From the NCBI RefSeq assembly GCF_029360725.1, contig NZ_JARKMY010000001.1, positions 62,001 through 126,000 on the forward strand: a stretch of 64,000 nt of DNA, read 5' to 3'. The notes below the pieces were generated by a model that did not search any database, was not told the origin of the DNA, and saw only the letters and a program-made list of their open reading frames with translations. Both the position numbers and the translations under genes were made by a program. Source of the stretch: Chryseolinea sp. H1M3-3 (GTDB lineage Bacteria > Bacteroidota > Bacteroidia > Cytophagales > Cyclobacteriaceae). Shown one piece after another: positions 1 to 64,000 of this stretch (positions are counted from its first letter, which is position 1; each line of letters begins with the position of its first letter).

Positions 1-961
1 CTGATGCAACAATACCAGGGATCAACGTCTTATTTTCAGGTAGATTGAGCGTCTCTGGTACTTTCCCATCTACGCCTAACACAGGCCATCCATCAATCCA
101 TTGTACCGGCACCAAATAGGGTATGCGTCCCACGGCACCGTAATCCCGAAATAAATAAGCGTACCAATTACCATCGGGTGTGTCTATAAGACCACCTTGC
201 GCAACCCCCAGATCCTGCAACGCTACTTTACTTTCGTAAGGGCCTGTGATTTTATCAGCACGGTGAATAATAACAGTTCGCATACCACCCTTGGGCCACA
301 CGATGTTGAATAAATAATACTTGCCGTTGATTTTAAACAGTTGAGAACCTTCCGAAGGAAGCATGATATTAGTCCCTGCCGCTGCGCTGGCATTTTCGAT
401 AATAACTTGCTCAACGGTTCCTGCTTTTATACCGGATGCATCGCTATCGAGTTCAAGCAGCTTTAATTTGCCCGCGCCATAAATCATGTAAACGCGCCCA
501 TCATCATCAAAGAATAGTGAGTGATCATGATAGGAGGGTTTAAAAGATAATGCTTTCCATGGGCCTTTCTCAATATCCTTTGTTGTAAAAATGTATGTCT
601 TACCCGTTGTTTGGGCAAATGTAGTAACGTAGTATTGCCCTTTGTGATATCTAAGGCTGCTAGCCCACGAACCTCTCCCGTAAGTACTTTTTCCGTTATT
701 AAGATTTAGTTCATCAACATTTGCTAAAGTATCGTAGGCATAATTAACAAGGTGCCAGTTGACCAGGTCATTTGATTTCATGATCGGCACCCCCGGGCTC
801 ATATGCATGGTTGTGCTGCTCATGTAGTAAACATCACCCACACGAATCATAGCCATATCTGGAACATCGGCAAAAATAATTGGGTTGACAGCCTCCTTAA
901 CCTGTGCGACAACGCAATAGTGAATCAGAATAAATGTGGCCAGTGTCGCAATGAATTTCAT
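1..961 (-). CDS. Glycoside hydrolase family 43 enzyme, C-terminus cut by window edge
   Basis: An open frame of 320 codons runs from an ATG at 961 to the left edge without a stop. The first ~20 residues (MKFIATLATFILIHYCVVAQ) are a signal peptide, so the enzyme is periplasmic or exported. The five-bladed propeller signature of GH43 is visible: an early Asp in FADVPDMA (general base), an Asp in YHDHSLFFDDDG (pKa modulator) and a Glu in LPSEGSQLF (general acid). Blade motifs such as VGDVYYMSSTT, SNDLVNW and GKYYLFN are also present. The pattern resembles subfamily 12-type arabinofuranosidases/xylosidases, but that subfamily call is tentative. It lies 45 nt downstream of a second GH43 on the same strand and is probably co-transcribed with it from the promoter near 2.7 kb. 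A C-terminal beta-sandwich domain is likely beyond the edge. Confidence 0.9.
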   Translation of the reverse strand, partial: MKFIATLATFILIHYCVVAQVKEAVNPIIFADVPDMAMIRVGDVYYMSSTTMHMSPGVPIMKSNDLVNWHLVNYAYDTLANVDELNLNNGKSTYGRGSWASSLRYHKGQYYVTTFAQTTGKTYIFTTKDIEKGPWKALSFKPSYHDHSLFFDDDGRVYMIYGAGKLKLLELDSDASGIKAGTVEQVIIENASAAAGTNIMLPSEGSQLFKINGKYYLFNIVWPKGGMRTVIIHRADKITGPYESKVALQDLGVAQGGLIDTPDGNWYAYLFRDYGAVGRIPYLVPVQWIDGWPVLGVDGKVPETLNLPENKTLIPGIVAS

Positions 962-1006
962 ATTCCTTAGTCTATCTTACTCCAGTTGGAAACCTGGCAG
1001 CGCTCA

Positions 1007-2683
1007 TTATTTAAACATTGGGTCATTACCAGCATAGCGCAAATATTTAAAGGATGCGCTATTCGATGTTTCTATTCCAGACGAAGTAGCATACATACCA
1101 AAGACGCAGCCGATGAATCCGCCGGCGACATGCGTGCTTAAGAATTTGGCATCAACGTTATCTTTCAGAAGTACCCATTTGTTAGGTTTAAGCGCATATC
1201 GAAAACTATAGTTTTTACCCTCGGAATCAATACGCAACTGCATCTTTTCAGCGCCCGCTGCCAACAAAACCTGCGTGAGTAAATTCATGTTGTTGCTTTC
1301 AGGATTGCTTTTAAAAAGTTGTATAACGTCATTGCCCTTGTCCTTTGACTTGCACAAATAATAGAAGTGCTTTTCATCCTGAAAAATTATCAATCCAGCT
1401 TTTTCGTTATCCGACTTTGCTGAAAAGTCCAGGGCTATTTCAGCGCTGCTATTTATATGCTGCTGACGTTTCCCGATGAACGCAGGATTGCCAAGCTCCA
1501 TGCAGGTTTCCGGCTTGAGTTTTAGTGTCAGTCCGTTTGTCTTGCTTAGGCTAAATGAACTGCTATCACAGGTCCGAAAAAAAATAAGTGCTGGATCAAG
1601 TTCCTTTTCAAAAGACAACGTGTATTGAAAATTCCCGCTTTGTGGTAGCGCATTCTTTTGCTTAATCTCTTTGTAATTGGTCTTGTATGTGTATTTTATT
1701 TCCTTGCTATCGGGGTTGATAACGGGCCATCCATCTTTCCATTCCACTGGTGCAATAAATGTTTCCCGCCCAGTATTGTAATAATTATCTTCATAAGGTC
1801 TAACTGCCAAAAAAATCGCATACATTTTTCCGTCCGGGCCTTCAACAAATTGAGCATGACCCGCAGATGTGATGGGATGCTTGCGATCTGCTGGTAGGTC
1901 CTTTTGTGTCAGAATAGGATTATGTTCATACGGAATGAAAGGTCCCCAAATCGATTTGCTTCTAAAAACAACTTCAGAATGATTTACAGATGTTCCACCT
2001 TCTGCAGCATATAGAAAATACCATTCCCCTTTCTTTATAAAATGTGGTGCTTCAATCCACACCGGTTTCTTGCTGATGTCAACACCGCCATTAATAAGGA
2101 TTTTTTCTTCACCAACGACTTTAAGATTTACAGGATCGAATTCATACATCCTAACCGTCCTGTGTCCTGAATACAATGGCTTGTTTTCAGGAGCATCACT
2201 GTTGTAAACAATGTATGCTTTCGTGTCATCGAAATAGAGAGACGGATCAATGCCTTTTACTTCTGGTAGCCAAACCGGATCGCTCCACGGTCCGGCTGGA
2301 TCATTTGCAGTAACAACAAAATTTCCTCCCTTATCGATAAGCGTGCATGTGACATAATAGGTACCATTATGATAGCTGATGGCTGGAGCGAATAATCCTC
2401 GCGTCATGCGATGCCCCATAAAATTCATCTGCGAAGGTCTGCTGATCACGTTTCCAATCTGCTTCCAGTTCTTTAAATCTTTACTATGAAAAACCGGAAG
2501 TCCGGGGAAATAAGAAAATGTTGAATTGATCAAATAATAATCAGATCCTACCTTGGCTACACTTGGGTCAGGATAGAACCCTGTTAAAATGGGATTGACC
2601 AGTGTAGTCGACTGCGCTAAAGTACAAATGCTGGATACCATCCAACCTGCGACGATTATAAGAACGATAATTCTTTTGGTCAT
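1007..2683 (-). CDS. GH43 beta-xylosidase / alpha-L-arabinofuranosidase with C-terminal beta-sandwich
   Basis: 558 aa. Residues 1-24 form a signal peptide ending near TLAQ. The GH43 propeller spans about 28-330 with the three expected acidic residues: Asp39 in FYPDPSV, an Asp in VKGIDPSLYFDD (about 146) and a Glu in VWIEAPHF (about 210). HAQFVEGPDGKMYAIF is another typical strand. Residues ~345-555 look like the concanavalin-type beta-xylosidase C-terminal domain, which shapes the active site in this group. Likely role: removing xylose or arabinose from the non-reducing ends of xylo-oligosaccharides in the periplasm. It is the first gene after a promoter with a strong operator (2702-2756), and the partial GH43 follows 45 nt later, so the two probably form one transcript. 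The exact substrate cannot be read from sequence. Confidence 0.93.
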   Translation of the reverse strand: MTKRIIVLIIVAGWMVSSICTLAQSTTLVNPILTGFYPDPSVAKVGSDYYLINSTFSYFPGLPVFHSKDLKNWKQIGNVISRPSQMNFMGHRMTRGLFAPAISYHNGTYYVTCTLIDKGGNFVVTANDPAGPWSDPVWLPEVKGIDPSLYFDDTKAYIVYNSDAPENKPLYSGHRTVRMYEFDPVNLKVVGEEKILINGGVDISKKPVWIEAPHFIKKGEWYFLYAAEGGTSVNHSEVVFRSKSIWGPFIPYEHNPILTQKDLPADRKHPITSAGHAQFVEGPDGKMYAIFLAVRPYEDNYYNTGRETFIAPVEWKDGWPVINPDSKEIKYTYKTNYKEIKQKNALPQSGNFQYTLSFEKELDPALIFFRTCDSSSFSLSKTNGLTLKLKPETCMELGNPAFIGKRQQHINSSAEIALDFSAKSDNEKAGLIIFQDEKHFYYLCKSKDKGNDVIQLFKSNPESNNMNLLTQVLLAAGAEKMQLRIDSEGKNYSFRYALKPNKWVLLKDNVDAKFLSTHVAGGFIGCVFGMYATSSGIETSNSASFKYLRYAGNDPMFK

Positions 2684-2701
2684 CTCAATAAGTGTTAATT
2701 C

Positions 2702-2756
2702 TACAATTATAAATTAAGCTATCGGGAAAAGCAAGCATCGATTGTGACAACGGTTG
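2702..2756 (-). promoter_or_regulatory. Promoter plus operator, copy A, before the GH43 pair
   Basis: On the minus strand, TATAATTG (2711-2704) fits the Bacteroidota -7 box TAnnTTTG with one mismatch, 20 nt before the ATG at 2683. A TTG at the -33 position lies in GCTTGC (2736-2731). Upstream, 2731-2756 is a 26-bp element 20/26 identical to copy B (9656-9681) and 21/26 identical to copy C (17898-17923). All three sit 17-18 nt from the same TACAATTATAA string. The element has dyad character (CAA-nCG-nTT ... AAnCGnT-nnTTG). Confidence 0.7.
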
Positions 2757-2780
2757 AAATTTGACGTGGCTAGTCAAACC

Positions 2781-3966
<1,186 letters not shown>

Positions 3967-4008
3967 AAAATCGTTGCTATTACTCTCTTCTTCATTATAG
4001 ACATACCG

Positions 4009-5991
4009 TTAGAAATCATCCGTGCGGAAGGGAGATGCTGGCAGACCCTCCTGATTGAATAAGTTGGCGCCATCCGGATTATCGGACCAGGCATACCGCA
4101 CCGCCACTGGGTTCGTTACTTGATCACTCCAAACCTCAACGCGGTTATTCCTTATGACGGTTTTAGCCCAAACAAATTTTTTGTCGGCACCTGCAATTGC
4201 AAATTGCTTAAGCGGTTCACCTCCCTTTGCAACGATTCCACTACCGGTATTCCTGAACGAAAGAATTATTCTATTGGCTTTCACCTTCATGGATTCGTAT
4301 AACGGACCCGAATACACGATTTTATTGTCACCGTAGGCTACATGCTGCGCGGCCAATGCGAGCCGAATACCAATGTCTTTTTTGTTCAACGGGTGGATGT
4401 CATTCCATTCACCAACATCAATCGCCACAGCCATTCCTGTACGAGGTTCTGTTAATGTTTTCAATTGTGATTCCCGGAACATCGCCCAACTACTTTCAGA
4501 GGGTTCGGCTTGGGTTTCATGATAATTGGGTAATTGTACAAAGAGAAAAGGAAAGTCTCCTATCTGCCATTTATTTCGCCAGTTTCTAATCAATGCTGGA
4601 AACAAAGTCCGATGTTCGATTGCGCGACTCACGTTTGATTCTCCCTGGTACCAAATCACTCCTTTTATGGCATAGGATAATAGAGGTGAAATCATTCCGT
4701 TATATAATCCACCGGGTTTCCACATGACAAAGGTTGGTCCGATCAACGGTTCCATTTTAACCCCAAGCCTGTATTTCCAGAGGCCACTTAAACGAATAGT
4801 GTCCCGACCTGCTGCTATCATGTACGGTTTGTCCGGCACGAATCCTCCCTTTCCTGTATGGTTCACAAGCCGAACAATGATTGTGTTCTTTCCCGGTTTT
4901 AAAAGGGTAGCGGGAATATTATATTTTCTGGGTACATACATATTGCCAACGCCTCCAACGAAAATTCCATTGATAAAAGTCGAATCGGCATCCACGATAT
5001 TCCCCAGGTGCAGTTTGCCTTCTACGCCTACCATTGAATTGGGAACTTCAAAATCTTTTCTGAACCAAATCACTCCGTTAACCGGCCCTAATTTTCCTTT
5101 CTCCCAAAATCCAGGCACGTCCATTTCGTCCCAAGTCGCAGTATTAAGATCTGGTTTACGCCAAACTCCTTGCGCATCTTTATACCCTTCATCATTTTCC
5201 CGAGCTTGTGTATTCCACGCGGCAATCCTTTTTCGATCCTCTCTTTCTACATTCGCGATAAATGTACTGTCTTTGTACTTTTGATATTCTTCAAAATGGT
5301 TTGGGAATTGTTTGAGGGCGTCCTCGCTCATCCACGATTCAGCACGAGATCCTCCAAGGGATGCATTGATCAAACCGATCGGGATCTTATATCTGGCGTA
5401 CAAGTCTTTAGCAAAAAAATAAGCTACTGCTGAAAACCTAAGAACGGTTTTAGGATCGACACTTTGCCATGAGCCAGATGCTACATCCTCCTGGTCGCCA
5501 TCGAATGTATACTTTCTCGGGACTGTAAATTGTCGAATGAATTTATTTTCAGCATGGGCAATTTCGTCACCATAAATCGAACTTGATGACATCATAACGA
5601 ACTCCATATTGGACTGACCGGAACAAACCCAAACATCACCTATCAGTATATCGCGCACTGTTATCTCATTGCTTCCGTCGATTTTCATTTCATGAGGACC
5701 GCCGGCTTTCAGTTCCGGCAACATAACGCTCCATGAACCATTGGTTCCTGCAATGGAACTATAGGTTGCCCCGAGAAAATGAACGCGAACTTTTTCGCCC
5801 GAAGTTGCCCATCCCCATATTTTTATTTTAGTATCACGCTGCAATACCATACCATCGCTAACCAGTTTGGGCAACCGTATCTGGCTGAACGATGTGAGCG
5901 CGATAAGGAAACTAAATAAGAATAATAGAAGTCTTGCAGTGCTACAATTCTTATTACTTGATCGTCGTTGATGTTCAATAAACCTGATCAT
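4009..5991 (-). CDS. Sialate O-acetylesterase-type (SGNH) esterase
   Basis: 660 aa with a signal sequence ending near TSFSQ (about residue 37). SGNH blocks: CSGQSNMEF holds the nucleophile Ser (block I), GVIWYQGESN is the second conserved block, and WNDIHPLNK holds the Asp-x-x-His pair. Between about 240 and 400 an inserted galactose-binding-like jelly roll is visible (WFRKDFEVP ... LHLGNIVDADSTFING), common in Bacteroidota members. In PULs such proteins usually remove acetyl groups from plant polysaccharides rather than sialic acid; next to GH43 and CE1 enzymes, acetyl-xylan esterase activity is the best guess. It begins 2 nt after the GH95 stop codon, so translation is probably coupled. Confidence 0.9.
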   Translation of the reverse strand: MIRFIEHQRRSSNKNCSTARLLLFLFSFLIALTSFSQIRLPKLVSDGMVLQRDTKIKIWGWATSGEKVRVHFLGATYSSIAGTNGSWSVMLPELKAGGPHEMKIDGSNEITVRDILIGDVWVCSGQSNMEFVMMSSSSIYGDEIAHAENKFIRQFTVPRKYTFDGDQEDVASGSWQSVDPKTVLRFSAVAYFFAKDLYARYKIPIGLINASLGGSRAESWMSEDALKQFPNHFEEYQKYKDSTFIANVEREDRKRIAAWNTQARENDEGYKDAQGVWRKPDLNTATWDEMDVPGFWEKGKLGPVNGVIWFRKDFEVPNSMVGVEGKLHLGNIVDADSTFINGIFVGGVGNMYVPRKYNIPATLLKPGKNTIIVRLVNHTGKGGFVPDKPYMIAAGRDTIRLSGLWKYRLGVKMEPLIGPTFVMWKPGGLYNGMISPLLSYAIKGVIWYQGESNVSRAIEHRTLFPALIRNWRNKWQIGDFPFLFVQLPNYHETQAEPSESSWAMFRESQLKTLTEPRTGMAVAIDVGEWNDIHPLNKKDIGIRLALAAQHVAYGDNKIVYSGPLYESMKVKANRIILSFRNTGSGIVAKGGEPLKQFAIAGADKKFVWAKTVIRNNRVEVWSDQVTNPVAVRYAWSDNPDGANLFNQEGLPASPFRTDDF

Positions 5992-5993
5992 GA

Positions 5994-8468
5994 TTAATTG
6001 GCTTTCAATGTGTAGGTCTTGCCAGGCTGCGTATTGATATCATAAAGCAATGTTTCGTTAAGTTGTGGTGGGGTTACGTTTGCCCTGGATGATATTACGG
6101 GTGCAGGTGTTTCTTCCGTCTGAAATAAAGAATTTTGATTCTTTCCAACTGCCTGACTAAGCGCAACACCATTGTCCAGCCTGACTTCATTAGGAACTCG
6201 CAGCCGAAGGTTACCGCCTAATGTTGATTTAATAACAACCCTAGTCACCTTTGCATCCTTCCAATATAATTCAACTATTTCAAATCCACCTCTTGCACGC
6301 AAGCCTTTAACGCTGCCTGTTGGCCAAACATCAGGTAAGGCTGGAATCAGGCTGACGGCGCCATCGGCACTCTGCATCAGCATTTCGGCAATTCCTGAAG
6401 TACAACCGAAGTTGCCATCAATTTGAAAAGGCGGGTGTGCATCAAAAAGGTTGTTGTAGGAGCCCCCTCCCTCACGGTCCGTTCCCACCGGTGAAAGTTG
6501 ATTTTGAATCAGCTTGTAAGCGTGATTACCATCCAGCAACTTAGCCCACCAATTTACTTTCCAGCCCATACTCCAACCGGTAGAGACATCACCCCTGTGA
6601 AGCAGCGTAGTCTTAGCGGCACTGTACAATTCAGGCGTATGATAGGGCGAAATCTGGTTAGAAGGATATAAACCATACAAATGCGAAACATGCCGATGAT
6701 GATCATTCGGATCATCGATATCTTCCAGCCACTCCTGCAGTTGACCATGCTGTCCGATGTGCATTGGTGCCAGTTGCTTGCGCATTTGCTTCAGGGTGTC
6801 AACAAAGGCCGCATCTTTTTTCAAAGTCTCTGCCGCACGTATTGTAGAACTGAATACATCAAAAACAATCTGGTTAGTCATGGTGGTGCCAACATCAAGG
6901 GAGGATCCCTGGTGTGCTTGTGGTGCATTCTCTGGTGACATGTCGGGATTAACAACTAACCAGTGATACTTGGGATGCTCAATCAGAAAATCTACATAGA
7001 AAGTCGCCGCACCTTTCAGTACAGGGTAAACAGTAGCAAGGAATTCTTTATCGCCGTTGTACAGGTAATGCTCCCACAAATGTTGACTTGTCCAGCCGCC
7101 ACCTGAAGCCCATGCGCCCCAAAACGCTCCATCGATGGCACCCGTTGCACGCCAGATGTCTGTGTTATGATGCGCCATCCACCCCCTGGCCCCGTACATT
7201 ACTTTCGCCGTTTCCTGTCCAGTTTCAGAAAGTTCTTTCACCATTTTCAAAAAGGGTTCATGCAACTCCGCCAGATTGGTTTTCTCAGCAGGCCAATAAT
7301 TCATCTCTGCATTGATGTTGATGGTATATTTGCTGTCCCAGGGTGGCTTTATTTTATGATTCCATATTCCCTGCAGATTTGCCGCCTGGCCACCGGGTTG
7401 TGAAGACGAGATCAGCAAGTAGCGGCCATATTGAAAATAAAGCGCAGCAAAGTGCGGATCATGGGAGGAGCTAAATTTCTTCAAACGCTCATCTGTCGGC
7501 AGGTTTTCGGCGTTATTACCGCCCAGGTCAAGCTTCACGCGGTCGAAATATTTTTGATAGGCTTTAACATGAGCGTTCAAAATTCTTTCAAAAGATTTTG
7601 GATACGCAACGTTCATATATGTAGAAGCTCTTTCGTTTTCATTGCCGCTGATATCCTGATAGTTGTTAAAGTTAGTGGCTATAGAGATATAGAGCGTGGC
7701 TGCGTTCGCATCTTTAACAACCAGGGAGGTATCATTCGATGATAAAGTACCTCCTTCCAGTTTAATGCGCGTGATCCCTTTAAACCGTACCTTACCCTCT
7801 ACTCCTTCGTGGTCAATCGTTGTGCCCGCAATAGTGAGCTCTTTTGTGGAGGATGTTTGAATCACAGCCTTTGGCTGCGGTGTTGAATAACTTGCCGAAA
7901 ACGATAAGCTTCGCGGCCGGCTTGCTGTCAGCCGGATGACGATGACACGATCAGGGAATGACGCCAGTACTTCCCGAGTGTACACAACATCCCCTACGGT
8001 GTAAGAAGTTTTCGCTACGGCCTTTTTAATATCGAGCTCGCGGTAGTATTTCGTAAAACTGTTGTGTCCATTAAAGGTCAGGTGAAGACTGCCAACGGGC
8101 TGAAACATCTGGCCATGAGATTTTTTTGTAATAATGGTTTTGTTCGCAAGCTGCTCCGCTTGTTTTTGGTTCCCATCAAATATCAGTTGTCTGATTTCAC
8201 CGAGGGAAGCCAATGCTTCCGGGTTATCATTTCTGTTGGGACTGCCACTCCAAACCGTGTGTTCATTGAGTTGAATGGTTTCATGAGCAACATTCCCAAA
8301 GACCATTGCCCCTAACCTACCATTTCCCACAGGTAAGGCGTTTTCCCAAGTGCTCCCAGAAGGATTTTTGTACCAGAGTTTTAAAACATCGTCATGCTGT
8401 GCGAAGCTGAAAGTTGTTGCTATTAACAGCAGCGGAAACGAACACACGACCCTTGTTAAAAAATACAT
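5994..8468 (-). CDS. Glycoside hydrolase family 95 (alpha-L-fucosidase / alpha-L-galactosidase)
   Basis: 824 aa, full length for the family. A signal peptide ends near TFSFAQ (residue 24). The N-terminal beta-sandwich begins with [18 protein letters not shown] and [10 protein letters not shown], hallmarks of GH95. The (alpha/alpha)6 barrel carries the expected catalytic-site motifs: [11 protein letters not shown] (the two Asn known in bifidobacterial AfcA), NPDMSPEN (the general acid Glu) and FQIDGNFG (the Asp). GH95 inverts alpha-1,2-L-fucosides or the isosteric alpha-L-galactosides; the latter occur on complex xylans, and a GH95 alpha-L-galactosidase is known from Bacteroides ovatus xylan use. 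The xylan-like setting favours L-galactose here, but this is inference. It sits between the dehydrogenase (46-nt gap) and the SIAE-type esterase (2-nt gap). Confidence 0.95.
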
Positions 8469-8514
8469 TATATGCTTACGTTAATATTATCAGAATACTT
8501 CAATGTTTTGCCTA

Positions 8515-9543
8515 CTAGTCAAAGTCGATCATCGCTTTGATAACACCCGAACCTGGATTCAGCCAACCTTCAAATTCTGTTATCACATTGTTGAACGACG
8601 CGCGGTGGGTAATATAAGTAGAAGGGCGGATGGCGCCATTCTTCAGCGATGAAATAACATGCTCGAAGTCTTCGCGGGTCGCATTACGACTGCTCATTAA
8701 CGTTCCTTCTCTTTTATGAAATTCTGGATGGCTGAAGGAAATATCGCCTCGTTGCAAACCGATCAATACAAACCGTCCGCCATGTGCCATAAATTTAAAA
8801 GCGTTATTAATCGCTTTTAAACTGCCAGTAGCATCGATCACAACAGTTGGCATATCGCCGTTTGTAATTTCACGCAAGCGCCCATCGACATCAGGCTCAA
8901 GGGCATTAACGGTATGGCTAACACCCAACTTGTTTTTACAGAATTGTAGGCGTCTTTCGTTCAAGTCCAATGCAATTACTTTTCCGCCGGCAATTCTCGC
9001 AAACTCGATTGCTCCCATACCTATCGGTCCTGTCCCAACTACCAACACAAACTCGCCTGGTTCAACCGCTGCACGCCGCACCCCATGTGCACCAATTGCC
9101 AAAGGTTCAACCAACGCCATTTCATCCAAACTCAACCCTTGAGCATGCAGTAGGGATTTGGATGGAACCAACACATATTCCGCCATACCACCGTCGATAT
9201 GTACACCACAAACCTGAAGGCGCACGCAACAATTTGATCTTCCCGAACGGCAGGCTATACATTCACCGCAATTGAAATATGGCATAAATGAAACAACTTC
9301 ATTCAGTTCGAACCCGGGGGCATTTATTCCTGCGATCAGTTCGCCCGACAGCTCATGCCCTAAGATCCGTGGATAGCTGAGGAAGGGTTGGGTGCCTTCA
9401 AAAGCGTGTAAGTCTGTGCCACAAACGCCTACGCGTTTAATTTTAATAATGGAATGATCTTTTATGAGCTCCGGTGTTGGTTGATAACGATACTCAAACT
9501 TCCGGGGCTGAGCGCATACTAATGTCTTCATCATTTTCTCCAT
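8515..9543 (-). CDS. Zinc-dependent medium-chain alcohol dehydrogenase (polyol/sugar-acid type)
   Basis: 342 aa, cytoplasmic, no signal peptide. Catalytic zinc ligands are visible in VCGTDLHAFEG (Cys) and ILGHELSGE (His-Glu). The structural-zinc lobe is CGECIACRSGRSNCC, and the Rossmann NAD(P) motif is VVGTGPIGMGAIEFAR. It belongs to the threonine/sorbitol dehydrogenase group, which includes L-galactonate 5-dehydrogenase, L-idonate and polyol dehydrogenases. The annotated start gives MEKMMKT; a GGAGA precedes the inner ATGs at 9534 and 9531, so MMKTLV or MKTLV may be the true start. It leads the transcript that continues into GH95 and the esterases, and is preceded by operator copy B. A role in oxidising the sugar or sugar acid released by GH95 is a reasonable but unproven guess. 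Confidence 0.88.
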   Translation of the reverse strand: MEKMMKTLVCAQPRKFEYRYQPTPELIKDHSIIKIKRVGVCGTDLHAFEGTQPFLSYPRILGHELSGELIAGINAPGFELNEVVSFMPYFNCGECIACRSGRSNCCVRLQVCGVHIDGGMAEYVLVPSKSLLHAQGLSLDEMALVEPLAIGAHGVRRAAVEPGEFVLVVGTGPIGMGAIEFARIAGGKVIALDLNERRLQFCKNKLGVSHTVNALEPDVDGRLREITNGDMPTVVIDATGSLKAINNAFKFMAHGGRFVLIGLQRGDISFSHPEFHKREGTLMSSRNATREDFEHVISSLKNGAIRPSTYITHRASFNNVITEFEGWLNPGSGVIKAMIDFD

Positions 9544-9627
9544 ATCATCATCTCGTTGCCGGCGCTTAGTCCAACACCGTTCTATTACAGGTTGAAAAAA
9601 TTGAATTTGCTAAATAAGTGTTGGTTA

Positions 9628-9681
9628 TACAATTATAACTAACCGGATTGGATTTGCAAGCAACGTTTGCAACAACTATTG
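9628..9681 (-). promoter_or_regulatory. Promoter plus operator, copy B, before the dehydrogenase-GH95 transcript
   Basis: Minus-strand TATAATTG (9637-9630) is a good -7 box, inside the same TACAATTATAA string as in copies A and C. The 26-bp operator at 9656-9681 starts GCAAGCAACG and contains CGTTTGCAACAAC. The leader to the ATG at 9543 is about 80 nt. The rest of the 9544-10157 interval holds the susCD terminator and no credible gene. Confidence 0.65.
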
Positions 9682-10033
9682 AAGAACAAGAAAGCTGCGG
9701 GTCGGTGGAGGCAACAACTGTTTTATCGCATTCATTAAATGATGCTGTGCTGGTCTTCCTAGAATTTTGTTGTCGTCTCTAATTCAATATGTGCATGGTA
9801 GCCGGGTGTGTTACCACCCGACCTTAACCACTTACTAACCCTAACCAGGGGTTAACTTTAAACCGTAAGGTTTCTATATCTTTAGTCGTTCTTGCCTGCG
9901 CCGATTTCATTTTGTGCCGCGCAACACCGAAGAAGCGCCGTGCCGCAGTAGTTTTCCGCACTTATACCTTTCTGCCAAGTATCCCATATTTGAACAAGAA
10001 AAACTTCCAATAACAAACAGTGGCGATTATTGT

Positions 10034-10069
10034 AAAAATTACCTGTCTCTCTAAAGGTGAGAGACAGGT
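10034..10069 (-). terminator. Intrinsic terminator of the susC-susD transcript
   Basis: Perfect 11-bp inverted repeat: ACCTGTCTCTC (10041-10051) and GAGAGACAGGT (10059-10069), with a 7-nt loop. On the minus strand the stem is followed by AATTTTTACA, a U-run (A's at 10034-10038). It lies about 90 nt beyond the susD stop codon, so susCD is a separate transcript from the dehydrogenase-GH95 unit. Confidence 0.9.
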
Positions 10070-10157
10070 GGATTTGGATGGGTGGTTTCTCATTAAGGTT
10101 GGCCTCTTCCAAGCTGCTTATCTTTAAGAAGGCTCAAATGTTTGTAAGGAGGTGTTA

Positions 10158-11732
10158 CTAGGGAACATCCCAAAATACTCGCGTCGTTAACTTATCGCCA
10201 CCAATCGCCGTAACAGCATCGCCATAATTCTTTGAATTCGCGGAACCTTCAACATCAGGATACGACATCCTTCTGATGAACCCGCCATTCAAATTGTTAT
10301 TAGCCAGATTAGGAGCTAAAACCGGGTAGCCGCTTCTCCTGAAGTTGGCAAATGCTTCCGACCCATTTCTAAGATTCACAATCCAATACTGCGTATTGAT
10401 CAACTCAAAAGCTTCCTCATCAGTGGTCGCCTGGTTGAAGTCCACACCCGGATCGGCGAGATAGGTTGCAATATCGGTGGTAGAGATTGCCGTTGTTCCC
10501 GGGTAGAGTGCATACACCTCCATGTCAGCTTTAATACCATTTTCGTAATACGTTTTTGCATCACCCGACACCCAACCTCTAACGGCTGCTTCTGCGAGCA
10601 ACAAAGAAGTTTGCGAATAGGTAACATAGAAATCAGGGGCAGCAGGAGATGCCACTTTCCATACGTTCATCTGTGAATAATTAAGACCAGTTCCCCGAGG
10701 GCCTCTATGGACACCGCCGGCCGCGAGAGTTACGTTGTTCACCCCAATAGGAACACCAAACTGACTGGCTAAATCTGTATTAGGATTTGCCTCATTTGAA
10801 ACAGCACCTGGATCTGTGAAAGTTGCTAAAATAAATTTTCCGCGTGGATCATTGGTTGACTTCAGTTGATCTACGAACGGCTCTGCAGCATAATTGAAGT
10901 GAGAGAAGTTTCGCAAGTTATTGTTTTCTGTTTGCGCATTTAGCGTCCCATCGTACTTAACGTATGCGTTATCCGCATTGGATTCCATTACGCCACCGGC
11001 AAATGCTTCCGCTACTATAGACTGAGCTTTAGCCGGATCCGCCTTGGAATAGCGCATCCCTAATCTTAACAACAAGGAATTACCCAATTTTTTCCACTTG
11101 GCTACCTGATCAGCAGATGTTGTAGTCTTGACAGCGGCTTGCGCATTCGCTCCATAAAAAAGGTCGGCAGAAACATAGTCGGCACCCGGGTTTAATGCAG
11201 CGAGTGCTTCCTGAAGCTCCTTATGCAGATCGAGATAAATGGCGGCATCATCGTCATATTTAGGGTAGAAAGATTCATTGGTTCTTTCCAATCCTTTTCC
11301 AGCATCAAAGTAAGGAACATCGCCATATTCATCGACCAGGCCCATGAATATTTGAACCTTCCAAATGCGGAGCATGCTCATTAAGTTAACGCGTTCCGTA
11401 TCGGGTCCTAATAACGTCATCGCTTGTGAAATACTTCTGATCGGTCCAGGATAAGATTGGTCCCACTTCGGCGTACTGATGCCGTCGATATCTGAGTTGA
11501 AATTGAAGCCGAGTGTAGCCCCCTGGTTGTAAGGACTTACAAAATGCTGAACAATTGTATGTTCCGCAGCCCAGGTTCCCAGGTGAGAACGTTGCGCTCC
11601 GGCAAACAAAAGCGCGGGATCAACTTCCGTTACCGCATAGGGGTTGGTATTAACCTCTACAAAATCCTCATCGCATCCAGCCGCAAAAAGAAGGGCGATG
11701 CATATCAGTATATATTGCTTTATGGTCTTCAT
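10158..11732 (-). CDS. SusD/RagB-family glycan-binding lipoprotein
   Basis: About 524 aa from the inner ATG at 11732 (MKTIKQYILICIALLF). That start gives a normal lipoprotein signal with lipobox LLFAAGC-DED, and leaves a 4-nt gap after the susC stop. An upstream in-frame ATG at 11750 would overlap susC by 14 nt and is less likely. The mature lipoprotein would be an outer-surface, alpha-helical TPR-type protein; SAQR-like stretches (GAQRSHLGTW), FMGLVDEYGDVPYFDAG and TYSQTSLLLAEAAVRGW fit the SusD-like/SusD_2 group. It caps the SusC channel and helps bind the oligosaccharide. Its ligand is presumably the xylan-like substrate of the flanking hydrolases. Confidence 0.93.
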   Translation of the reverse strand: MKTIKQYILICIALLFAAGCDEDFVEVNTNPYAVTEVDPALLFAGAQRSHLGTWAAEHTIVQHFVSPYNQGATLGFNFNSDIDGISTPKWDQSYPGPIRSISQAMTLLGPDTERVNLMSMLRIWKVQIFMGLVDEYGDVPYFDAGKGLERTNESFYPKYDDDAAIYLDLHKELQEALAALNPGADYVSADLFYGANAQAAVKTTTSADQVAKWKKLGNSLLLRLGMRYSKADPAKAQSIVAEAFAGGVMESNADNAYVKYDGTLNAQTENNNLRNFSHFNYAAEPFVDQLKSTNDPRGKFILATFTDPGAVSNEANPNTDLASQFGVPIGVNNVTLAAGGVHRGPRGTGLNYSQMNVWKVASPAAPDFYVTYSQTSLLLAEAAVRGWVSGDAKTYYENGIKADMEVYALYPGTTAISTTDIATYLADPGVDFNQATTDEEAFELINTQYWIVNLRNGSEAFANFRRSGYPVLAPNLANNNLNGGFIRRMSYPDVEGSANSKNYGDAVTAIGGDKLTTRVFWDVP

Positions 11733-11736
11733 AGTT

Positions 11737-14700
11737 TTAGAATCTAACATTTAGGCTTAAGTTGTAATTACGCGTCGTCGGAAGCGAAGAGTTCTCATAG
11801 CCGGCTCTAAAATCACCGGAAGACTGGACAGCTTCGGGATCCAAGCCTGGAAGGTCTTTGTAAAGAATAGCTACATTACGGCAAGCTGCGGAAAGGGTCA
11901 GGCCCTTCACAAATTTTAAGGCAGGGACTTTTTCTATTACGCTGGTAAAATTGTAAGAGAGTGAAATGTTTCTCAGCTTGATGAAATCTGACTTAAAGGT
12001 GAATGGATCTCCGATTTGCGTGTTCCGATAATCCGTATAGTGTGCCTGAAGGTCGGTGACTGGAATTACAGTGGTATTGGTTTCGCCATCGCTTTCTCTG
12101 ACACTATTAGGAATTACCAGGCCATTTTCTCCTTCACGGCGGCCCTCCAACGATAGCTTACTATGTCCTTGCCTTGTCATGTTCAAGAGCGTAGAAGACA
12201 GCACCGTGCCGCCAAACTTGTAGTCAAGGTGTACCCCCAGCGTTAGATTTTTGTATGTAAAAGTATTATTCCAACCGCCGACATGTTTAGGGATGGAACT
12301 ACCGACAGGAAGAAAACCATTCGTTTTTTCTGCTCCCGGGGTAGCACTTGTCGTTGCCAGTAACCGACCTGAGTTGCTGACAAGAATTTGACCATTATCA
12401 TTTCTTCGATAGGTTCTCGTATACAACTGGTTCATTGGCATCCCTTCGGTGTACCTTAATTCCCCAAGAAATTCATTACCGGTACCATTAAAATACAATA
12501 ACAATATGGTCCCGCTCTCATTACCAACATCAAGTACTTTTGTAGCGAGATAGGCGTTGTTCCACGAAGTTGTCCACCTAAAATTGTTAGTCTCGAAAGG
12601 TGTAACTTCTATCAAAGTCTCCAGGCCGCGGTTCTGCAGCGACGCTATGTTTTGTTTGAAATTATTGAAGCCAGATGTATTGGAAAGTGCAACATTCAAA
12701 ATCTGATCTGTTGTTACTTTATCAAACGCTGCAACATCCAGAAGCACCCTGTTGTTGAACAATCTCAACTCGAGGCCAATTTCTTTTTCTGTTACAGTGA
12801 AGGGGCGAAGATCGGGGTTAGGAACATTACCACCGCTAACTCCGCCTGAAGTCTGGCCATTAAATGCCGGGTTGATAGAATACGTTAAAACATTTTCATA
12901 AACGTTTACACCATTAGCACTGCCTACTTCCGCCCAGGAAGCTCTTACTTTTCCGTAAGAAAGCCAGTTCTGCGCTTCAAACAATTCTGAGAAAATGAAG
13001 CTACCCGAAATAGATGGATAGAATACGCTATTATTGTTCGGATTCAAAACTGAGAACCAGTCTTGCCTGCCAGTAAAATTCAAGTAAAACATCCCGTTGT
13101 ATCCAAATTCAGCTATTCCATAGAGTGAATTAATTCGGCTGCGCGTAAACTGATAAGGTTGGAAGGGAGGATTACCTGTATCATTAGTGCCGAAAGACGT
13201 TCCGTTCCTAATGGAATAAAGATCAGGCGCCACGAAAAGCCGTGAATATTGAGCATTTCTTTGCCACTTCGTTCGCCATGTGTTTCCTCCTACGCTCGCA
13301 TCGATCGAGAATTTACCGAACTCCTTATTGCCACCCACCAGGAAGTCTGCATTTATATCGGTACTTACCGTTTGCTCAATGTCGTAACGACCCCGATAAT
13401 AACCTGTGCTGCCTTCGAAAAGTGTGGTGGCTCCGGTACCGTTAAGTGCGTTCCACTCCATAAAACTGTTGGCATGATCATAGTTAAACCGGCCTTGCAC
13501 ATAGAGCCAGTTAGTAAGATCATAACGTAACGTGGCAGTTCCAAGAAGACGATTTCTGTCTTCGTTAAAGTATTGTCCTTTTTGCAAGGCGTAGTAAGGA
13601 TTATTAATTGTGCCTAGGAATCCGTTAGTTTTATATTCGGATCCGCTAACAGGATCGATAGCGTTATCCCTGTAGGCTTCCAGTGGAACGGAAATCGGCA
13701 TCCTGTTAAAGAAGTTTACAGCACCGTCACCCTGCGTACCTATCTGAGGAGGGTTGCTGTTATCCTCCTTAGCATAATTGAGGTTTAATTGTAGTTTGAG
13801 TTTTTGCGTGATGCTATGATTGATCCCAACATTAAAAATCCGCTTCTTATATTCATTGTTGGGCACGATACCCTTAGCATCCGTATTTGAAAATGATGCC
13901 CTGAAACTTCCGTTCGCACCACCGCCTGACAATCCAACGGTGTTTGTGAAATTTGTGCCCGTCCGCAAAAAGTCAAAAAGTTGGTTAGGGTAAGCGGAGT
14001 AGGGTCTCATAACTCCATCAAAATTGATGGTGGGCTCACCGTCTAACCGCGCACCCCAGCCAAACTGACCATTACCTTGAGCCTGTCCCTGCGTAGTAAA
14101 TCTGGCGCCCGCTAATCCCTGGCCATATTCAGTTTGGACAATCTCGTCCATGAAATTCAATGCCGTCGACGTAGTATAGCTCGATGTAAAATCGACTCCC
14201 ATTCCCTGGTTCTTACTCCCGGATTTGGTGGTGATGATGATAGCTCCATTGGCCGCTCTAGCACCATAGATGGCGGCAGCTGTGGCGCCTTTCAATATCG
14301 TCATGCTTTCAATGTCATCCGGATTAATATTCTGAAGGTTATCGCCCCGGTCGCGCTGTGCTACTGCACCTGCTCCATTGGCTCCCCTTGCATCCTGATC
14401 TATGGGAAGACCATTAATTACAATAAGCGGTGCGTTGTTTGCTCCCGCAAAAGCTGCTTGTCCGCGGAGGCGTATCTGCATACTTGAACCTGCGCCGGCA
14501 GCAGGAGGTGTGATATTTAAACCGGCAACCTTACCTTCAAGAGACTCCATTACGTTAGTCGTCCTGTTTTTTATAAGCTCATCGGTTTTAACGCTGGTGA
14601 CGGCGTAACCTAATTTTTTTGATTCTTTTTGAATCCCTAGCGCTGTAACTACCACTTCCTCCAAAGATCTGACGTCTGGGTTCATGGCCACGTCAATAAC

Positions 14701-15039
14701 GGTTCGACCACTCACGGCGACTTCCTGAACGGAATAGCCAACAAAGGAAAACACAAGAATGCTTGAGGCATCAGGTACATCAATGGAATACCTGCCGTCA
14801 GCGTCTGTCGTAGTACCGGTTGTGGTACCTTTTACAACAATGTTGACTCCGGGGAAGCCTTCGCCATTTTCGTCGGAGACTCGGCCTGTGATGCCGAGTG
14901 CCTCGCGAGCGGTAACACGCTGCAAATTCGATCCGGAATTTTGATCGGTTCCTGCCTTTGAAGCATATAGCTCATTTGTCTGTGCTATTGCCCCAACATG
15001 AAGTAGCAGAACCATACTCAATACGTAGAGATGCTTCAT
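11737..15039 (-). CDS. SusC/RagA-family TonB-dependent outer-membrane glycan transporter (no STN domain)
   Basis: 1100 aa. Signal peptide 1-20 (VGAIAQ), a short linker, then a carboxypeptidase-regulatory-like domain (about 48-130: ITGRVSDENGEGFPGVNI ... VFSFVGY). A plug domain follows with VVVTALGIQKESKKLGYAV, MESLEGKVAGLNI and the SusC signature ATAAAIYGARAANGAIII, then a 22-strand barrel ending in LSLNVRF with a terminal Phe. It imports oligosaccharides through the outer membrane using TonB energy and pairs with the SusD downstream. Unlike the other two SusC proteins in this window it lacks an N-terminal STN domain. That fits control by AraC/LacI-type regulators rather than by a sigma/FecR relay. 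Confidence 0.95.
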   Translation of the reverse strand: MKHLYVLSMVLLLHVGAIAQTNELYASKAGTDQNSGSNLQRVTAREALGITGRVSDENGEGFPGVNIVVKGTTTGTTTDADGRYSIDVPDASSILVFSFVGYSVQEVAVSGRTVIDVAMNPDVRSLEEVVVTALGIQKESKKLGYAVTSVKTDELIKNRTTNVMESLEGKVAGLNITPPAAGAGSSMQIRLRGQAAFAGANNAPLIVINGLPIDQDARGANGAGAVAQRDRGDNLQNINPDDIESMTILKGATAAAIYGARAANGAIIITTKSGSKNQGMGVDFTSSYTTSTALNFMDEIVQTEYGQGLAGARFTTQGQAQGNGQFGWGARLDGEPTINFDGVMRPYSAYPNQLFDFLRTGTNFTNTVGLSGGGANGSFRASFSNTDAKGIVPNNEYKKRIFNVGINHSITQKLKLQLNLNYAKEDNSNPPQIGTQGDGAVNFFNRMPISVPLEAYRDNAIDPVSGSEYKTNGFLGTINNPYYALQKGQYFNEDRNRLLGTATLRYDLTNWLYVQGRFNYDHANSFMEWNALNGTGATTLFEGSTGYYRGRYDIEQTVSTDINADFLVGGNKEFGKFSIDASVGGNTWRTKWQRNAQYSRLFVAPDLYSIRNGTSFGTNDTGNPPFQPYQFTRSRINSLYGIAEFGYNGMFYLNFTGRQDWFSVLNPNNNSVFYPSISGSFIFSELFEAQNWLSYGKVRASWAEVGSANGVNVYENVLTYSINPAFNGQTSGGVSGGNVPNPDLRPFTVTEKEIGLELRLFNNRVLLDVAAFDKVTTDQILNVALSNTSGFNNFKQNIASLQNRGLETLIEVTPFETNNFRWTTSWNNAYLATKVLDVGNESGTILLLYFNGTGNEFLGELRYTEGMPMNQLYTRTYRRNDNGQILVSNSGRLLATTSATPGAEKTNGFLPVGSSIPKHVGGWNNTFTYKNLTLGVHLDYKFGGTVLSSTLLNMTRQGHSKLSLEGRREGENGLVIPNSVRESDGETNTTVIPVTDLQAHYTDYRNTQIGDPFTFKSDFIKLRNISLSYNFTSVIEKVPALKFVKGLTLSAACRNVAILYKDLPGLDPEAVQSSGDFRAGYENSSLPTTRNYNLSLNVRF

Positions 15040-15116
15040 AGTTTTTGGATTGGGTTTAGATAAGGTGTACTGACACTAAACTGCTTTAACATTTTGAGCA
15101 GCGGCGTTTAACCGCA

Positions 15117-15132
15117 GTTCAAACGTTTGAAC
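15117..15132. promoter_or_regulatory. Perfect 16-bp palindrome, LacI-family-like operator upstream of susC
   Basis: GTTCAAACGTTTGAAC is a perfect palindrome with a central CG, the usual design of LacI/GalR-family operators. It lies 78 nt upstream of the susC ATG, next to AT-rich sequence (15133-15150) that could hold the promoter, although no clean -7 box is visible. The adjoining leader can fold: AACTGC (15079-15084) pairs with GCAGTT (15114-15119). The 278-nt gap between the kinase and susC holds nothing else recognisable. No lacI gene is in the window, so the regulator would be encoded elsewhere. Confidence 0.6.
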
Positions 15133-15317
15133 AGATAATGTAAATATTCTAAACCCCGTGAGAAGTAGCTTCCAATAAAGGCCAACGATGATTTTTACAC
15201 AAAAAATTCAGCTTATTCAGTGACTTAGACGGGACGTTACGATGAGCATATTGCCTCAGGCATTATGCGTAGTTTTGGAAAAAGAAGCAGCAACATCTTC
15301 GAAACAGCCAAACTGCC

Positions 15318-16844
15318 TCAGCTCATGGGATCATGTTGAAGTTTGGCAATTTCTTCAAACTCATCATACAATTTTGTACTTAGCCGTTCGAAAACAGCGA
15401 AGTACTTCTGATATAAAGTGTGGTTTTGCTTTTGAGGTTTATACGTGGTGGGTAACAATACCGTCGCGGCAGCTTCATCAAGATTTTTATAAACACCCAT
15501 ATCTATGGCGCTTAATAAAAACGAGCCTTGTGCAATGCTATCAGGATTTTTACCGACGCTTACAGGCTTGTCAAAAATATCAGCGATCATCTGTGCGCAA
15601 AATGGCATGGATGCAAAACTTCCATTAACCGTAAGACTGTTGATCACGCGGTGCTCCTGGAGGATCTTACCGATGCTGTAAATTTCATAAAGAATACCTT
15701 CAATAACGGCTCGCACAAAATGTTGCTTTTCGTGCTTGATGTTAATTCCAAAGAAGGTTCCGCGGGCATTGGCATTCCAAATGGGCGCCCTTTCTCCAAG
15801 TAAATACGGCAGGAAAATCAATCCATCGGAGCCAGCAGGCACTGCGTTGGCTTCCTGAATAAGATTTGTTAACGTATAGTCTAGATCAAAAGGAGTTTTA
15901 AAATCGCCGAAGTGCGTTGCAAACCACTCGAAGATGACTCCGCCATTATTGGTAGGGCCACCAGAGAGATAAAACTTATCGGTTAGGAGGTAGTTAAAAA
16001 AACGCTGCTTGCTGTCTTTCAATACTTCTTTACCGACGGTACGAACTGCTCCGCTATCTTCAATTGTAACAATAGCTTTACCCTCGCCCCAAACGCCCCC
16101 ACCCAGTGTTGCAAGACATCCATCGCTCGACCCGATAATAATTTTCACATCGTCCGTCAATCCCAGTGATCGTTGATATTCTTTTCTCAATTTACCAGGA
16201 GAATAAAACACCGGAACAACGTCTGGCAATTTGTCGGCCGTGATACCTGCATAGTGTAGTGCATCCGGTTCCCATGAGAGGTTATAAATATTCAGCAGAC
16301 CTGTGGCCGACGCCAGGCTATAATCCAAAATGTATCCCCGGGTGAGCTGCTGAATTATATAACTTTTGATGGCGACAAATTTATACGTCTTCTTAAATCT
16401 TTCCGGATCATGCCTGCCAAGCCATGTAATTTTAATAAGGGGTGACATGGGGTGAATAGGCGTCCCTGTAGTGTCATAGATTTTTTTTCCCAGCTCGCTG
16501 CTCTTCAATTCGCTCGCTTCCTTCTTTCCCCTGTTGTCGGCCCAAGTGATCGCATTCCCTAATGGCACACCATTTTTATCAATGGCCAACACACTATGCA
16601 TCGATGCACAGAAACACATTGAAATTACCTTGTAGTTTTTGGGATGAACCTTCTCGCTCAACAAATTTTTGAGGACGTATAACATGGTGATAAACATTTG
16701 TTCCGGATCCTGCTCGCTGTAATCCGGTTCAATGTGGAAGGTGGGATAAGATCCTTTCGCTGACGCAATAGCATTCCCGTTGAGATCAAAAGCCACCACC
16801 CGGACTGCATTAGTTCCAAGTTCAATCGTGATTACGCATTCCAT
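15318..16844 (-). CDS. FGGY-family carbohydrate kinase, gluconokinase-like
   Basis: 508 aa, cytoplasmic. The N-terminal ATPase half has IELGTNAVRVVAFD (phosphate-binding loop), YSEQDPEQMF and ITWADNRGKKEA; this run resembles the GntK-type gluconokinases more than xylulokinases. The C-terminal half has SDGCLATLGGG, GGPTNNGGVIFEW, LPYLLGERAPIWN and VNGSFASMPFCAQMIADIF, typical FGGY motifs with the active-site Asp in SSDGC. It phosphorylates a sugar acid, ketose or polyol derived from the PUL substrate. Its start overlaps the end of the AraC regulator gene by 23 nt, so the two are translationally coupled and expressed from operator copy C. The substrate (gluconate or another aldonate, or a pentulose) is inferred. 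Confidence 0.85.
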   Translation of the reverse strand: MECVITIELGTNAVRVVAFDLNGNAIASAKGSYPTFHIEPDYSEQDPEQMFITMLYVLKNLLSEKVHPKNYKVISMCFCASMHSVLAIDKNGVPLGNAITWADNRGKKEASELKSSELGKKIYDTTGTPIHPMSPLIKITWLGRHDPERFKKTYKFVAIKSYIIQQLTRGYILDYSLASATGLLNIYNLSWEPDALHYAGITADKLPDVVPVFYSPGKLRKEYQRSLGLTDDVKIIIGSSDGCLATLGGGVWGEGKAIVTIEDSGAVRTVGKEVLKDSKQRFFNYLLTDKFYLSGGPTNNGGVIFEWFATHFGDFKTPFDLDYTLTNLIQEANAVPAGSDGLIFLPYLLGERAPIWNANARGTFFGINIKHEKQHFVRAVIEGILYEIYSIGKILQEHRVINSLTVNGSFASMPFCAQMIADIFDKPVSVGKNPDSIAQGSFLLSAIDMGVYKNLDEAAATVLLPTTYKPQKQNHTLYQKYFAVFERLSTKLYDEFEEIAKLQHDPMS

Positions 16845-17748
16845 AAGATTGGGGATTGTCTAAAGTGTTTTGGGAGGCATTCCTTTTTCTAAACTGCCCG
16901 GGTGTATAACCTGTCAGCTTTTTGAACGTTGTCGAAAAGTGTTGCGACGAATAAAATCCTGTTTCAAGTGCAATGTTAGTGAAATTTGCATCCGCTCGCT
17001 TCAATAGTTTAATTGCCTCCGAAATCCTGATATTGATCAAGTAGTTCATTGGCGAAAAACCTGTAAAACTTTTTACTTTTTCTGTAAACGATGTTGTTCC
17101 CAGACCGAACAATGCAGCCATTTCCTCTACTGACCACTGATGCGCTAAATTGAGACGTAATGTTCGTTCAAGTTTCATGAATGTTCGCGGAAAATCTCTT
17201 CTGGAGTCTGCCTGAAGAGTGGATTGTCGTGCAACTGAAATGAACAATGAATCGATGAGATGATTGACACGCGTGAGATATCCAATTTCCTGGCTCATGA
17301 TTTCGGAACGGATTTTACAAAGGATGTTTGCAGCTTCCTTTATTTTAAGTACCGGTGTTTTATTAAGAAGCAGGATATTGCCGATGGCGAGTCGCTCGCT
17401 CTCTGAAATACTACTCCAGCTTCCGAGCATACCAGCTCCCTGCTTAACATTTTCAACTTGAATGAATAACCTATATAATGTACCTATATCGAGAAAACCT
17501 TTTGCGCCGCCAATTTCTTGTCCCGGTAAAACGAAAGCAATGTCTCCAGGGTACAGCGTATGGGGACATTGGTTGAGAATCCATTCAAATTTCCCGTCAA
17601 TCACGCAGTAAATTTGAATACTGTCAGAAACCCCAATAACAAACGAGTCCAGTTGAATTGTACTGTTTTTCGTCAAAGCAAATTCCTTGATGTGTGGAAA
17701 CAAATCCAGATCTCTTGATGATTCTTTCAATAGAGTAAACTGGTTCAT
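16822..17748 (-). CDS. AraC-family transcriptional regulator
   Basis: 308 aa. The N-terminal ~150 residues form a cupin-like ligand-binding domain (IYCVIDGKFEWILNQ, LYPGDIAFVLPGQEIG). The C-terminal ~100 residues hold the two helix-turn-helix motifs of the family: WSVEEMAALFGLGTTSFTE for the first, and FTNIALETGFYSSQHFST with the signature FKKLTGYTPGQFRK for the second. It probably senses a sugar released from the glycan and activates the PUL. It is the first gene of a two-gene unit with the FGGY kinase (23-nt overlap) and has a ~120-nt leader after operator copy C, so autoregulation is possible. Whether it or an unlinked LacI-type protein binds copies A-C cannot be told. Confidence 0.92.
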   Translation of the reverse strand: MNQFTLLKESSRDLDLFPHIKEFALTKNSTIQLDSFVIGVSDSIQIYCVIDGKFEWILNQCPHTLYPGDIAFVLPGQEIGGAKGFLDIGTLYRLFIQVENVKQGAGMLGSWSSISESERLAIGNILLLNKTPVLKIKEAANILCKIRSEIMSQEIGYLTRVNHLIDSLFISVARQSTLQADSRRDFPRTFMKLERTLRLNLAHQWSVEEMAALFGLGTTSFTEKVKSFTGFSPMNYLINIRISEAIKLLKRADANFTNIALETGFYSSQHFSTTFKKLTGYTPGQFRKRNASQNTLDNPQSYGMRNHD

Positions 17749-17868
17749 GCCTTCAATTCCGGGTAGGTAATCTGATCGCTTGTTGTTACGTCGCCTATTT
17801 TCCTAACTACACTGATGTTACTAAACCCTATTGCACCGTCCGACTACTGACACATTAAGTGTATTTAA

Positions 17869-17923
17869 TACAATTATAATTTTAGCAACGCAGAAAAACA
17901 AGTATCGTTTGTGAAAACGATTG
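17869..17923 (-). promoter_or_regulatory. Promoter plus operator, copy C, before the AraC-kinase unit
   Basis: TACAATTATAA (17869-17879) carries a minus-strand TATAATTG -7 box. The operator at 17898-17923 contains the most symmetrical version of the motif: ATCGTTT (17904-17910), GTGA, AAACGAT (17915-17921), a perfect 7-bp inverted repeat. It also contains TGAAAACGATTGCA, which fits the cre-type consensus TGNAANCGNWNNCA of LacI-family proteins. Between 17924 and 18280 nothing else is recognisable except a small AGCCTG-tat-CAGGCT hairpin near 18028. Confidence 0.65.
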
Positions 17924-18280
17924 CATTAACCGAAGACAATGATAAATCGAGCAGTCTTATGCCGGCGTAAATGAGGATTTCATGTTGGGTGTGTTACTTG
18001 TCAATGCCTGATTTCTTTAATTTTGGCAAGCCTGTATCAGGCTATGATGCAGTGTCATAAGTTGTTCCGGTGAAGTACACTGATGTTGTTTTATCTCAAG
18101 GATTGCTGAAATTCCGGGTACGGATATTTACAGAAATTCAACCTGTGATGTAAGCCCAATCGGGGCAACGTGAATTCGTTCGCGTATTCGCGGCAGGTTT
18201 TTGAAAAATGAAAAAAATTTGGCTATTTGAGTTTAAAAAACCCCGTTTTTGACCACTGAAGCAGGATAACCGTTTTTATT

Positions 18281-18623
18281 TTCATCTTACACCGATTGAT
18301 TTTCACGTTTTACATATTGTACACGTGAAAATACATCTGTGTAGTCAGGCTACACATCTTTGGCACCCCGTTATACATCTGTAACTTCCGGTTATACATA
18401 TTGTATTTCACGTTATACATATTGTTAGTCAGGTTATACATCTTTGTAGTCACGTTATACATATTGTACACGTGACTATACATATTGAACTTCCGGTTAT
18501 ACATATGTGTAGCCAGACTTACAATATGTGTAGCGTGACTATACATATGTATAACCTGAATATCAATATGTGTAGCCGCGTTATAAAGATGTATAACGTG
18601 AAAATGAATCGGTGTAAGATGAA
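18281..18623. repeat. 343-bp array of 21-bp-period repeats bounded by 29-bp inverted repeats
   Basis: Fifteen units follow each other in strict 21-bp register, each with an ACAT-type anchor at 18312, 18333, 18354 and so on to 18606. Units 0-9, and 11, keep ACAT exactly; 10, 12, 13 and 14 are decayed (CAAT, AAAG, GAAT). The typical unit is GTCACG or TTCCGG, then TTATACATATTGTA. Left-hand spacers read TCACG/TCAGG; right-hand ones read CGTGA/CCTGA, so the array is an inverted arrangement. Its ends are a 29-bp inverted repeat (18281-18309 and 18595-18623) with a single mismatch. The unit length equals two turns of B-DNA. It starts 81 nt past the stop codon of the last gene of the region 2 PUL and lies upstream of the AraC promoter. 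All frames repeat every seven codons, so open frames here are not evidence for a gene. Confidence 0.9.
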
Positions 18624-18703
18624 ATTTATTTTCCCTTTTTTGGAAAACAAAACATTAAACCGACTAGAAGCCACCCACGGGCATCGATCCCTACACCTGA
18701 TCC

Positions 18704-19789
18704 TTAAACTAAAACGGTTTTACTCAGAAAGCTCGCTACAAATTGGTCATCGATGAAGTCGGGGTTGGCTTGAATAACCCTATCAATTTCGTTTAGCTGT
18801 CCAGGGGAAAGCTCTTCTTTCGGATTTAAACACCAAAGCCCTTCTAGCAACCCTTGCCTCCTCAATACTTCATGAATTCCGGGAATGCATCCATGAAATG
18901 AATTGGCGGCATCGAAGATGGCTGCATTCATGTCGGTGATTTTGATTCCGTCGGCGAGAAGCTTACCGATGTGCTCGTCATTTGTGCGGTTTGATTTTAT
19001 TTCTTTTAAAAGACTTACTGCAGCCTTTGTCCACACCGCCCAGTGGCCCAGCAAACCACCGACAAATCTTTTTTCAACGGTTACACCTTTGACCATAAAG
19101 CGATAAGGCGTAATAAGATCTGCAACAATATTATCATCATTGCCGGTGTATAATGCGATTGCGTCTCTCCTACTCGAATCACAAACAGCCCTGACTACAT
19201 CAAGCGTCTGATATCTGTTGAAGGCCGCCACTTTGATCGCATATACATTCGGGATTTCAGCAAACTCACGCCAGAATTGATAACTGAGCAATCGTCCTCC
19301 CACAGCAGGCTGAAGGTAAAAACCGAAAACAGGAATAACCGAAGCAACGGCCCGGGTACGCTCAATCAGATCGGCTTCCGAATAATCTTTTAAGCCGCCC
19401 ATGCTAACCAGGCCGAGGTGAAATCCATACTTCCGTGCCAGTTCCGCTTCGTGAATGGCTTGCGCCGTTGGCCCGACAATTCCGGCCACCTTGATGAACG
19501 GGCGGTGTACATTTGATCGATCGATTTCTTCGGCAGCAATACGCAACACCGGTTCAAGCAGTTCTACACCAGGATTTCGGATTTCGAATTGCGTGGTATG
19601 TACTCCCACTGCCACACCGCCGGCCCCGGCAGCAAGATAATATTGTGTTAGAAGCCGTTGTCTTCTCTCGTCAAGCCTCCGATTTTCATTTAATGCAAGT
19701 GGATGTGCAGGAATAACCGTTCCTTCCTGTAAGGCTGCATTAATGGTTAAGTCAAGTTGCGGAAAGTCCATAACGTTATGCTCATTCAT
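18704..19789 (-). CDS. Dihydrodipicolinate synthase / N-acetylneuraminate lyase-family aldolase
   Basis: 361 aa, cytoplasmic, longer than typical DapA (~290 aa). The TIM-barrel features of the class I pyruvate aldolase family are present: VIPAHPLALNENRRLDERRQ at the N-terminus, AAGAGGVAVGVHTTQ in the place of the Gly-Thr-Thr-Gly region, a Tyr in FGFYLQPAVGG, and the Schiff-base Lys in YAIKVAAF. Such proteins cleave or form 2-keto acids, including sugar-derived ones. The gene is last in a long co-directional series and follows an epimerase/dehydratase by 6 nt, so the two likely act on one substrate. The lysine supports real aldolase or dehydratase chemistry; the substrate is unknown. Confidence 0.82.
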   Translation of the reverse strand: MNEHNVMDFPQLDLTINAALQEGTVIPAHPLALNENRRLDERRQRLLTQYYLAAGAGGVAVGVHTTQFEIRNPGVELLEPVLRIAAEEIDRSNVHRPFIKVAGIVGPTAQAIHEAELARKYGFHLGLVSMGGLKDYSEADLIERTRAVASVIPVFGFYLQPAVGGRLLSYQFWREFAEIPNVYAIKVAAFNRYQTLDVVRAVCDSSRRDAIALYTGNDDNIVADLITPYRFMVKGVTVEKRFVGGLLGHWAVWTKAAVSLLKEIKSNRTNDEHIGKLLADGIKITDMNAAIFDAANSFHGCIPGIHEVLRRQGLLEGLWCLNPKEELSPGQLNEIDRVIQANPDFIDDQFVASFLSKTVLV

Positions 19790-19795
19790 GTTTCT

Positions 19796-20809
19796 TTAAA
19801 ATTTACCTTCACGTTCCTGAAAGTGTGTTGGTTTGTTCAATGTTTTACCACCCATGACAATCCACGATGCGATCACTTCCATCATTTGGTCAAGCGACAC
19901 TTTTTGTTTACCAAACAAGCGATACGATTCCGACGCATTGCTCAACAAAGCCGTGTTTTGTTCCTCGTTTACAAAGACAGGTTTCGTTTTAAAAAGTTGT
20001 GCGAACTGTTCGGCTATACGCCTGACCGATAACGTATCCGGTCCAGTGATGTTTAATATCTTCGCGGGCACCGCGCAATGGTGAAGCGCGCGTAGCGCCA
20101 TCTCGTTAGCTTCGCCTTGCCAGATGACATTGACATACCCCATTCGTAAATCAATGGGACGTTTTTCGTATACTGCTTTTGCGATATCCAGCAGTACGCC
20201 GTACGTTACATCATTCGCATAGTTCAACCGATAGATCAATGTAGGTGTATTATTCAACGAAGAAAAATATTGAAATACCCGTTCTCTGCCGAGACATGAC
20301 TGTGCATACTCCCCAATAGGACCAGTTGGTTCTTGTTCTGTTGCACCGTCTGATTGAACCGGCATCAACGGGTATACATTTCCGGTAGAAAAAACCACGA
20401 TGCGCGAGTCCTTAAATTTCTCTGCCACGCGGCCTGGCAGATAACTGTTCATGGCCCATGTCAATGACTCTTTTCCAGTGGTTCCAAATTTCATTCCGGC
20501 GAGGTAAAGAACATTTCTTGTCACTGGCAATTCCTGGAGTTGTTGATCCCGAAGCAGATCGGCTTTGTATGTTCGAATGCCATGCTGTTCAAGCTCTTGC
20601 TGCAACCCAGGCTCAGAAAATCGCGCGACCCCAATCACTTCTTTTTTTATCCCTGCCATATCAATAGCGTGCCGGGTAAGTCGGGCAAGATCAGGGCCCA
20701 TTTTACCACCGACACCGAGAATGGTGATGTCACCGTCAAGCCTGGCCATATCCGATAACAGATCGTTGGAAGGTTCTAATAATTTCTGGTACAAGGAATT
20801 GATGTCCAT
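19796..20809 (-). CDS. NAD-dependent epimerase/dehydratase-family protein
   Basis: 337 aa, cytoplasmic. A Rossmann glycine motif appears near residue 30 (ILGVGGKMGPDLAR), and the extended-SDR fold continues through VVFSTGNVYPLM and the downstream substrate domain (IDLRMGYVNVIWQGEANEMA). The usual YxxxK is not obvious: IGEYAQSCLGRE has Tyr, but Gly-Arg in place of the following Lys. The activity may therefore differ from classic epimerases. It lies 6 nt before the DapA-family gene and 73 nt after the amidohydrolase, and probably works with both on a sugar-derived acid or lactone. Function remains inferred. Confidence 0.78.
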   Translation of the reverse strand: MDINSLYQKLLEPSNDLLSDMARLDGDITILGVGGKMGPDLARLTRHAIDMAGIKKEVIGVARFSEPGLQQELEQHGIRTYKADLLRDQQLQELPVTRNVLYLAGMKFGTTGKESLTWAMNSYLPGRVAEKFKDSRIVVFSTGNVYPLMPVQSDGATEQEPTGPIGEYAQSCLGRERVFQYFSSLNNTPTLIYRLNYANDVTYGVLLDIAKAVYEKRPIDLRMGYVNVIWQGEANEMALRALHHCAVPAKILNITGPDTLSVRRIAEQFAQLFKTKPVFVNEEQNTALLSNASESYRLFGKQKVSLDQMMEVIASWIVMGGKTLNKPTHFQEREGKF

Positions 20810-20882
20810 AGGGATTGCTTGTTTTCTTCTAAATTTATAGCGTGAGATTTATTTTCGAGTCCTTTCTCGAAAATTTACTCCG

Positions 20883-21965
20883 TCACTCTCCTAAGATTTT
20901 CTTAGAATTTGTATTATAAATTTTTTGCAATGTGTCGTCACTGAGTCCTAATCCATGCAGGGGCCAATGATGCGAGAAAAAATCATGATAGTAAAAATGC
21001 TCATCGCTTGTTTCCAGGATGCGAAACGTAATTTGATACATTTGCTTTGAGAAGCCCATATCCGTACCGTACACAATCCTATCAGAATACTTTTCAAAAA
21101 AATCGTGCGCAAAGCGTGGAATCGGTGCAATCTCACTGTACCTGGCTGAATTGTCAGCGTAAAGATTTGGATATTTATCGAGCAATCTTCCCAGCACATT
21201 CAGATCCGTACACGAATTTGCCAGATGACAAGCAATGAACGTTGTCTTAGGATTATTCTTCACCGCATTTTCAAGTGTAGAAATCAATTGATCGTGATCC
21301 AAGATTCCTTTCTTTGTCATGTCCACCTTCCAAATGGCGGCATTCATAAGGCCATCATTGGTTGAATCAGCTTTCAGATAATTCCATTTGTCTTCCGCGA
21401 CATGAACATTAACCGGCATTTTAAGTTCTGCGCACTTGTCATACAACGGTTTAAGTTGCGGGTCATCCACGTGCAGCCCCCATCCCGGCGTAGGTGTTGA
21501 ATAAAATTCACCAAGTCCTTTGTCTCCTAATTCGCCCACACCTTTCGCACCTTTTTTATAACACCGTTCCAGTTCTTTGATCGCGTTCTTTTGCCATCCG
21601 GGCTTTCCGTAGCCGGTGTAATCGAAACCACACCAAATATCAAAACGGTTTTTGTAACGTGAATACTTGGTAACCACCGAATCAAACCCAGCGCCTGTTT
21701 TATACGAAAGGATAATACTCTTTGTGATGCCCGCTGCATCCATGGTTTTCACCCATTGATCTACTTGTTCATTAGTTTCCGGATAATCGTGGGAATGAAA
21801 ATCGATGACGGGAAACTTTGCCTTTTCAGGTGTCGTTTGAGGAATGTTATAAATGGAAACCGGGCGAAAATCTTTCAGCTTTAGATTATTTTCATCCTGA
21901 GCGTTCAAGATGAAACTAAGGCAAAGAATACCTGATGCAAGTGCAAATGTTTTATATCGTGTCAT
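20883..21965 (-). CDS. Secreted amidohydrolase-family (TIM-barrel metal-dependent) hydrolase
   Basis: 360 aa with a signal peptide ending near FILNAQ (residue 23), so probably periplasmic. The metal-binding motif FPVIDFHSHDYPE is at the start of the barrel, followed by VNVHVAEDKW (His on strand 5), FIACHLANS (His on strand 6) and YGTDMGF (Asp on strand 8). This is the amidohydrolase_2 group, which includes lactonases and decarboxylases. Its start is 4 nt past the nagA stop codon, so it is firmly in the operon. A periplasmic lactonase-like or deamidating step on a sugar derivative is possible. The substrate is unknown. Confidence 0.85.
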   Translation of the reverse strand: MTRYKTFALASGILCLSFILNAQDENNLKLKDFRPVSIYNIPQTTPEKAKFPVIDFHSHDYPETNEQVDQWVKTMDAAGITKSIILSYKTGAGFDSVVTKYSRYKNRFDIWCGFDYTGYGKPGWQKNAIKELERCYKKGAKGVGELGDKGLGEFYSTPTPGWGLHVDDPQLKPLYDKCAELKMPVNVHVAEDKWNYLKADSTNDGLMNAAIWKVDMTKKGILDHDQLISTLENAVKNNPKTTFIACHLANSCTDLNVLGRLLDKYPNLYADNSARYSEIAPIPRFAHDFFEKYSDRIVYGTDMGFSKQMYQITFRILETSDEHFYYHDFFSHHWPLHGLGLSDDTLQKIYNTNSKKILGE

Positions 21966-21969
21966 GTTG

Positions 21970-23154
21970 TTATCGCTGAAATACTATTTTTCCTTTAATA
22001 ATTGTTGTTGAAATCGTGACATCATGATCAAAGATTACGATGTCAGCATCTTTTCCAACAACCAATTCCCCTTTTCGATCCGAGACTCCTAAAATACGGG
22101 CAGGGGTGATCGTGATCATTTTGATTGCATCTACCAGTGAAATTTCCGCCATTGATATCATCGTTCTTACAAGACGATCGGCTGTGGCAACACTTCCTGC
22201 GAAAGAATTCCGGTCAGGCAATTTTGCGACGCCATCTTCGACGATCACTTTCAATCCGGTATTTTTGTTTCCCAAAATACTTTCCTTCACATCAGTCCCA
22301 GCCGCGCGCATAGCATCCGTTATCAGTGCCGTCCGATCGGCTCCTTTTATTTTATACACCAACTTCAAGAGTGGCGCAGGAAGATGAACACCGTCGGCAA
22401 TAATCTCTACGTCCATGCCATCGATGATAAAAGCACTTTCGACAACGCCAGCATACCGGAATGCATTTCGTCTTGTAACCCCTGACATGCCGGAATATAG
22501 ATGTGTTGCCAACGTATAGCCTACCTCAAAGGCTTTGATGACGTCTTCATAAATGGCATCGGTGTGCGCCACTGAAGGCAATATTCCTTTTGATTTTATA
22601 TACCGTCCAAACTCAAGCGCGCCCTCCAATTCGGGAGCCGCACTCCAACGCCGAATACAAGCCGTACGGGATAAGATATCGTGATACTCTTCGACATCCG
22701 GATTACGGATGTATTTAGGATCTTGCGCACCGCGCTGGCTCATCGCAAAATAAGGTCCCTCCAGGTGCATGCCTAAAAACTGCGAGCCGTTTAGATTTTT
22801 TCCATTCGCCTCCTCATATACCTGAAGCGTCTGAATCATTTCTTCCTTCGTGCTGGTCAGTGTTGTAGGTAGCATGGCCGTTGTACCGTACTTGGCATGC
22901 GTCTCGGCAATCGTAAGAAAAGCCTTTTCATCCGCATCCATAAAATCGCAACCACCGCCGCCATGGACATGCATGTCAATAAACCCAGCAGAAATGTATT
23001 GACCACGGGCATCAATTGCAATGCTGTTATCTACTTCTACATTCTCCTCGCCGACGGATGTAATGATGCCATCTGCAACGATAAGGGTACCAGATACAAT
23101 CCCCGCCGGTGTTATCAGTTTGCCATTAAATATTTTTAAACGTTGCTGTTCCAT
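21970..23154 (-). CDS. nagA: N-acetylglucosamine-6-phosphate deacetylase
   Basis: 394 aa, cytoplasmic. Typical NagA motifs: AGFIDMHVHGGGGCDFMDAD near residue 55 (metal site), YGTTAMLPTTLTS, HLEGPYF with the metal Glu, VAHTDA and THLYSGMSG for the two His ligands, and ALITDAMRAAG with the catalytic Asp. It converts GlcNAc-6-P (or the GalNAc analogue) to the free amino sugar phosphate plus acetate. It lies in series with nagB and a FucP/NagP-type transporter, which gives a complete uptake and entry route for N-acetylhexosamine, except that no N-acetylhexosamine kinase is in the window. Confidence 0.95.
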   Translation of the reverse strand: MEQQRLKIFNGKLITPAGIVSGTLIVADGIITSVGEENVEVDNSIAIDARGQYISAGFIDMHVHGGGGCDFMDADEKAFLTIAETHAKYGTTAMLPTTLTSTKEEMIQTLQVYEEANGKNLNGSQFLGMHLEGPYFAMSQRGAQDPKYIRNPDVEEYHDILSRTACIRRWSAAPELEGALEFGRYIKSKGILPSVAHTDAIYEDVIKAFEVGYTLATHLYSGMSGVTRRNAFRYAGVVESAFIIDGMDVEIIADGVHLPAPLLKLVYKIKGADRTALITDAMRAAGTDVKESILGNKNTGLKVIVEDGVAKLPDRNSFAGSVATADRLVRTMISMAEISLVDAIKMITITPARILGVSDRKGELVVGKDADIVIFDHDVTISTTIIKGKIVFQR

Positions 23155-23165
23155 TTGTTAAAGTT

Positions 23166-24479
23166 CTAAAAAGACCATCGCCTGATTTTGTATCCGAAAA
23201 ACGCATAGAAGACAAGATAGAGATAGCATGGGAACAATACCCAATAGGCAAGCCTGGTGTTATATTCATCAGCGAAATAGCCGTACAATAATGGGAGGAT
23301 TGCATTTCCACACAGCCCCATGATCATGACCGAAGCACCGAGCTTTGTAAAACGCCCTAAACCATCCAATGCCAGGGGCCACAATCCTGCCCAAACCAAA
23401 GAGTTAGCAAGGCCAAGCAGTACAAGGAACCAGATAGAAAGGTCCGCCACGTGGCCAAAAACAGTAACCTCCCCATGAGAAAAAATAATTAACAAAGTGA
23501 GCACCGTTCCAAGCAATGTACATATGCGCAATGCGTTCAACTGGCTGATGAACTTTGGAATGGAAATTATTCCAAGAATATAGCCGCACATTGTAGCAGA
23601 TAATGTATAAGACGGAAATACTTTTGCCTCCATCAGATCTATGTGCATTGAATTGGCGTAGCCTATGACCGTATCGATAGCGATCACCTGCGTTCCAACG
23701 TGCAGAAAAATTCCAATGGCACCGAGGATGAGGTGTGGAAATTGAAATATCGTTTTCTTTCCCGAGTTAGACGCTGCCACGTCAACACTTTCCATCTCCG
23801 TATTGATCTCGGGCAACGGCGAATAAAGCACCATCAACCCAAGCCCTGCCAGTACTGTACCCACGATGCTGTAGGGCACCACCACTCTCCTTATCAATTC
23901 ATCCAATGCAGCGCTTCGGGCAACGGCATCCATGGTATCCAGGTCCTGAAACAGATCGGTGTCGGTCGCCTTAAAAATAACTGCGGCAAATACCAAGGGT
24001 GCCAGTATGCCAGCTCCTTTATTACAAATCCCCATGATACTGATTCTTTGTGCAGCCCGCTCTTTCGGGCCGAGCACGGTAATGTATGGGTTTGCGGCCG
24101 TCTGCAGTATGGACAACCCGGTGCCTATGGTAAAAAGGCCAAGCAGGAATATTTCGTAAGTACGTGTGTACGCAGCGGGCACAAAAATATATGCACCTAC
24201 AGCCATTAAAAAGAATCCATACATCATCCCTTTCTTGAACCCCACTCTCTTGAGCAGGTAGGATGATGGCACTGACATAACGAAATAAGAAATATAAAAC
24301 GCAAAGGCTACCAGGTACGATTGAAAATTGGTTAGCTCACATGCAATTTTAAAATACGGAATCAATATCGCATTGACCCATGAAACAAAACCAAAAATAA
24401 AAAACAGCAGCCCGATTATCGAGACTGAAATAATAGTTTGCCTTCTGGAGAGGGAAGCGATATCTATTTTTTCTGTCAT
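23166..24479 (-). CDS. Sugar:H+ symporter of the FucP/NagP-type major facilitator family
   Basis: 437 aa with about 12 hydrophobic segments, inner membrane. It starts MTEKIDIASLSRRQTIISVS, then FFIFGFVSWVNAILIPYF, the first transmembrane segment typical of the FHS (fucose-galactose-glucose:H+ symporter) family. GTGLSILQTAANPYITVLGP and AQRISIMGICNKGAG are the other family hallmarks. Located between nagA (11-nt gap) and nagB (27-nt gap), it most likely imports N-acetylglucosamine or N-acetylgalactosamine, as proposed for NagP proteins in other bacteria. The sugar specificity is inferred from context only. Confidence 0.9.
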   Translation of the reverse strand: MTEKIDIASLSRRQTIISVSIIGLLFFIFGFVSWVNAILIPYFKIACELTNFQSYLVAFAFYISYFVMSVPSSYLLKRVGFKKGMMYGFFLMAVGAYIFVPAAYTRTYEIFLLGLFTIGTGLSILQTAANPYITVLGPKERAAQRISIMGICNKGAGILAPLVFAAVIFKATDTDLFQDLDTMDAVARSAALDELIRRVVVPYSIVGTVLAGLGLMVLYSPLPEINTEMESVDVAASNSGKKTIFQFPHLILGAIGIFLHVGTQVIAIDTVIGYANSMHIDLMEAKVFPSYTLSATMCGYILGIISIPKFISQLNALRICTLLGTVLTLLIIFSHGEVTVFGHVADLSIWFLVLLGLANSLVWAGLWPLALDGLGRFTKLGASVMIMGLCGNAILPLLYGYFADEYNTRLAYWVLFPCYLYLVFYAFFGYKIRRWSF

Positions 24480-24506
24480 GTTGCCGCCTGAATTTAAGAT
24501 AATGGA

Positions 24507-25259
24507 CTACGCTATATATGAACTACTTTTTGAGAGCTGTGCGGCAGAATTTTTATCCAGGTAAAGCCTGCAGTCTGCATGTGATTGCAATATACTGGCT
24601 GGGTAAAGGTTACTGATTTTCTGTTCTACTGAATTTTTGACAGCCAACGCTTTACGGCTATCCGGGACGGAACATATAATGATCTTCGATTTCATGATCT
24701 GTTTAACCGACATGCTGATTGCACGCGGCGGCACTTCATCCAACGATTTGAACCAGCCTTCACCCAATTGTTGCCGTCGGCACGGTTCGTCGAGATTTAC
24801 GATGATGTACGGCCTTTCCGTGGTGAAGTCGGCAGGCGGATCATTGAAAGCCAGATGGCCATTTTCGCCGATGCCTACCAGTGCTACATCTATAGGATGG
24901 GCGCTAATTAATTTTCCTAAACGGGAACATTCTTCTTCAGGGTCTGCTTCACCATTCACCAAATTTACAGCTTTTAAAGGCGATACATTGGCAATAAATT
25001 TTTCCTGTAAATATTTTCTGAAGCTCGCAGGATGGGTTACCGGCAAGTCAATATATTCGTCAAGATGAAACATGACTACTTTACTCCAGTCAATATCTTC
25101 CGCGATAAGTTGTTTTAACGTTTCAAACTGGCTTGTGCCGGTAGCAAGAATAATGTTTGCCTTGCCTGTGGAAGCAATTGCCGCTCGTATTGCCTGTGCA
25201 GCATCAGCGCCAGCTTTTTTTCCTAACGCCTTTGCATCTTCTTTTATTTGAATATTCAT
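24507..25259 (-). CDS. nagB: Glucosamine-6-phosphate deaminase/isomerase
   Basis: 250 aa, cytoplasmic. The NagB fold is shown by [15 protein letters not shown] (phosphate loop), [11 protein letters not shown] with the catalytic Asp, [18 protein letters not shown] with the catalytic Asp-His region, and [22 protein letters not shown] near the C-terminus. It converts glucosamine-6-phosphate to fructose-6-phosphate and ammonia (or galactosamine-6-phosphate to tagatose-6-phosphate in AgaS-like cases). It stands before the transporter and nagA, so entry into glycolysis is encoded together with uptake. The N-terminus starting at 25259 ([17 protein letters not shown]) fits the family length. Confidence 0.93.
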
Positions 25260-25317
25260 TTCCAGTTTGTTATTAAGTTCGTCAATATTTTAAAAAATCT
25301 GTTATTAACAATATTTT

Positions 25318-26448
25318 TTATATTCTCAGAAAAATCTGCTTTCTATAGAGGAAGTAACACAAGCGCCATTCGAGCGTAAATATGCATAGCGACGCAACAA
25401 TCGTACTGACTGCAACAGGTATATAAATCATATTCGACAACCCGATCACCAGCGCAAAGACATGATCATTAAACCATCGCGCTCCGACAATCTCGAAAAA
25501 AAGATAAATGAAAATGGAATTCATTCCGACAATGATAAAGAACCCGAGATATTTTTGGTGACGCCTAACATCTATCCACCAGTAACAGGCAACGTATGCC
25601 AACAAACAAATGCCTAACGAGACCAGTGTAAAGGATGATGTGGCAATGCGTTTAATGACGGGCGTTACTCCAGTTAAGTCCAACCCGATTCCAAGAATGA
25701 TGCAAGCCAGACCCCAAATAAAAATCGGTTTTAATTTATTTTGGGATGACATCACAAGTTTCCCGGTCAAAGAACCGGCGATCGTATGTACCGCCGTTGG
25801 AATACAATTGATAGATGTCCATCCGTCGGGAATCATCTGGCCGGATAAAAGGAAGTCGACATAGTTTCCGAAATTCTGTTGATTGGTAAATGGCTCGTCA
25901 AAACCGGGAATATTAGTATACCTGTACAAGATCTCCGTCAGTAAAAGTAAGCCGATACACATTATTATTTGCGCTGCGAACGACCAATAAAAGATAAAGA
26001 AGGTGATGAGTAGTGTGATCGACAATTGTGTCAGCACATTGGTAAATCGCAGCAGAAGTCCTTCGGGCTGCACAGCGTAAGTGAGAATACCCAGAAAAAA
26101 TAACCAGGCACAACGAACCGCTATTTTTTTAAAGGATTGCATCCATTCCATTCCTGCAGACTGCTGTTTCAATAGTGAGAGTGCAAGAGCTACACCGGCA
26201 ATGTACATGAATCCCGGTTGTATGAGATCCCAGAAGTATAAGCCGTTCCATGGATGATGAAAAAATTGTTGAAGAATTTTTTCCAGGAAACTGCCCTTGG
26301 CTACATGAAGTAGTCCTTCGAAAAGTCGCGCGCTTTCCAATGCCAAAAGCACCATAATAAATCCGCGAAGAAAATCGAGCGAGAGCAAACGTTTTGGATT
26401 TTCGACGGAGGTTAAAGGAACCGTAGTCGCACTTTTGTTCGCTACCAT
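25318..26448 (-). CDS. HGSNAT-like (DUF5009-type) multi-pass membrane acyltransferase
   Basis: About 376 aa from the ATG at 26448, which overlaps the stop of the GH109 gene as TAATG; a longer reading frame begins at 26514 inside that gene and is less likely. The protein has around 10-11 hydrophobic segments and starts its first one with LLSLDFLRGFIMVLLALES, the heparan-alpha-glucosaminide N-acetyltransferase/DUF1624 signature. The mammalian homologue moves acetyl groups across a membrane onto terminal glucosamine. In this operon (GH109, nagA, nagB) a bacterial version could N-acetylate amino sugars in the periplasm before uptake, or act as a transporter. Function is not settled for the bacterial family. 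Confidence 0.8.
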   Translation of the reverse strand: MVANKSATTVPLTSVENPKRLLSLDFLRGFIMVLLALESARLFEGLLHVAKGSFLEKILQQFFHHPWNGLYFWDLIQPGFMYIAGVALALSLLKQQSAGMEWMQSFKKIAVRCAWLFFLGILTYAVQPEGLLLRFTNVLTQLSITLLITFFIFYWSFAAQIIMCIGLLLLTEILYRYTNIPGFDEPFTNQQNFGNYVDFLLSGQMIPDGWTSINCIPTAVHTIAGSLTGKLVMSSQNKLKPIFIWGLACIILGIGLDLTGVTPVIKRIATSSFTLVSLGICLLAYVACYWWIDVRRHQKYLGFFIIVGMNSIFIYLFFEIVGARWFNDHVFALVIGLSNMIYIPVAVSTIVASLCIFTLEWRLCYFLYRKQIFLRI

Positions 26449-27845
26449 TAAAGGATCACTTTTGTCGTTCCACCTTTTTGAAGCGAAATATCTACTGGCA
26501 GATTCTCTTTCCATGATCCTGACGTGAAGTCGGGAATATCAATTGAGTTGGATCTGTTCGAAACTGACTTCTCACTCAACGGTGCGATGGCGCTCCAGGA
26601 GGCTGCATCATAAACGTCCATGTCTACGGGCAATCCATTCCGAAGACAATCAATCGTCCGCCAGTCCATCAGAAAATCCATTCCACCGTGGCCACCCACT
26701 TGTTTGGCCATCTCCCCGACCTGCCGTACAATAGGCGCCACAAATTTGTTTTCTAGATTTTTATATTCCTCCTCCTGTACCCAATCTTCATGACCGAATG
26801 CAATCTTTCCTGGAAGCGGGTATTTTAAACAAGAACCTTTCGTGCCGCTGATTTTATGGATGCGTGAATACACAACGGATGAGGTAACATCATGCTGCAG
26901 CATGATTGTTCTCCCTTTGTTAGTTCGAATAGTAGTCGTATTCATGTTTCCACGAAATTTTTTATTGCTATAAGGCTTGTAAAAATCATCCTTCAACGCC
27001 AACTCATTCGCCATCGCAGCCATTTGAAAATCAGCGCTCGCGACCGCGACAAGATATTCCAATTTATCGCCGCGATTGATGTTCATCACTTGCGCGATAG
27101 GCCCCAGACCATGCGTTGGATATAAATTGCCGTTTCGTAAATTTTCTTTCAGCCGCCACATGTCATAGTATTTTTCTTTGGAGAAATTTCCTTCGAGCAG
27201 CGTATGAATATAAGCACCTTCGCCGTGAACTATTTCTCCAAACATACCCTGGCGAGCCATGTTCAACGTCAGCAGTTCAAAAAAATCATAGCAGCAATTC
27301 TCCAGGATGATACAATGTTTCTTTGTTTGTTCTGAAGTCTCGACCAATTGCCAGCACTCTTCTATCGTTCGTGCGCAGGGTACCTCCACACAAACATGTT
27401 TACCCTGATTCATAGCATATATTGCCATCGGGGCGTGCAATGCCCACGGTGTGGCTATGTAGACAAGATCGATATCCGTACGGTCACACATTTTTTTCCA
27501 CGCTTCTGCATGACCCGTATAAACTTCAGGGTGATGACGTTTCGATTCTTCGAGCTTTTTCTTAACGGCATCTACTTTCTCCGGGCGTAGGTCGCACAGT
27601 GCTTTTATTTCTGTCCCGTCGATGTGTGTCATCCGTTCGACAGCCTGTGGGCCCCTATTGCCTAAACCGATAAAGCCGATTCGCACGGTTTCTATCTTCG
27701 GCGCTGCATAGCCGCTCATGTTGAAATGCTTCGCTTTCCCGCTTCTTCCGGGCATAGCATTACCGCCATTCACGACAGATGGGATGGCAAGCCCGATTCC
27801 GGCGAGACTTGAAATTTTTAAGAACTCTCTGCGGCTTGAATCCAT
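26448..27845 (-). CDS. GH109-type NAD-dependent alpha-N-acetylgalactosaminidase, Tat-exported
   Basis: 465 aa. The N-terminus SSRREFLKISSLAG is a twin-arginine signal, so the protein is exported folded with its NAD bound. A Rossmann fold begins at VRIGFIGLGNRGPQA (about residue 55). GH109 hallmarks follow: TPWALHAPMAIYAMNQGKH, VEVPCARTIEECW, ILENCCYDFFELLTLNMARQ and NGNLYPTHGLGPIAQ, plus INRGD. The family cleaves terminal alpha-GalNAc by a redox mechanism that keeps NAD in place. It lies upstream of the HGSNAT-like gene and the nag genes, and is the only recognisable glycosidase of this PUL. Release of GalNAc (or a related amino sugar) is the likely role. Confidence 0.93.
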   Translation of the reverse strand: MDSSRREFLKISSLAGIGLAIPSVVNGGNAMPGRSGKAKHFNMSGYAAPKIETVRIGFIGLGNRGPQAVERMTHIDGTEIKALCDLRPEKVDAVKKKLEESKRHHPEVYTGHAEAWKKMCDRTDIDLVYIATPWALHAPMAIYAMNQGKHVCVEVPCARTIEECWQLVETSEQTKKHCIILENCCYDFFELLTLNMARQGMFGEIVHGEGAYIHTLLEGNFSKEKYYDMWRLKENLRNGNLYPTHGLGPIAQVMNINRGDKLEYLVAVASADFQMAAMANELALKDDFYKPYSNKKFRGNMNTTTIRTNKGRTIMLQHDVTSSVVYSRIHKISGTKGSCLKYPLPGKIAFGHEDWVQEEEYKNLENKFVAPIVRQVGEMAKQVGGHGGMDFLMDWRTIDCLRNGLPVDMDVYDAASWSAIAPLSEKSVSNRSNSIDIPDFTSGSWKENLPVDISLQKGGTTKVIL

Positions 27846-28022
27846 TCAAATATAATTTTAGTTTTTTCTACTATAATTTTTCTTCCGTGTAATTGAACAA
27901 CCGAAATAACTTATGTAAACACGCCCGCTTTAATGGACTTCAAACCATTCCAGACAACAAAAGGCAAATGAAAATAAAGGAGCCTATGCGATCCGTTGTT
28001 AATGCTCTAACATGTTGCGACC

Positions 28023-29315
28023 TTAGTTTTTTAACCAGCGATCAAACCAATCGAACGCATCGGCTTGCATCTCCTTGTCAAACTTATGCGGCCCGGGATA
28101 AAACGAACATTTATAGCGATCCTTTGCTCCTGCCTTCACATACACCTCCTCTAATATTTTATCTGCACGCTTCATTTCGTCCAGGGTATAAAGTTCATCG
28201 TTGGTATCGTTCATCACCAGGGTTGGAAGAGGAACTCGTAAACCTAAAATTTCCGGAAAATCCATTTCATTTGGTAGTAGCGGAACATAGGTCATCCAAG
28301 TATGATTGGGTGCTCTGTTCAAAACAAAATCCCGCCAGGTGGTCATAAAACCAACACACACGGCGCACTTTATTCTATCGTCTTGTCCGGCCATAAAAAC
28401 CGTGCGCATTCCACCGCCGGAAAGTCCGCCACAGCCAATGTTGTTCGCATCAACATCAGGGCGATTGCAAAGTATATCCAGTGCCTTTTTGTCTTCTGCA
28501 AAGAATACACCGGGCCAGGTTGTTCCGGCACTAAACAGCGATTTTGAAATGACATGCTCATGATTGTATGCCCAGTCATTATAAGCTTCTACATATTTCG
28601 GGCTATCGTTATCCTGATCCGATAATCCCCCACGCCATTCAACTGGCTGCACATCTTTCAGTAATATCCTCCGACTCGCAAAGGGAAAAGTATCCGATAC
28701 CAGTACGACATATCCACGTTTAGCCACCTCGTTGGCCCACGCCATATTTCCATAAGCACGCTTCTGATGATCTTCAATGATCGGATGTAGCTTGTCGGCA
28801 GTGCGGGTTATTTTTTTTGTTCCGAAATATTTTAATCCGCCGTGATCATGAAAAGCAAGAATACCGGGTAGCTTACCCTTTGCATTGAGAGGCTTTAGTA
28901 TAATAGCGTCGGTGGCGGGGCCATAGGGTAATTGCCAAGTCAATTCCTCAATGTGCAAGCCATCGTATGAATACTGTTTGTTTACTTTGACTACAGGAAG
29001 CGCTCCCAGATCCGGTATCGCCAGCCGGTCCGACAACTGCTTTCGGGCGCGTTCTTTCCACGAAGTGACGTTGGTAAATTCTTTGTTGCGAAAAGAAAGT
29101 GACGGTAATTTATTTTCGGTTAAGCTGGCAGCCCACTTTCCATACGCCCCGAGCAGGCTGGATGTGTTATCAGCCATTGCGCCCTTGGCGCCAACCAAAT
29201 GTGATGCAGCCTGTGCGTTATTGGTCGAAGAGGTTCCTAAACCTGCTGAAAGACCTCCAGCCAGACCAAGGCCGGTTATACCCGTTAATTTCATAAATTC
29301 TCTTCTGCTTTTCAT
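28023..29315 (-). CDS. Tat-exported alpha/beta hydrolase (dienelactone hydrolase/acetyl-xylan esterase-like)
   Basis: 430 aa. MKSRREFMKLTGITGLGLAG is a twin-arginine signal. The alpha/beta hydrolase core has GILAFHDHGGLKYFG, the nucleophile elbow CGGLSGGGMRT (Ser near residue 300), and a C-terminal acid/His pair around PTLVMNDTNDELY and YPGPHKFDKEM. Proteins like this act as esterases or deacylases on carbohydrates in PULs. It lies between the GH109 gene (177-nt gap, large enough for a promoter) and the Gfo/Idh gene (79-nt gap). The substrate is unknown; removal of O-acyl groups before GH109 acts is one possibility. Confidence 0.8.
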   Translation of the reverse strand: MKSRREFMKLTGITGLGLAGGLSAGLGTSSTNNAQAASHLVGAKGAMADNTSSLLGAYGKWAASLTENKLPSLSFRNKEFTNVTSWKERARKQLSDRLAIPDLGALPVVKVNKQYSYDGLHIEELTWQLPYGPATDAIILKPLNAKGKLPGILAFHDHGGLKYFGTKKITRTADKLHPIIEDHQKRAYGNMAWANEVAKRGYVVLVSDTFPFASRRILLKDVQPVEWRGGLSDQDNDSPKYVEAYNDWAYNHEHVISKSLFSAGTTWPGVFFAEDKKALDILCNRPDVDANNIGCGGLSGGGMRTVFMAGQDDRIKCAVCVGFMTTWRDFVLNRAPNHTWMTYVPLLPNEMDFPEILGLRVPLPTLVMNDTNDELYTLDEMKRADKILEEVYVKAGAKDRYKCSFYPGPHKFDKEMQADAFDWFDRWLKN

Positions 29316-29394
29316 TTATGTTATTCTTCTTATTGAGTCGATAAAGCCACCGATTGTTATACACTGATTTATTCCGGCATTCGTTGGACCAACG

Positions 29395-30615
29395 TTACCA
29401 CTGGATATCATACTCCGGTTTCCAGGTTTGAAATGCTTCAGTGTCCATTGCTGCATTGCCCATATGAATAGCGATCGACGACAGCCCCGCATTTCCCGCA
29501 TTCGACAAAGGCTTTTTACCTGTTCGGATACATTCAAAAAAATCGCGCAAGGCGAATGTGGTAGGTTCAACATCTTCTTCGCCGGGCTTTTTAAACACAA
29601 TTTCCACAGGTTTACCTTGTGTCGTGGCTTTCACCGTTGCGCCAGATACACCGTCCACCGTTCCTTTTAGGTTCTCGGTTGCTTCTGCATAGATGAATGC
29701 CTTATCCCGCTGAATTTCAACCGTGGCTTTGTCTCCCAAAATCCGAATACCGTAACCGTTGTATGCGTTGGAAAGAACCGATGTGAAACTTGCTTTTATG
29801 CCCTGTGGATATTCATAAATCGTACGGACATTATCATACGTATCACGTCCATCTTTCCAATAATCTATTCCACCAATGCCAGTCACTTTTACCGGGTGAC
29901 TGTCGAGCAAATAATTCACCATGTCAATTTCGTGTGCGCACAATTCTGAAAGCGGGCCACCACAGTACTCACGGTACATTCTCCAGTTAATGACCCGCTC
30001 AAGTTTAGGATCGCTCACGGGATTGCGCCAATTGGAGTTTCTGTTGTACTGGCATTCGAAGTGTGTTATTTTTCCTAGCCAGTTCTGAGAAATAATTTCC
30101 TTGACGCGGTGATAAAGTCCATAGTACCGGTACTGATAACCCACTTGAAAAACAAGTTTACTTTCCTTGACTTTCCTGACCAGGGCAAGTGTTTGTGGAA
30201 TATCATATGCCAATGATTTTTCAAGATAAACATGTTTCCCAGCGTCGATAGCATCCATTGCCATCGCATGGTGCAGGAAGAGCGGGGTGGCGATAATAAC
30301 GCTGTTGATTGTTTTATCGTCGAGCAGCTTTCTGTAGTCCGAATAACCTTTTGCACCTGGTGAAGCGAGTCTTAGTCCCTCCTTCAAATGCTCTGGTAAA
30401 ATGTCACAACAGCCCGCAAGCTCCACGCCAGGCATTTCTTTAATAAGACTTGCCAGGCCACAACCCCTGCTTCCCGTACCAATTAACCCAACCCTAATAT
30501 TTTTTCCTTCTGAAAATTTTTGAGCAAATGAAGACAACCCCAGGGCTGTAATCCCTGCAGCAGCGGTTGCCGAAATAAATTCTCTGCGTGCAATCTTGCC
30601 TTCGTTTATTTTCAT
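29395..30615 (-). CDS. Tat-exported Gfo/Idh/MocA-family oxidoreductase or NAD-dependent glycosidase
   Basis: 406 aa. IARREFISATAAAGITALG is a twin-arginine signal. The Rossmann domain starts with IRVGLIGTGSRGCGLA, and the active-site region has YLEKSLAYD (Lys of the EKP-like motif) and CAHEIDMVNYLLD (catalytic His region). It is distinct from GH109: it lacks the THGLGP and ENCCYD blocks. Classic members oxidise sugars, but an exported copy carrying NAD next to a GH109 enzyme could instead be a redox-cofactor glycosidase. The gene lies 35 nt after susD and is the first enzyme gene of the operon. Confidence 0.82.
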   Translation of the reverse strand: MKINEGKIARREFISATAAAGITALGLSSFAQKFSEGKNIRVGLIGTGSRGCGLASLIKEMPGVELAGCCDILPEHLKEGLRLASPGAKGYSDYRKLLDDKTINSVIIATPLFLHHAMAMDAIDAGKHVYLEKSLAYDIPQTLALVRKVKESKLVFQVGYQYRYYGLYHRVKEIISQNWLGKITHFECQYNRNSNWRNPVSDPKLERVINWRMYREYCGGPLSELCAHEIDMVNYLLDSHPVKVTGIGGIDYWKDGRDTYDNVRTIYEYPQGIKASFTSVLSNAYNGYGIRILGDKATVEIQRDKAFIYAEATENLKGTVDGVSGATVKATTQGKPVEIVFKKPGEEDVEPTTFALRDFFECIRTGKKPLSNAGNAGLSSIAIHMGNAAMDTEAFQTWKPEYDIQW

Positions 30616-30650
30616 AAGCCATTGTTAAAAAATTTCAAACTGTTTCTATG

Positions 30651-32408
30651 TTAAGGAATGTCTGTCAATGGCGGAACATTTCGATCTGCGCCAACATAAC
30701 CAACATTCTGATTTACAACGCCAAGGGTATTCGCCAAAATTACATTAGCAGGAATAGGCCAAAGCACATGGAACGGAGCGATTTGCGCCACATTTCCCAG
30801 CCGCTGCACCTTAAAGGTATACAGGTTATTGTAAGTAATCACTCTATCGTAGTAATAGTTATGTTCGCTAAAATCCGTCAGACTGTAGCCACCAACGTTT
30901 AATTTAGCCATGATGTACGATGCTCTGACAAGTTCTGCATGCCGTGGCTCTTCTGCAAACAACTCGCGCGCCCGCTCATCAAAAATAAAATCGATGGTAA
31001 CGTCTCCAGCCGAGATGGGTAATGCCTGAGCGCGTTCCCGGATTTTATTCAAATCGTCTGCGGCTGCAGTAAAATTGCTTTTCCAGAAGTATGCTTCAGC
31101 TCTTAGCAAATACGTTTCAGCGAGACGGAAAACATACCAGTCGCCGTTGCCTCCTACAATTCTCGGGGCTTTGTCATCGTGTGGCACAAACGTGATGTAA
31201 AGTGGTGAAGCATACAATCCATAGACAGAATCCTGTGGATCCAACAGATAAGCCTTGTTAACTGGCTTTCCGAAATCAACCGATGCGGGATTGTTGTATA
31301 CGATTTCATCCATGTCGTACCAGTTCGCATCTATTCTTCGAAGGTCTGTCGTATTCTTCCAATACTGATTTCCATATTTCCATAGTCCATATTGATAATA
31401 GGGACTCAGTCGCACATTTGCATTTCCCCGGCCTAATGAATCATACTGCGGGCCACTCAGAACCATACCAGGTTTACCTTCACTGTCGCGAACAAAACTC
31501 TGGAACCATGCTGAGTTATACATGCGCATGGTATAAAGACCTTCGGACCTCGCGTCGGCTGGTGCTTCCAACCTGTCGACCGTTGCGAGAATTGTTTCCT
31601 TGTTTTCAGGAAGGTTGAAATTTTTGGGTCGATGAAGATCCCACATCAAATTTTTTGAAGCATCGCCTGCTGCAACGCCGAATCTGGATGTCATCAAAGA
31701 ATACGGTCCATTAATAACGCTTGTCGCAGCAGCAATGGCTTTATCAAATTCTGTGTTCGCGAGATAGACTTTTGCAAGCAAATGATTTCCTGCGCCCTTT
31801 GATATCTCGCCTGGAGGAGCAAGATCCGGGAGCCACTGCACTGCATATTCCAAATCCGTCTGGATCTTGCTTAGTATAGCCCACCGGCTATGCGTAGCAA
31901 AATCAAGCTTTGCACCTGTTAACTCCTCGCCGACAAATGGAACATCACCATACTCATTCACCAACAGGTAATACCAAAATGCACGATGCCAATAACCTTC
32001 TGCTAAAATGATATTTCGATCATTTTCATTTTCCCATTTAATATCGTCGATCCGGGAAATCAGCACGTTCGCGTTTTTGATTGACGCATATACTTCCCCA
32101 AACTCCGCCAGAAATTTGTAGTAAGTATCGGTATTCGGAGTAAGTTTATAGAAGTCCAACTGAGACCAAGGGGAACCCAAATCGGAGGCAGCAAAGTCCA
32201 TGACCAGATAATTCATTTGCCCGCTATTCTGTCGCTTGAGATCCTTTCTTAGCGTGATCAACAAGGATTGAAAGCCGGATTTGTCCAGATAGACATTCTC
32301 GGCAGTAAGAAATGAAAGGGGTTTCGGCTCCAGCCATTCTTTGGAGCAAGACGAAGATATTACAAGGAGCAATGCTAAAATGTATGAAGTGCTATATATA
32401 CGGTTCAT
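30651..32408 (-). CDS. SusD/RagB-family glycan-binding lipoprotein (N-acetylhexosamine PUL)
   Basis: 585 aa. Signal MNRIYSTSYILALLLVISSSC with a lipobox Cys near residue 21, so lipidated and surface exposed. SusD features: FLTAENVYLDKSGFQSLLITL, ILAEGYWHRAFWYYLLVNEYGDVPFVGEE, AKVYLANTEFDKAIAAA, and the C-terminal FRLAETYLLRAEAYFWKSN, FIFDERARELFAEEPRH and LWPIPANVI. It works with the SusC upstream (39-nt gap). Its glycan ligand is presumed to be an amino-sugar-containing oligosaccharide from the downstream enzymes. Confidence 0.94.
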   Translation of the reverse strand: MNRIYSTSYILALLLVISSSCSKEWLEPKPLSFLTAENVYLDKSGFQSLLITLRKDLKRQNSGQMNYLVMDFAASDLGSPWSQLDFYKLTPNTDTYYKFLAEFGEVYASIKNANVLISRIDDIKWENENDRNIILAEGYWHRAFWYYLLVNEYGDVPFVGEELTGAKLDFATHSRWAILSKIQTDLEYAVQWLPDLAPPGEISKGAGNHLLAKVYLANTEFDKAIAAATSVINGPYSLMTSRFGVAAGDASKNLMWDLHRPKNFNLPENKETILATVDRLEAPADARSEGLYTMRMYNSAWFQSFVRDSEGKPGMVLSGPQYDSLGRGNANVRLSPYYQYGLWKYGNQYWKNTTDLRRIDANWYDMDEIVYNNPASVDFGKPVNKAYLLDPQDSVYGLYASPLYITFVPHDDKAPRIVGGNGDWYVFRLAETYLLRAEAYFWKSNFTAAADDLNKIRERAQALPISAGDVTIDFIFDERARELFAEEPRHAELVRASYIMAKLNVGGYSLTDFSEHNYYYDRVITYNNLYTFKVQRLGNVAQIAPFHVLWPIPANVILANTLGVVNQNVGYVGADRNVPPLTDIP

Positions 32409-32447
32409 TTTTTTAATTATTTGAGGTGTACATTAGTTTTCTTCGGA

Positions 32448-35400
32448 CTATAGAGAAAATGATACTCCTAGGCTATACGTCCGGGGCATGGGCATATCGC
32501 CAGATTCAGGATCCCACCCAGGCCATTTATCAAAAGAATATAAATTGCGTATAGCGCCATAAATCCGAACATTGTTCAAATGTGCATTAGACGTGATCTT
32601 CGCCGGCAGGTGGTACGATAGCGAAACATCCTGAATTCTCACAAATGACCTTTCCTTGTAGATCATCAGTCCACCGCCAAAAGAGGTAATGTTGGTGTTT
32701 AGCCTGGCCCACTCGTTGTTTTGATTGGTGGATGTCCAATAAGGCAGTGCCATTTTGTTCCGCTTGTCGAATGTTTCAGAGCTAGGATTCAACGCCTGGT
32801 CGAACGCCCCGACATGACCTAAGTCAGCCCGGATAAACACCGATGCTGAAAAGTTTTTCAAAAATGTAAATTCATTTCTTAATCCCAAGCGGAATCTTGG
32901 CTGACGATAACCGATGAACTGCTTATCCTGGATTGCTTCATAGACGCCGTTGTTGTCAACATCCACCGCTTTAAAATCACCAGGTTGCATCAGATAAACG
33001 GCAGCATCAGTAGCTTCATTTTCCTGCCATATTCCTTGTACATCATAGTTCCACACGCGATCTAAAGCCTGGCCAGGAAACCATTCATTGGTATAGTCCG
33101 GCACTTCTCTCGTTACTTCTTTTCCTTCAATGATCACGGTCTCGTAATCTCCAAACAGTTTTTTGATTTTATTCCTGTTAAAGGAAAAGACGAAATTCGA
33201 TTTCCATGCGAAAGCGGGCGTGTGGTAGTTCACGGTGTTCACAGATAATTCAAATCCGCGATTACCCAACTCACCAAGATTCGTGGTGATATTGGTGAAT
33301 CCTGTCAACACGGGAAGCTGGCGGTTCATCAATAGATCAGTAGTGGTCATGTCGTAGTACTCGGCGCTCACTTCTATCCGGTCTTCGAACAACCCCAGGT
33401 CTACACCGAAGTTGACTGACTCAGTTTTTTCCCACACCAGGTCGTAATTAGCTAAGGAGTTATTGTAAACACCCATTTGTACGTTGGTGCCATTATAATA
33501 CAAGTTCGAATTTATTTGCGCCAACGCGGAGTAGGCACCAATCTCCCGGTTCCCATTTACACCCCAGGATAATCTCATCTTCAATTGGCTTATCCAATCG
33601 ACACTAAAGAAATTCTCATCCGATAATTTCCATGCGATGGCAGCTGCCGGAAATACAGCCCGGGGATTCTTTTTGCCAAAGGCAGAATATCCATCGCGTC
33701 GCACGGAGACTGTCAATAAATATTTATCCAGCAACGTATAATTCAGCCGGCCCATCACTGCATCGCCGGTAATTTGCTGATCGTTGTTCGCTAGCGATGG
33801 CTTTGCTCCAAACTGCAAACCATTGTATCCCAAATTTTCGTTGGGTAGAAAAGTTTCGTTAGTCATTAAAGAGGACCAGCTGCGATTTTTTTCACCGCTG
33901 TATAAAAGCGTTACATCAAAGTTGTGCGCGCCTAAGTCTTTGTTCCAATGCAACAGGTTGTCGAGTATCCAGGCATATTGGGAAAAATCTTCTCGTGTGC
34001 CATAACCTTTGGAATGCGTTCCTCCGCCAATAACTGTTGTCGAGGGCCAAAAATTATAATCTTTACGCGACTGCAAACGCGGTTGATATGAAATTTTATA
34101 TTCGATTCCCCAGGGCAATTGCACTTTTGCATATATGGCGGCAAAAATGGAATTTGTCTTTCTTAATTTATCCTGTCCCGCATAATTAATCAACGGACTT
34201 TCTACAGCGGCATAATCGTTGGGAAACCATTTCACACTACCATTGGGTTCATATACAGAACCATAAGGACTATTGACAAACATGGCATACAAATCTGCAG
34301 GCACCGCGCTTTCATCGTTGCTTGCCAACTGGGAATTTAAACCAACATTTAGCCAATCGGTAACCTTGACATCCAGGTTTAACCGCGAGCGGAGCGTTGA
34401 ATATTCGTCACCTAGAATTATCCCTTGATTGTTTGTATAGCCAACGGACCAGTAGTAGGTAAACTTCTCCATCCCGCCGCTTAAGCTCACATCATAATTC
34501 TGCCGTACGCCCGAACGCATCACCTCATCATACCAGTTAACTGTGTTTCCAGCGAGATAATTATCCGATTCGATTGGAAAAAACCGCAGTCTGCTTAGCC
34601 ATTCCGTTGTATTGTCTGCCTGTGCGTTTGGATTTGCGCTTCGCCATTGATCGATGGTTACACCAGAAGGAAGGGCATTAGGATTATAGAAATAATAATC
34701 AGGATTTCCTGTTTTGTATGATATCAGTGCGTCCCTTCTGAAGTCAAGATAACCCTCGGCCTCGAAAGGTTTCAGATCGTTGGTGGCCTCTGTTATGCCT
34801 ACCGTGGTAGAGAAATTTATGACAGGCTTTCCGGTGATTCCTTTCTTTGTGGTGATCATGAGAACACCTGCCGCTGCCCGCGCTCCAAATACCGCTGTCG
34901 AACTTGCATCTTTTAAAATATCAATCGTTTCAATATCAGAGGGATTGATATCGCTGATGTTTCCGTTAAATATTGCTCCATCGACTACTACCATTGGCTC
35001 CGTTGAAGCATTCAACGATTTCGGCCCCCGGATCTGAAGTGAACTGCCGCCAGCCGCCGTGGTATTTTGATTAGCATTGAATCCCGCCACAGTGCCTGTG
35101 AGCATGTCGGTGATTTGGGTCATTGGCTGGTCCTTGTAAATCTTGCTGTTCACCCGTGCAACAGCGCCAGTTAAATCACCCTTTTTTGCTTGTCCATATC
35201 CAATTACAACCACATCGTCCAACGTTTGTATATCTGGTATAAGCTGAATGTCTATTACTGTTCGCTCGCCGACTACAATTTCTTCGCTTATGTACCCAAT
35301 GAAGGATATTACAATCACGGCATTTTGATCAACAACCGTCAACGTAAATTTTCCCTCAGAATCAGTAACAGTTCCATTGGTGGTGCCTTTTTCTAGTACA

Positions 35401-35840
35401 TTTACGCCAGGTAAAGGTTGGTTATTCTCGTCCGTTATTTTTCCCGAAATGCTCCCAACGTCTTGTTGTTGCACATCGGCCTTCCGAAGAACGATGTGCG
35501 TTTCAACAGCTTCAAAAATTACCTGGTATGGTGTTAATATTGTCTTCAGTACTTTGTTCAACTCATCATTATGCGCATTGATCGTAACCCGGTCATGCAC
35601 TGGAATAACCTGGGGGCTGTAGATAAACTTGATTTTTGTTAGTTCTTCAATCCGTTTTAATAAAAGGCTTAATTCTTGGTTTTCGGCGCTGAGGGAAATC
35701 TTCTTTTTGAGTATTTCCTGACCACGCGAATCGATGGCCAAGGTTACGCCGGAGAAAACCATTATAGCGATGATGGGAACTACTGCGACTTTCATAAAAA
35801 TCAAGAAAAAAGGGGAATGGCCATGTAAAGATTTTTCCAT
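32448..35840 (-). CDS. SusC/RagA-family TonB-dependent transporter with STN signalling domain
   Basis: About 1130 aa from the ATG at 35840 (MEKSLHGHSPFF); an upstream in-frame ATG at 35906 lies in a hairpin loop and is unlikely. Domain order: signal peptide to about 45, STN/secretin domain (ISLSAENQELSLLLKRIEEL, about 50-125), carboxypeptidase-regulatory-like domain (ISGKITDENNQPLPGVNV), plug (VVVIGYGQAKKGDLTGAV ... STAVFGARAAAGVLMI) and the beta-barrel ending YSLGVSFSL. The STN domain lets the transporter signal substrate binding to the FecR protein encoded just upstream, which then frees the sigma factor at 37170. It pairs with the SusD downstream. Confidence 0.95.
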   Translation of the reverse strand: MEKSLHGHSPFFLIFMKVAVVPIIAIMVFSGVTLAIDSRGQEILKKKISLSAENQELSLLLKRIEELTKIKFIYSPQVIPVHDRVTINAHNDELNKVLKTILTPYQVIFEAVETHIVLRKADVQQQDVGSISGKITDENNQPLPGVNVLEKGTTNGTVTDSEGKFTLTVVDQNAVIVISFIGYISEEIVVGERTVIDIQLIPDIQTLDDVVVIGYGQAKKGDLTGAVARVNSKIYKDQPMTQITDMLTGTVAGFNANQNTTAAGGSSLQIRGPKSLNASTEPMVVVDGAIFNGNISDINPSDIETIDILKDASSTAVFGARAAAGVLMITTKKGITGKPVINFSTTVGITEATNDLKPFEAEGYLDFRRDALISYKTGNPDYYFYNPNALPSGVTIDQWRSANPNAQADNTTEWLSRLRFFPIESDNYLAGNTVNWYDEVMRSGVRQNYDVSLSGGMEKFTYYWSVGYTNNQGIILGDEYSTLRSRLNLDVKVTDWLNVGLNSQLASNDESAVPADLYAMFVNSPYGSVYEPNGSVKWFPNDYAAVESPLINYAGQDKLRKTNSIFAAIYAKVQLPWGIEYKISYQPRLQSRKDYNFWPSTTVIGGGTHSKGYGTREDFSQYAWILDNLLHWNKDLGAHNFDVTLLYSGEKNRSWSSLMTNETFLPNENLGYNGLQFGAKPSLANNDQQITGDAVMGRLNYTLLDKYLLTVSVRRDGYSAFGKKNPRAVFPAAAIAWKLSDENFFSVDWISQLKMRLSWGVNGNREIGAYSALAQINSNLYYNGTNVQMGVYNNSLANYDLVWEKTESVNFGVDLGLFEDRIEVSAEYYDMTTTDLLMNRQLPVLTGFTNITTNLGELGNRGFELSVNTVNYHTPAFAWKSNFVFSFNRNKIKKLFGDYETVIIEGKEVTREVPDYTNEWFPGQALDRVWNYDVQGIWQENEATDAAVYLMQPGDFKAVDVDNNGVYEAIQDKQFIGYRQPRFRLGLRNEFTFLKNFSASVFIRADLGHVGAFDQALNPSSETFDKRNKMALPYWTSTNQNNEWARLNTNITSFGGGLMIYKERSFVRIQDVSLSYHLPAKITSNAHLNNVRIYGAIRNLYSFDKWPGWDPESGDMPMPRTYSLGVSFSL

Positions 35841-35881
35841 ACATTTAATTGTTTTAATTGAGACACATATTAAGACACGTG

Positions 35882-35913
35882 AAGACTGGCGGTGCTCGAA
35901 CATCACCAGTCTT
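35882..35913 (-). other. Hairpin in the fecR-susC gap, 41 nt upstream of the susC start
   Basis: AAGACTGG (35882-35889) pairs with CCAGTCTT (35906-35913), and the stem continues inward with one C/A mismatch and one G-T pair to a CTCGAA loop. On the plus strand it is followed by a run of eight T, so it could terminate antisense transcription; on the minus strand it lies in the leader of susC. A comparable hairpin sits in the same place in the other sigma/FecR PUL (50982-51022). Confidence 0.65.
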
Positions 35914-35958
35914 TTTTTTGATTAGATTTTATATCATAGAGCGTTTTTACCCATAAGC

Positions 35959-37056
35959 TTAAAATTTACTTTGTGTGCATCCCGCACCGCTAATTGAAAC
36001 CCTGTCGTTCACAATTTTATATTGCAACCCAATGGATCGGCAAATAAGATCCAGTTTTAATGTAAAAGGCTGGTCGGTAAAAGATGCCGTAATAGAGCAT
36101 TCTTTAATCTTTGCATTTTCATAATCGAACTTGACGCCATATACTTTCTCCAGTAGGGCAAAGACTTCAATAACTCTTGTGTCCTCGAATTCCATGTAGG
36201 TATCTGGCACGGGCAATTTTGTAAGTGACCCTGAATCAAGCCGAATGTGCTGGATTTGGTTTACGTCACTTTTATAGACGAACTGTTCATTCTTTGTTAG
36301 AATGACATTCGGTTGACTTTCAAAAGCTGCCTGATTTTTTTGCAGATCGGCATAGACAGAAACGCTACCCGTTTTAACAGTGACGCGGGTCTGGTCATTT
36401 GCACCATCCGTAGCAATTTCAAAGCTGGTCCCAAGAACCTTTGCCACAATTTGATCTGCATAAACATAGAATGGTTTTGCAGGATCTTTTGTCACTTCAA
36501 AAAACGCATTCCCCTTGAGCACTACCTCTCTCGTCTTGCCGTTAAACTTATTCGCGTATCGTATGACACTGTTTTTTGCAAGAAGGACAGAACTCTTGTC
36601 AGGAAGGTTGATCAAAAGAGGTTTGTCACTTTTATTAATACGTTCGATATCGTAAGCAGAAGATATTACCGCCGACTCAACAGGTAACTGATTGCTGTTT
36701 GTGTCTTGCACTGTATACCAACCTAAAACACACAGGGCCACACCAATAGATGCCGCTATACTTAAGCGAATGGAAAATTTTTGTGCGCGAGGTTTTACTT
36801 CAGCAATTTCAGCACGTTCTAGGTTGCCAAGAATCCCTTGTATTTCAAGATGTATTTCTGCGTCGGTGATATTTTCTTCCTCTACAGGATGAATTGCCAA
36901 CACAATTGTCCTTGCCTCTTCAATAACATCTCTTTTATCAGGATTCTCATTAATCCATTCTTGCCACGTGGCGTCTTCCTCAGCATGTTTAACCCAGGAC
37001 CGAAATCGGATGTCTTGAACAAAATCTTCAACTGAAAAAAAATTATAATGCTTCAT
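35959..37056 (-). CDS. FecR-family anti-sigma factor
   Basis: 365 aa. The N-terminal cytoplasmic part (about 1-90; SVEDFVQDIRFRSWVKHAE) would hold the sigma factor. One transmembrane helix is near 97-113 (LSIAASIGVALCVLGWYTV). The periplasmic FecR domain spans about 145-260 (INLPDKSSVLLAKNSVIRY, EVVLKGNAFFEVTKDPAKPF, VLGTSFEI), and a C-terminal DUF4974-type domain lies at about 280-360 (TRVIEVFALLEKVYGVKFDY). It relays the substrate-bound state of the STN-containing SusC to the divergent sigma factor. Gene order sigma, then fecR-susC-susD, is the standard Bacteroidota arrangement; here sigma is divergent from the rest, with a 113-nt shared promoter region. Confidence 0.94.
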   Translation of the reverse strand: MKHYNFFSVEDFVQDIRFRSWVKHAEEDATWQEWINENPDKRDVIEEARTIVLAIHPVEEENITDAEIHLEIQGILGNLERAEIAEVKPRAQKFSIRLSIAASIGVALCVLGWYTVQDTNSNQLPVESAVISSAYDIERINKSDKPLLINLPDKSSVLLAKNSVIRYANKFNGKTREVVLKGNAFFEVTKDPAKPFYVYADQIVAKVLGTSFEIATDGANDQTRVTVKTGSVSVYADLQKNQAAFESQPNVILTKNEQFVYKSDVNQIQHIRLDSGSLTKLPVPDTYMEFEDTRVIEVFALLEKVYGVKFDYENAKIKECSITASFTDQPFTLKLDLICRSIGLQYKIVNDRVSISGAGCTQSKF

Positions 37057-37132
37057 TTACAACTGGTATATATAGGGGGAGACACAAACATTTTTTTTCT
37101 ACTCACTATTCCCAAACTTTTTTTATTTCTTC

Positions 37133-37163
37133 TTTGAAAGTCGTCACTTCATAAATAAAGTTG
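37133..37163 (+). promoter_or_regulatory. Bacteroidota-type promoter of the ECF sigma gene
   Basis: TTTG (37133-37136), a 19-nt spacer, then TAAAGTTG (37156-37163): a near-perfect -33/-7 pair (one mismatch to TAnnTTTG). The first ATG follows only 6 nt after the -7 box, so the transcript would be leaderless if that ATG is used. The other sigma gene in the window has the same geometry. Confidence 0.7.
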
Positions 37164-37169
37164 GACGAC

Positions 37170-37823
37170 ATGTTACCCCTTCATTGGTTTTATATTAAAA
37201 AAAAATTAATTTCAATTTGCCTTAAATCAAACGAGGTAAACACCACCTTGGAAAAACTACTCTCCCCTACAGCTGATCATGAACTCTGGAAAGAGTTTAA
37301 GGCAGGTAATAAACAGAGTTATGAAACATTAATGAAGGCGCATTATCGCAGCTTATTTACTTATGGATTAAAATTTTCAAAAGACGGGGAGTTTGTAAAG
37401 GATTGTATTCAAGACCTTTTCCTGGAACTGTGGAAGAACCGCGAAACTATTGGAAACTTGAGTTACGTTCGCTCCTATTTATTTAAGTGCTTGAGAAATA
37501 AAATTTGGCGAGTGCTTCACCAGCAAAGGTGGCATCACCAGGCCGAACAACTTGAGGACGATTATTACTTTGATGTGGAATTCTCCATCGAACATCATTT
37601 GATCCGCGAAGAGACCCTTCGGGATACAGCTACGAAGTTTGCCGACCTTCTTAACCAATTGCCAAAACGGCAAAAAGAAATTATTTATTTAAGGTTTTAT
37701 CAGAATTTAGAAATTGACGAGATCGTTCAGATCATGGAGATTAATTCGCAATCAGCATATAATTTACTGCATAAAGCAATTTCAAGTTTGCGAGAGATGC
37801 CGCTAGCGCATATCAGGCCTTAG
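37170..37823 (+). CDS. ECF-family RNA polymerase sigma factor (FecI-like)
   Basis: About 217 aa from the ATG at 37170. Region 2 is DHELWKEFKAGNKQSYETL through GEFVKDCIQDLFLELWKNR, with YVRSYLFKCLRNKIWR; region 4 is LNQLPKRQKEIIYLRFYQNLEIDEIVQIM with the helix-turn-helix QSAYNLLHKAISSLRE. It directs RNA polymerase to the PUL promoters when released by the neighbouring FecR. The first ~26 residues (LPLHWFYIKKKLISICLKS) are unlike normal family N-termini; a TTG at 37248 (MEKLLSPTADHE) would give a more typical start. The promoter position leaves both open. Confidence 0.92.
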   Translation: MLPLHWFYIKKKLISICLKSNEVNTTLEKLLSPTADHELWKEFKAGNKQSYETLMKAHYRSLFTYGLKFSKDGEFVKDCIQDLFLELWKNRETIGNLSYVRSYLFKCLRNKIWRVLHQQRWHHQAEQLEDDYYFDVEFSIEHHLIREETLRDTATKFADLLNQLPKRQKEIIYLRFYQNLEIDEIVQIMEINSQSAYNLLHKAISSLREMPLAHIRP

Positions 37824-37931
37824 GCGTCCTCCTAATTGATCGCTGATTAAGCAAGTTGTAATATTAATTAGAACCATTTTTCAATTGGACATCGTACACC
37901 GGCCAAACGTCGTACCGTGCTTTAACTGTTA

Positions 37932-38363
37932 ATGAGTCAAATAATCTTCTCAAACTCCAGGTCCCTTCATAAAAGGGATATTTATAACAGAATACTTCTT
38001 GCTATTGGTATCATACTTTTCGTGTTACTTCTTTCTCCTTTAAGAAATCATGCGCGCGAATTTTCATGGTATTCTATTACTATTGTAGGATCTTTTATAC
38101 TTGTTGCATGGACAATCGACGCGTTAAGAGAGAAGACGCTTAAGGCAGTTGAGATAAATAGTGGCTCGCAAAAAGTGTTTTTTATTCTGGAGAAACAATT
38201 CGGCAAGATCGAGATCATTTCCTTTGACATTAATTCCATTAACTATCAGATAAAAAAGCAGTCTGACAGATTCATCTCACAAAAATATGTTTTGCTTATT
38301 CGGGACGAAAAAAACAGACTGGCCATATCTTCCAGATATAAAGGATTATCAATTGAGTGTTGA
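37932..38363 (+). CDS. Small membrane protein of unknown function
   Basis: 143 aa. Two hydrophobic helices are clear: ILLAIGIILFVLLLSPL (about 21-37) and ITIVGSFILVAWTI (about 49-62). A soluble ~80-residue C-terminal part follows, rich in beta-strand-like stretches (QKVFFILEKQFGKIEIISF, QKYVLLIRDEKNRLAISSR). The overall look is that of a PH-like or DUF-type membrane-anchored domain, but I do not recognise the family. It starts 108 nt after the sigma gene on the same strand and may be co-transcribed, which would link it loosely to PUL control. Codon use looks like that of its neighbours. Confidence 0.65.
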   Translation: MSQIIFSNSRSLHKRDIYNRILLAIGIILFVLLLSPLRNHAREFSWYSITIVGSFILVAWTIDALREKTLKAVEINSGSQKVFFILEKQFGKIEIISFDINSINYQIKKQSDRFISQKYVLLIRDEKNRLAISSRYKGLSIEC

Positions 38364-38450
38364 ATAAAATTGCTGATCAGTTGACCGCGTCGGCAGCGTG
38401 CGAAGAATGTGGAATTCAGAAGTAGGTTTGAGCAGCGCTATTCACAACGA

Positions 38451-38600
38451 TCACCTTGGGCGCACATAGACTGTTTTAAAACTATTCCAGTTGGTCTTAA
38501 ACTGTTGTTTATTAGGCTTACCGTTGTTCTTGGCGTGATAGCCCTTCTGTTTCTTGTTTTCCGGCAAAGGGGCTGCAGCGCCTTTTTTATTTTTTCCCAT
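38451..38600 (-). CDS. Possible small basic protein, 49 aa
   Basis: From the ATG at 38600 the frame encodes MGKNKKGAAAPLPENKKQ and ends KTVYVRPR. The product is hydrophilic and rich in Lys, Asn and Gln, with a pI that must be very high. No family is recognised. Support for it being real: a perfect -7 box TAAATTTG on the minus strand (38614-38607) with a TTTG 17 nt upstream, set 6 nt before the ATG as for the sigma genes. It might bind RNA or the ribosome, by composition only. Against it: the length is short and an overlapping 81-aa frame exists on the other strand. Confidence 0.4.
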   Translation of the reverse strand: MGKNKKGAAAPLPENKKQKGYHAKNNGKPNKQQFKTNWNSFKTVYVRPR

Positions 38601-38606
38601 AGTCAA

Positions 38607-38635
38607 CAAATTTATCCACGGTTGAAGGTAACAAA
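38607..38635 (-). promoter_or_regulatory. Promoter-like pair before the 49-aa frame
   Basis: Minus-strand TTTG (38635-38632), 17-nt spacer, TAAATTTG (38614-38607), an exact match to the Bacteroidota -7 consensus TAnnTTTG. Only 6 nt separate it from the ATG at 38600. The rest of 38601-38871 holds no other recognisable element. Confidence 0.5.
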
Positions 38636-38871
38636 ACTCCATGATATGGCATAAAGTTTCGAATCATTTATGCGTTCGATAAACCGGGTGCGTTTTGTTG
38701 CTTCGTGTATTTTTTTTCTGCATTTTTGGAATATGAAGAATGTTCTAGTCAAGGATTAATTAATACTCATCTCGGCTAATCTCAGCCAATGTCTCTGTCC
38801 CGCTGTTCGCGGCTTTGACTCATATTTCGTTTTCTAAAAAAATTATTTATTGTTTTCCGATCGCGTTTCTA

Positions 38872-39759
38872 ATGAGACCATTTGTGGACTTGGTTGTGGT
38901 CGTTCCTATTGGCCCGGCCTGTAAAGTAGAATTTATCCTCGACACTTTAGCAAGTGTTAAACATTATGTCCGTTGCAATTGTAAACTTGTTATTTCGGAC
39001 GATAGTCAACATCCGACAGTTTACGAAATAATTCACCGTACATACCCGGATGCCATTATTTTAAAAACTAGAAAAAATCATGGAAAAGGATTAGGATTGT
39101 ATACCACCTTGTCCATGGCCTATCGTTTTGCTCTGGATCATTTTGATTTTAGGGCATTACTTCGCCTTGATACAGATGCATTAATTATTGGCCCGAACGC
39201 GGAAGATCATATTTTCGAATATTTCATGCATAACCCAGACGTTGGCCTTGCCGGCAGGTATGTAAAAGGTTTGCGCGCTCTTGATGATTTTGGGAATGTG
39301 TGGGAAAATGGCGGACGAGCAATGATCGTTTCCATCGCAAAAATATTTACGCGATTTTATTTGCGGCATCCAGTTACATATTGGAAAATACGGGATTTGA
39401 TTTTCAAGGCACTTGACAATGGATATGAAATGGGAGACTTGATTTTTGGCGGCACCTACGCTTTTAGTCGGACAGGCCTTGAAAAGCTAAGTGAACATGG
39501 ATTATTACCGTTGCCGAATGCCTTTGGAACCGAACTAGAAGAAGACCACACCTTCTCAGTTTTAATTTGTGCAGTCGGGCTGCGTCTTGGTGATCTCGCA
39601 AGCAATAGTCATCCGTTTGCTTGCACATGGAAAGGTCTGCCTGCGAGACCGGAGGCTTTGCTCGATGCAAATAAAAAAATAATTCATTCAACCCGTTATT
39701 GGCAGGAGCTCAATGAAGCAGAGGTTCGGAAATATTTTAAAGAAATTAGAGAATCTTGA
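38872..39759 (+). CDS. Family 2-like (GT-A) glycosyltransferase
   Basis: About 295 aa from the ATG at 38872 (MRPFVDLVVVVPIGPACK); an in-frame ATG-free extension upstream to 38815 adds 19 residues that do not look native. GT-A features: VVVVPIGPACKVEFILDTLASV at the nucleotide-binding end, CKLVISDDSQHPTVYE, and the metal-binding DxD in LLRLDTDALIIG. FGTELEEDHTFSVLI may carry the catalytic acidic residue. It probably adds a sugar to a surface polysaccharide or glycolipid. It is convergent with the second glycosyltransferase, and its transcription is likely stopped by the hairpin at 39819. Confidence 0.83.
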   Translation: MRPFVDLVVVVPIGPACKVEFILDTLASVKHYVRCNCKLVISDDSQHPTVYEIIHRTYPDAIILKTRKNHGKGLGLYTTLSMAYRFALDHFDFRALLRLDTDALIIGPNAEDHIFEYFMHNPDVGLAGRYVKGLRALDDFGNVWENGGRAMIVSIAKIFTRFYLRHPVTYWKIRDLIFKALDNGYEMGDLIFGGTYAFSRTGLEKLSEHGLLPLPNAFGTELEEDHTFSVLICAVGLRLGDLASNSHPFACTWKGLPARPEALLDANKKIIHSTRYWQELNEAEVRKYFKEIRES

Positions 39760-39814
39760 TTAATACTTTTTTGTTGGTTATGATGACGGCTTCATTCAGA
39801 TGTAGTTCACTTTA

Positions 39815-40819
39815 TCAAGGGCTTGCCCGGGGGGCAATCCCTGCCTTTTTTTGTTGTTGAATAAATCGGCCAATAGCTGCTTCAAAAAGCTTGTTTTGAA
39901 TAATGACAGGTAAACTACTTTTGATAAAAGTTTTTAGACGGGACGATCGCGTCGAGTGGAATTTTATAAAGGCTTGTCTGTCCGCCTCTGCATCCACAAC
40001 CATGTACGGAGGATGTTTCAGAGGAAAAATCATCGGTGCCGATTGTAACCGTGTTGCCGGGTTGTCAACATTGGTAGTATTAGTTGCATCAGTTCCAAAA
40101 CCAATATTTTCCACCATGTTTATAGACGGCACGATGGTTAGGCCCGTGTTAATCCGCTTGATCAACTCCCATTGATAGTCCCACGTAATGTGAGGAAATA
40201 AATACGTTCGTTCAAAAACAAATTTAAAGTAGTCCCTTTCATAGATGGAGTTGAATGTCTTTTCAAGATATCCCTTATTTTTTATCGTAGGATAAATCTT
40301 CATTTCATAATCATAATGATTCCACGCTCTTCGCCACGACGCCCATCCCCAAATGCCATTATGGTTGGAAAAAGAATACGAATAAGCGGGAGCTGTAGAA
40401 GGAGTTGTCCAAATATTGTTGCCACTAATCTCCATTATTCTTTTATCATTCCGGTAACGGTCCAAAAGCTCTTCACAATAAGGGAAGAAAGTAAGGTCTG
40501 GCACGCAATCATCTTCCAGGATGATTCCCTCCGGTTCATGCTCGAAAAACCATGTTATACCACTTGAGACACCTTTGCCGCACCCAAGATTTTCTTCGCG
40601 AAACAATTTTTTTACCTGGCAAGGCCAATCTATTGCGGTAATAATTTTTCTGACTTCTTCACATTTCTGCTGCTCGCCGTCCTTGTGTTGTCTTGGCCCA
40701 TCTGCTGCCAGATACAATTTACTAGGCTTGATTTTCCGGATAGCTTCAAAAACCACTGTTGTTGTAGATGGTCTGTTAAAAACCAGGAAGAGTATCGGGA
40801 CATTAAACTGCGCTTGCAT
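39815..40819 (-). CDS. GT-A glycosyltransferase-like protein (GnT-I/haemolytic-protein-like)
   Basis: 334 aa, no signal peptide. It begins VPILFLVFNRPSTTTVVFEAI, then LYLAADGPRQHK, and carries the metal-binding EDDCVPDLTFFPYCEELL, the EDD motif typical of GnT-I-like transferases. NHNGIWGWASWRRAWNHYD is a conserved block in bacterial relatives often annotated as nucleotide-diphospho-sugar transferases. Likely role: glycosylation of a surface glycan, with an unknown donor. It lies 33 nt after an unknown gene on the same strand. Its last ~12 codons overlap a terminator for the opposite gene. Confidence 0.8.
   Translation of the reverse strand: MQAQFNVPILFLVFNRPSTTTVVFEAIRKIKPSKLYLAADGPRQHKDGEQQKCEEVRKIITAIDWPCQVKKLFREENLGCGKGVSSGITWFFEHEPEGIILEDDCVPDLTFFPYCEELLDRYRNDKRIMEISGNNIWTTPSTAPAYSYSFSNHNGIWGWASWRRAWNHYDYEMKIYPTIKNKGYLEKTFNSIYERDYFKFVFERTYLFPHITWDYQWELIKRINTGLTIVPSINMVENIGFGTDATNTTNVDNPATRLQSAPMIFPLKHPPYMVVDAEADRQAFIKFHSTRSSRLKTFIKSSLPVIIQNKLFEAAIGRFIQQQKKAGIAPRASP
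39819..39852 (+). terminator. Intrinsic terminator for the plus-strand glycosyltransferase gene
   Basis: GGGCTTGCCC (39819-39828), a GGG loop, GGGCAATCCC (39832-39841), then TGCC and seven T (39846-39852). The arms pair apart from one C/T mismatch. It lies 60 nt past the GT2 stop codon and inside the last codons of the convergent glycosyltransferase gene. Confidence 0.8.
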
Positions 40820-40852
40820 GTAATAGCATTAAATTAATATTAAATGTTCTTC

Positions 40853-41482
40853 TTAGATCTCCTCGATCTCCTGTAGTATCGACTCGACCTCATGTTCGAG
40901 GTTTGTTAAGTAAACCGTAAAATTACTTGCGATATTGATCGTCATGCGTACGGTGCTCTCAATCGATTCAACCTTGTGGGCTATGTCACTTACAAAGGAT
41001 TCGTACGCCGTAATCAATATTTTTTTGTCTGGCTTTTTAGTTTTCTGCAAATGAAATATTCTCTCATCCAACTCAGCGCGCTTAGTTATAAAACGTTCCT
41101 TTAACTTTTTAACGTGATTTTCAATTAACTGCTTTTGCTCTTCAGAAAACTGATTATAGGCCTGCAATTCTATGTAAAGGTTTTTTTTATCTGCAGACTC
41201 AAGCCTGATTTTTGGCAATGGATTTTCATAGTTAACCGTCAAGGTTAAACGTCCAAGTTTACTGCTGTTTGTAATTAATAAGAATTTCCCTCCATAGCTC
41301 TCTTGCAAAGAATATTCTACGATTTCCGCAACGGTCTGGCCAACATATTTTTTAATGATTAGGGTTCGCTCGTTAAACACCCATGTATTCAAGTTTTCTT
41401 GCCAGGCATTTGTCATTAATATTTGAATTAGGTTATTATAAATATTGTTCATTGCACTATCCCTCAAATCGAACATTTCCAC
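40853..41482 (-). CDS. Unknown protein with C-terminal coiled coil
   Basis: 209 aa (or 199 from MNNIYNNL at 41452). No recognised family and no signal peptide or transmembrane segment. The N-terminal half looks like a mixed alpha/beta domain (FNERTLIIKKYVGQTVAEIV, GKFLLITNSSKLGRLTLTV). The second half is helical and charged (FSEEQKQLIENHVKKLKER, FITKRAELDERIFHLQK), ending in a third helical segment (NLEHEVESILQEIEEI). It lies between a glycosyltransferase and a TylF-type methyltransferase on the same strand, so it may be part of a glycan-modification group, but nothing shows its activity. Confidence 0.6.
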   Translation of the reverse strand: MEMFDLRDSAMNNIYNNLIQILMTNAWQENLNTWVFNERTLIIKKYVGQTVAEIVEYSLQESYGGKFLLITNSSKLGRLTLTVNYENPLPKIRLESADKKNLYIELQAYNQFSEEQKQLIENHVKKLKERFITKRAELDERIFHLQKTKKPDKKILITAYESFVSDIAHKVESIESTVRMTINIASNFTVYLTNLEHEVESILQEIEEI

Positions 41483-41619
41483 ATGAAAACCTAGTATGAA
41501 TCTACTTTGAATTCTCGGCGAATGACTATAGCTGCGCTCTTTCGAAATTGATTTATAACCTGAATCAAAAACATTCAGTGCTTAAATGATCAAGATAAGA
41601 AAGTCATGGCGCCGGATAT

Positions 41620-42387
41620 TTAGCTAGACTGTTTTGCTTTTATGTTGTGAACCAGAAAGATTTTCCCGGCGGGTTTATAAGCGCCAATATCTTCGTAGGT
41701 ATAATGGCTATTTTCTTTCAGAAATTCATCGAAGGCCTGTTTTTCACCGACGTACTCTTCAGTCCAGTCGTCAAAAAAAACGACAGCTGAATCACGGATC
41801 AAAGGCGCGCAAAAATCCAACGCCTCTTTTGCGGATGAATGCAAATCGCAATCAATGTTAATTAGACTTGCCTTTTCTATCTTATATTTAGCCTTTAAAT
41901 CGGCGGTAAGCGTCTCGGAATACCAACCTTTAATTAAAAAGGTTCTGTTCCAGTCGATACCATTCTTTGACAGATTTTCGGTGGTAAATTCGATGCTGCT
42001 TGCAAATTCGCCGGGTTGCCAATTGTTAGTAGGGTCATATGCAGCGCTCGGCGGCAGCCCTTCGAACGAGTCAAAGCCAAATAACCTGATATTATTAATT
42101 TGATTTTTCTGCAGAGCTTTATTCATGCAGATTAGTGAAGTGCCATGGCAAACACCAAATTCGAGGTAATCGCCGATGTTAGCCGGACCTACTAAATGTG
42201 AAAGTAGGCGAACCGCTTTAACATATTGTGGCTCTAACTCCTGGACAATAACTAGGGGCGTAGGATCGTAATTTGCGGATAATTTGTTAACCCAACTTAT
42301 CAGCGCTGACGGCAATAATTTTTTGAGCTGCCTGTATAAAAGATTTATTCTTGTTCTTTTAAGAACAAAGTAGATGGACTTTAGCAT
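41620..42387 (-). CDS. TylF/MycF-family class I methyltransferase
   Basis: 255 aa. The SAM-binding region starts at DYLEFGVCHGTSLICMNKAL, followed by IRLFGFDSFEGLPPS, typical for TylF-type O-methyltransferases. The acidic metal-site motifs are NIDCDLHSSAKEAL and AVVFFDDWTEEYVGEKQAF. Family members methylate sugar hydroxyls in a Mg-dependent way (macrocin, mycinamicin). Here, next to two glycosyltransferases, it probably methylates a sugar in a surface glycan, protein glycan or natural product. The starting stretch to residue 60 may be a helical lid. Confidence 0.85.
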   Translation of the reverse strand: MLKSIYFVLKRTRINLLYRQLKKLLPSALISWVNKLSANYDPTPLVIVQELEPQYVKAVRLLSHLVGPANIGDYLEFGVCHGTSLICMNKALQKNQINNIRLFGFDSFEGLPPSAAYDPTNNWQPGEFASSIEFTTENLSKNGIDWNRTFLIKGWYSETLTADLKAKYKIEKASLINIDCDLHSSAKEALDFCAPLIRDSAVVFFDDWTEEYVGEKQAFDEFLKENSHYTYEDIGAYKPAGKIFLVHNIKAKQSS

Positions 42388-43127
42388 AGGAAAATAAGAA
42401 GATTTAGAAAAAAGTGAACCCTTTGGCCGCGATTTGATACGGCCTTATTCAGAACAGTGAATTGTTCTTATAAAGGGAAGTACTCAGTCCATGACTGACC
42501 CTGTATCTCTTTTTCTAACCATCATATAATCCATTGTGCACCAAATTTATTGATTGATCACTAGTTTAAAAAATTTTTCACAGCTTAAAACCTTAATATT
42601 TTCCAGGTCAACTTGAAATATGAACGTTATATATGGCACACTTGCATACCTCCATACGAAATCTTGCGCCGAATTGTACAGAATTGCATTAAGTTCAAAG
42701 AAAACTGTGGCAGGCAGGCCTCTTCTTTAAAAGCAAATGTTGTGTTTATGGATGGAGCTGCCGTAGCATCGACAAAAATTCCTTTTTATAGCTGATTAAT
42801 ATCAGGACGGAATTAAGAAATATAGCTGATTTTCAGTATTTTATATTTGGTTTCTGAAAAACGATGCAGGGTTCCAGGAGTAAAATTAAACCGTTCATGA
42901 AGGAGGAAGGATCCAGTATGCCGTAGATGTTCTGGTATCTGGAGCCACAGTTCGGTAAAGTGCAAAGTCGAGCCACATGGTAAATATGACGAGAAAGAAA
43001 AATGAGGATGTTAACAACTAACAAAAAAAAATTTCAAGTTTATGAATAATCTACGACGACATTCATCCGAGCAAGTCAGCGATCATCATAAAGTAAGTAA
43101 AGAAACTTCTCGCTAAGCATTCATCAT
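42388..43127. other. 740-nt interval without a recognisable gene
   Basis: Short frames occur on both strands but none has family signatures, a promoter or sensible length. The interval is AT-rich and carries several in-frame stops in every frame after ~60 codons. It contains at most the promoters of the TylF-type gene (minus) and the histidine kinase (plus). A decayed gene cannot be excluded around 42840-43020. Confidence 0.5.
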
Positions 43128-44819
43128 ATGGAACATCGCTCCAAAAGAAGAACTGTTGTCATTGGATTCGTTGTGATCGTCATTCTGCTTGCAGGTAATA
43201 TACTCCTGACGTATAGAAATAGCGTTAATATCAATAGAAACACTGCTTTGCAAAATAGGTCTGAGCGAATCAAAACGATCGTCTCCTACATCGCAATTGA
43301 TATCATTCACAACCTTGATCTCGGAATAAGAAGCTACGCGCTGTTTAAAGACGAACGATACCTTTATCCCTATCACAAAGCCCTTGACCGGAAGGATTCT
43401 ATTCTCCAGTTAGCTGAGACCGTTCTCAAGGAGGAAAATTATTCCATGGATGAATTCAATTTGTTGAAAGATTCGATTGAAGCATATGTAGCGCTCAACA
43501 AGAATTTAAAATTACTGGTAGATGAAAACAACATAGCAGCGTTCATTGGGTTGGCGGATCGCGATAAGGGGTACCATCTTTGGTTGCAGTACGAACACTT
43601 TGCGCGAGCCATAAATGATTTTGAGAATGTAGTTCTCCAAAATGCAAAAGCACGTTATCACGCGGCCCTCAGAAATAATTATGTGCTTCAAATCCTTCTG
43701 TTCCTGATTTGTGTTCCTACGTTGATATTTACTATCAGGCGTACTTTCAAAGAATTTGAACTGGAACGGCAACTTCGAGCAGCGGAAATCGAACGTGCCG
43801 ATCTGCTGAAGTCGCAGAATGAACGGCTTGAACAAATGGTCGCTGATAGAACAAGTGAAATCACCGAAAAAAATCGTGAACTGCAACGACGCCAAGATGA
43901 AATCGAGGCACAGAACGAGGAAATGCGATCACAGAACGATCAATTGGTAAGGCAACAAGAAGAAATTGTTGAGCAGCGCGATCTTGTTACTTTACAAAAC
44001 AACAAGCTTACCCATGCACAGGAAATAATACTTCAGCAACAAGCAGAAATCAGAAACAAAAATGAGTATCTGGAAATTGAAGTGGCCCGAAAAACGAAAG
44101 AATTGCTTAACAATAATCAGCAGCTGGAGCAGTTTGCTTTCGCATCTGCGCATAACCTTCGGGGACCGGTGGCCCGTATCCTCGGTTTGGGAAACGTACT
44201 TAGCTACTCGCGCCATGATCGGGAAGAAGAGCAGCTCATTATCAAGAACATCATTAAATCAACGGTTGAGCTGGACGTAACTATTAAAGATTTAACCACG
44301 ATTCTTAATATCAGAAGCAACGTCACTGCCCGTCTGAGCAACATCAACTTCAGCGATGAAATGCAAATCATAAAGTCAAACCTTGCCAAGGATTTATGGG
44401 AAACGGGCGGCACAATTGTAGAGAATTTTGATGAGGCTCCAAATATAACTTCTGTAAAGGCATACATCGATAGCATCTTGTTTAACCTCATCAGCAATGC
44501 CATTAAATTCCGCTCCCCCGAACGACCGCTTTTCATTACGGTTCGAACATCGAAAGTAAGTGAATTTGTTTGTCTTGAAGTAACGGACAACGGACTGGGT
44601 ATTGATTTGACAAAATACGGAAATGAAATTTTTTCATTATACAAAAGATTTCATTCACACACGGAAGGAAAAGGGCTTGGATTACATCTGGTAAAAATGC
44701 AGGCTGCTGCCGCTGGCGGACATGTTGAAGTTAAAAGTATTCCGGATGAAGGGTCAACTTTTTCGGTCTACTTGAGAGATCACGCTGAAAGTCATGAGAA
44801 AGATGATGGAGCACGATGA
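43128..44819 (+). CDS. Orphan sensor histidine kinase with CHASE3-type domain and long coiled coil
   Basis: 563 aa. First transmembrane helix at about 9-27 (VVIGFVVIVILLAGNILLTY), an extracytoplasmic helical CHASE3-like domain to about 180, and a second helix at about 187-203 (LQILLFLICVPTLIFTI). A coiled coil of ~110 residues follows, rich in Gln and Glu (QDEIEAQNEEMRSQNDQL). The transmitter has the H-box SAHNLRGPVARILGL, N-box NLISNAIKFR, G1 VTDNGLGIDL and G2 GKGLGLHLVKMQA, all intact. It autophosphorylates on that His in response to an unknown signal. No response regulator gene is adjacent, so the partner must be elsewhere. Confidence 0.9.
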   Translation: MEHRSKRRTVVIGFVVIVILLAGNILLTYRNSVNINRNTALQNRSERIKTIVSYIAIDIIHNLDLGIRSYALFKDERYLYPYHKALDRKDSILQLAETVLKEENYSMDEFNLLKDSIEAYVALNKNLKLLVDENNIAAFIGLADRDKGYHLWLQYEHFARAINDFENVVLQNAKARYHAALRNNYVLQILLFLICVPTLIFTIRRTFKEFELERQLRAAEIERADLLKSQNERLEQMVADRTSEITEKNRELQRRQDEIEAQNEEMRSQNDQLVRQQEEIVEQRDLVTLQNNKLTHAQEIILQQQAEIRNKNEYLEIEVARKTKELLNNNQQLEQFAFASAHNLRGPVARILGLGNVLSYSRHDREEEQLIIKNIIKSTVELDVTIKDLTTILNIRSNVTARLSNINFSDEMQIIKSNLAKDLWETGGTIVENFDEAPNITSVKAYIDSILFNLISNAIKFRSPERPLFITVRTSKVSEFVCLEVTDNGLGIDLTKYGNEIFSLYKRFHSHTEGKGLGLHLVKMQAAAAGGHVEVKSIPDEGSTFSVYLRDHAESHEKDDGAR

Positions 44820-44924
44820 GGGGCATTTATTATCTTTGACCTTTGTGACAAGACACTATTAATTCAGCAATCAATCAACCTTCATTTTAATTTCTCATGA
44901 AATGCACCAAACAATTTTTGACTT

Positions 44925-45713
44925 TTATTTAGTTTGGTCCGCTAATTTCCAAAAGAAAACTGTTGCAACGTAACCCGCAAAACTTGTCAGTATCAAAATT
45001 GTATAGCTCATGGAATTGAGTTGAGCTTTATAGATACCGCCTGCACCGCTAAAAAGCCCGGGTACTGACCATGGGAAATAATAACCAAATCCCGCTGCCG
45101 CTATTACCTGGGAAAACACCAAAGCCAGCGCAACAACACCTAAGGGTGCCAAGTAACCCTTTCCCCAAATTGCAAAAAATGCTATGGGCGTTCCAAGAAG
45201 TATTGTTAGTACTGTGGTTACGAAGTTATCAAATAAGTATGAAGCGAGAGAAAAGCTTTGTGCGTCGGAAATTTGAAGTAAAGTACCGATTAGCAATCCT
45301 AGTAGTAAATTGGAAATTACTAAAGCAAAGCTCCAGCCTCCATAAATAAAAAATTTCGCGTTAATAATTTGTGTCCGTGACGTGGGCAGCGCTAATAAAT
45401 CTTTTGCAGTGCCTTCAGAATATTCCCTACCGAATATCCAACTAGCAATAAAGCCAAATACGAGTACGCCGCCCACTCCAATCGCCTGTGTTAACAGTTC
45501 AAAATAAGATTTCCAATCGGCTGAAAAATGCATCACGTCGGACTTTGCTTTTAGCGGTCCTGCTAATGCGATGGCATCCGGGTTTGTCATGATAAGCATA
45601 AATACACCGCCCATCACTGGTGCCAATCCAAATGCAATAAATGTTATCCAAAGTATGTTTGCGTATTGACTCTTAATCAACTCTGCTTTCAATGCTTGTA
45701 ATTGGCCGCTCAT
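44925..45713 (-). CDS. ABC-2-type transporter permease
   Basis: About 262 aa from the ATG at 45713 (MSGQLQALKAELIKSQ), 4 nt after the ATPase gene stop; an upstream extension to 45845 lies inside the ATPase gene in another frame and is rejected. Six hydrophobic segments are visible (ILWITFIAFGLAPVMGGVFM, VGGVLVFGFIASWIFG, VISNLLLGLLIGTLL and others). The motif FGREYSEGTAKDLLALPTSR is typical of bacitracin-type and ABC-2 permeases. It forms an exporter with the ATPase gene upstream. Substrate unknown: drug, lipid or glycolipid. Confidence 0.86.
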   Translation of the reverse strand: MSGQLQALKAELIKSQYANILWITFIAFGLAPVMGGVFMLIMTNPDAIALAGPLKAKSDVMHFSADWKSYFELLTQAIGVGGVLVFGFIASWIFGREYSEGTAKDLLALPTSRTQIINAKFFIYGGWSFALVISNLLLGLLIGTLLQISDAQSFSLASYLFDNFVTTVLTILLGTPIAFFAIWGKGYLAPLGVVALALVFSQVIAAAGFGYYFPWSVPGLFSGAGGIYKAQLNSMSYTILILTSFAGYVATVFFWKLADQTK

Positions 45714-45717
45714 AGAT

Positions 45718-46617
45718 TTACGTTCTGATCGCTCGGAGAAAAAACATCTCCAAATCTTCCGTGTGTACGTACAGTTGTTTGAGATCCATCTCGTGATCGA
45801 CAAGGAGTTTCGCGATATGCTCCGGATAAAGAACTGCTTTTTCACCCTTTACTTCTACTTCATCGCCTTCTTTTAAAGACGCCTGGTAGCCTCGATCTAT
45901 TAAGTGTTTTAATGCTTGTCGATTGTCATTCGTCTTAATTAATACACTTTTAATTAGTTTATGCTTGAGTTCTTCGGTAGGCATCTGCTGTAGCAATTTC
46001 CCATGATCGATGATTGCAATACGGCTCGCGATTTTAGAAATTTCACCCAGAATATGACTTGATAAAAAGACTGTCGAACCTTTACCTACGAGTTCTTTTA
46101 GCAATTCCCTTACCTCTACAATGCCTTCCGGATCCAAGCCATTAATGGGTTCGTCCAAAATAAGAAGTTTCGGTTGATGCATTAATGCTTTGGCAAGACC
46201 CAATCGTTGTTGATTTCCCAGCGACAGATTTTTTGATTTAGTATTAGTATAAGCGGTTAGTTTAAGCCTGTCAATGATTGCGGGAATTAATAAACGATTT
46301 TTCAAGTGCCTCAATTCGTACATAACTTTCAGATTTTCGTTGACTGAAAGGTTAGGGTAAGCGCAAGGAGTTTCCACTAAATAACCGATATCATTCCAGC
46401 TATTAAATTTCGTTCCAACCACTTTTCCGAATAATTTAACCACACCTTCATTAGGTCTAATCATTCCCAGCAAAATTCTAATCAATGTTGTTTTGCCTGC
46501 ACCATTTAGGCCGAGAAAACCGTAAATTTCACCTTCGTTTACCTGAATGGAGACGTTGTCCAGGACGGAAGTTTTATTAAAAAATTTCGAAACTGATATG
46601 GTGCTGATCACCTCCAT
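45718..46617 (-). CDS. ABC transporter ATP-binding protein
   Basis: 299 aa. Walker A GLNGAGKTTLIRILLG (residues ~37-52), Q-loop region, signature LSLGNQQRLGLAKALM, Walker B LLILDEPINGLDPEG and switch His in FLSSHILGEI. The C-terminal ~90 residues form an accessory domain, as in BcrA-type exporters. It energises the permease 4 nt downstream. The gene starts 27 nt after a UGT-type glycosyltransferase, which suggests the exporter handles a glycosylated lipid or natural product. Confidence 0.94.
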   Translation of the reverse strand: MEVISTISVSKFFNKTSVLDNVSIQVNEGEIYGFLGLNGAGKTTLIRILLGMIRPNEGVVKLFGKVVGTKFNSWNDIGYLVETPCAYPNLSVNENLKVMYELRHLKNRLLIPAIIDRLKLTAYTNTKSKNLSLGNQQRLGLAKALMHQPKLLILDEPINGLDPEGIVEVRELLKELVGKGSTVFLSSHILGEISKIASRIAIIDHGKLLQQMPTEELKHKLIKSVLIKTNDNRQALKHLIDRGYQASLKEGDEVEVKGEKAVLYPEHIAKLLVDHEMDLKQLYVHTEDLEMFFLRAIRT

Positions 46618-46644
46618 TAGCCTTTTTTTAATCGATACAGATAT

Positions 46645-47865
46645 CTATAGATGTTCAATTAGTTCTGCAGCATTTTGTACGCCATTCTCTGCCCTAAGTT
46701 GTTCGGATAATCTTTCCGCATTATCATAAAGCTGTTTGTTCGTTAATAATTCGTTGACGCGGTCAATAAACAATTGCTCCGTTAATTTTTTCAATGGGAC
46801 CGGAGGCAATGCAACACCCTTCTTATACCCTATCGTTGCCCAAAAATGCTGATCACCCAACGGATACATTACCGGACAAGCAAAGAAGGGTTTTCCTGCT
46901 TGTATACACGCTGCAGCTGTACCAATACCTCCGTGATGGATCACCGCTTTTACCAAAGGGAATAACACATCATACGGTGCTGAAGTAATCACCTTTATCG
47001 ACTTGTTATTTGAAAGCGCTTTTGTATCGTACAGACCCCACCCTTTGACGATGATAAGTCTTATGTTTAAGACTGTTGTAATGCGTGTTAGCACTGCATG
47101 CAAATCGACTCCACTGACAAAGGGCATACTTCCAAATGTCAACAGCAGGGGTGGCTCGCCCTCCGCTATAAAGTCGAGTATTTCTGGGTCTAATGCTACC
47201 TGAGATGGACTTGTCCAAAAGCCGGTGAAATAAGAATCGGGCGGATAATCTTTAGGTTTTTCCAAATAGCTAGGACTAATACCATAAATAGAAGGGAGTT
47301 GTGGCTTTTCAATTTTTTTTGGTAACCCCTCCTCTTCTCTAAAAGACCTTATTGGCTTAAGCATCATTCTAAGTCCCAAGTCCGATAAACGGTAACTAAT
47401 TTTATTGAAAAACGCGGGAAGATGAAGTCCACTGAACACTGGATTAACAAATTCTTTCGTTGGTTGAAATGCAGGTATAACGTTAGCCCGGATCATTTTC
47501 CTAGGGAATTGATCGGCAAAATAATCGCCGAGTGTTTTGATGTGATATAATACTTTATCACTGTTCACAGCCAGCTTATAAAATGTGCGCATGGAATTAT
47601 AAATCATGGGATAGACCCATATTTCAAGATTTTTGCGAGCCCTGAATGGATTCTTCATCATCTTTTTTCCCTCATCTGTCTCCAGGAACGCTTGAAAATC
47701 TGCATCCACCGGCAAAAAATCAATTCCATACGATCGAACTAATTGCTCAAAATTCTTGGCGGTCGATAGCGTTACCTGATGACCCCGTTGCTTAAGGGCG
47801 TGGCCCAAAACCGCGTAAGGTTGAACATCACCTCGGGTACCAAGTGTCAGAAGTGCAATCTTCAT
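46645..47865 (-). CDS. UGT/GT1-like glycosyltransferase (GT-B fold)
   Basis: 406 aa. N-terminus MKIALLTLGTRGDVQPYAVLG is typical for sterol/macrolide-type GT1 and GT28-like enzymes. The donor-binding C-terminal domain has LLLTFGSMPF, VIHHGGIGTAAACIQAGKP and PLGDQHFWATIGYKKGVA, the UGT signature region with the HHGG diphosphate motif. It would transfer a sugar from a nucleotide donor to a hydrophobic acceptor (sterol-like, hopanoid or macrolide). The start is 3 nt after the exchanger gene stop, and the ABC exporter genes follow, so all four are one operon. Confidence 0.88.
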   Translation of the reverse strand: MKIALLTLGTRGDVQPYAVLGHALKQRGHQVTLSTAKNFEQLVRSYGIDFLPVDADFQAFLETDEGKKMMKNPFRARKNLEIWVYPMIYNSMRTFYKLAVNSDKVLYHIKTLGDYFADQFPRKMIRANVIPAFQPTKEFVNPVFSGLHLPAFFNKISYRLSDLGLRMMLKPIRSFREEEGLPKKIEKPQLPSIYGISPSYLEKPKDYPPDSYFTGFWTSPSQVALDPEILDFIAEGEPPLLLTFGSMPFVSGVDLHAVLTRITTVLNIRLIIVKGWGLYDTKALSNNKSIKVITSAPYDVLFPLVKAVIHHGGIGTAAACIQAGKPFFACPVMYPLGDQHFWATIGYKKGVALPPVPLKKLTEQLFIDRVNELLTNKQLYDNAERLSEQLRAENGVQNAAELIEHL

Positions 47866-47868
47866 TTG

Positions 47869-48861
47869 TCAGTTCAATATTAATAAAAGCAGCATATAAA
47901 TGATAAGAATGATCCATGTGTCCACCCCAAGACGCCAGGCCTTTCTTTCAGGACGAATTACCAAACCAATTGCCACCACAGCAGTCATGATAATTGATGC
48001 CAGTATCGAAAGCGAGTGCGTACCCGAAATACTTCCAAACAACGGACCCTCTATGTAAAATAGATCAAGTATCGCCAAGATGGCGATGTTAAAAACGTTG
48101 CTTCCCAATAAATTTCCCATTGCCATATCCAGTGAGCCCATGCGTAAAGCGGAAACAGAAACCACAAGCTCTGGTAACGACGTAGTAATTGCTAAAAATA
48201 CTGTCCCGAAAAATGTGTCGCTGAGACCAGTTTGCTGAGCAATCCTTTCGCCAAAATATGGAAGAAACAATGCGGCTATCGTTACCACAAGTGCGTGAAT
48301 GCTATAAATTGACAGAACATGCTTCAAGTCTTTTTTGTCCCGATCGTCTGAAATTACTTGTTCGTTTTGAGTTACGGTGTTCGACTTTTCAAACAAAAAT
48401 ATTCCACGCATCGCTGCTACGTAAATGGATAAAAGCAATAGACTAAAGGGGCTAAACCACAATATGGCTGGAGTTACCGGCGACAACAGGATTGCAACGC
48501 CTACGCAAGCCAATAAAATAATGCTGAATGATCCGGCAACCACATGGCTCGTTTTTACAAGTGACGTGATTGGCTTTTTTAACATTAAATCGAGTAGGGA
48601 AAGAACCAGCAAATTAAAAGTGCAACTTCCTACTACGTTTCCGACAGCAAGATCCGGAGCCCTAACTACAACCACTGAACTTAGACCTGTAACAAGTTCC
48701 GGCAATGAGGTGACTGTTGCCATAAGAATTAATCCAATCCATGCTTTGCTGAATCCGGTAAGTTCTGCCAGACGGTTACCTTGTTTTGAGAGCTGTGTGC
48801 CGCTCAAGGTAATAAGCGCAGCACAAATAAGAAATCCAATAACGCTTGTAATCACTTTCAA
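47869..48861 (-). CDS. Cation/Ca2+ exchanger of the CaCA (YrbG-like) family
   Basis: 330 aa with ~10 transmembrane segments. Two alpha-repeats are clear: TSLPELVTGLSSVVVVRAPD with GNVVGSCTFNLLVLSLLD, and TSLPELVVSVSALRMGSLD with GNLLGSNVFNIAILAILD. These repeats hold the ion-binding Glu and Ser/Asn residues of Na+(or H+)/Ca2+ antiporters. First gene of the four-gene operon with the glycosyltransferase and ABC exporter. The promoter would be in 48862-49251, whose other half belongs to the divergent sigma gene. Confidence 0.92.
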   Translation of the reverse strand: MKVITSVIGFLICAALITLSGTQLSKQGNRLAELTGFSKAWIGLILMATVTSLPELVTGLSSVVVVRAPDLAVGNVVGSCTFNLLVLSLLDLMLKKPITSLVKTSHVVAGSFSIILLACVGVAILLSPVTPAILWFSPFSLLLLSIYVAAMRGIFLFEKSNTVTQNEQVISDDRDKKDLKHVLSIYSIHALVVTIAALFLPYFGERIAQQTGLSDTFFGTVFLAITTSLPELVVSVSALRMGSLDMAMGNLLGSNVFNIAILAILDLFYIEGPLFGSISGTHSLSILASIIMTAVVAIGLVIRPERKAWRLGVDTWIILIIYMLLLLILN

Positions 48862-49208
48862 AAAGTTAAGATCAATAATATGAAATTTTGCAGTGGGTTC
48901 TCAAACGAGAAATCATTTTTGAAACTCTTTTGTGCTGGCACAAAAGAAACTTGCAATAGATGCTGCGTTAATTTGTATTGGATTGACCTCCTAACAAATT
49001 TACCTAGTGCGGGCCATCAGAATGTGGTACCGTTAAAGCTGTCACTGGCGGAGGCGCCGGGTGAATATTATGGGTAGAACGCCATTTATAACAGTTAACT
49101 CAACGAGCAGCAGCCATGATGTAATGAAAAAAGAAATGGAATGCCCTTATCACTGTGTTTCAAGTTGTGATGAGAGGTTTCTTATTTTGGAATTCCATTC
49201 GATCAATT

Positions 49209-49240
49209 TTTGCTTCAAAAATGTTAGCTTCGTAAAGTTT
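49209..49240 (+). promoter_or_regulatory. Promoter of the second ECF sigma gene
   Basis: TTTG (49209-49212), 20-nt spacer, TAAAGTTT (49233-49240); the ATG follows 11 nt later, giving a leader of only a few nucleotides. The element is close to the TTTG-N19-TAAAGTTG of the other sigma gene. The remaining part of 48862-49208 holds no recognisable gene. Confidence 0.6.
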
Positions 49241-49251
49241 TCAAAAAAATC

Positions 49252-49818
49252 ATGACCCACCTTTCACCGACGGACACAGAACTCTTGGATCTGTTCAAGA
49301 ATGGGGATGCTCATGCTTTCAACAGCATATATGATCGATATTGTTCGCTCATATACAATACGTCGATGAAGATTTTAAATGATACCGCTCTCGCCCAGGA
49401 CGTCGTGCAGGAAACATTTATCAGCTTATTTGAAAAGGGAGGTTTGAAGACCATCAACAATCTCCAGGCCTATCTATTCCAAACCGCTAAATATCAATGT
49501 TTCATGCATCTGCGTGCGGGCAAAATATCCGAAAAGCATCTGCATCGAATTAACACAATTTCAGCATCCAATACGTTAGAAGAAGAATTTGATGCAAAAG
49601 AACTTCAAGTTGTTTTAGACAAAAGTATTTCAGCATTGCCGGACCGATGCCGGGAGGTATTCTACCTCAGCCGGTTTGAACTGCTCTCCAACAAAAAAAT
49701 TGCAGAACGTCTTCATATTTCCCACAAGACGGTTGAAAACCAAATCTCAAAGGCATTAAAAATCCTGCATACTTCTGTAGATAAGCTAGGGCTTTTCATT
49801 CTTTTAATGGCTTCATAA
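49252..49818 (+). CDS. ECF-family RNA polymerase sigma factor (FecI-like)
   Basis: 188 aa. Region 2: TDTELLDLFKNGDAHAFNSI, YDRYCSLIYNTSMKILND and LAQDVVQETFISLFE; YLFQTAKYQCFMHLRAGK is its end. Region 4: ISALPDRCREVFYLSRFELL and the helix-turn-helix SNKKIAERLHISHKTVENQ. It controls the arabinan-type PUL downstream together with the FecR at 49944. Order sigma-fecR-susC-susD-GH43-GH43 is all on the plus strand, unlike the divergent layout in region 2. Confidence 0.94.
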   Translation: MTHLSPTDTELLDLFKNGDAHAFNSIYDRYCSLIYNTSMKILNDTALAQDVVQETFISLFEKGGLKTINNLQAYLFQTAKYQCFMHLRAGKISEKHLHRINTISASNTLEEEFDAKELQVVLDKSISALPDRCREVFYLSRFELLSNKKIAERLHISHKTVENQISKALKILHTSVDKLGLFILLMAS

Positions 49819-49943
49819 TCATGTCTGCTTCAATTCGCTAGCAGGTTCTAAACTACTCGCTCTCTTTTTCCAGTTTTTTGATCCATTAAAAAAATATGAA
49901 GATGGCGATAGGGGTTTATGCAATCGCGTGCAACTAGTAGTTA

Positions 49944-50912
49944 ATGGAAATGAACAAACGTGATTTCGAAGCCCTGTTAGATCGGTATCTGTCGGGGAAG
50001 ACCTCCTTGAAAGAGAACGAGTTATTGGATCAATTTTTTGAGTCCTATCGCGGAAAGAGGGCTGATATCAATAACATGAGTTCTCATATAAAGGAAGAGA
50101 TCTTACAAAATATTAAATCGCAGACCGTGTTCAACAGAAACGCGCGACGCTTTTCTCCCGCACGCATGTGGGGAATAGCGGCGACAATTTCTATAATTTT
50201 TATAGCCGCCGGATATTTCTTCCTTTCCGGGAACCGCTTCACAGAACAACAAGCGCACATTGTCGCCGCGAAAATGAAAAACGTCTCTGCGTTGAAAGGG
50301 CAAAAAAAGGAAATTAAACTTCCGGACGGAACCCGTGTTAAGTTGAACGCAGCCAGTAGCATTTCTTATCATGAAGATTTTATGGGAGATGTTAGAGCGG
50401 TGAGCCTGCAGGGAGAGGCATATTTTGATGTTGCCCGTGATGCGACACGTCCTTTTATTGTTAAGACAGACTATGTTACCACCACCGTGTTGGGCACGTC
50501 TTTCAACGTTCTAACTACACGTAATTCAGTCGCCGTGACCTTAGTGGAGGGTACCGTAAATGTTTCAACATCTAACGGCAAAACCGTATTGCTCCATCCC
50601 AATCAGCAAGCCACCGTTTCGCGGAGTTCCGACATTTCTACAAAGCAAGTCTCGGTAGACCAGTATATCGCATGGAAAGATAATACGCTGCATTTTGATC
50701 ATATCAAGGTGAAGGACGCCGTGATCATTCTCGAAAATTGGTATAACGTCGACATAGTTCTAAAAAACCCATCCATTGAGAATTGTATTGTTACGGCAAA
50801 ATATGAAAACGAATCGCTTGAAAATGTATTGAAGAGTTTTAGTTACATTCTTAAAGTCGACTTTGAAATGAATGGCAGGCAGGTAAACATATATGGCAAA
50901 GGTTGCTTATAG
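49944..50912 (+). CDS. FecR-family anti-sigma factor
   Basis: 322 aa. Cytoplasmic N-terminus to about 70 (NKRDFEALLDRYLSGKTSLK), transmembrane helix about 77-93 (IAATISIIFIAAGYFFL), FecR domain about 115-215 (IKLPDGTRVKLNAASSISYH, VSLQGEAYFDVARDATRPF, VLGTSFNVLT) and C-terminal DUF4974-type domain (VKDAVIILENWYNVDIVLKN). The start gives MEMNKRD; the second ATG (MNKRDFE) is equally possible. It holds the sigma factor of 49252 until the SusC STN domain reports substrate. Confidence 0.94.
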   Translation: MEMNKRDFEALLDRYLSGKTSLKENELLDQFFESYRGKRADINNMSSHIKEEILQNIKSQTVFNRNARRFSPARMWGIAATISIIFIAAGYFFLSGNRFTEQQAHIVAAKMKNVSALKGQKKEIKLPDGTRVKLNAASSISYHEDFMGDVRAVSLQGEAYFDVARDATRPFIVKTDYVTTTVLGTSFNVLTTRNSVAVTLVEGTVNVSTSNGKTVLLHPNQQATVSRSSDISTKQVSVDQYIAWKDNTLHFDHIKVKDAVIILENWYNVDIVLKNPSIENCIVTAKYENESLENVLKSFSYILKVDFEMNGRQVNIYGKGCL

Positions 50913-50981
50913 ATAGGTATGAAAACTTTAACACAAATCACACAACAGGATCGGCCCCCGCCACAAGGAAAAATAACAAGG

Positions 50982-51022
50982 ATAGTCCGGAGTTAACATT
51001 TGGTCGATGCGCTCCGGACTAT
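50982..51022 (+). other. Hairpin in the fecR-susC gap, 45 nt upstream of the susC start
   Basis: A perfect 11-bp inverted repeat, ATAGTCCGGAG (50982-50992) and CTCCGGACTAT (51012-51022), with a 19-nt loop. No U-run follows, so it is not a simple terminator. Position relative to susC equals that of the hairpin at 35882-35913, and both stems contain AGTC/GACT with GG/CC next to it. Confidence 0.75.
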
Positions 51023-51066
51023 AGTCTGAAAATTATTGGATCAATAATTCAAACCCATATAAACTT

Positions 51067-54000
51067 ATGAAAATAGTTTTACTGAAACTACTTATGACTG
51101 TTTCTAAGTATACATTACGTTTTTTTCTCATGCAGGCCATATGCATAAACTTCGTACTGGCATACGATTCCGACGGTCAAAACCTCGATGATGTGAAGGT
51201 TACCCTGGAGGTGAAGCAGGCGAAAATTACCGATGTGTTTACTGCACTCGAAAAGAAAACAACCTACGTCTTTGCTTACACCGACTTGGTCCGCAAGATT
51301 GACCGGCGTTATGATCTCACTTACGAGAATGTCTCCATGAAAAAAATTCTGGAGGAGCTTTCCCGATTAGAAAAACTGCAGTTCAAAAAAATCAACCAAA
51401 CGATTTCAGTGAGTCCCATGGACATCACCAAAAGCAAAGAACCTCCACCACTGCTAACGCTGTTATCGATCACCGGAAAAATAACTGACGAGGCGAATGC
51501 AGCGATTCCAGGCGTTAATGTGGTTTTGAAGGGAACTACCAATGGAACATCAACAGATGCAGAGGGGCGCTATTCATTGAATATTCCAGACGACGCAAGC
51601 AGCGGAACTCTTGTCTTTTCATTTATCGGTTATGTAACCATCGAAGAGCCTATCAATAGTAGAACCACCATCGACGTTGTGCTGCGGCCCGATGTTCAGT
51701 CCCTTAATGAAGTTGTTGTCATAGGTTATCAGTCCGTTGACAAAAAGGATTTAACTGGTGCGGTATCTGTGATCAGTCCAGACGAAACAAACCGCGTCAC
51801 GTCGAACTCCCTGGCAGAATCCATTCAAGGGTTGGCACCGGGTGTTACGGTAAGAAATGGTGGGGCGCCAGGCCAGATGGCCAAGATTGAAATACGCGGC
51901 GCGGCCAGTTTTACAAATACCGATCCGCTCTATGTCATCGATGGAATGATCGCGGATGCAAATACTACGATCAATACAAATGATATAGAGTCTATTCAAA
52001 TATTAAAAGATGCATCGGCTGCTGCGATCTATGGGTCGCGGGCTGCGAACGGTGTCATTATTGTTACGAGCAAAAGAGGCAAAGAAGGTCCTGCGCGGAT
52101 TGCTTTGTCGGCCAAGTATGGTGTGCAGGCAATTCCCAAACGGTGGGATGTCATGAACAGCACTGAGTTTGCCGCAATGCAGCGGACGCAATATGAAAAT
52201 TCCGGACAAACACCATTGCCTAGCGTAGGAACTGATTTCGATCCTATCGTCAATACAGACTGGCAAGAAGAAATGCTTCAGACAGGAAACATGCAGGATT
52301 ATAATATTACACTCTCGGGCGGATCTCAAACGAACAGTTATCTTATTTCCGGAAGCTGGTTTAAAAACGAGGGCGTCTTGATCGGACACAATTTCAATAG
52401 AGGAAGTCTGCGTATTAATACAAGCACCACCCGGGGACGGGTAACTTTTGGCGAGAACCTGGTTTTCACTAACACAAATATAAAAACCCCTCGGGAAGGC
52501 AATCCTTTTTATGATATGCCTCTGATGCTTCCCGTTATCCCCGTAAGGTCGCCCGGGTATGTAACTGATCTAAATCCCGAGGGATGGGGAATCGGAACAA
52601 CCGAAGCAATTTCATATGCCTTCAATCCTGTAGCGGTAAATAATTTAAGCCTCGGTACCAGCAATTACGCCAAACTCGTGGGCAACGCTTATGTTGATGT
52701 AAAACTATTCGATTGGCTTTCTTACCGGTTTAACGCAGGGGCTGAGGTAAGTTTTGATTTCAACAAAACGGTTAGAAAACTTGGGATATGGCAATATAAC
52801 GCTGCTCCAAAACCAAGCTCTGTCGATGAAGAACGGGCCCGTTTTCTGAGCCTGCTTTTTGAGCATACGGTTAACTTTAAAAAAGTATTTGGAGACCACA
52901 ACTTAAATGGTGTTTTGGGAATCAGTCAGCAGCATACGACCCGCGAATCAACAACCGGCGGACGAACGAATCTGCAGATATTTAATAATCGATACATGAC
53001 AACTATCGGGTCGGCTACCGGTGTAGCGACTTCCGGAGGGGGTACGCCAATCGACTATAAGATCCTGGGATATCTGGGCCGGGTGAACTATTCGTTTAAG
53101 GATAAATACTTACTTACCCTCACGGGACGGATAGACAAAGATTCACGCTTTGGACCAAACAACCGTACCGGTATATTTCATTCGGAAGCATTAGCATGGC
53201 GATTGAGTGAAGAAGATTTCTTCAATGTCGATTGGATCAGTAATTTAAAATTGCATGCATCTTATGGTGAATTAGGAATCGTTCCCCTCAATTCCTGGGA
53301 CTATACTGTGTACATCAATAATGGACCGCGTGCTGTTTTCGGTGATGATCAAATTCCCTATGTTGGCATCACTCAGGCGCAATTGGCAAATCCTGATTTA
53401 AAATGGGAAGAGCGGATCGTGAAGAATGTCGGGATAGATGCCAGCTTCCTGGAGGATAGGATTTCCCTGTCGATAGAGGCATACAATTCTTTATCCGAGG
53501 ATGCGCTTCTGCAATTGCCGGTTGCAGGCTACCTCGGTAATCTAGGAGGTAATCCATTTATTAACGCAGGATCTATCCGCAATACCGGGATAGAATTCGC
53601 AGCGACCTATCGGAATACTAAAAACGAATTAAAATGGGATATCACTGGGAACTTTACCACTATCAACAATACAGTGGAGGACGTTGGTAACCGTGGGGAA
53701 GGTATTGACTACATTCAATTTGGCAACACGCGTACAAAAGTCGGGCGATCACTGGGAGAATGGTTTTTAATCCGGTCGGAAGGCTTGTTTCAAAGTCAAG
53801 ATGAAATTGACAATTATCGCAGCACCAGCGGAACCGTTATTCAGCCTTTTGCAAAACCCGGCGACGTCAAATATCTCGATATGAATGACGATGGTACGAT
53901 CAATGCGGAAGATCGGGATTTTGTCGGGTCGCCATGGCCAAACCTTCAGACCGGTCTACAGTTCAATGCATCATACAAACAGTTTTCTCTTAACCTGCAA

Positions 54001-54462
54001 CTGGTCGGTATTTTCGGCTACACAATTTACAATGATGTAAAAAGATCGTTAGACAGTTATCAACGCACCAACTTCAGACGCGACATAAGCCCCTGGACAG
54101 AAAGTAACACCAATACGGGCGATCCGAGAATTGCGCTGGATACCGAACAAGGCATCATCGATAATAACCGGGGCGACACTGACCGGTGGCTAGAGAATGG
54201 TTCCTATGTGCGCCTCAGAAATGTTGAGTTTGCTTATAGACTTCCTGCCACCTTCTTAAGTCGCATGAATATTCAGAACGCGCGGCTCTTCGTCAGTGGC
54301 CAGAATCTATTTACCATCACTGGCTACGATGGTCTTGATCCGGACATCGTTGGGAATACAGATCCCAATAATCCTCAGGGACGAATTCTTGAACGCGGCG
54401 TTGATTTAGGCAATTGGCCATCCAGCCGCATATTTTCCGTAGGTATTCAATGCGAATTTTAA
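51067..54462 (+). CDS. SusC/RagA-family TonB-dependent transporter with STN signalling domain
   Basis: 1131 aa. A hydrophobic signal region to about 36 (FFLMQAICINFVLAYDSDGQ), STN domain about 40-120 (VTLEVKQAKITDVFTALEKK ... SVSP), carboxypeptidase-regulatory-like domain about 133-215 (ITGKITDEANAAIPGVNV), plug with VVVIGYQSVDKKDLTGAV and ASAAAIYGSRAANGVIIV, and a barrel ending IFSVGIQCEF with terminal Phe. It imports arabino- or xylo-oligosaccharides and, through STN, signals to the FecR encoded upstream. susD begins 15 nt later. Confidence 0.95.
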   Translation: MKIVLLKLLMTVSKYTLRFFLMQAICINFVLAYDSDGQNLDDVKVTLEVKQAKITDVFTALEKKTTYVFAYTDLVRKIDRRYDLTYENVSMKKILEELSRLEKLQFKKINQTISVSPMDITKSKEPPPLLTLLSITGKITDEANAAIPGVNVVLKGTTNGTSTDAEGRYSLNIPDDASSGTLVFSFIGYVTIEEPINSRTTIDVVLRPDVQSLNEVVVIGYQSVDKKDLTGAVSVISPDETNRVTSNSLAESIQGLAPGVTVRNGGAPGQMAKIEIRGAASFTNTDPLYVIDGMIADANTTINTNDIESIQILKDASAAAIYGSRAANGVIIVTSKRGKEGPARIALSAKYGVQAIPKRWDVMNSTEFAAMQRTQYENSGQTPLPSVGTDFDPIVNTDWQEEMLQTGNMQDYNITLSGGSQTNSYLISGSWFKNEGVLIGHNFNRGSLRINTSTTRGRVTFGENLVFTNTNIKTPREGNPFYDMPLMLPVIPVRSPGYVTDLNPEGWGIGTTEAISYAFNPVAVNNLSLGTSNYAKLVGNAYVDVKLFDWLSYRFNAGAEVSFDFNKTVRKLGIWQYNAAPKPSSVDEERARFLSLLFEHTVNFKKVFGDHNLNGVLGISQQHTTRESTTGGRTNLQIFNNRYMTTIGSATGVATSGGGTPIDYKILGYLGRVNYSFKDKYLLTLTGRIDKDSRFGPNNRTGIFHSEALAWRLSEEDFFNVDWISNLKLHASYGELGIVPLNSWDYTVYINNGPRAVFGDDQIPYVGITQAQLANPDLKWEERIVKNVGIDASFLEDRISLSIEAYNSLSEDALLQLPVAGYLGNLGGNPFINAGSIRNTGIEFAATYRNTKNELKWDITGNFTTINNTVEDVGNRGEGIDYIQFGNTRTKVGRSLGEWFLIRSEGLFQSQDEIDNYRSTSGTVIQPFAKPGDVKYLDMNDDGTINAEDRDFVGSPWPNLQTGLQFNASYKQFSLNLQLVGIFGYTIYNDVKRSLDSYQRTNFRRDISPWTESNTNTGDPRIALDTEQGIIDNNRGDTDRWLENGSYVRLRNVEFAYRLPATFLSRMNIQNARLFVSGQNLFTITGYDGLDPDIVGNTDPNNPQGRILERGVDLGNWPSSRIFSVGIQCEF

Positions 54463-54477
54463 CTAGGTGAGACTATT

Positions 54478-56007
54478 ATGAAAAAAGCAATATTATTATC
54501 AATACTCATCATTGGTGGGTTTACCAGCTGCGATGACGATTTGAATATTGAGAATCCAAATCAAGCGACCGTCGAGGCATTTTGGAAAAATCAAAATGAT
54601 GCCGTTGCCGGTGTAAATGCCATATACAGTACGTTGCACCGTGGTGCGATATCGCGATGGATGCCGTTCTATTATATCATTCGGTCTGACGAAGGTAAGA
54701 GCACAAGTCCGGCGACTGATATTGTGAACAACATGGATCAATTTCTTATCACCGACTACAATTATGGAAATGCTTACGGTATATGGAACGATATTTATGT
54801 AGGCATCTTTCGTGCCAACCAAGTACTCGACAACGTGCCGGCTATTGAAATGGACGAACAGCTTAAGACGCGAATTCTCGGAGAGGCTAAATTTTTACGC
54901 GGACTATTTTACTATAATTTGGTTTCGCTCTGGGGCAACGTTCCATTAATGCTTACGACCTCTAAACCGAGCGATCGGCCAGAAACTTCTTCTGCGGAGG
55001 CGGTATGGGCACAAATTGAAAAGGACCTGTCGGAGGCGGCTAATTCCTTACCTGGCAACTACGGAACATCTGACCGTGGCAGAGCAACAAAAGGTGCAGC
55101 CTATGCCCTCTTGGCGAAAGCGCTGATGCAACAACAAAAATATGCCGAGGCGTTGACACCGCTAGAATGGCTGGTGGAAGGTGAAGGAAGCTCGTTTTAT
55201 GACTTAATGCCTGACTACCGTGATAATTTCCTCGTTAACACTGAAAATAATATGGAATCAGTTTTTGAATGGCAATTTGAACTGAACGCTAGTGAAAATC
55301 ATGATGACGACGTAGATCCAAGAACAGACAATCTCAATTATGGTACTTCCATCGCCCAATTCTTTGGTCCTAGTGGTGTGGGTTGGTCGGATGGTGAAGC
55401 GAACCGTTGGGTTGTGGATGAATTTCTGATTGAATCCACTGGGGGCGGCGATCGAGATCCACGGTTAGCAGCCTCTTTTTTGTTTGATTTTACTGATGAA
55501 GACGGACCTGATCAAACAATGATTTATGGTCAGACGTTTACACAGCGATATGGTGTAGGCAATAAACGTGTTTGGTTCAGAAAATTTCAAAACGATCATT
55601 GGAAAGATTTTGAAGGATATAATTCTCCGAACAATTGGCGGTATATACGATATGCGGATGTGTTGCTGATGTATGCCGAATGTCTCAATGCTGAGAGCGC
55701 AACCGCCGAAGCATACGCGCACGTAGATCGCGTACGCGAACGGGCAGGACTGGAAAAGTTATCAGTTTCACAGCCAGGTTTAACACAACAGGGATTTTTA
55801 GAACAATTAAAACACGAAAGGTTGTTAGAACTATCCGGGGAAGGTCACCGTTGGAATGATCTGGCGCGGTGGGGTGATCTAGGGCCAGCGTTGGCAGCCC
55901 GCGATCCAGGTTTTGCAACATTTGATATTGGAAAAGATGAACGTTTGCCTATCCCACAACAAGAACGTGACGTCAATCCGTTACTAGAACAAAATCCGAT
56001 GTGGTAG
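54478..56007 (+). CDS. SusD/RagB-family glycan-binding lipoprotein (arabinan-type PUL)
   Basis: 509 aa. MKKAILLSILIIGGFTSC-DDD shows a lipobox Cys at residue 18, so it is a surface lipoprotein. SusD hallmarks: PNQATVEAFWKNQNDAVAGV near the N-terminus, ILGEAKFLRGLFYYNLVSLW with GNVPLML, YALLAKALMQQQKYAEALT, and the C-terminal YIRYADVLLMYAECLNA, HERLLELSGEGHRWNDLARW and LPIPQQERDVNP. It binds the glycan at the cell surface with the SusC upstream. Its stop codon is followed at once by a 14-bp hairpin. Confidence 0.95.
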   Translation: MKKAILLSILIIGGFTSCDDDLNIENPNQATVEAFWKNQNDAVAGVNAIYSTLHRGAISRWMPFYYIIRSDEGKSTSPATDIVNNMDQFLITDYNYGNAYGIWNDIYVGIFRANQVLDNVPAIEMDEQLKTRILGEAKFLRGLFYYNLVSLWGNVPLMLTTSKPSDRPETSSAEAVWAQIEKDLSEAANSLPGNYGTSDRGRATKGAAYALLAKALMQQQKYAEALTPLEWLVEGEGSSFYDLMPDYRDNFLVNTENNMESVFEWQFELNASENHDDDVDPRTDNLNYGTSIAQFFGPSGVGWSDGEANRWVVDEFLIESTGGGDRDPRLAASFLFDFTDEDGPDQTMIYGQTFTQRYGVGNKRVWFRKFQNDHWKDFEGYNSPNNWRYIRYADVLLMYAECLNAESATAEAYAHVDRVRERAGLEKLSVSQPGLTQQGFLEQLKHERLLELSGEGHRWNDLARWGDLGPALAARDPGFATFDIGKDERLPIPQQERDVNPLLEQNPMW

Positions 56008-56012
56008 TTATC

Positions 56013-56044
56013 GAAAGCATTATGTCGTTAGACATAATGCTTTC
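56013..56044 (+). other. Perfect 14-bp hairpin between susD and GH43
   Basis: GAAAGCATTATGTC (56013-56026), loop GTTA, GACATAATGCTTTC (56031-56044). It starts 5 nt after the susD stop codon and spans the possible ATG starts of the next gene (56022, 56037). It is followed by TCAAATCTCT, without a strong U-run, so it is more likely a 3' stabilising or translation-blocking element than a full terminator. Confidence 0.85.
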
Positions 56045-57149
56045 TCAAATCTCTAATGTGAAAGTGGAAAATAAACTGATTAACATTTTTCGGCACGCTG
56101 CGAATATCCTGTTGTTATGCGGGATTTTTGTCGTTGCAGGTTCTTCTTCGTGCAAGGAGGATACCGCCAGTACGCCGGCCCCAACACCTGATAAAAATAA
56201 GTTTAGAAATCCAATTCTTACTAAAGGGCCGGATCCCTGGGTCACCGAATATGAAAACGTGTATTATGTTACCCATACAACGGGCACAAATCTGAAATTG
56301 TATAAAACCGAGAAGATGTCGACACTAGCGAATGCCTCCAGCAAGACAGTCTGGATGCCTCCAACGGTTGGGATGAACGCAAAGAATATCTGGGCACCCG
56401 AAATTCATCATGCAAATGGCGCCTGGTATTTTTATTATGCGGCAGATGATGGCAACAATGCAAATCATCGCATCTGGGTTCTGGAAAATACTTCGCCAGA
56501 CCCCTTTCAGGGGACTTGGGTGGACAGGGGCGAATTAGATCTTCCCGACGACAAATGGGCCATCGATGGAACGTTGCTTCAGCATAATGGGGAGTTGTAC
56601 TTTATGTGGTCCGGATGGGAAGGTGACACCGACGTACGGCAAGATATTTACATCGCGAAGATGATTAATCCATGGACCGTGGAAGGTGAGCGCGTTCGTA
56701 TCTCCAAACCGGAGTTACCGTGGGAATTAATTGGAAGTCCTCCTGGCGTAAATGAAGGACCCCAATTTTTGTTACACGGCGATAAAATCTTTGTCGTGTA
56801 CTCCGCCAGTGGTTGCTGGACAGATGACTATACGCTGGGGTTAGTTACGGCAAATTCGTCTGCCAACCTTCTGGATCCTGCTGCATGGTCGAAATTAAAT
56901 CAGCCAGTGTTTTCAAAATTTCCAGACGGGCAGGTATTTGGGCCGGGGCACGCAAGTTTTTTTGCCTCACCGGACTCGACGGAAAGTTGGCTGCTGTATC
57001 ACGCAAACCCACGCGCTGGCCAAGGGTGTGAAGACGATCGATCCGTTCGCATGCAGAAATTCACTTGGAAGGAGGATGGAACACCGGATTTCGGACGACC
57101 TGTTGCGTTGGATGCCGATCAAAATATTCCTTCGGGAGAAATTGAATAA
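56022..57149 (+). CDS. GH43 alpha-L-arabinofuranosidase-like lipoprotein
   Basis: About 375 aa. GH43 propeller about 55-375 with an Asp in TKGPDPWVTEY (general base), an Asp in WAIDGTLLQ (modulator) and a Glu in VNEGPQFLL (general acid). VFGPGHASFFASPD and ESWLLYHANPRAG are further GH43 blocks; the whole resembles small extracellular arabinofuranosidases. The signal NILLLCGIFVVAGSSSC has a lipobox Cys, so it is probably lipid-anchored. The start is unsure: GTG 56001 overlaps susD, ATGs at 56022 and 56037 lie inside the hairpin, and GTG 56058 lies after it and gives a compact signal peptide. It follows susD and is translated from the same mRNA. Confidence 0.9.
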   Translation: MSLDIMLSQISNVKVENKLINIFRHAANILLLCGIFVVAGSSSCKEDTASTPAPTPDKNKFRNPILTKGPDPWVTEYENVYYVTHTTGTNLKLYKTEKMSTLANASSKTVWMPPTVGMNAKNIWAPEIHHANGAWYFYYAADDGNNANHRIWVLENTSPDPFQGTWVDRGELDLPDDKWAIDGTLLQHNGELYFMWSGWEGDTDVRQDIYIAKMINPWTVEGERVRISKPELPWELIGSPPGVNEGPQFLLHGDKIFVVYSASGCWTDDYTLGLVTANSSANLLDPAAWSKLNQPVFSKFPDGQVFGPGHASFFASPDSTESWLLYHANPRAGQGCEDDRSVRMQKFTWKEDGTPDFGRPVALDADQNIPSGEIE

Positions 57150-57175
57150 ATTCGTGTTATAATAAATGCCGAACC

Positions 57176-58669
57176 ATGATCCGATTGTATTTTATTTTCT
57201 GTCTGACAATAATTTCTCAAGTTGCACGGAGCCAAAGCTCGGGAGCGTTGGTTTTGCCTGGCGACTTCCCCGATCCTTCTGTTGTAAAAATTGGTGATGC
57301 ATACTGGGCAACAGCTACTACCTCTAACTGGGCCCCTGTATTCCCGATTCTCCAGTCAACCGACCTTTTTCATTGGGAATCAAAAGGACAGGTCTTTACC
57401 AAGTTGCCTGACTGGGCAGACTATTACTTTTGGGCGCCTGAAATTTCGTATGACAACGGAAGGATATATGTTTACTATTCTGCTCATAAAAAAAATGGAA
57501 ATTTATGTCTTGCAGTTGCAAGCGCGGATAAGCCGGAAGGCCCTTATACCGACCACGGGCCGTTAATGTGCCAGGCGGCGGGTTCTATCGACGGCTTTCC
57601 AATGCGCGATGAAACAGGTAAACTATATTTGATTTGGAAAGAAGATGGCAACAGCGTCAAGCAACCCACGCCGATCTGGGCTATACAAATGAAGGAGGAT
57701 CGAACAGGTTTTATTGGTGAACCCGTAGAATTGTTTCGTAACGATGCTGATTGGGAAGGAAATCTTGTGGAAGGTGTGTCGATGATCCGCGAAGGAGACT
57801 ATTATTATGCATTTTATGCAGGTGCTGGTTGCTGCGGGCGCGAATGTACTTACGCCGTAGGGATTGCACGCTCAAAAAAATTATTAGGTCCGTGGGAAAA
57901 GTATGATAAAAATCCAGTGCTTGATGAGAGCGGCGATTGGAAATGCCCGGGCCATGGAACACCGGTTAAGCATAACGGGAAAAATTTCTTCTTGTATCAT
58001 GCTTACAACAAAACAAGTGACGTATATGCAGGCAGGCAGGGTTTGTTGCAGGAATTCAGATTTACATCCGATGGATGGATAGCATTCGTGAATACGGCGC
58101 AAGCCGAATCTCCTTTGCCGAAAGAAATCGTCGACGATTTTACAGACGCTGATCTTGGAGCCGAATGGCAATGGTCTGTATTTGATTCTGCGCAACCCGT
58201 CGTCAGAAATGGAAAGCTCGACTTGGCGGCAAACAATACAACCGGTGGTGCATTTGTCGGATTCAAATCCCTTACGGATAGTTATCAGGCAGAAGTTAAA
58301 ATTTTGTTAAAGGGTTCATCGGCGACCGCTGGCTTAGGCCTGATAGGCGATGATAAAAATATGGTGCGCGTACTAATTACAAAAGATAAACTTGTACTTT
58401 CAAAAGTAGATAATGGTAAGGACATAATTCTAGGAGAAAATGTCTTCAAGCCATCGGAAACAATCTTTCTGCGTATGGCCGTAAAAAACGGAGCTCAGAT
58501 TTCTTTTGCTTACAGCGGCGATGGGAAAAACTATCAGCCGTTGAATGATCAACCCATTGACGGAAAATTTCTACCGCCATGGGATCGTGCAGTTCGTATC
58601 GGATTAATTTCCAAAGGCAGTTCTGCACAAAAAGCAATTTTTGAAAAATTCGTATTGAGGAATGAGTAA
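57176..58669 (+). CDS. GH43 glycosidase with C-terminal beta-sandwich domain
   Basis: 497 aa. Signal peptide to about residue 20 (ISQVARSQ). Propeller about 25-310: Asp in PGDFPDPSVVKIGDAYW, Asp in GSIDGFPMRDETG, Glu in LVEGVSMIREGDYYYAF. GCCGRECTYAVGIAR is an unusual Cys-rich loop; two disulphides are possible in the periplasm. Residues ~320-495 form a concanavalin-type C-terminal domain (VDDFTDADLGAEWQW ... ILGENVFKPSETIFLRMAV). The domain order suggests a xylosidase/arabinofuranosidase on arabinan or arabinoxylan chains. It lies 26 nt after the first GH43 and is the last gene of the PUL. Confidence 0.92.
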   Translation: MIRLYFIFCLTIISQVARSQSSGALVLPGDFPDPSVVKIGDAYWATATTSNWAPVFPILQSTDLFHWESKGQVFTKLPDWADYYFWAPEISYDNGRIYVYYSAHKKNGNLCLAVASADKPEGPYTDHGPLMCQAAGSIDGFPMRDETGKLYLIWKEDGNSVKQPTPIWAIQMKEDRTGFIGEPVELFRNDADWEGNLVEGVSMIREGDYYYAFYAGAGCCGRECTYAVGIARSKKLLGPWEKYDKNPVLDESGDWKCPGHGTPVKHNGKNFFLYHAYNKTSDVYAGRQGLLQEFRFTSDGWIAFVNTAQAESPLPKEIVDDFTDADLGAEWQWSVFDSAQPVVRNGKLDLAANNTTGGAFVGFKSLTDSYQAEVKILLKGSSATAGLGLIGDDKNMVRVLITKDKLVLSKVDNGKDIILGENVFKPSETIFLRMAVKNGAQISFAYSGDGKNYQPLNDQPIDGKFLPPWDRAVRIGLISKGSSAQKAIFEKFVLRNE

Positions 58670-58760
58670 AATGAATGCATGCTATGATCGTTTGATGCGT
58701 TTGTAGTTCACACACACTTGAAAGCATCGGTGTGGCTATTTGCACGTGGTCCGGAATTAG

Positions 58761-59336
58761 TTAAGCCTTAACCTTCCGCAGTTGATACAACGTATAATTC
58801 AAATTGAGAGATTGAAAAATCTCAAATCCGAATTTCTGATAAAACGGGATATTTTTTTTGGTCGACGTCTCAAGGTAGATTGGGCGATTTTTACGGTCAC
58901 ATTCTTGTATAACTTCCTGAATGAATGAGCTGCCAATACCTTTATTTTGATTCGAGGGACTCACACCTATGAACCACAGATAAGCAAACGGATTTTTCGG
59001 ATGGTGATTTTTAATCATAGACTCGCGCTTAAGGACAGCACTGACCCTGTTAAGTCCGATTACGGAAAATGCAAGTTTTAAATCCCAAAGAATTGTTCTT
59101 AAAGAGGTTCGTTTCTTATCTTCAAAAAGTATTAAGGCACACGCTTGAAGATCCTCGGACATCCAGACTTCTCCAAAGGCATTACACAAATCAAACGAAT
59201 ATTCCATCAATCTTCTGATTCGATGTTTACGCTTTCGGTCCTGTTTTACAACGTCGTTGACACTCTTGTTGTCATTAAATGACTTTTTTAAAATATCAAC
59301 TACTAATGGTCTGTCATTAACTGTTGCACGCCTCAT
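58761..59336 (-). CDS. GNAT-family N-acetyltransferase
   Basis: 191 aa. The acetyl-CoA-binding motif is visible in FAYLWFIGVSPSNQNKGIGS, with Q-N-K-G-I-G taking the place of the Q/RxxGxG/A loop, followed by SFIQEVIQECDRKNRP, YLETSTKKNIPFYQKFGFEI near the C-terminus. The substrate is unknown; related proteins acetylate small amines or protein N-termini. It is on the opposite strand to the PUL and convergent with it, 91 nt away, so it is not part of that operon. Confidence 0.88.
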   Translation of the reverse strand: MRRATVNDRPLVVDILKKSFNDNKSVNDVVKQDRKRKHRIRRLMEYSFDLCNAFGEVWMSEDLQACALILFEDKKRTSLRTILWDLKLAFSVIGLNRVSAVLKRESMIKNHHPKNPFAYLWFIGVSPSNQNKGIGSSFIQEVIQECDRKNRPIYLETSTKKNIPFYQKFGFEIFQSLNLNYTLYQLRKVKA

Positions 59337-59431
59337 AATAAAATCCAGTGTTATCGCTTATGCGGCGCCAGCCGACGCTCTGATATACTGTTTCATCACA
59401 CCATTCAGTTCAGTAAAAAAATCATCCTACT

Positions 59432-59911
59432 TTAATTTTCGCCAGGGCTATAGGGTCCGCCTGTTTCTCCCCAACCCCATTTAGGCATGGGTTCGCTTGT
59501 GTCGATTGGATTTTCAGTTAATTGAGAATTGATAACAGCAAGTCGTGTTCCCCATTCAATGTAGCCCACAAATGCAGACCGAAATTCAGGATCACTTTTT
59601 AAGCCTACTTCGTCTGCCGTTTGAAGTAAAAGCTGTACCCAACGTTGGCGTTTCTCTTCTGTTAGCATTTTGCCAATGTGTTTACCGATCATTATGGAAT
59701 GGCTGCCTTTGTCTTCTGTGGTATAAAGTTTGTCTCCTCCAAAAACTTCGGCTACAAAATGGGAGACATGTGTAATATGTTCATCTGACATATTTTTAAA
59801 AACTTCTCCTAATAAATTATCTTTCAAAACCTTCTCATAGAATTTCGTGAACAAAGTTTCAAAAGTTTTTATATCGCCTGCCCATTCGAAAAGGGTCGGA
59901 ACTTTTTTCAT
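59432..59911 (-). CDS. Group II truncated haemoglobin (globin)
   Basis: 159 aa. LFEWAGDIKTFETLFTKFYEKVLKD is helix A/B with the B10 Tyr region, FVAEVFGGDKLYT is typical of the E helix area, and MIGKHIGKMLTEEKRQRWVQLL contains the proximal His and the G8 Trp marking group II. YIEWGTRLAV is the conserved H-helix end. Such proteins bind O2 or NO and may detoxify nitrosative stress. The C-terminal ~30 residues (PMPKWGWGETGGPYSPG) are an extension. No operon partner is clear; the GNAT gene lies 95 nt further on the same strand. Confidence 0.9.
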   Translation of the reverse strand: MKKVPTLFEWAGDIKTFETLFTKFYEKVLKDNLLGEVFKNMSDEHITHVSHFVAEVFGGDKLYTTEDKGSHSIMIGKHIGKMLTEEKRQRWVQLLLQTADEVGLKSDPEFRSAFVGYIEWGTRLAVINSQLTENPIDTSEPMPKWGWGETGGPYSPGEN

Positions 59912-60146
59912 AATTATAGCTCGTTATGTTATGGTGTTTGGTTTACGAAAGCATCTAACGCTTGGCTAAGCGCAGTGACTGGAACTCAAAGCATGTTAGC
60001 GTCGTATATAACCAAACGTAAACTGAAGTAAAACTACAAAATTAAACAGCATGCTGCCGCTGATTAGTGTAGAAGGAACAATAATGCAATGGAATTTCAC
60101 TTTCTTTCATACTGCATACTAAAAGTAAAATATTAAGCACACCATT

Positions 60147-60965
60147 TTAGTCGTGGATATCATACTTATCTTTTAGAAACACAAGTAATCGTTTTGAATT
60201 TTCCAATTGTGGCTCTAAATAACGCTTTACATACGCATTCGTAATAATCTTAAAGATGACTATTTTATTGAAAAAAGTTGTCAATTTTCCATCCTCCCCG
60301 CGTAATTGTGGAAGGGGTTTATTCATCATGTTGCCCTTGATCAAAAGGGTTGTATCTGTAAGAATGGTCATGTCAGTTAACTCATCCAATCCAGATAAAA
60401 TTTCCTTAAAGTAAACTTCATAATACTCACCTTGTTTGTAAATGCTATGGATATCACGTTCATATTTTGCAAGGCTGTCAGCAACATGATTTTTTCTGAT
60501 CAACCTGTAATCGCCAGTGCTTTTTAACTGCTGAAGGGTTGCGTCGTTACTTCTAAAAGATGATGAGTTATAACAGTAAGTAATCACATAATGGTAAAAA
60601 GATTTGCGGATGGAATCAATAGCCATGTCAGCGTGAGCTAGCATTAGCATGCTGTCTAGTCCCTTTACCTGTTGCCGGTCAGCTTCGATTACATGACTTA
60701 AATTAGCCATATCATCTTTTAAATTGCTGATAAAGCCTTCTATATATTGTTTTTCCTTTGCTATGTCATTGATATACTCCCGAAAGTTCTCGGCGATGAA
60801 TCCCAACGTAACAGCAAGAAATATCATTAGAAATTCAAGGAAGTAATCCTTCCACCTTTTTGGTTTAAAATGAGTGTCTGGCTGATGAAATACTTCTTTA
60901 TGACCTGAAATATTTTCAGATTTTGCATTTGAATTGCCTGAAGATTCGTCATTTAAGTTGTCCAT
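60147..60965 (-). CDS. DUF6090-like membrane protein of unknown function
   Basis: 272 aa. One transmembrane helix is near residues 44-62 (FLEFLMIFLAVTLGFIAENF), with the conserved run ENFREYINDIAKEKQYIEGFISNL just after it. A largely helical soluble part of ~190 residues follows. This architecture (N-terminal helix then IxLKxD-type helix bundle) is common among Bacteroidota proteins of the DUF6090 type. The function is unknown. The 38 N-terminal residues are hydrophilic with Ser, Asn and His. Confidence 0.7.
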   Translation of the reverse strand: MDNLNDESSGNSNAKSENISGHKEVFHQPDTHFKPKRWKDYFLEFLMIFLAVTLGFIAENFREYINDIAKEKQYIEGFISNLKDDMANLSHVIEADRQQVKGLDSMLMLAHADMAIDSIRKSFYHYVITYCYNSSSFRSNDATLQQLKSTGDYRLIRKNHVADSLAKYERDIHSIYKQGEYYEVYFKEILSGLDELTDMTILTDTTLLIKGNMMNKPLPQLRGEDGKLTTFFNKIVIFKIITNAYVKRYLEPQLENSKRLLVFLKDKYDIHD

Positions 60966-61253
60966 CGTTTATATAATTATTTGCTGGCCATAATACCGAA
61001 AATGCCAATTGGATGCACACAATGCAAGCAATATAGTGGAAGCGCATATCCAATTCGCCTTCGAGGGTCAGATTACCAGTTGGACTTTAAGTCTATATTA
61101 CTAGTCAATAAGTTACTGGGCAAATAAATACGTATGTACGTAGGCAGAAATCACGAACCGAATTACGCAGTAGGACTTCGGGGATTATGCGCCCAGTTCG
61201 ATGTTGAATTGGTAAATAGAGCAGGGGAGAATATGAACAGCCATATTTGCAAA

Positions 61254-61496
61254 TCATTGAAAATGTCGTTTTGAAAAAGCTCTTCCAGATCCCGACTTCA
61301 AATATTTTTCAAAATTGAAAGCTTTGTATTTATCGTAAAAAGTAATTTCCAGAAGTACAGATACCGGAAGGCGTGATTTAGTCGATTTCACACAGCCAGC
61401 ACGATGCTTTATTAGGCGATCCGCAAAACTATTGGTACAACCCGTATAAGTATTTCCATCTGCACAATTCAAAATATATACAACCCAAATTTCCAT
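61254..61496 (-). CDS. GIY-YIG-family nuclease-like protein
   Basis: 80 aa from the inner ATG at 61496 (MEIWVVYILNCADGNTYTGC). The motif VVYILNCADGNTYTGCT is the GIY-YIG pattern, followed by FADRLIKHRAGCVKSTKSRLPV (active-site Arg/His region), and a Glu and Lys region in YKAFNFEKYLKSGSG. Members are single-domain nucleases of the UPF0213 type, of unclear cellular role. An upstream start at 61541 would add 15 residues. It lies between the ssrA terminator and a DUF6090-like gene, on the same strand as both. Confidence 0.8.
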   Translation of the reverse strand: MEIWVVYILNCADGNTYTGCTNSFADRLIKHRAGCVKSTKSRLPVSVLLEITFYDKYKAFNFEKYLKSGSGRAFSKRHFQ

Positions 61497-61663
61497 TTGT
61501 TGAAACTGTAAAAAAAATATGTTTTTTGTGTAAAGGGGCAACCGGAAATCCTGATGATTTTTCCGTATTGAACAGTACGCTCAATATCGGGTTGAATGGG
61601 TGGACTGCGTCCGCCGTAGCCCGCTGAAATGCAAGCGTTCTAAAATAAGGGTGTGTGGCTATG

Positions 61664-61703
61664 AAAAAGCCCGCCTTCGCGATGAGGCATCGCTTCGGCG
61701 GGC
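61664..61703 (-). terminator. Intrinsic terminator of ssrA
   Basis: On the minus strand GCCCGCC (61703-61697) pairs with GGCGGGC (61675-61669). The stem continues with a CGATG/CATCG pair and ends in five U's (61668-61664). It begins only 4 nt after the 3' end of the tmRNA. Confidence 0.9.
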
Positions 61704-61706
61704 GAA

Positions 61707-62098
61707 GGTGGAGCCGGAGAGAATCGAACTCTCGTCCAGAGAAGATAATCACGCGCTTTCTACATGCTTAGTTGACTTTGAATTGTAGAGAGAAACAAGG
61801 CAGGCAACAGCCTAAACTTCTCCTTAGTTACTGATCTTATCCGCGCTTAGCAACATCACGCGTAGCAGTTCTGCAAAACGACACCGCTAACCAGCGCCTG
61901 CAAAACGACAGCGCTGAGCGATGATGGCTTTCCCGATCTTATCGGGACGAGGCTAATTTACCCTATCGGATAAATTAAGCAGCCATGGCGTAGTTAGACT
62001 CGCCAAGTATGGTTTGGAACTATCTTTCAAGGCTCTCATTCCATGAGCCTGCATGCTTACACACGGAATCACACATCCTGTCAAAACCGGTCGGCCCC
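61707..62098 (-). ncRNA. ssrA: Transfer-messenger RNA (tmRNA)
   Basis: About 392 nt. The 5' end GGGGCCGACCGGTTTTGACA and the 3' end GAGAGTTCGATTCTCTC then CGGCTCC form the tRNA-Ala-like domain with a TPsi-C stem-loop and a 7-bp acceptor (one G-U pair). The tag frame at 62004-61975 starts with a GGC resume codon and reads GESNYAMAA-stop, very close to other Bacteroidota tags. Pseudoknot-like repeats are visible (CCCGAT/ATCGGG near 61933-61945). The last bases are CC then T, so the terminal A of CCA is not encoded and must be added. It rescues stalled ribosomes with SmpB and marks the peptides for proteolysis. Confidence 0.97.
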
Positions 62099-62137
62099 AA
62101 AAGCTTTCAGCAATCAGCTTTGGTTGCAAAAGGGAGA

Positions 62138-62145
62138 CAAATATA
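62138..62145 (-). promoter_or_regulatory. -7 box of the ssrA promoter
   Basis: Minus-strand TATATTTG (62145-62138), an exact TAnnTTTG match, 39 nt before the mature 5' end at 62098. A precursor of about 30 nt would be removed by RNase P. The -33 half is not obvious. Confidence 0.55.
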
Positions 62146-62316
62146 GGAGGAAAAAAGTTTCTTAAAGGGAAAACCTTACAGCGGAAAGCTTATCCCCTCT
62201 GCTCCAAAGGATTAAGCCATTTACCAAATTGCTGACTGAGCTTTTTTCTCTTCTTAAATGAAAAACCTTGAACGTCAAACTTTAAACTTTAAACCTCAAC
62301 GCATATCTTGCAGCGG

Positions 62317-63426
62317 ATGGAAAATTTTGTTGTCTCTGCGCGTAAGTATCGGCCTACAGGGTTTGATGAAGTGGTTGGTCAGGAGCATATCACCACCACA
62401 CTTAAAAACGCCATCGATAATAATAAGCTTGCCCAGGCGCTTTTGTTTTGTGGCCCACGTGGCGTAGGTAAAACAACCTGTGCCCGCATCGTTGCGCGCC
62501 TTATCAATGGTTTTGAAGAGAAGTCTGAAACAAATTCCCTCAATATCTTTGAATTGGACGCAGCCTCTAACAACTCTGTTGAGGATATCCGTAATCTGAT
62601 TGAACAAGTGCGTTATCCACCGCAGTTCGGAAAATTTAAGGTGTACATCATCGATGAAGTTCACATGCTTTCCAATGCAGCCTTCAATGCATTTTTGAAA
62701 ACGTTGGAGGAGCCGCCGTCGTATGCAATCTTTATCCTTGCAACAACTGAAAAACATAAAGTAATTCCGACGATTCTTTCGCGGTGTCAAATTTTTGATT
62801 TCAACAGGATTCAAATCAGTGATATCAGCAAGCACTTAAAAAAAATTGCTGAACACGAAGGAATCCCGGCAGAAGACGAAGCACTTCACCTGATTTCTCA
62901 GAAAGCAGATGGCGCATTGCGGGATGCCCTGTCCATTTTCGATTTGATGGTTACATATGCCGCAGGAAAAGGTGTTTCATTTAAATCAACCCTGAGCAAC
63001 CTACATATTCTCGACTATGACTATTATTTCGAGATTATCGATGCGCTGCTGAGTCAGAATCATTCTCAACCTTTGGTATTGTTTGATGAGATTCTTCGGA
63101 AAGGATTCGATGGGCATAATTTTATTGTAGGATTAAGTGAACATCTACGCAATTTGCTTGTATCGCAGGATGCACGTACAACCAATCTGATGGAAGTTCC
63201 CGAAAGCGTCAAGAAAAAATACGCTGTTCAGGCACAATCTTCTCCACCGTCTCTCCTGCTCACCTGGCTTAATCTGGCCAACCAATGCGATATCAATTAC
63301 AAGAGCTGTAAAAATCAACGACTAGCTGTTGAACTGGCCTTGATGAAGATGGCGAACGTCGGGGCTGTGCTACAACTTCAGGATGTGGGATTACCAACGG
63401 AAGCATTAAAAAAAAAAGTGATGTGA
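62317..63426 (+). CDS. dnaX: DNA polymerase III subunit gamma/tau, zero-frame (gamma-like) product
   Basis: 369 aa from the ATG at 62317 (MENFVVSARKYRP). An upstream in-frame TTG at 62308 is possible but less fitting. AAA+ clamp-loader motifs: VGQEHITTTLKNAI, Walker A GPRGVGKT (residues ~46-53), ELDAASNNSVEDIR, Walker B VYIIDEVHML, SRC sensor LSRCQIFDFNR and ADGALRDALSIFD. The zinc-binding Cys block of E. coli DnaX is missing between RLINGF and NIFELDAAS, as in other Bacteroidota. The frame stops at TGA 63424-63426 right after a run of ten A, exactly where domain III ends, so this product would be a gamma-like short form. The other product continues in the -1 frame. Confidence 0.9.
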   Translation: MENFVVSARKYRPTGFDEVVGQEHITTTLKNAIDNNKLAQALLFCGPRGVGKTTCARIVARLINGFEEKSETNSLNIFELDAASNNSVEDIRNLIEQVRYPPQFGKFKVYIIDEVHMLSNAAFNAFLKTLEEPPSYAIFILATTEKHKVIPTILSRCQIFDFNRIQISDISKHLKKIAEHEGIPAEDEALHLISQKADGALRDALSIFDLMVTYAAGKGVSFKSTLSNLHILDYDYYFEIIDALLSQNHSQPLVLFDEILRKGFDGHNFIVGLSEHLRNLLVSQDARTTNLMEVPESVKKKYAVQAQSSPPSLLLTWLNLANQCDINYKSCKNQRLAVELALMKMANVGAVLQLQDVGLPTEALKKKVM

Positions 63427-63459
63427 ATCCTTCTTCGCCTCGCCTTGCCGCTGAAGAAG
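63408..63459 (+). other. dnaX slippery A10 tract with downstream hairpin
   Basis: TTA AAA AAA AAA GTG in the zero frame; ten A's at 63408-63417. A -1 shift avoids the stop at 63424 and enters the long tau frame. A stem CTTCTTC (63430-63436) and GAAGAAG (63453-63459) begins 12 nt after the tract. This layout fits programmed -1 frameshifting or transcriptional slippage, known for dnaX in E. coli and Thermus, respectively. A homopolymer sequencing error would look the same. Confidence 0.6.
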
Positions 63460-64000
63460 TATCCTCTCGTTCTGTACCAGATGTAAAAGAAAACGGGCCT
63501 TCTGTTGCCGTTGAGTCCATCCCAACGACCCCACCCATCTCCAAAATTAGAAATGGCGATAAGCCCGTTATTAAGTCGTCTTCTAAGACAACCATAAAAC
63601 TTAATGATCTTTTAAACAGAAAATCTACCAATGAGCAAGCCACTCAAGTTTTAGAAACCAGATCTGAATTAAACGAACCCTTTACTACGGAACAACTGAT
63701 GCAGGTATGGAAAGATTTTGCAGTACAACGAAAGAACTTGCAGGCAGAATATCAGATGCTTATTCAGCCCGTTGAAATTCGGGGAAATCATGTTATTGTT
63801 CACTTGTTGAGTACGGTACAGGAAACGATGCTTAACGGTTTTAAAAGTGACTTGATTGGTTACTTGAGAGAAAACTTAAAAAACAATACCATTACAGTTT
63901 CAGGTGAGTTGAGAGAAATAGATGATAAACAATTGCTCTATACCCCCCGTGATAAATTTGAGTACCTGCTTGACAAGAATCCGGTTTTGAAAAAAATGCG
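63417..64000 (+). CDS. dnaX: dnaX -1 frame, tau C-terminal domains, cut by window edge
   Basis: Open from the A-tract to the window end, about 194 codons, no stop. After the shift it reads KSDVNPSSPRLAAEEVSS, then a Pro/Ser-rich linker to about 63620. A folded domain follows with TEQLMQVWKDFAVQRKN, MLIQPVEIRGNHVIVHLL, VQETMLNGFKSDLIGYLREN and DKFEYLLDKNPVLKKM, which match the usual C-terminus of Bacteroidota DnaX. In tau these domains bind the polymerase and helicase. No separate start codon with a ribosome site is seen, so it is expressed by the shift. The end of the gene is close to the window edge. Confidence 0.88.

Follow-up and report, generated by a model that had tools for sequence, protein, structure and literature searches.

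The window analysed here, a stretch of 64,000 nucleotides from the genome of Chryseolinea sp. H1M3-3 (Bacteroidota; contig NZ_JARKMY010000001.1, positions 62,001 to 126,000), holds a non-coding array of 21-bp units between a gene for an AraC-type regulator and a gene with a DHDPS-family match (Table 1). The first-pass annotation had described an array of this period enclosed by an inverted repeat, and its place, its register and its arms, which are 97% identical over 30 bases with one mismatch by genome BLAST, all hold. However, the arms, 285 bp apart, both lie within the 21-bp register and not outside the array, so that the body amounts to 16 units of exactly 21 bp, or 336 bp. A two-orientation fit assigns the units the signs ++-++++++++-----, which are descriptive only as the fit has no null model, and agrees with the flip towards the right end that had been noted earlier. 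Positions A7 and T10 are invariant in 48 of 48 overlapping three-unit windows taken from two copies and both strands. A lag scan for the 21-bp period covered 495,002 bases of the genome, namely the window, the two fetched loci with further copies and 20 stretches, each of 20 kb; scores are 0.31-0.37 for the three copies of the array and 0.17 for the next-best place. With all three copies such far outliers, the 21-bp array is not a product of chance.

Table 1. Positions of the array, its parts and its neighbours (window coordinates unless a locus is named)
Feature	Position	Strand	Remarks
Array body	18287..18622	.	16 x 21 bp; pooled consensus approximately nTATACATATGTATAnTCnGA; both unit orientations by descriptive fit
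Left inverted arm	18280..18309	+	29/30 bases equal to right arm; contains unit 1 in register
Right inverted arm	18595..18624	-	contains unit 16 in register
Right-half palindrome	18434..18622	.	units 8-16 about unit 12; kept in third copy (L032:7788-7976)
Stretch common to second copy	18273..18649	.	95% to G000:C12 (L031:8478-8850); includes 27-bp right tail outside array
Neighbour, AraC-type regulator	16822..17748	-	array 539 bp before gene start
Neighbour, DHDPS-family match	18704..19789	-	28 bits, cut-off 22.1; array 81 bp past gene stop
Neighbours of window copy			AraC-type regulator and DHDPS-family (Pfam)
Neighbours of second copy			HTH regulator (IclR-type match) and ORF without match (Pfam)
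Neighbours of third copy			2Fe-2S protein and ORF without match (Pfam)

A coding origin as a heptad repeat was rejected, since none of the six frames is free of stops in the third copy or in the N-interrupted second copy. The window copy has one stop only in each of its two most open frames and a mechanically called ORF of 84 amino acids overlaps the second copy; no reading frame is open across all three. Elsewhere in the window, positions 43841-44060, which lie within an open frame, have a 21-bp period of the kind that heptad repeats produce, a confounder for period searches. A repeat of about 70 bp upstream of the AraC-type gene (17853-17928) occurs also at 2686-2756 of the window, on contig C12 of the same genome and in genome G004, and is possibly a shared regulatory stretch.

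Dispersed copies in the genome

Whole-genome BLAST places the array at three sites in the 6.88-Mb genome. The second copy (C12:1188477, locus L031) is 95% identical to the window over 18273-18649 and has unrelated flanks on both sides; its internal orientation is that of the window copy, and it carries a run of 10 N at which the register shifts. The third copy (C12:993725, locus L032) matches at 75% identity over 253 bases and likewise comprises 16 units. When units of the same index are compared between the window and the third copy, the agreement is 0.68 over all 16, as against 0.52-0.63 at 12 shifts, which suggests inheritance of the array as a whole rather than renewed expansion. The presence of further copies at other sites indicates a dispersed element and not a local expansion, and the earlier question of whether the array might be unique to one place is thereby answered.

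The genes beside the three copies have no neighbour type in common (Pfam scan of the six flanking proteins; Table 1). There is no Rep, transposase or partition gene by Pfam among these six, two of which are without any match, and a search for a recombinase in the two genes adjoining the window array, again by Pfam, gave none. According to mechanical ORF calls, the window copy lies in a tandem gap and the other two in divergent gaps between gene starts. Clean empty sites of window-type copies were sought in the genus and none was found. The two loci also contain other repeats, with 166-bp tandem repeats at L031:1555-2697 (more copies are on contig C2 of the same genome) and 7- to 8-bp repeats of the GGTAATC/GATTACC type at L031:6973-7018 and L032:4221-4449.

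Mirror symmetry of the units and folding

The pooled columns of the array show mirror complementarity around positions 8.5 and 19 of the unit, which gives two dyads per 21 bp. When the 21 columns are permuted and the units kept (14 units each), this symmetry is reached by none of 2000 permutations in the window copy and by none in the third copy; the N-interrupted second copy, for which nine units were tested, fails (0.32). Column permutation was used in place of a dyad-phase z-score, whose values are raised by tandem repetition and codon phase and so are not taken as a measure of significance. Single units are not self-paired beyond expectation (115 matches vs 125.3 expected and 79 vs 94.2; 28 units). 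We read the array as a series of oriented sites that may be able to sit either way round.

RNA folding across the array, proposed earlier as a check, is indeed far above that of shuffled sequences on both strands (z -13.5 and -15.8; third copy -7.6), and much of it is a consequence of the self-complementary unit. The array as a whole, mirrored about its middle, does not pair above permuted unit orders (0.40, 0.69) and is not a matched hairpin; the pairing of the arms across this middle does not exceed that of other unit pairs. The right-half palindrome does exceed permuted unit orders, at 0.044 in the window and 0.090 in the third copy with all centres allowed for, and the joint permutation gives 0.007 for two copies that are homologous and hence not independent. 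At its centre, four changes keep pairing on both sides, vs 12 window pairs changed on one side, and several other centres show such two-sided changes at least as often. The right half may act as a hairpin or cruciform. An Rfam scan of the whole window at gathering threshold returned tmRNA only, with no match for the array.

Occurrence in other genomes

No match to the array occurs in 58 relatives (BLAST, E 0.001) or in 389 other genomes of the family (strict two-unit pattern). A plasmid or phage origin was rejected, with blastn of the array at E 0.01 empty both in 72,556 plasmid records and in phages. Viral contigs contain five matches to a 17-base end pattern, of which four reach no more than -2.3 when scored for four units in step, and the fifth does not appear among the 30 places listed by that score; a scan of these contigs found no relative of the AraC-type neighbour, and one Moorena-type and one window-type array pattern gave no matches there. 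A three-unit profile run with stricter filters on 291 genomes of the order, the source genome included, recovered that genome and, weakly, five others. One of the five, G438, carries at a contig end a 21-bp array of a different unit that is not mirror-symmetric (0.57), and the other four have no dominant 21-bp lag in 240-base stretches.

Other 21-bp arrays were fetched from GTDB contigs by the exact pattern GTTATACAT-N12-GTTATACAT, which itself selects this period; it matched 26 places, several of them 21-bp arrays of other units. Two related arrays lie in one Bacteroidales MAG (L049:480-710 and L065:1931-2182), and the period occurs also in a Spirochaetaceae MAG (L060:5839-6132) and a Dysgonamonadaceae MAG (L045:5060-5290), in neither of which symmetry is significant (0.086 and 0.38, respectively). 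Unbiased sampling of 800 kb across six relatives yielded two non-coding 21-bp arrays along with arrays of other periods: L219:8363-8656 is a degenerate array in a member of the window's genus (G001), in which it has only weak short second matches, and L207:17223-17411 is a degenerate array in an order-level relative.

Among the 20 sets submitted to column permutation, six reached 0.01 or less: the window copy, the third copy, L059 (Moorena), L065 (0.0035), L219 (0.004) and L219 extended (0.0005), the last two being one array. L065 and L219 were chosen after looking and are leads only; their counterparts L049 (0.17) and L207 (0.18) do not pass. Next come L051a (0.0135), the coding control L197 (0.026), L051b (0.064) and L060, and values of 0.17-0.73 were obtained for L031, L049, L045, L050, L063, L207, L053, L067, L155 and the coding window control. 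With so few sets passing, most of the other pattern-fetched 21-bp arrays have only the period in common. A literature search found no description of such arrays by title or abstract start among the matches listed.

Arrays in Moorena

One of the 26 pattern matches lies in a MAG of the cyanobacterium Moorena. BLAST within this MAG detects eight dispersed array loci and a further 16 are found in three genomes of its genus, i.e., 24 loci in four genomes (L252:7728-8005 and 23 others, L245-L251 and L312-L327). Their unit, approximately gTtAcAAACcAGTACTcGTTT, is unrelated in sequence to that of the window. Counted with a profile built from five arrays, with the pieces of slipped or split arrays summed, 19 of the 24 loci have 11-17 units and five have fewer; a 1-bp register slip occurs at seven. 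Mirror symmetry was present in all 12 arrays tested, each with an unbroken register, at 0/400 permutations each, several of these arrays being related to each other. Two loci from different genomes, L313 and L324, have 16 units each and matching ends.

The core pair 11-16 of the Moorena unit shows covariation of the kind seen in base pairs (128 of 165 vs 104.2 expected), most outer pairs being at or below expectation. Over 16 columns, 9 of 12 arrays show slightly more pairing within units than between them, and 10 of 12 show less pairing about the array middle than between units. By eye, the arrays have two differing conserved ends and no consistent inverted pair. One site has at least six homologous stretches, orthologous or paralogous, that are without the array and contain other short repeats instead. 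At L312:4110-8391, an array is split by an insert that carries a reverse transcriptase of the group II intron type; a DDE-domain ORF also lies within it.

Eleven of the 24 arrays are 5' of a TPR-repeat gene, some with CHAT, and others precede TPS, CAP, KAP-type or RRXRR-HNH genes. None of the 19 classifiable arrays (the count leaves out the split array and four others that lie at the edge of a contig or locus) is in a convergent gap, which is not unusual given that convergent gaps make up 5% of the background gap length. Promoter-proximal placement was rejected as not above background.

What the array may be

The explanation that we tentatively favour is that of a dispersed array of phased candidate protein-binding sites, with a whole body of 16 sites, that would be copied as a whole. 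Sixteen putative sites, one every two helical turns, would make up the entire non-coding element, each with a pseudo-two-fold core in either orientation, and dimeric proteins bound to them would align on one face of the helix in a nucleoprotein rod about 32 turns long. The geometry fits the earlier proposal of proteins on a single helical face, for sites that are themselves putative. The element would be copied whole into new intergenic places, and the task of the rod could be the regulation of a nearby promoter, the organisation of DNA or recognition by a recombinase; we infer the protein binding, its dimeric nature and this task. A search for a cognate binding protein found none.

Protein sites are favoured because the columns are mirror-symmetric and yet the units are not self-paired beyond chance, and because the array mirrored about its middle is no better paired than permuted orders. 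The exact period, the 16 units in two copies, the invariant A7 and T10, the dispersal of the copies and the same design in Moorena, along with the array-free homologues of one site there, also argue for them. Against them we count the right-half palindrome, the 11-16 covariation and slight excess of within-unit pairing in Moorena, the register slips at 7 of 24 loci there, the N-interrupted copy failing the symmetry test, the absence of a common neighbour type in the Chryseolinea genome and that of a promoter-proximal bias in Moorena.

The copies dispersed among unrelated flanks, the 29/30 inverted ends of the window copy and the Moorena site with array-free homologues could also be expected of a non-autonomous foldback or MITE-type transposable element, whose array would be the recognition end for a transposase encoded elsewhere, now or formerly. 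The mobile inverted-repeat element of the first-pass annotation stands as far as dispersal is concerned, but the third copy lacks matching ends (0.31 for each of the outermost two pairs) and the Moorena ends are of two differing kinds. Furthermore, no target-site duplication is evident by eye in the three copies or in the one Moorena site compared with its homologues, no autonomous partner was found, other matches to the ends in the Chryseolinea genome being short and at E 0.3 or worse, and none of the six flanking proteins is a transposase by Pfam. All of this makes such an element unlikely, although a partner whose ends have diverged may exist. The inverted arms would also suit an inverton, a segment switched between them, being long, near-perfect and upstream of a regulator gene; the third copy without such arms, the near-identical second copy in the same internal orientation and the two adjoining genes that are not recombinases render this very improbable indeed.

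Another reading is a minisatellite family, neutral or nearly so, that recombination has spread and in which 21 bp is an accidental length; it would agree with the tandem repeats of other periods in the sampled relatives and with the absence of the array from the other family genomes under the strict pattern. We regard it as improbable, as both the window copy and the third copy have kept 16 units despite about 68-75% identity, L313 and L324 have the same number with matching ends in different genomes, and the mirror symmetry recurs in unrelated sequences. The strong folding and the right-half palindrome of both tested copies speak for a structured nucleic acid, be it an RNA hairpin (at an mRNA 3' end or in a stand-alone RNA) or a cruciform, to which we give little credence: much of the folding is explained by the unit itself, mirroring the whole array about its middle gives nothing out of the ordinary, changes on both sides that preserve pairing are not enriched at the right-half centre, the second and third copies both sit in divergent gaps, and Rfam offers no match at gathering threshold. 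The structured 3' end of an mRNA envisaged earlier is not supported, given this placement of the two copies and the unremarkable pairing of the arms.

The phased 21-bp array, for which protein sites are our favoured explanation, suggests a little-described kind of DNA element, and the same design in unrelated Moorena sequences makes a class of such elements possible, though not proven. This prokaryotic class, a doubtful proposition as yet, would owe its definition to design rather than sequence: roughly 11-17 units at 21 bp, mirror-complementary columns and oriented pseudo-palindromic sites either way round, copied whole between intergenic sites. It would occur in cyanobacteria and in the lineage of the window, with Bacteroidales supplying further leads, and every lineage would have a unit of its own and, presumably, a binding protein that co-evolves with it. 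If this were true, long rods of phased protein sites may be present in many genomes, filed as unrelated minisatellites by repeat finders that work on sequence, a simple architecture search would find more of them, and they would point to a DNA-binding protein not yet known, with its target in plain sight.

Comparison with known systems

Plasmid iterons are Rep-binding repeats spaced by about two helical turns. The array has in common with them sites at about this distance on one face of the helix, but differs in its two unit orientations (by descriptive fit), its 16 units and its three chromosomal copies; no replication gene adjoins any copy and plasmids gave no blastn match. The parC site of plasmid R1 is a partition site with phased iterons, likewise a regular array spaced by whole helical turns, whereas the three copies of our array are dispersed and have no partition gene next to them. 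Foldback elements are characterized by ends made of sub-repeats and by long self-complementarity. Compared with elements of this type such as Galileo, and with MITEs (PMC4168063), the array is similarly dispersed and non-coding with ends of sub-repeats and long self-complementarity, but its inverted ends are not constant among copies, and neither a target-site duplication nor an autonomous partner was found. REP palindromes (PMC3733652) are intergenic palindromic repeats, as is the array. In contrast to their high copy number, the array is present in three copies, and it keeps a strict 21-bp phase over 16 units.
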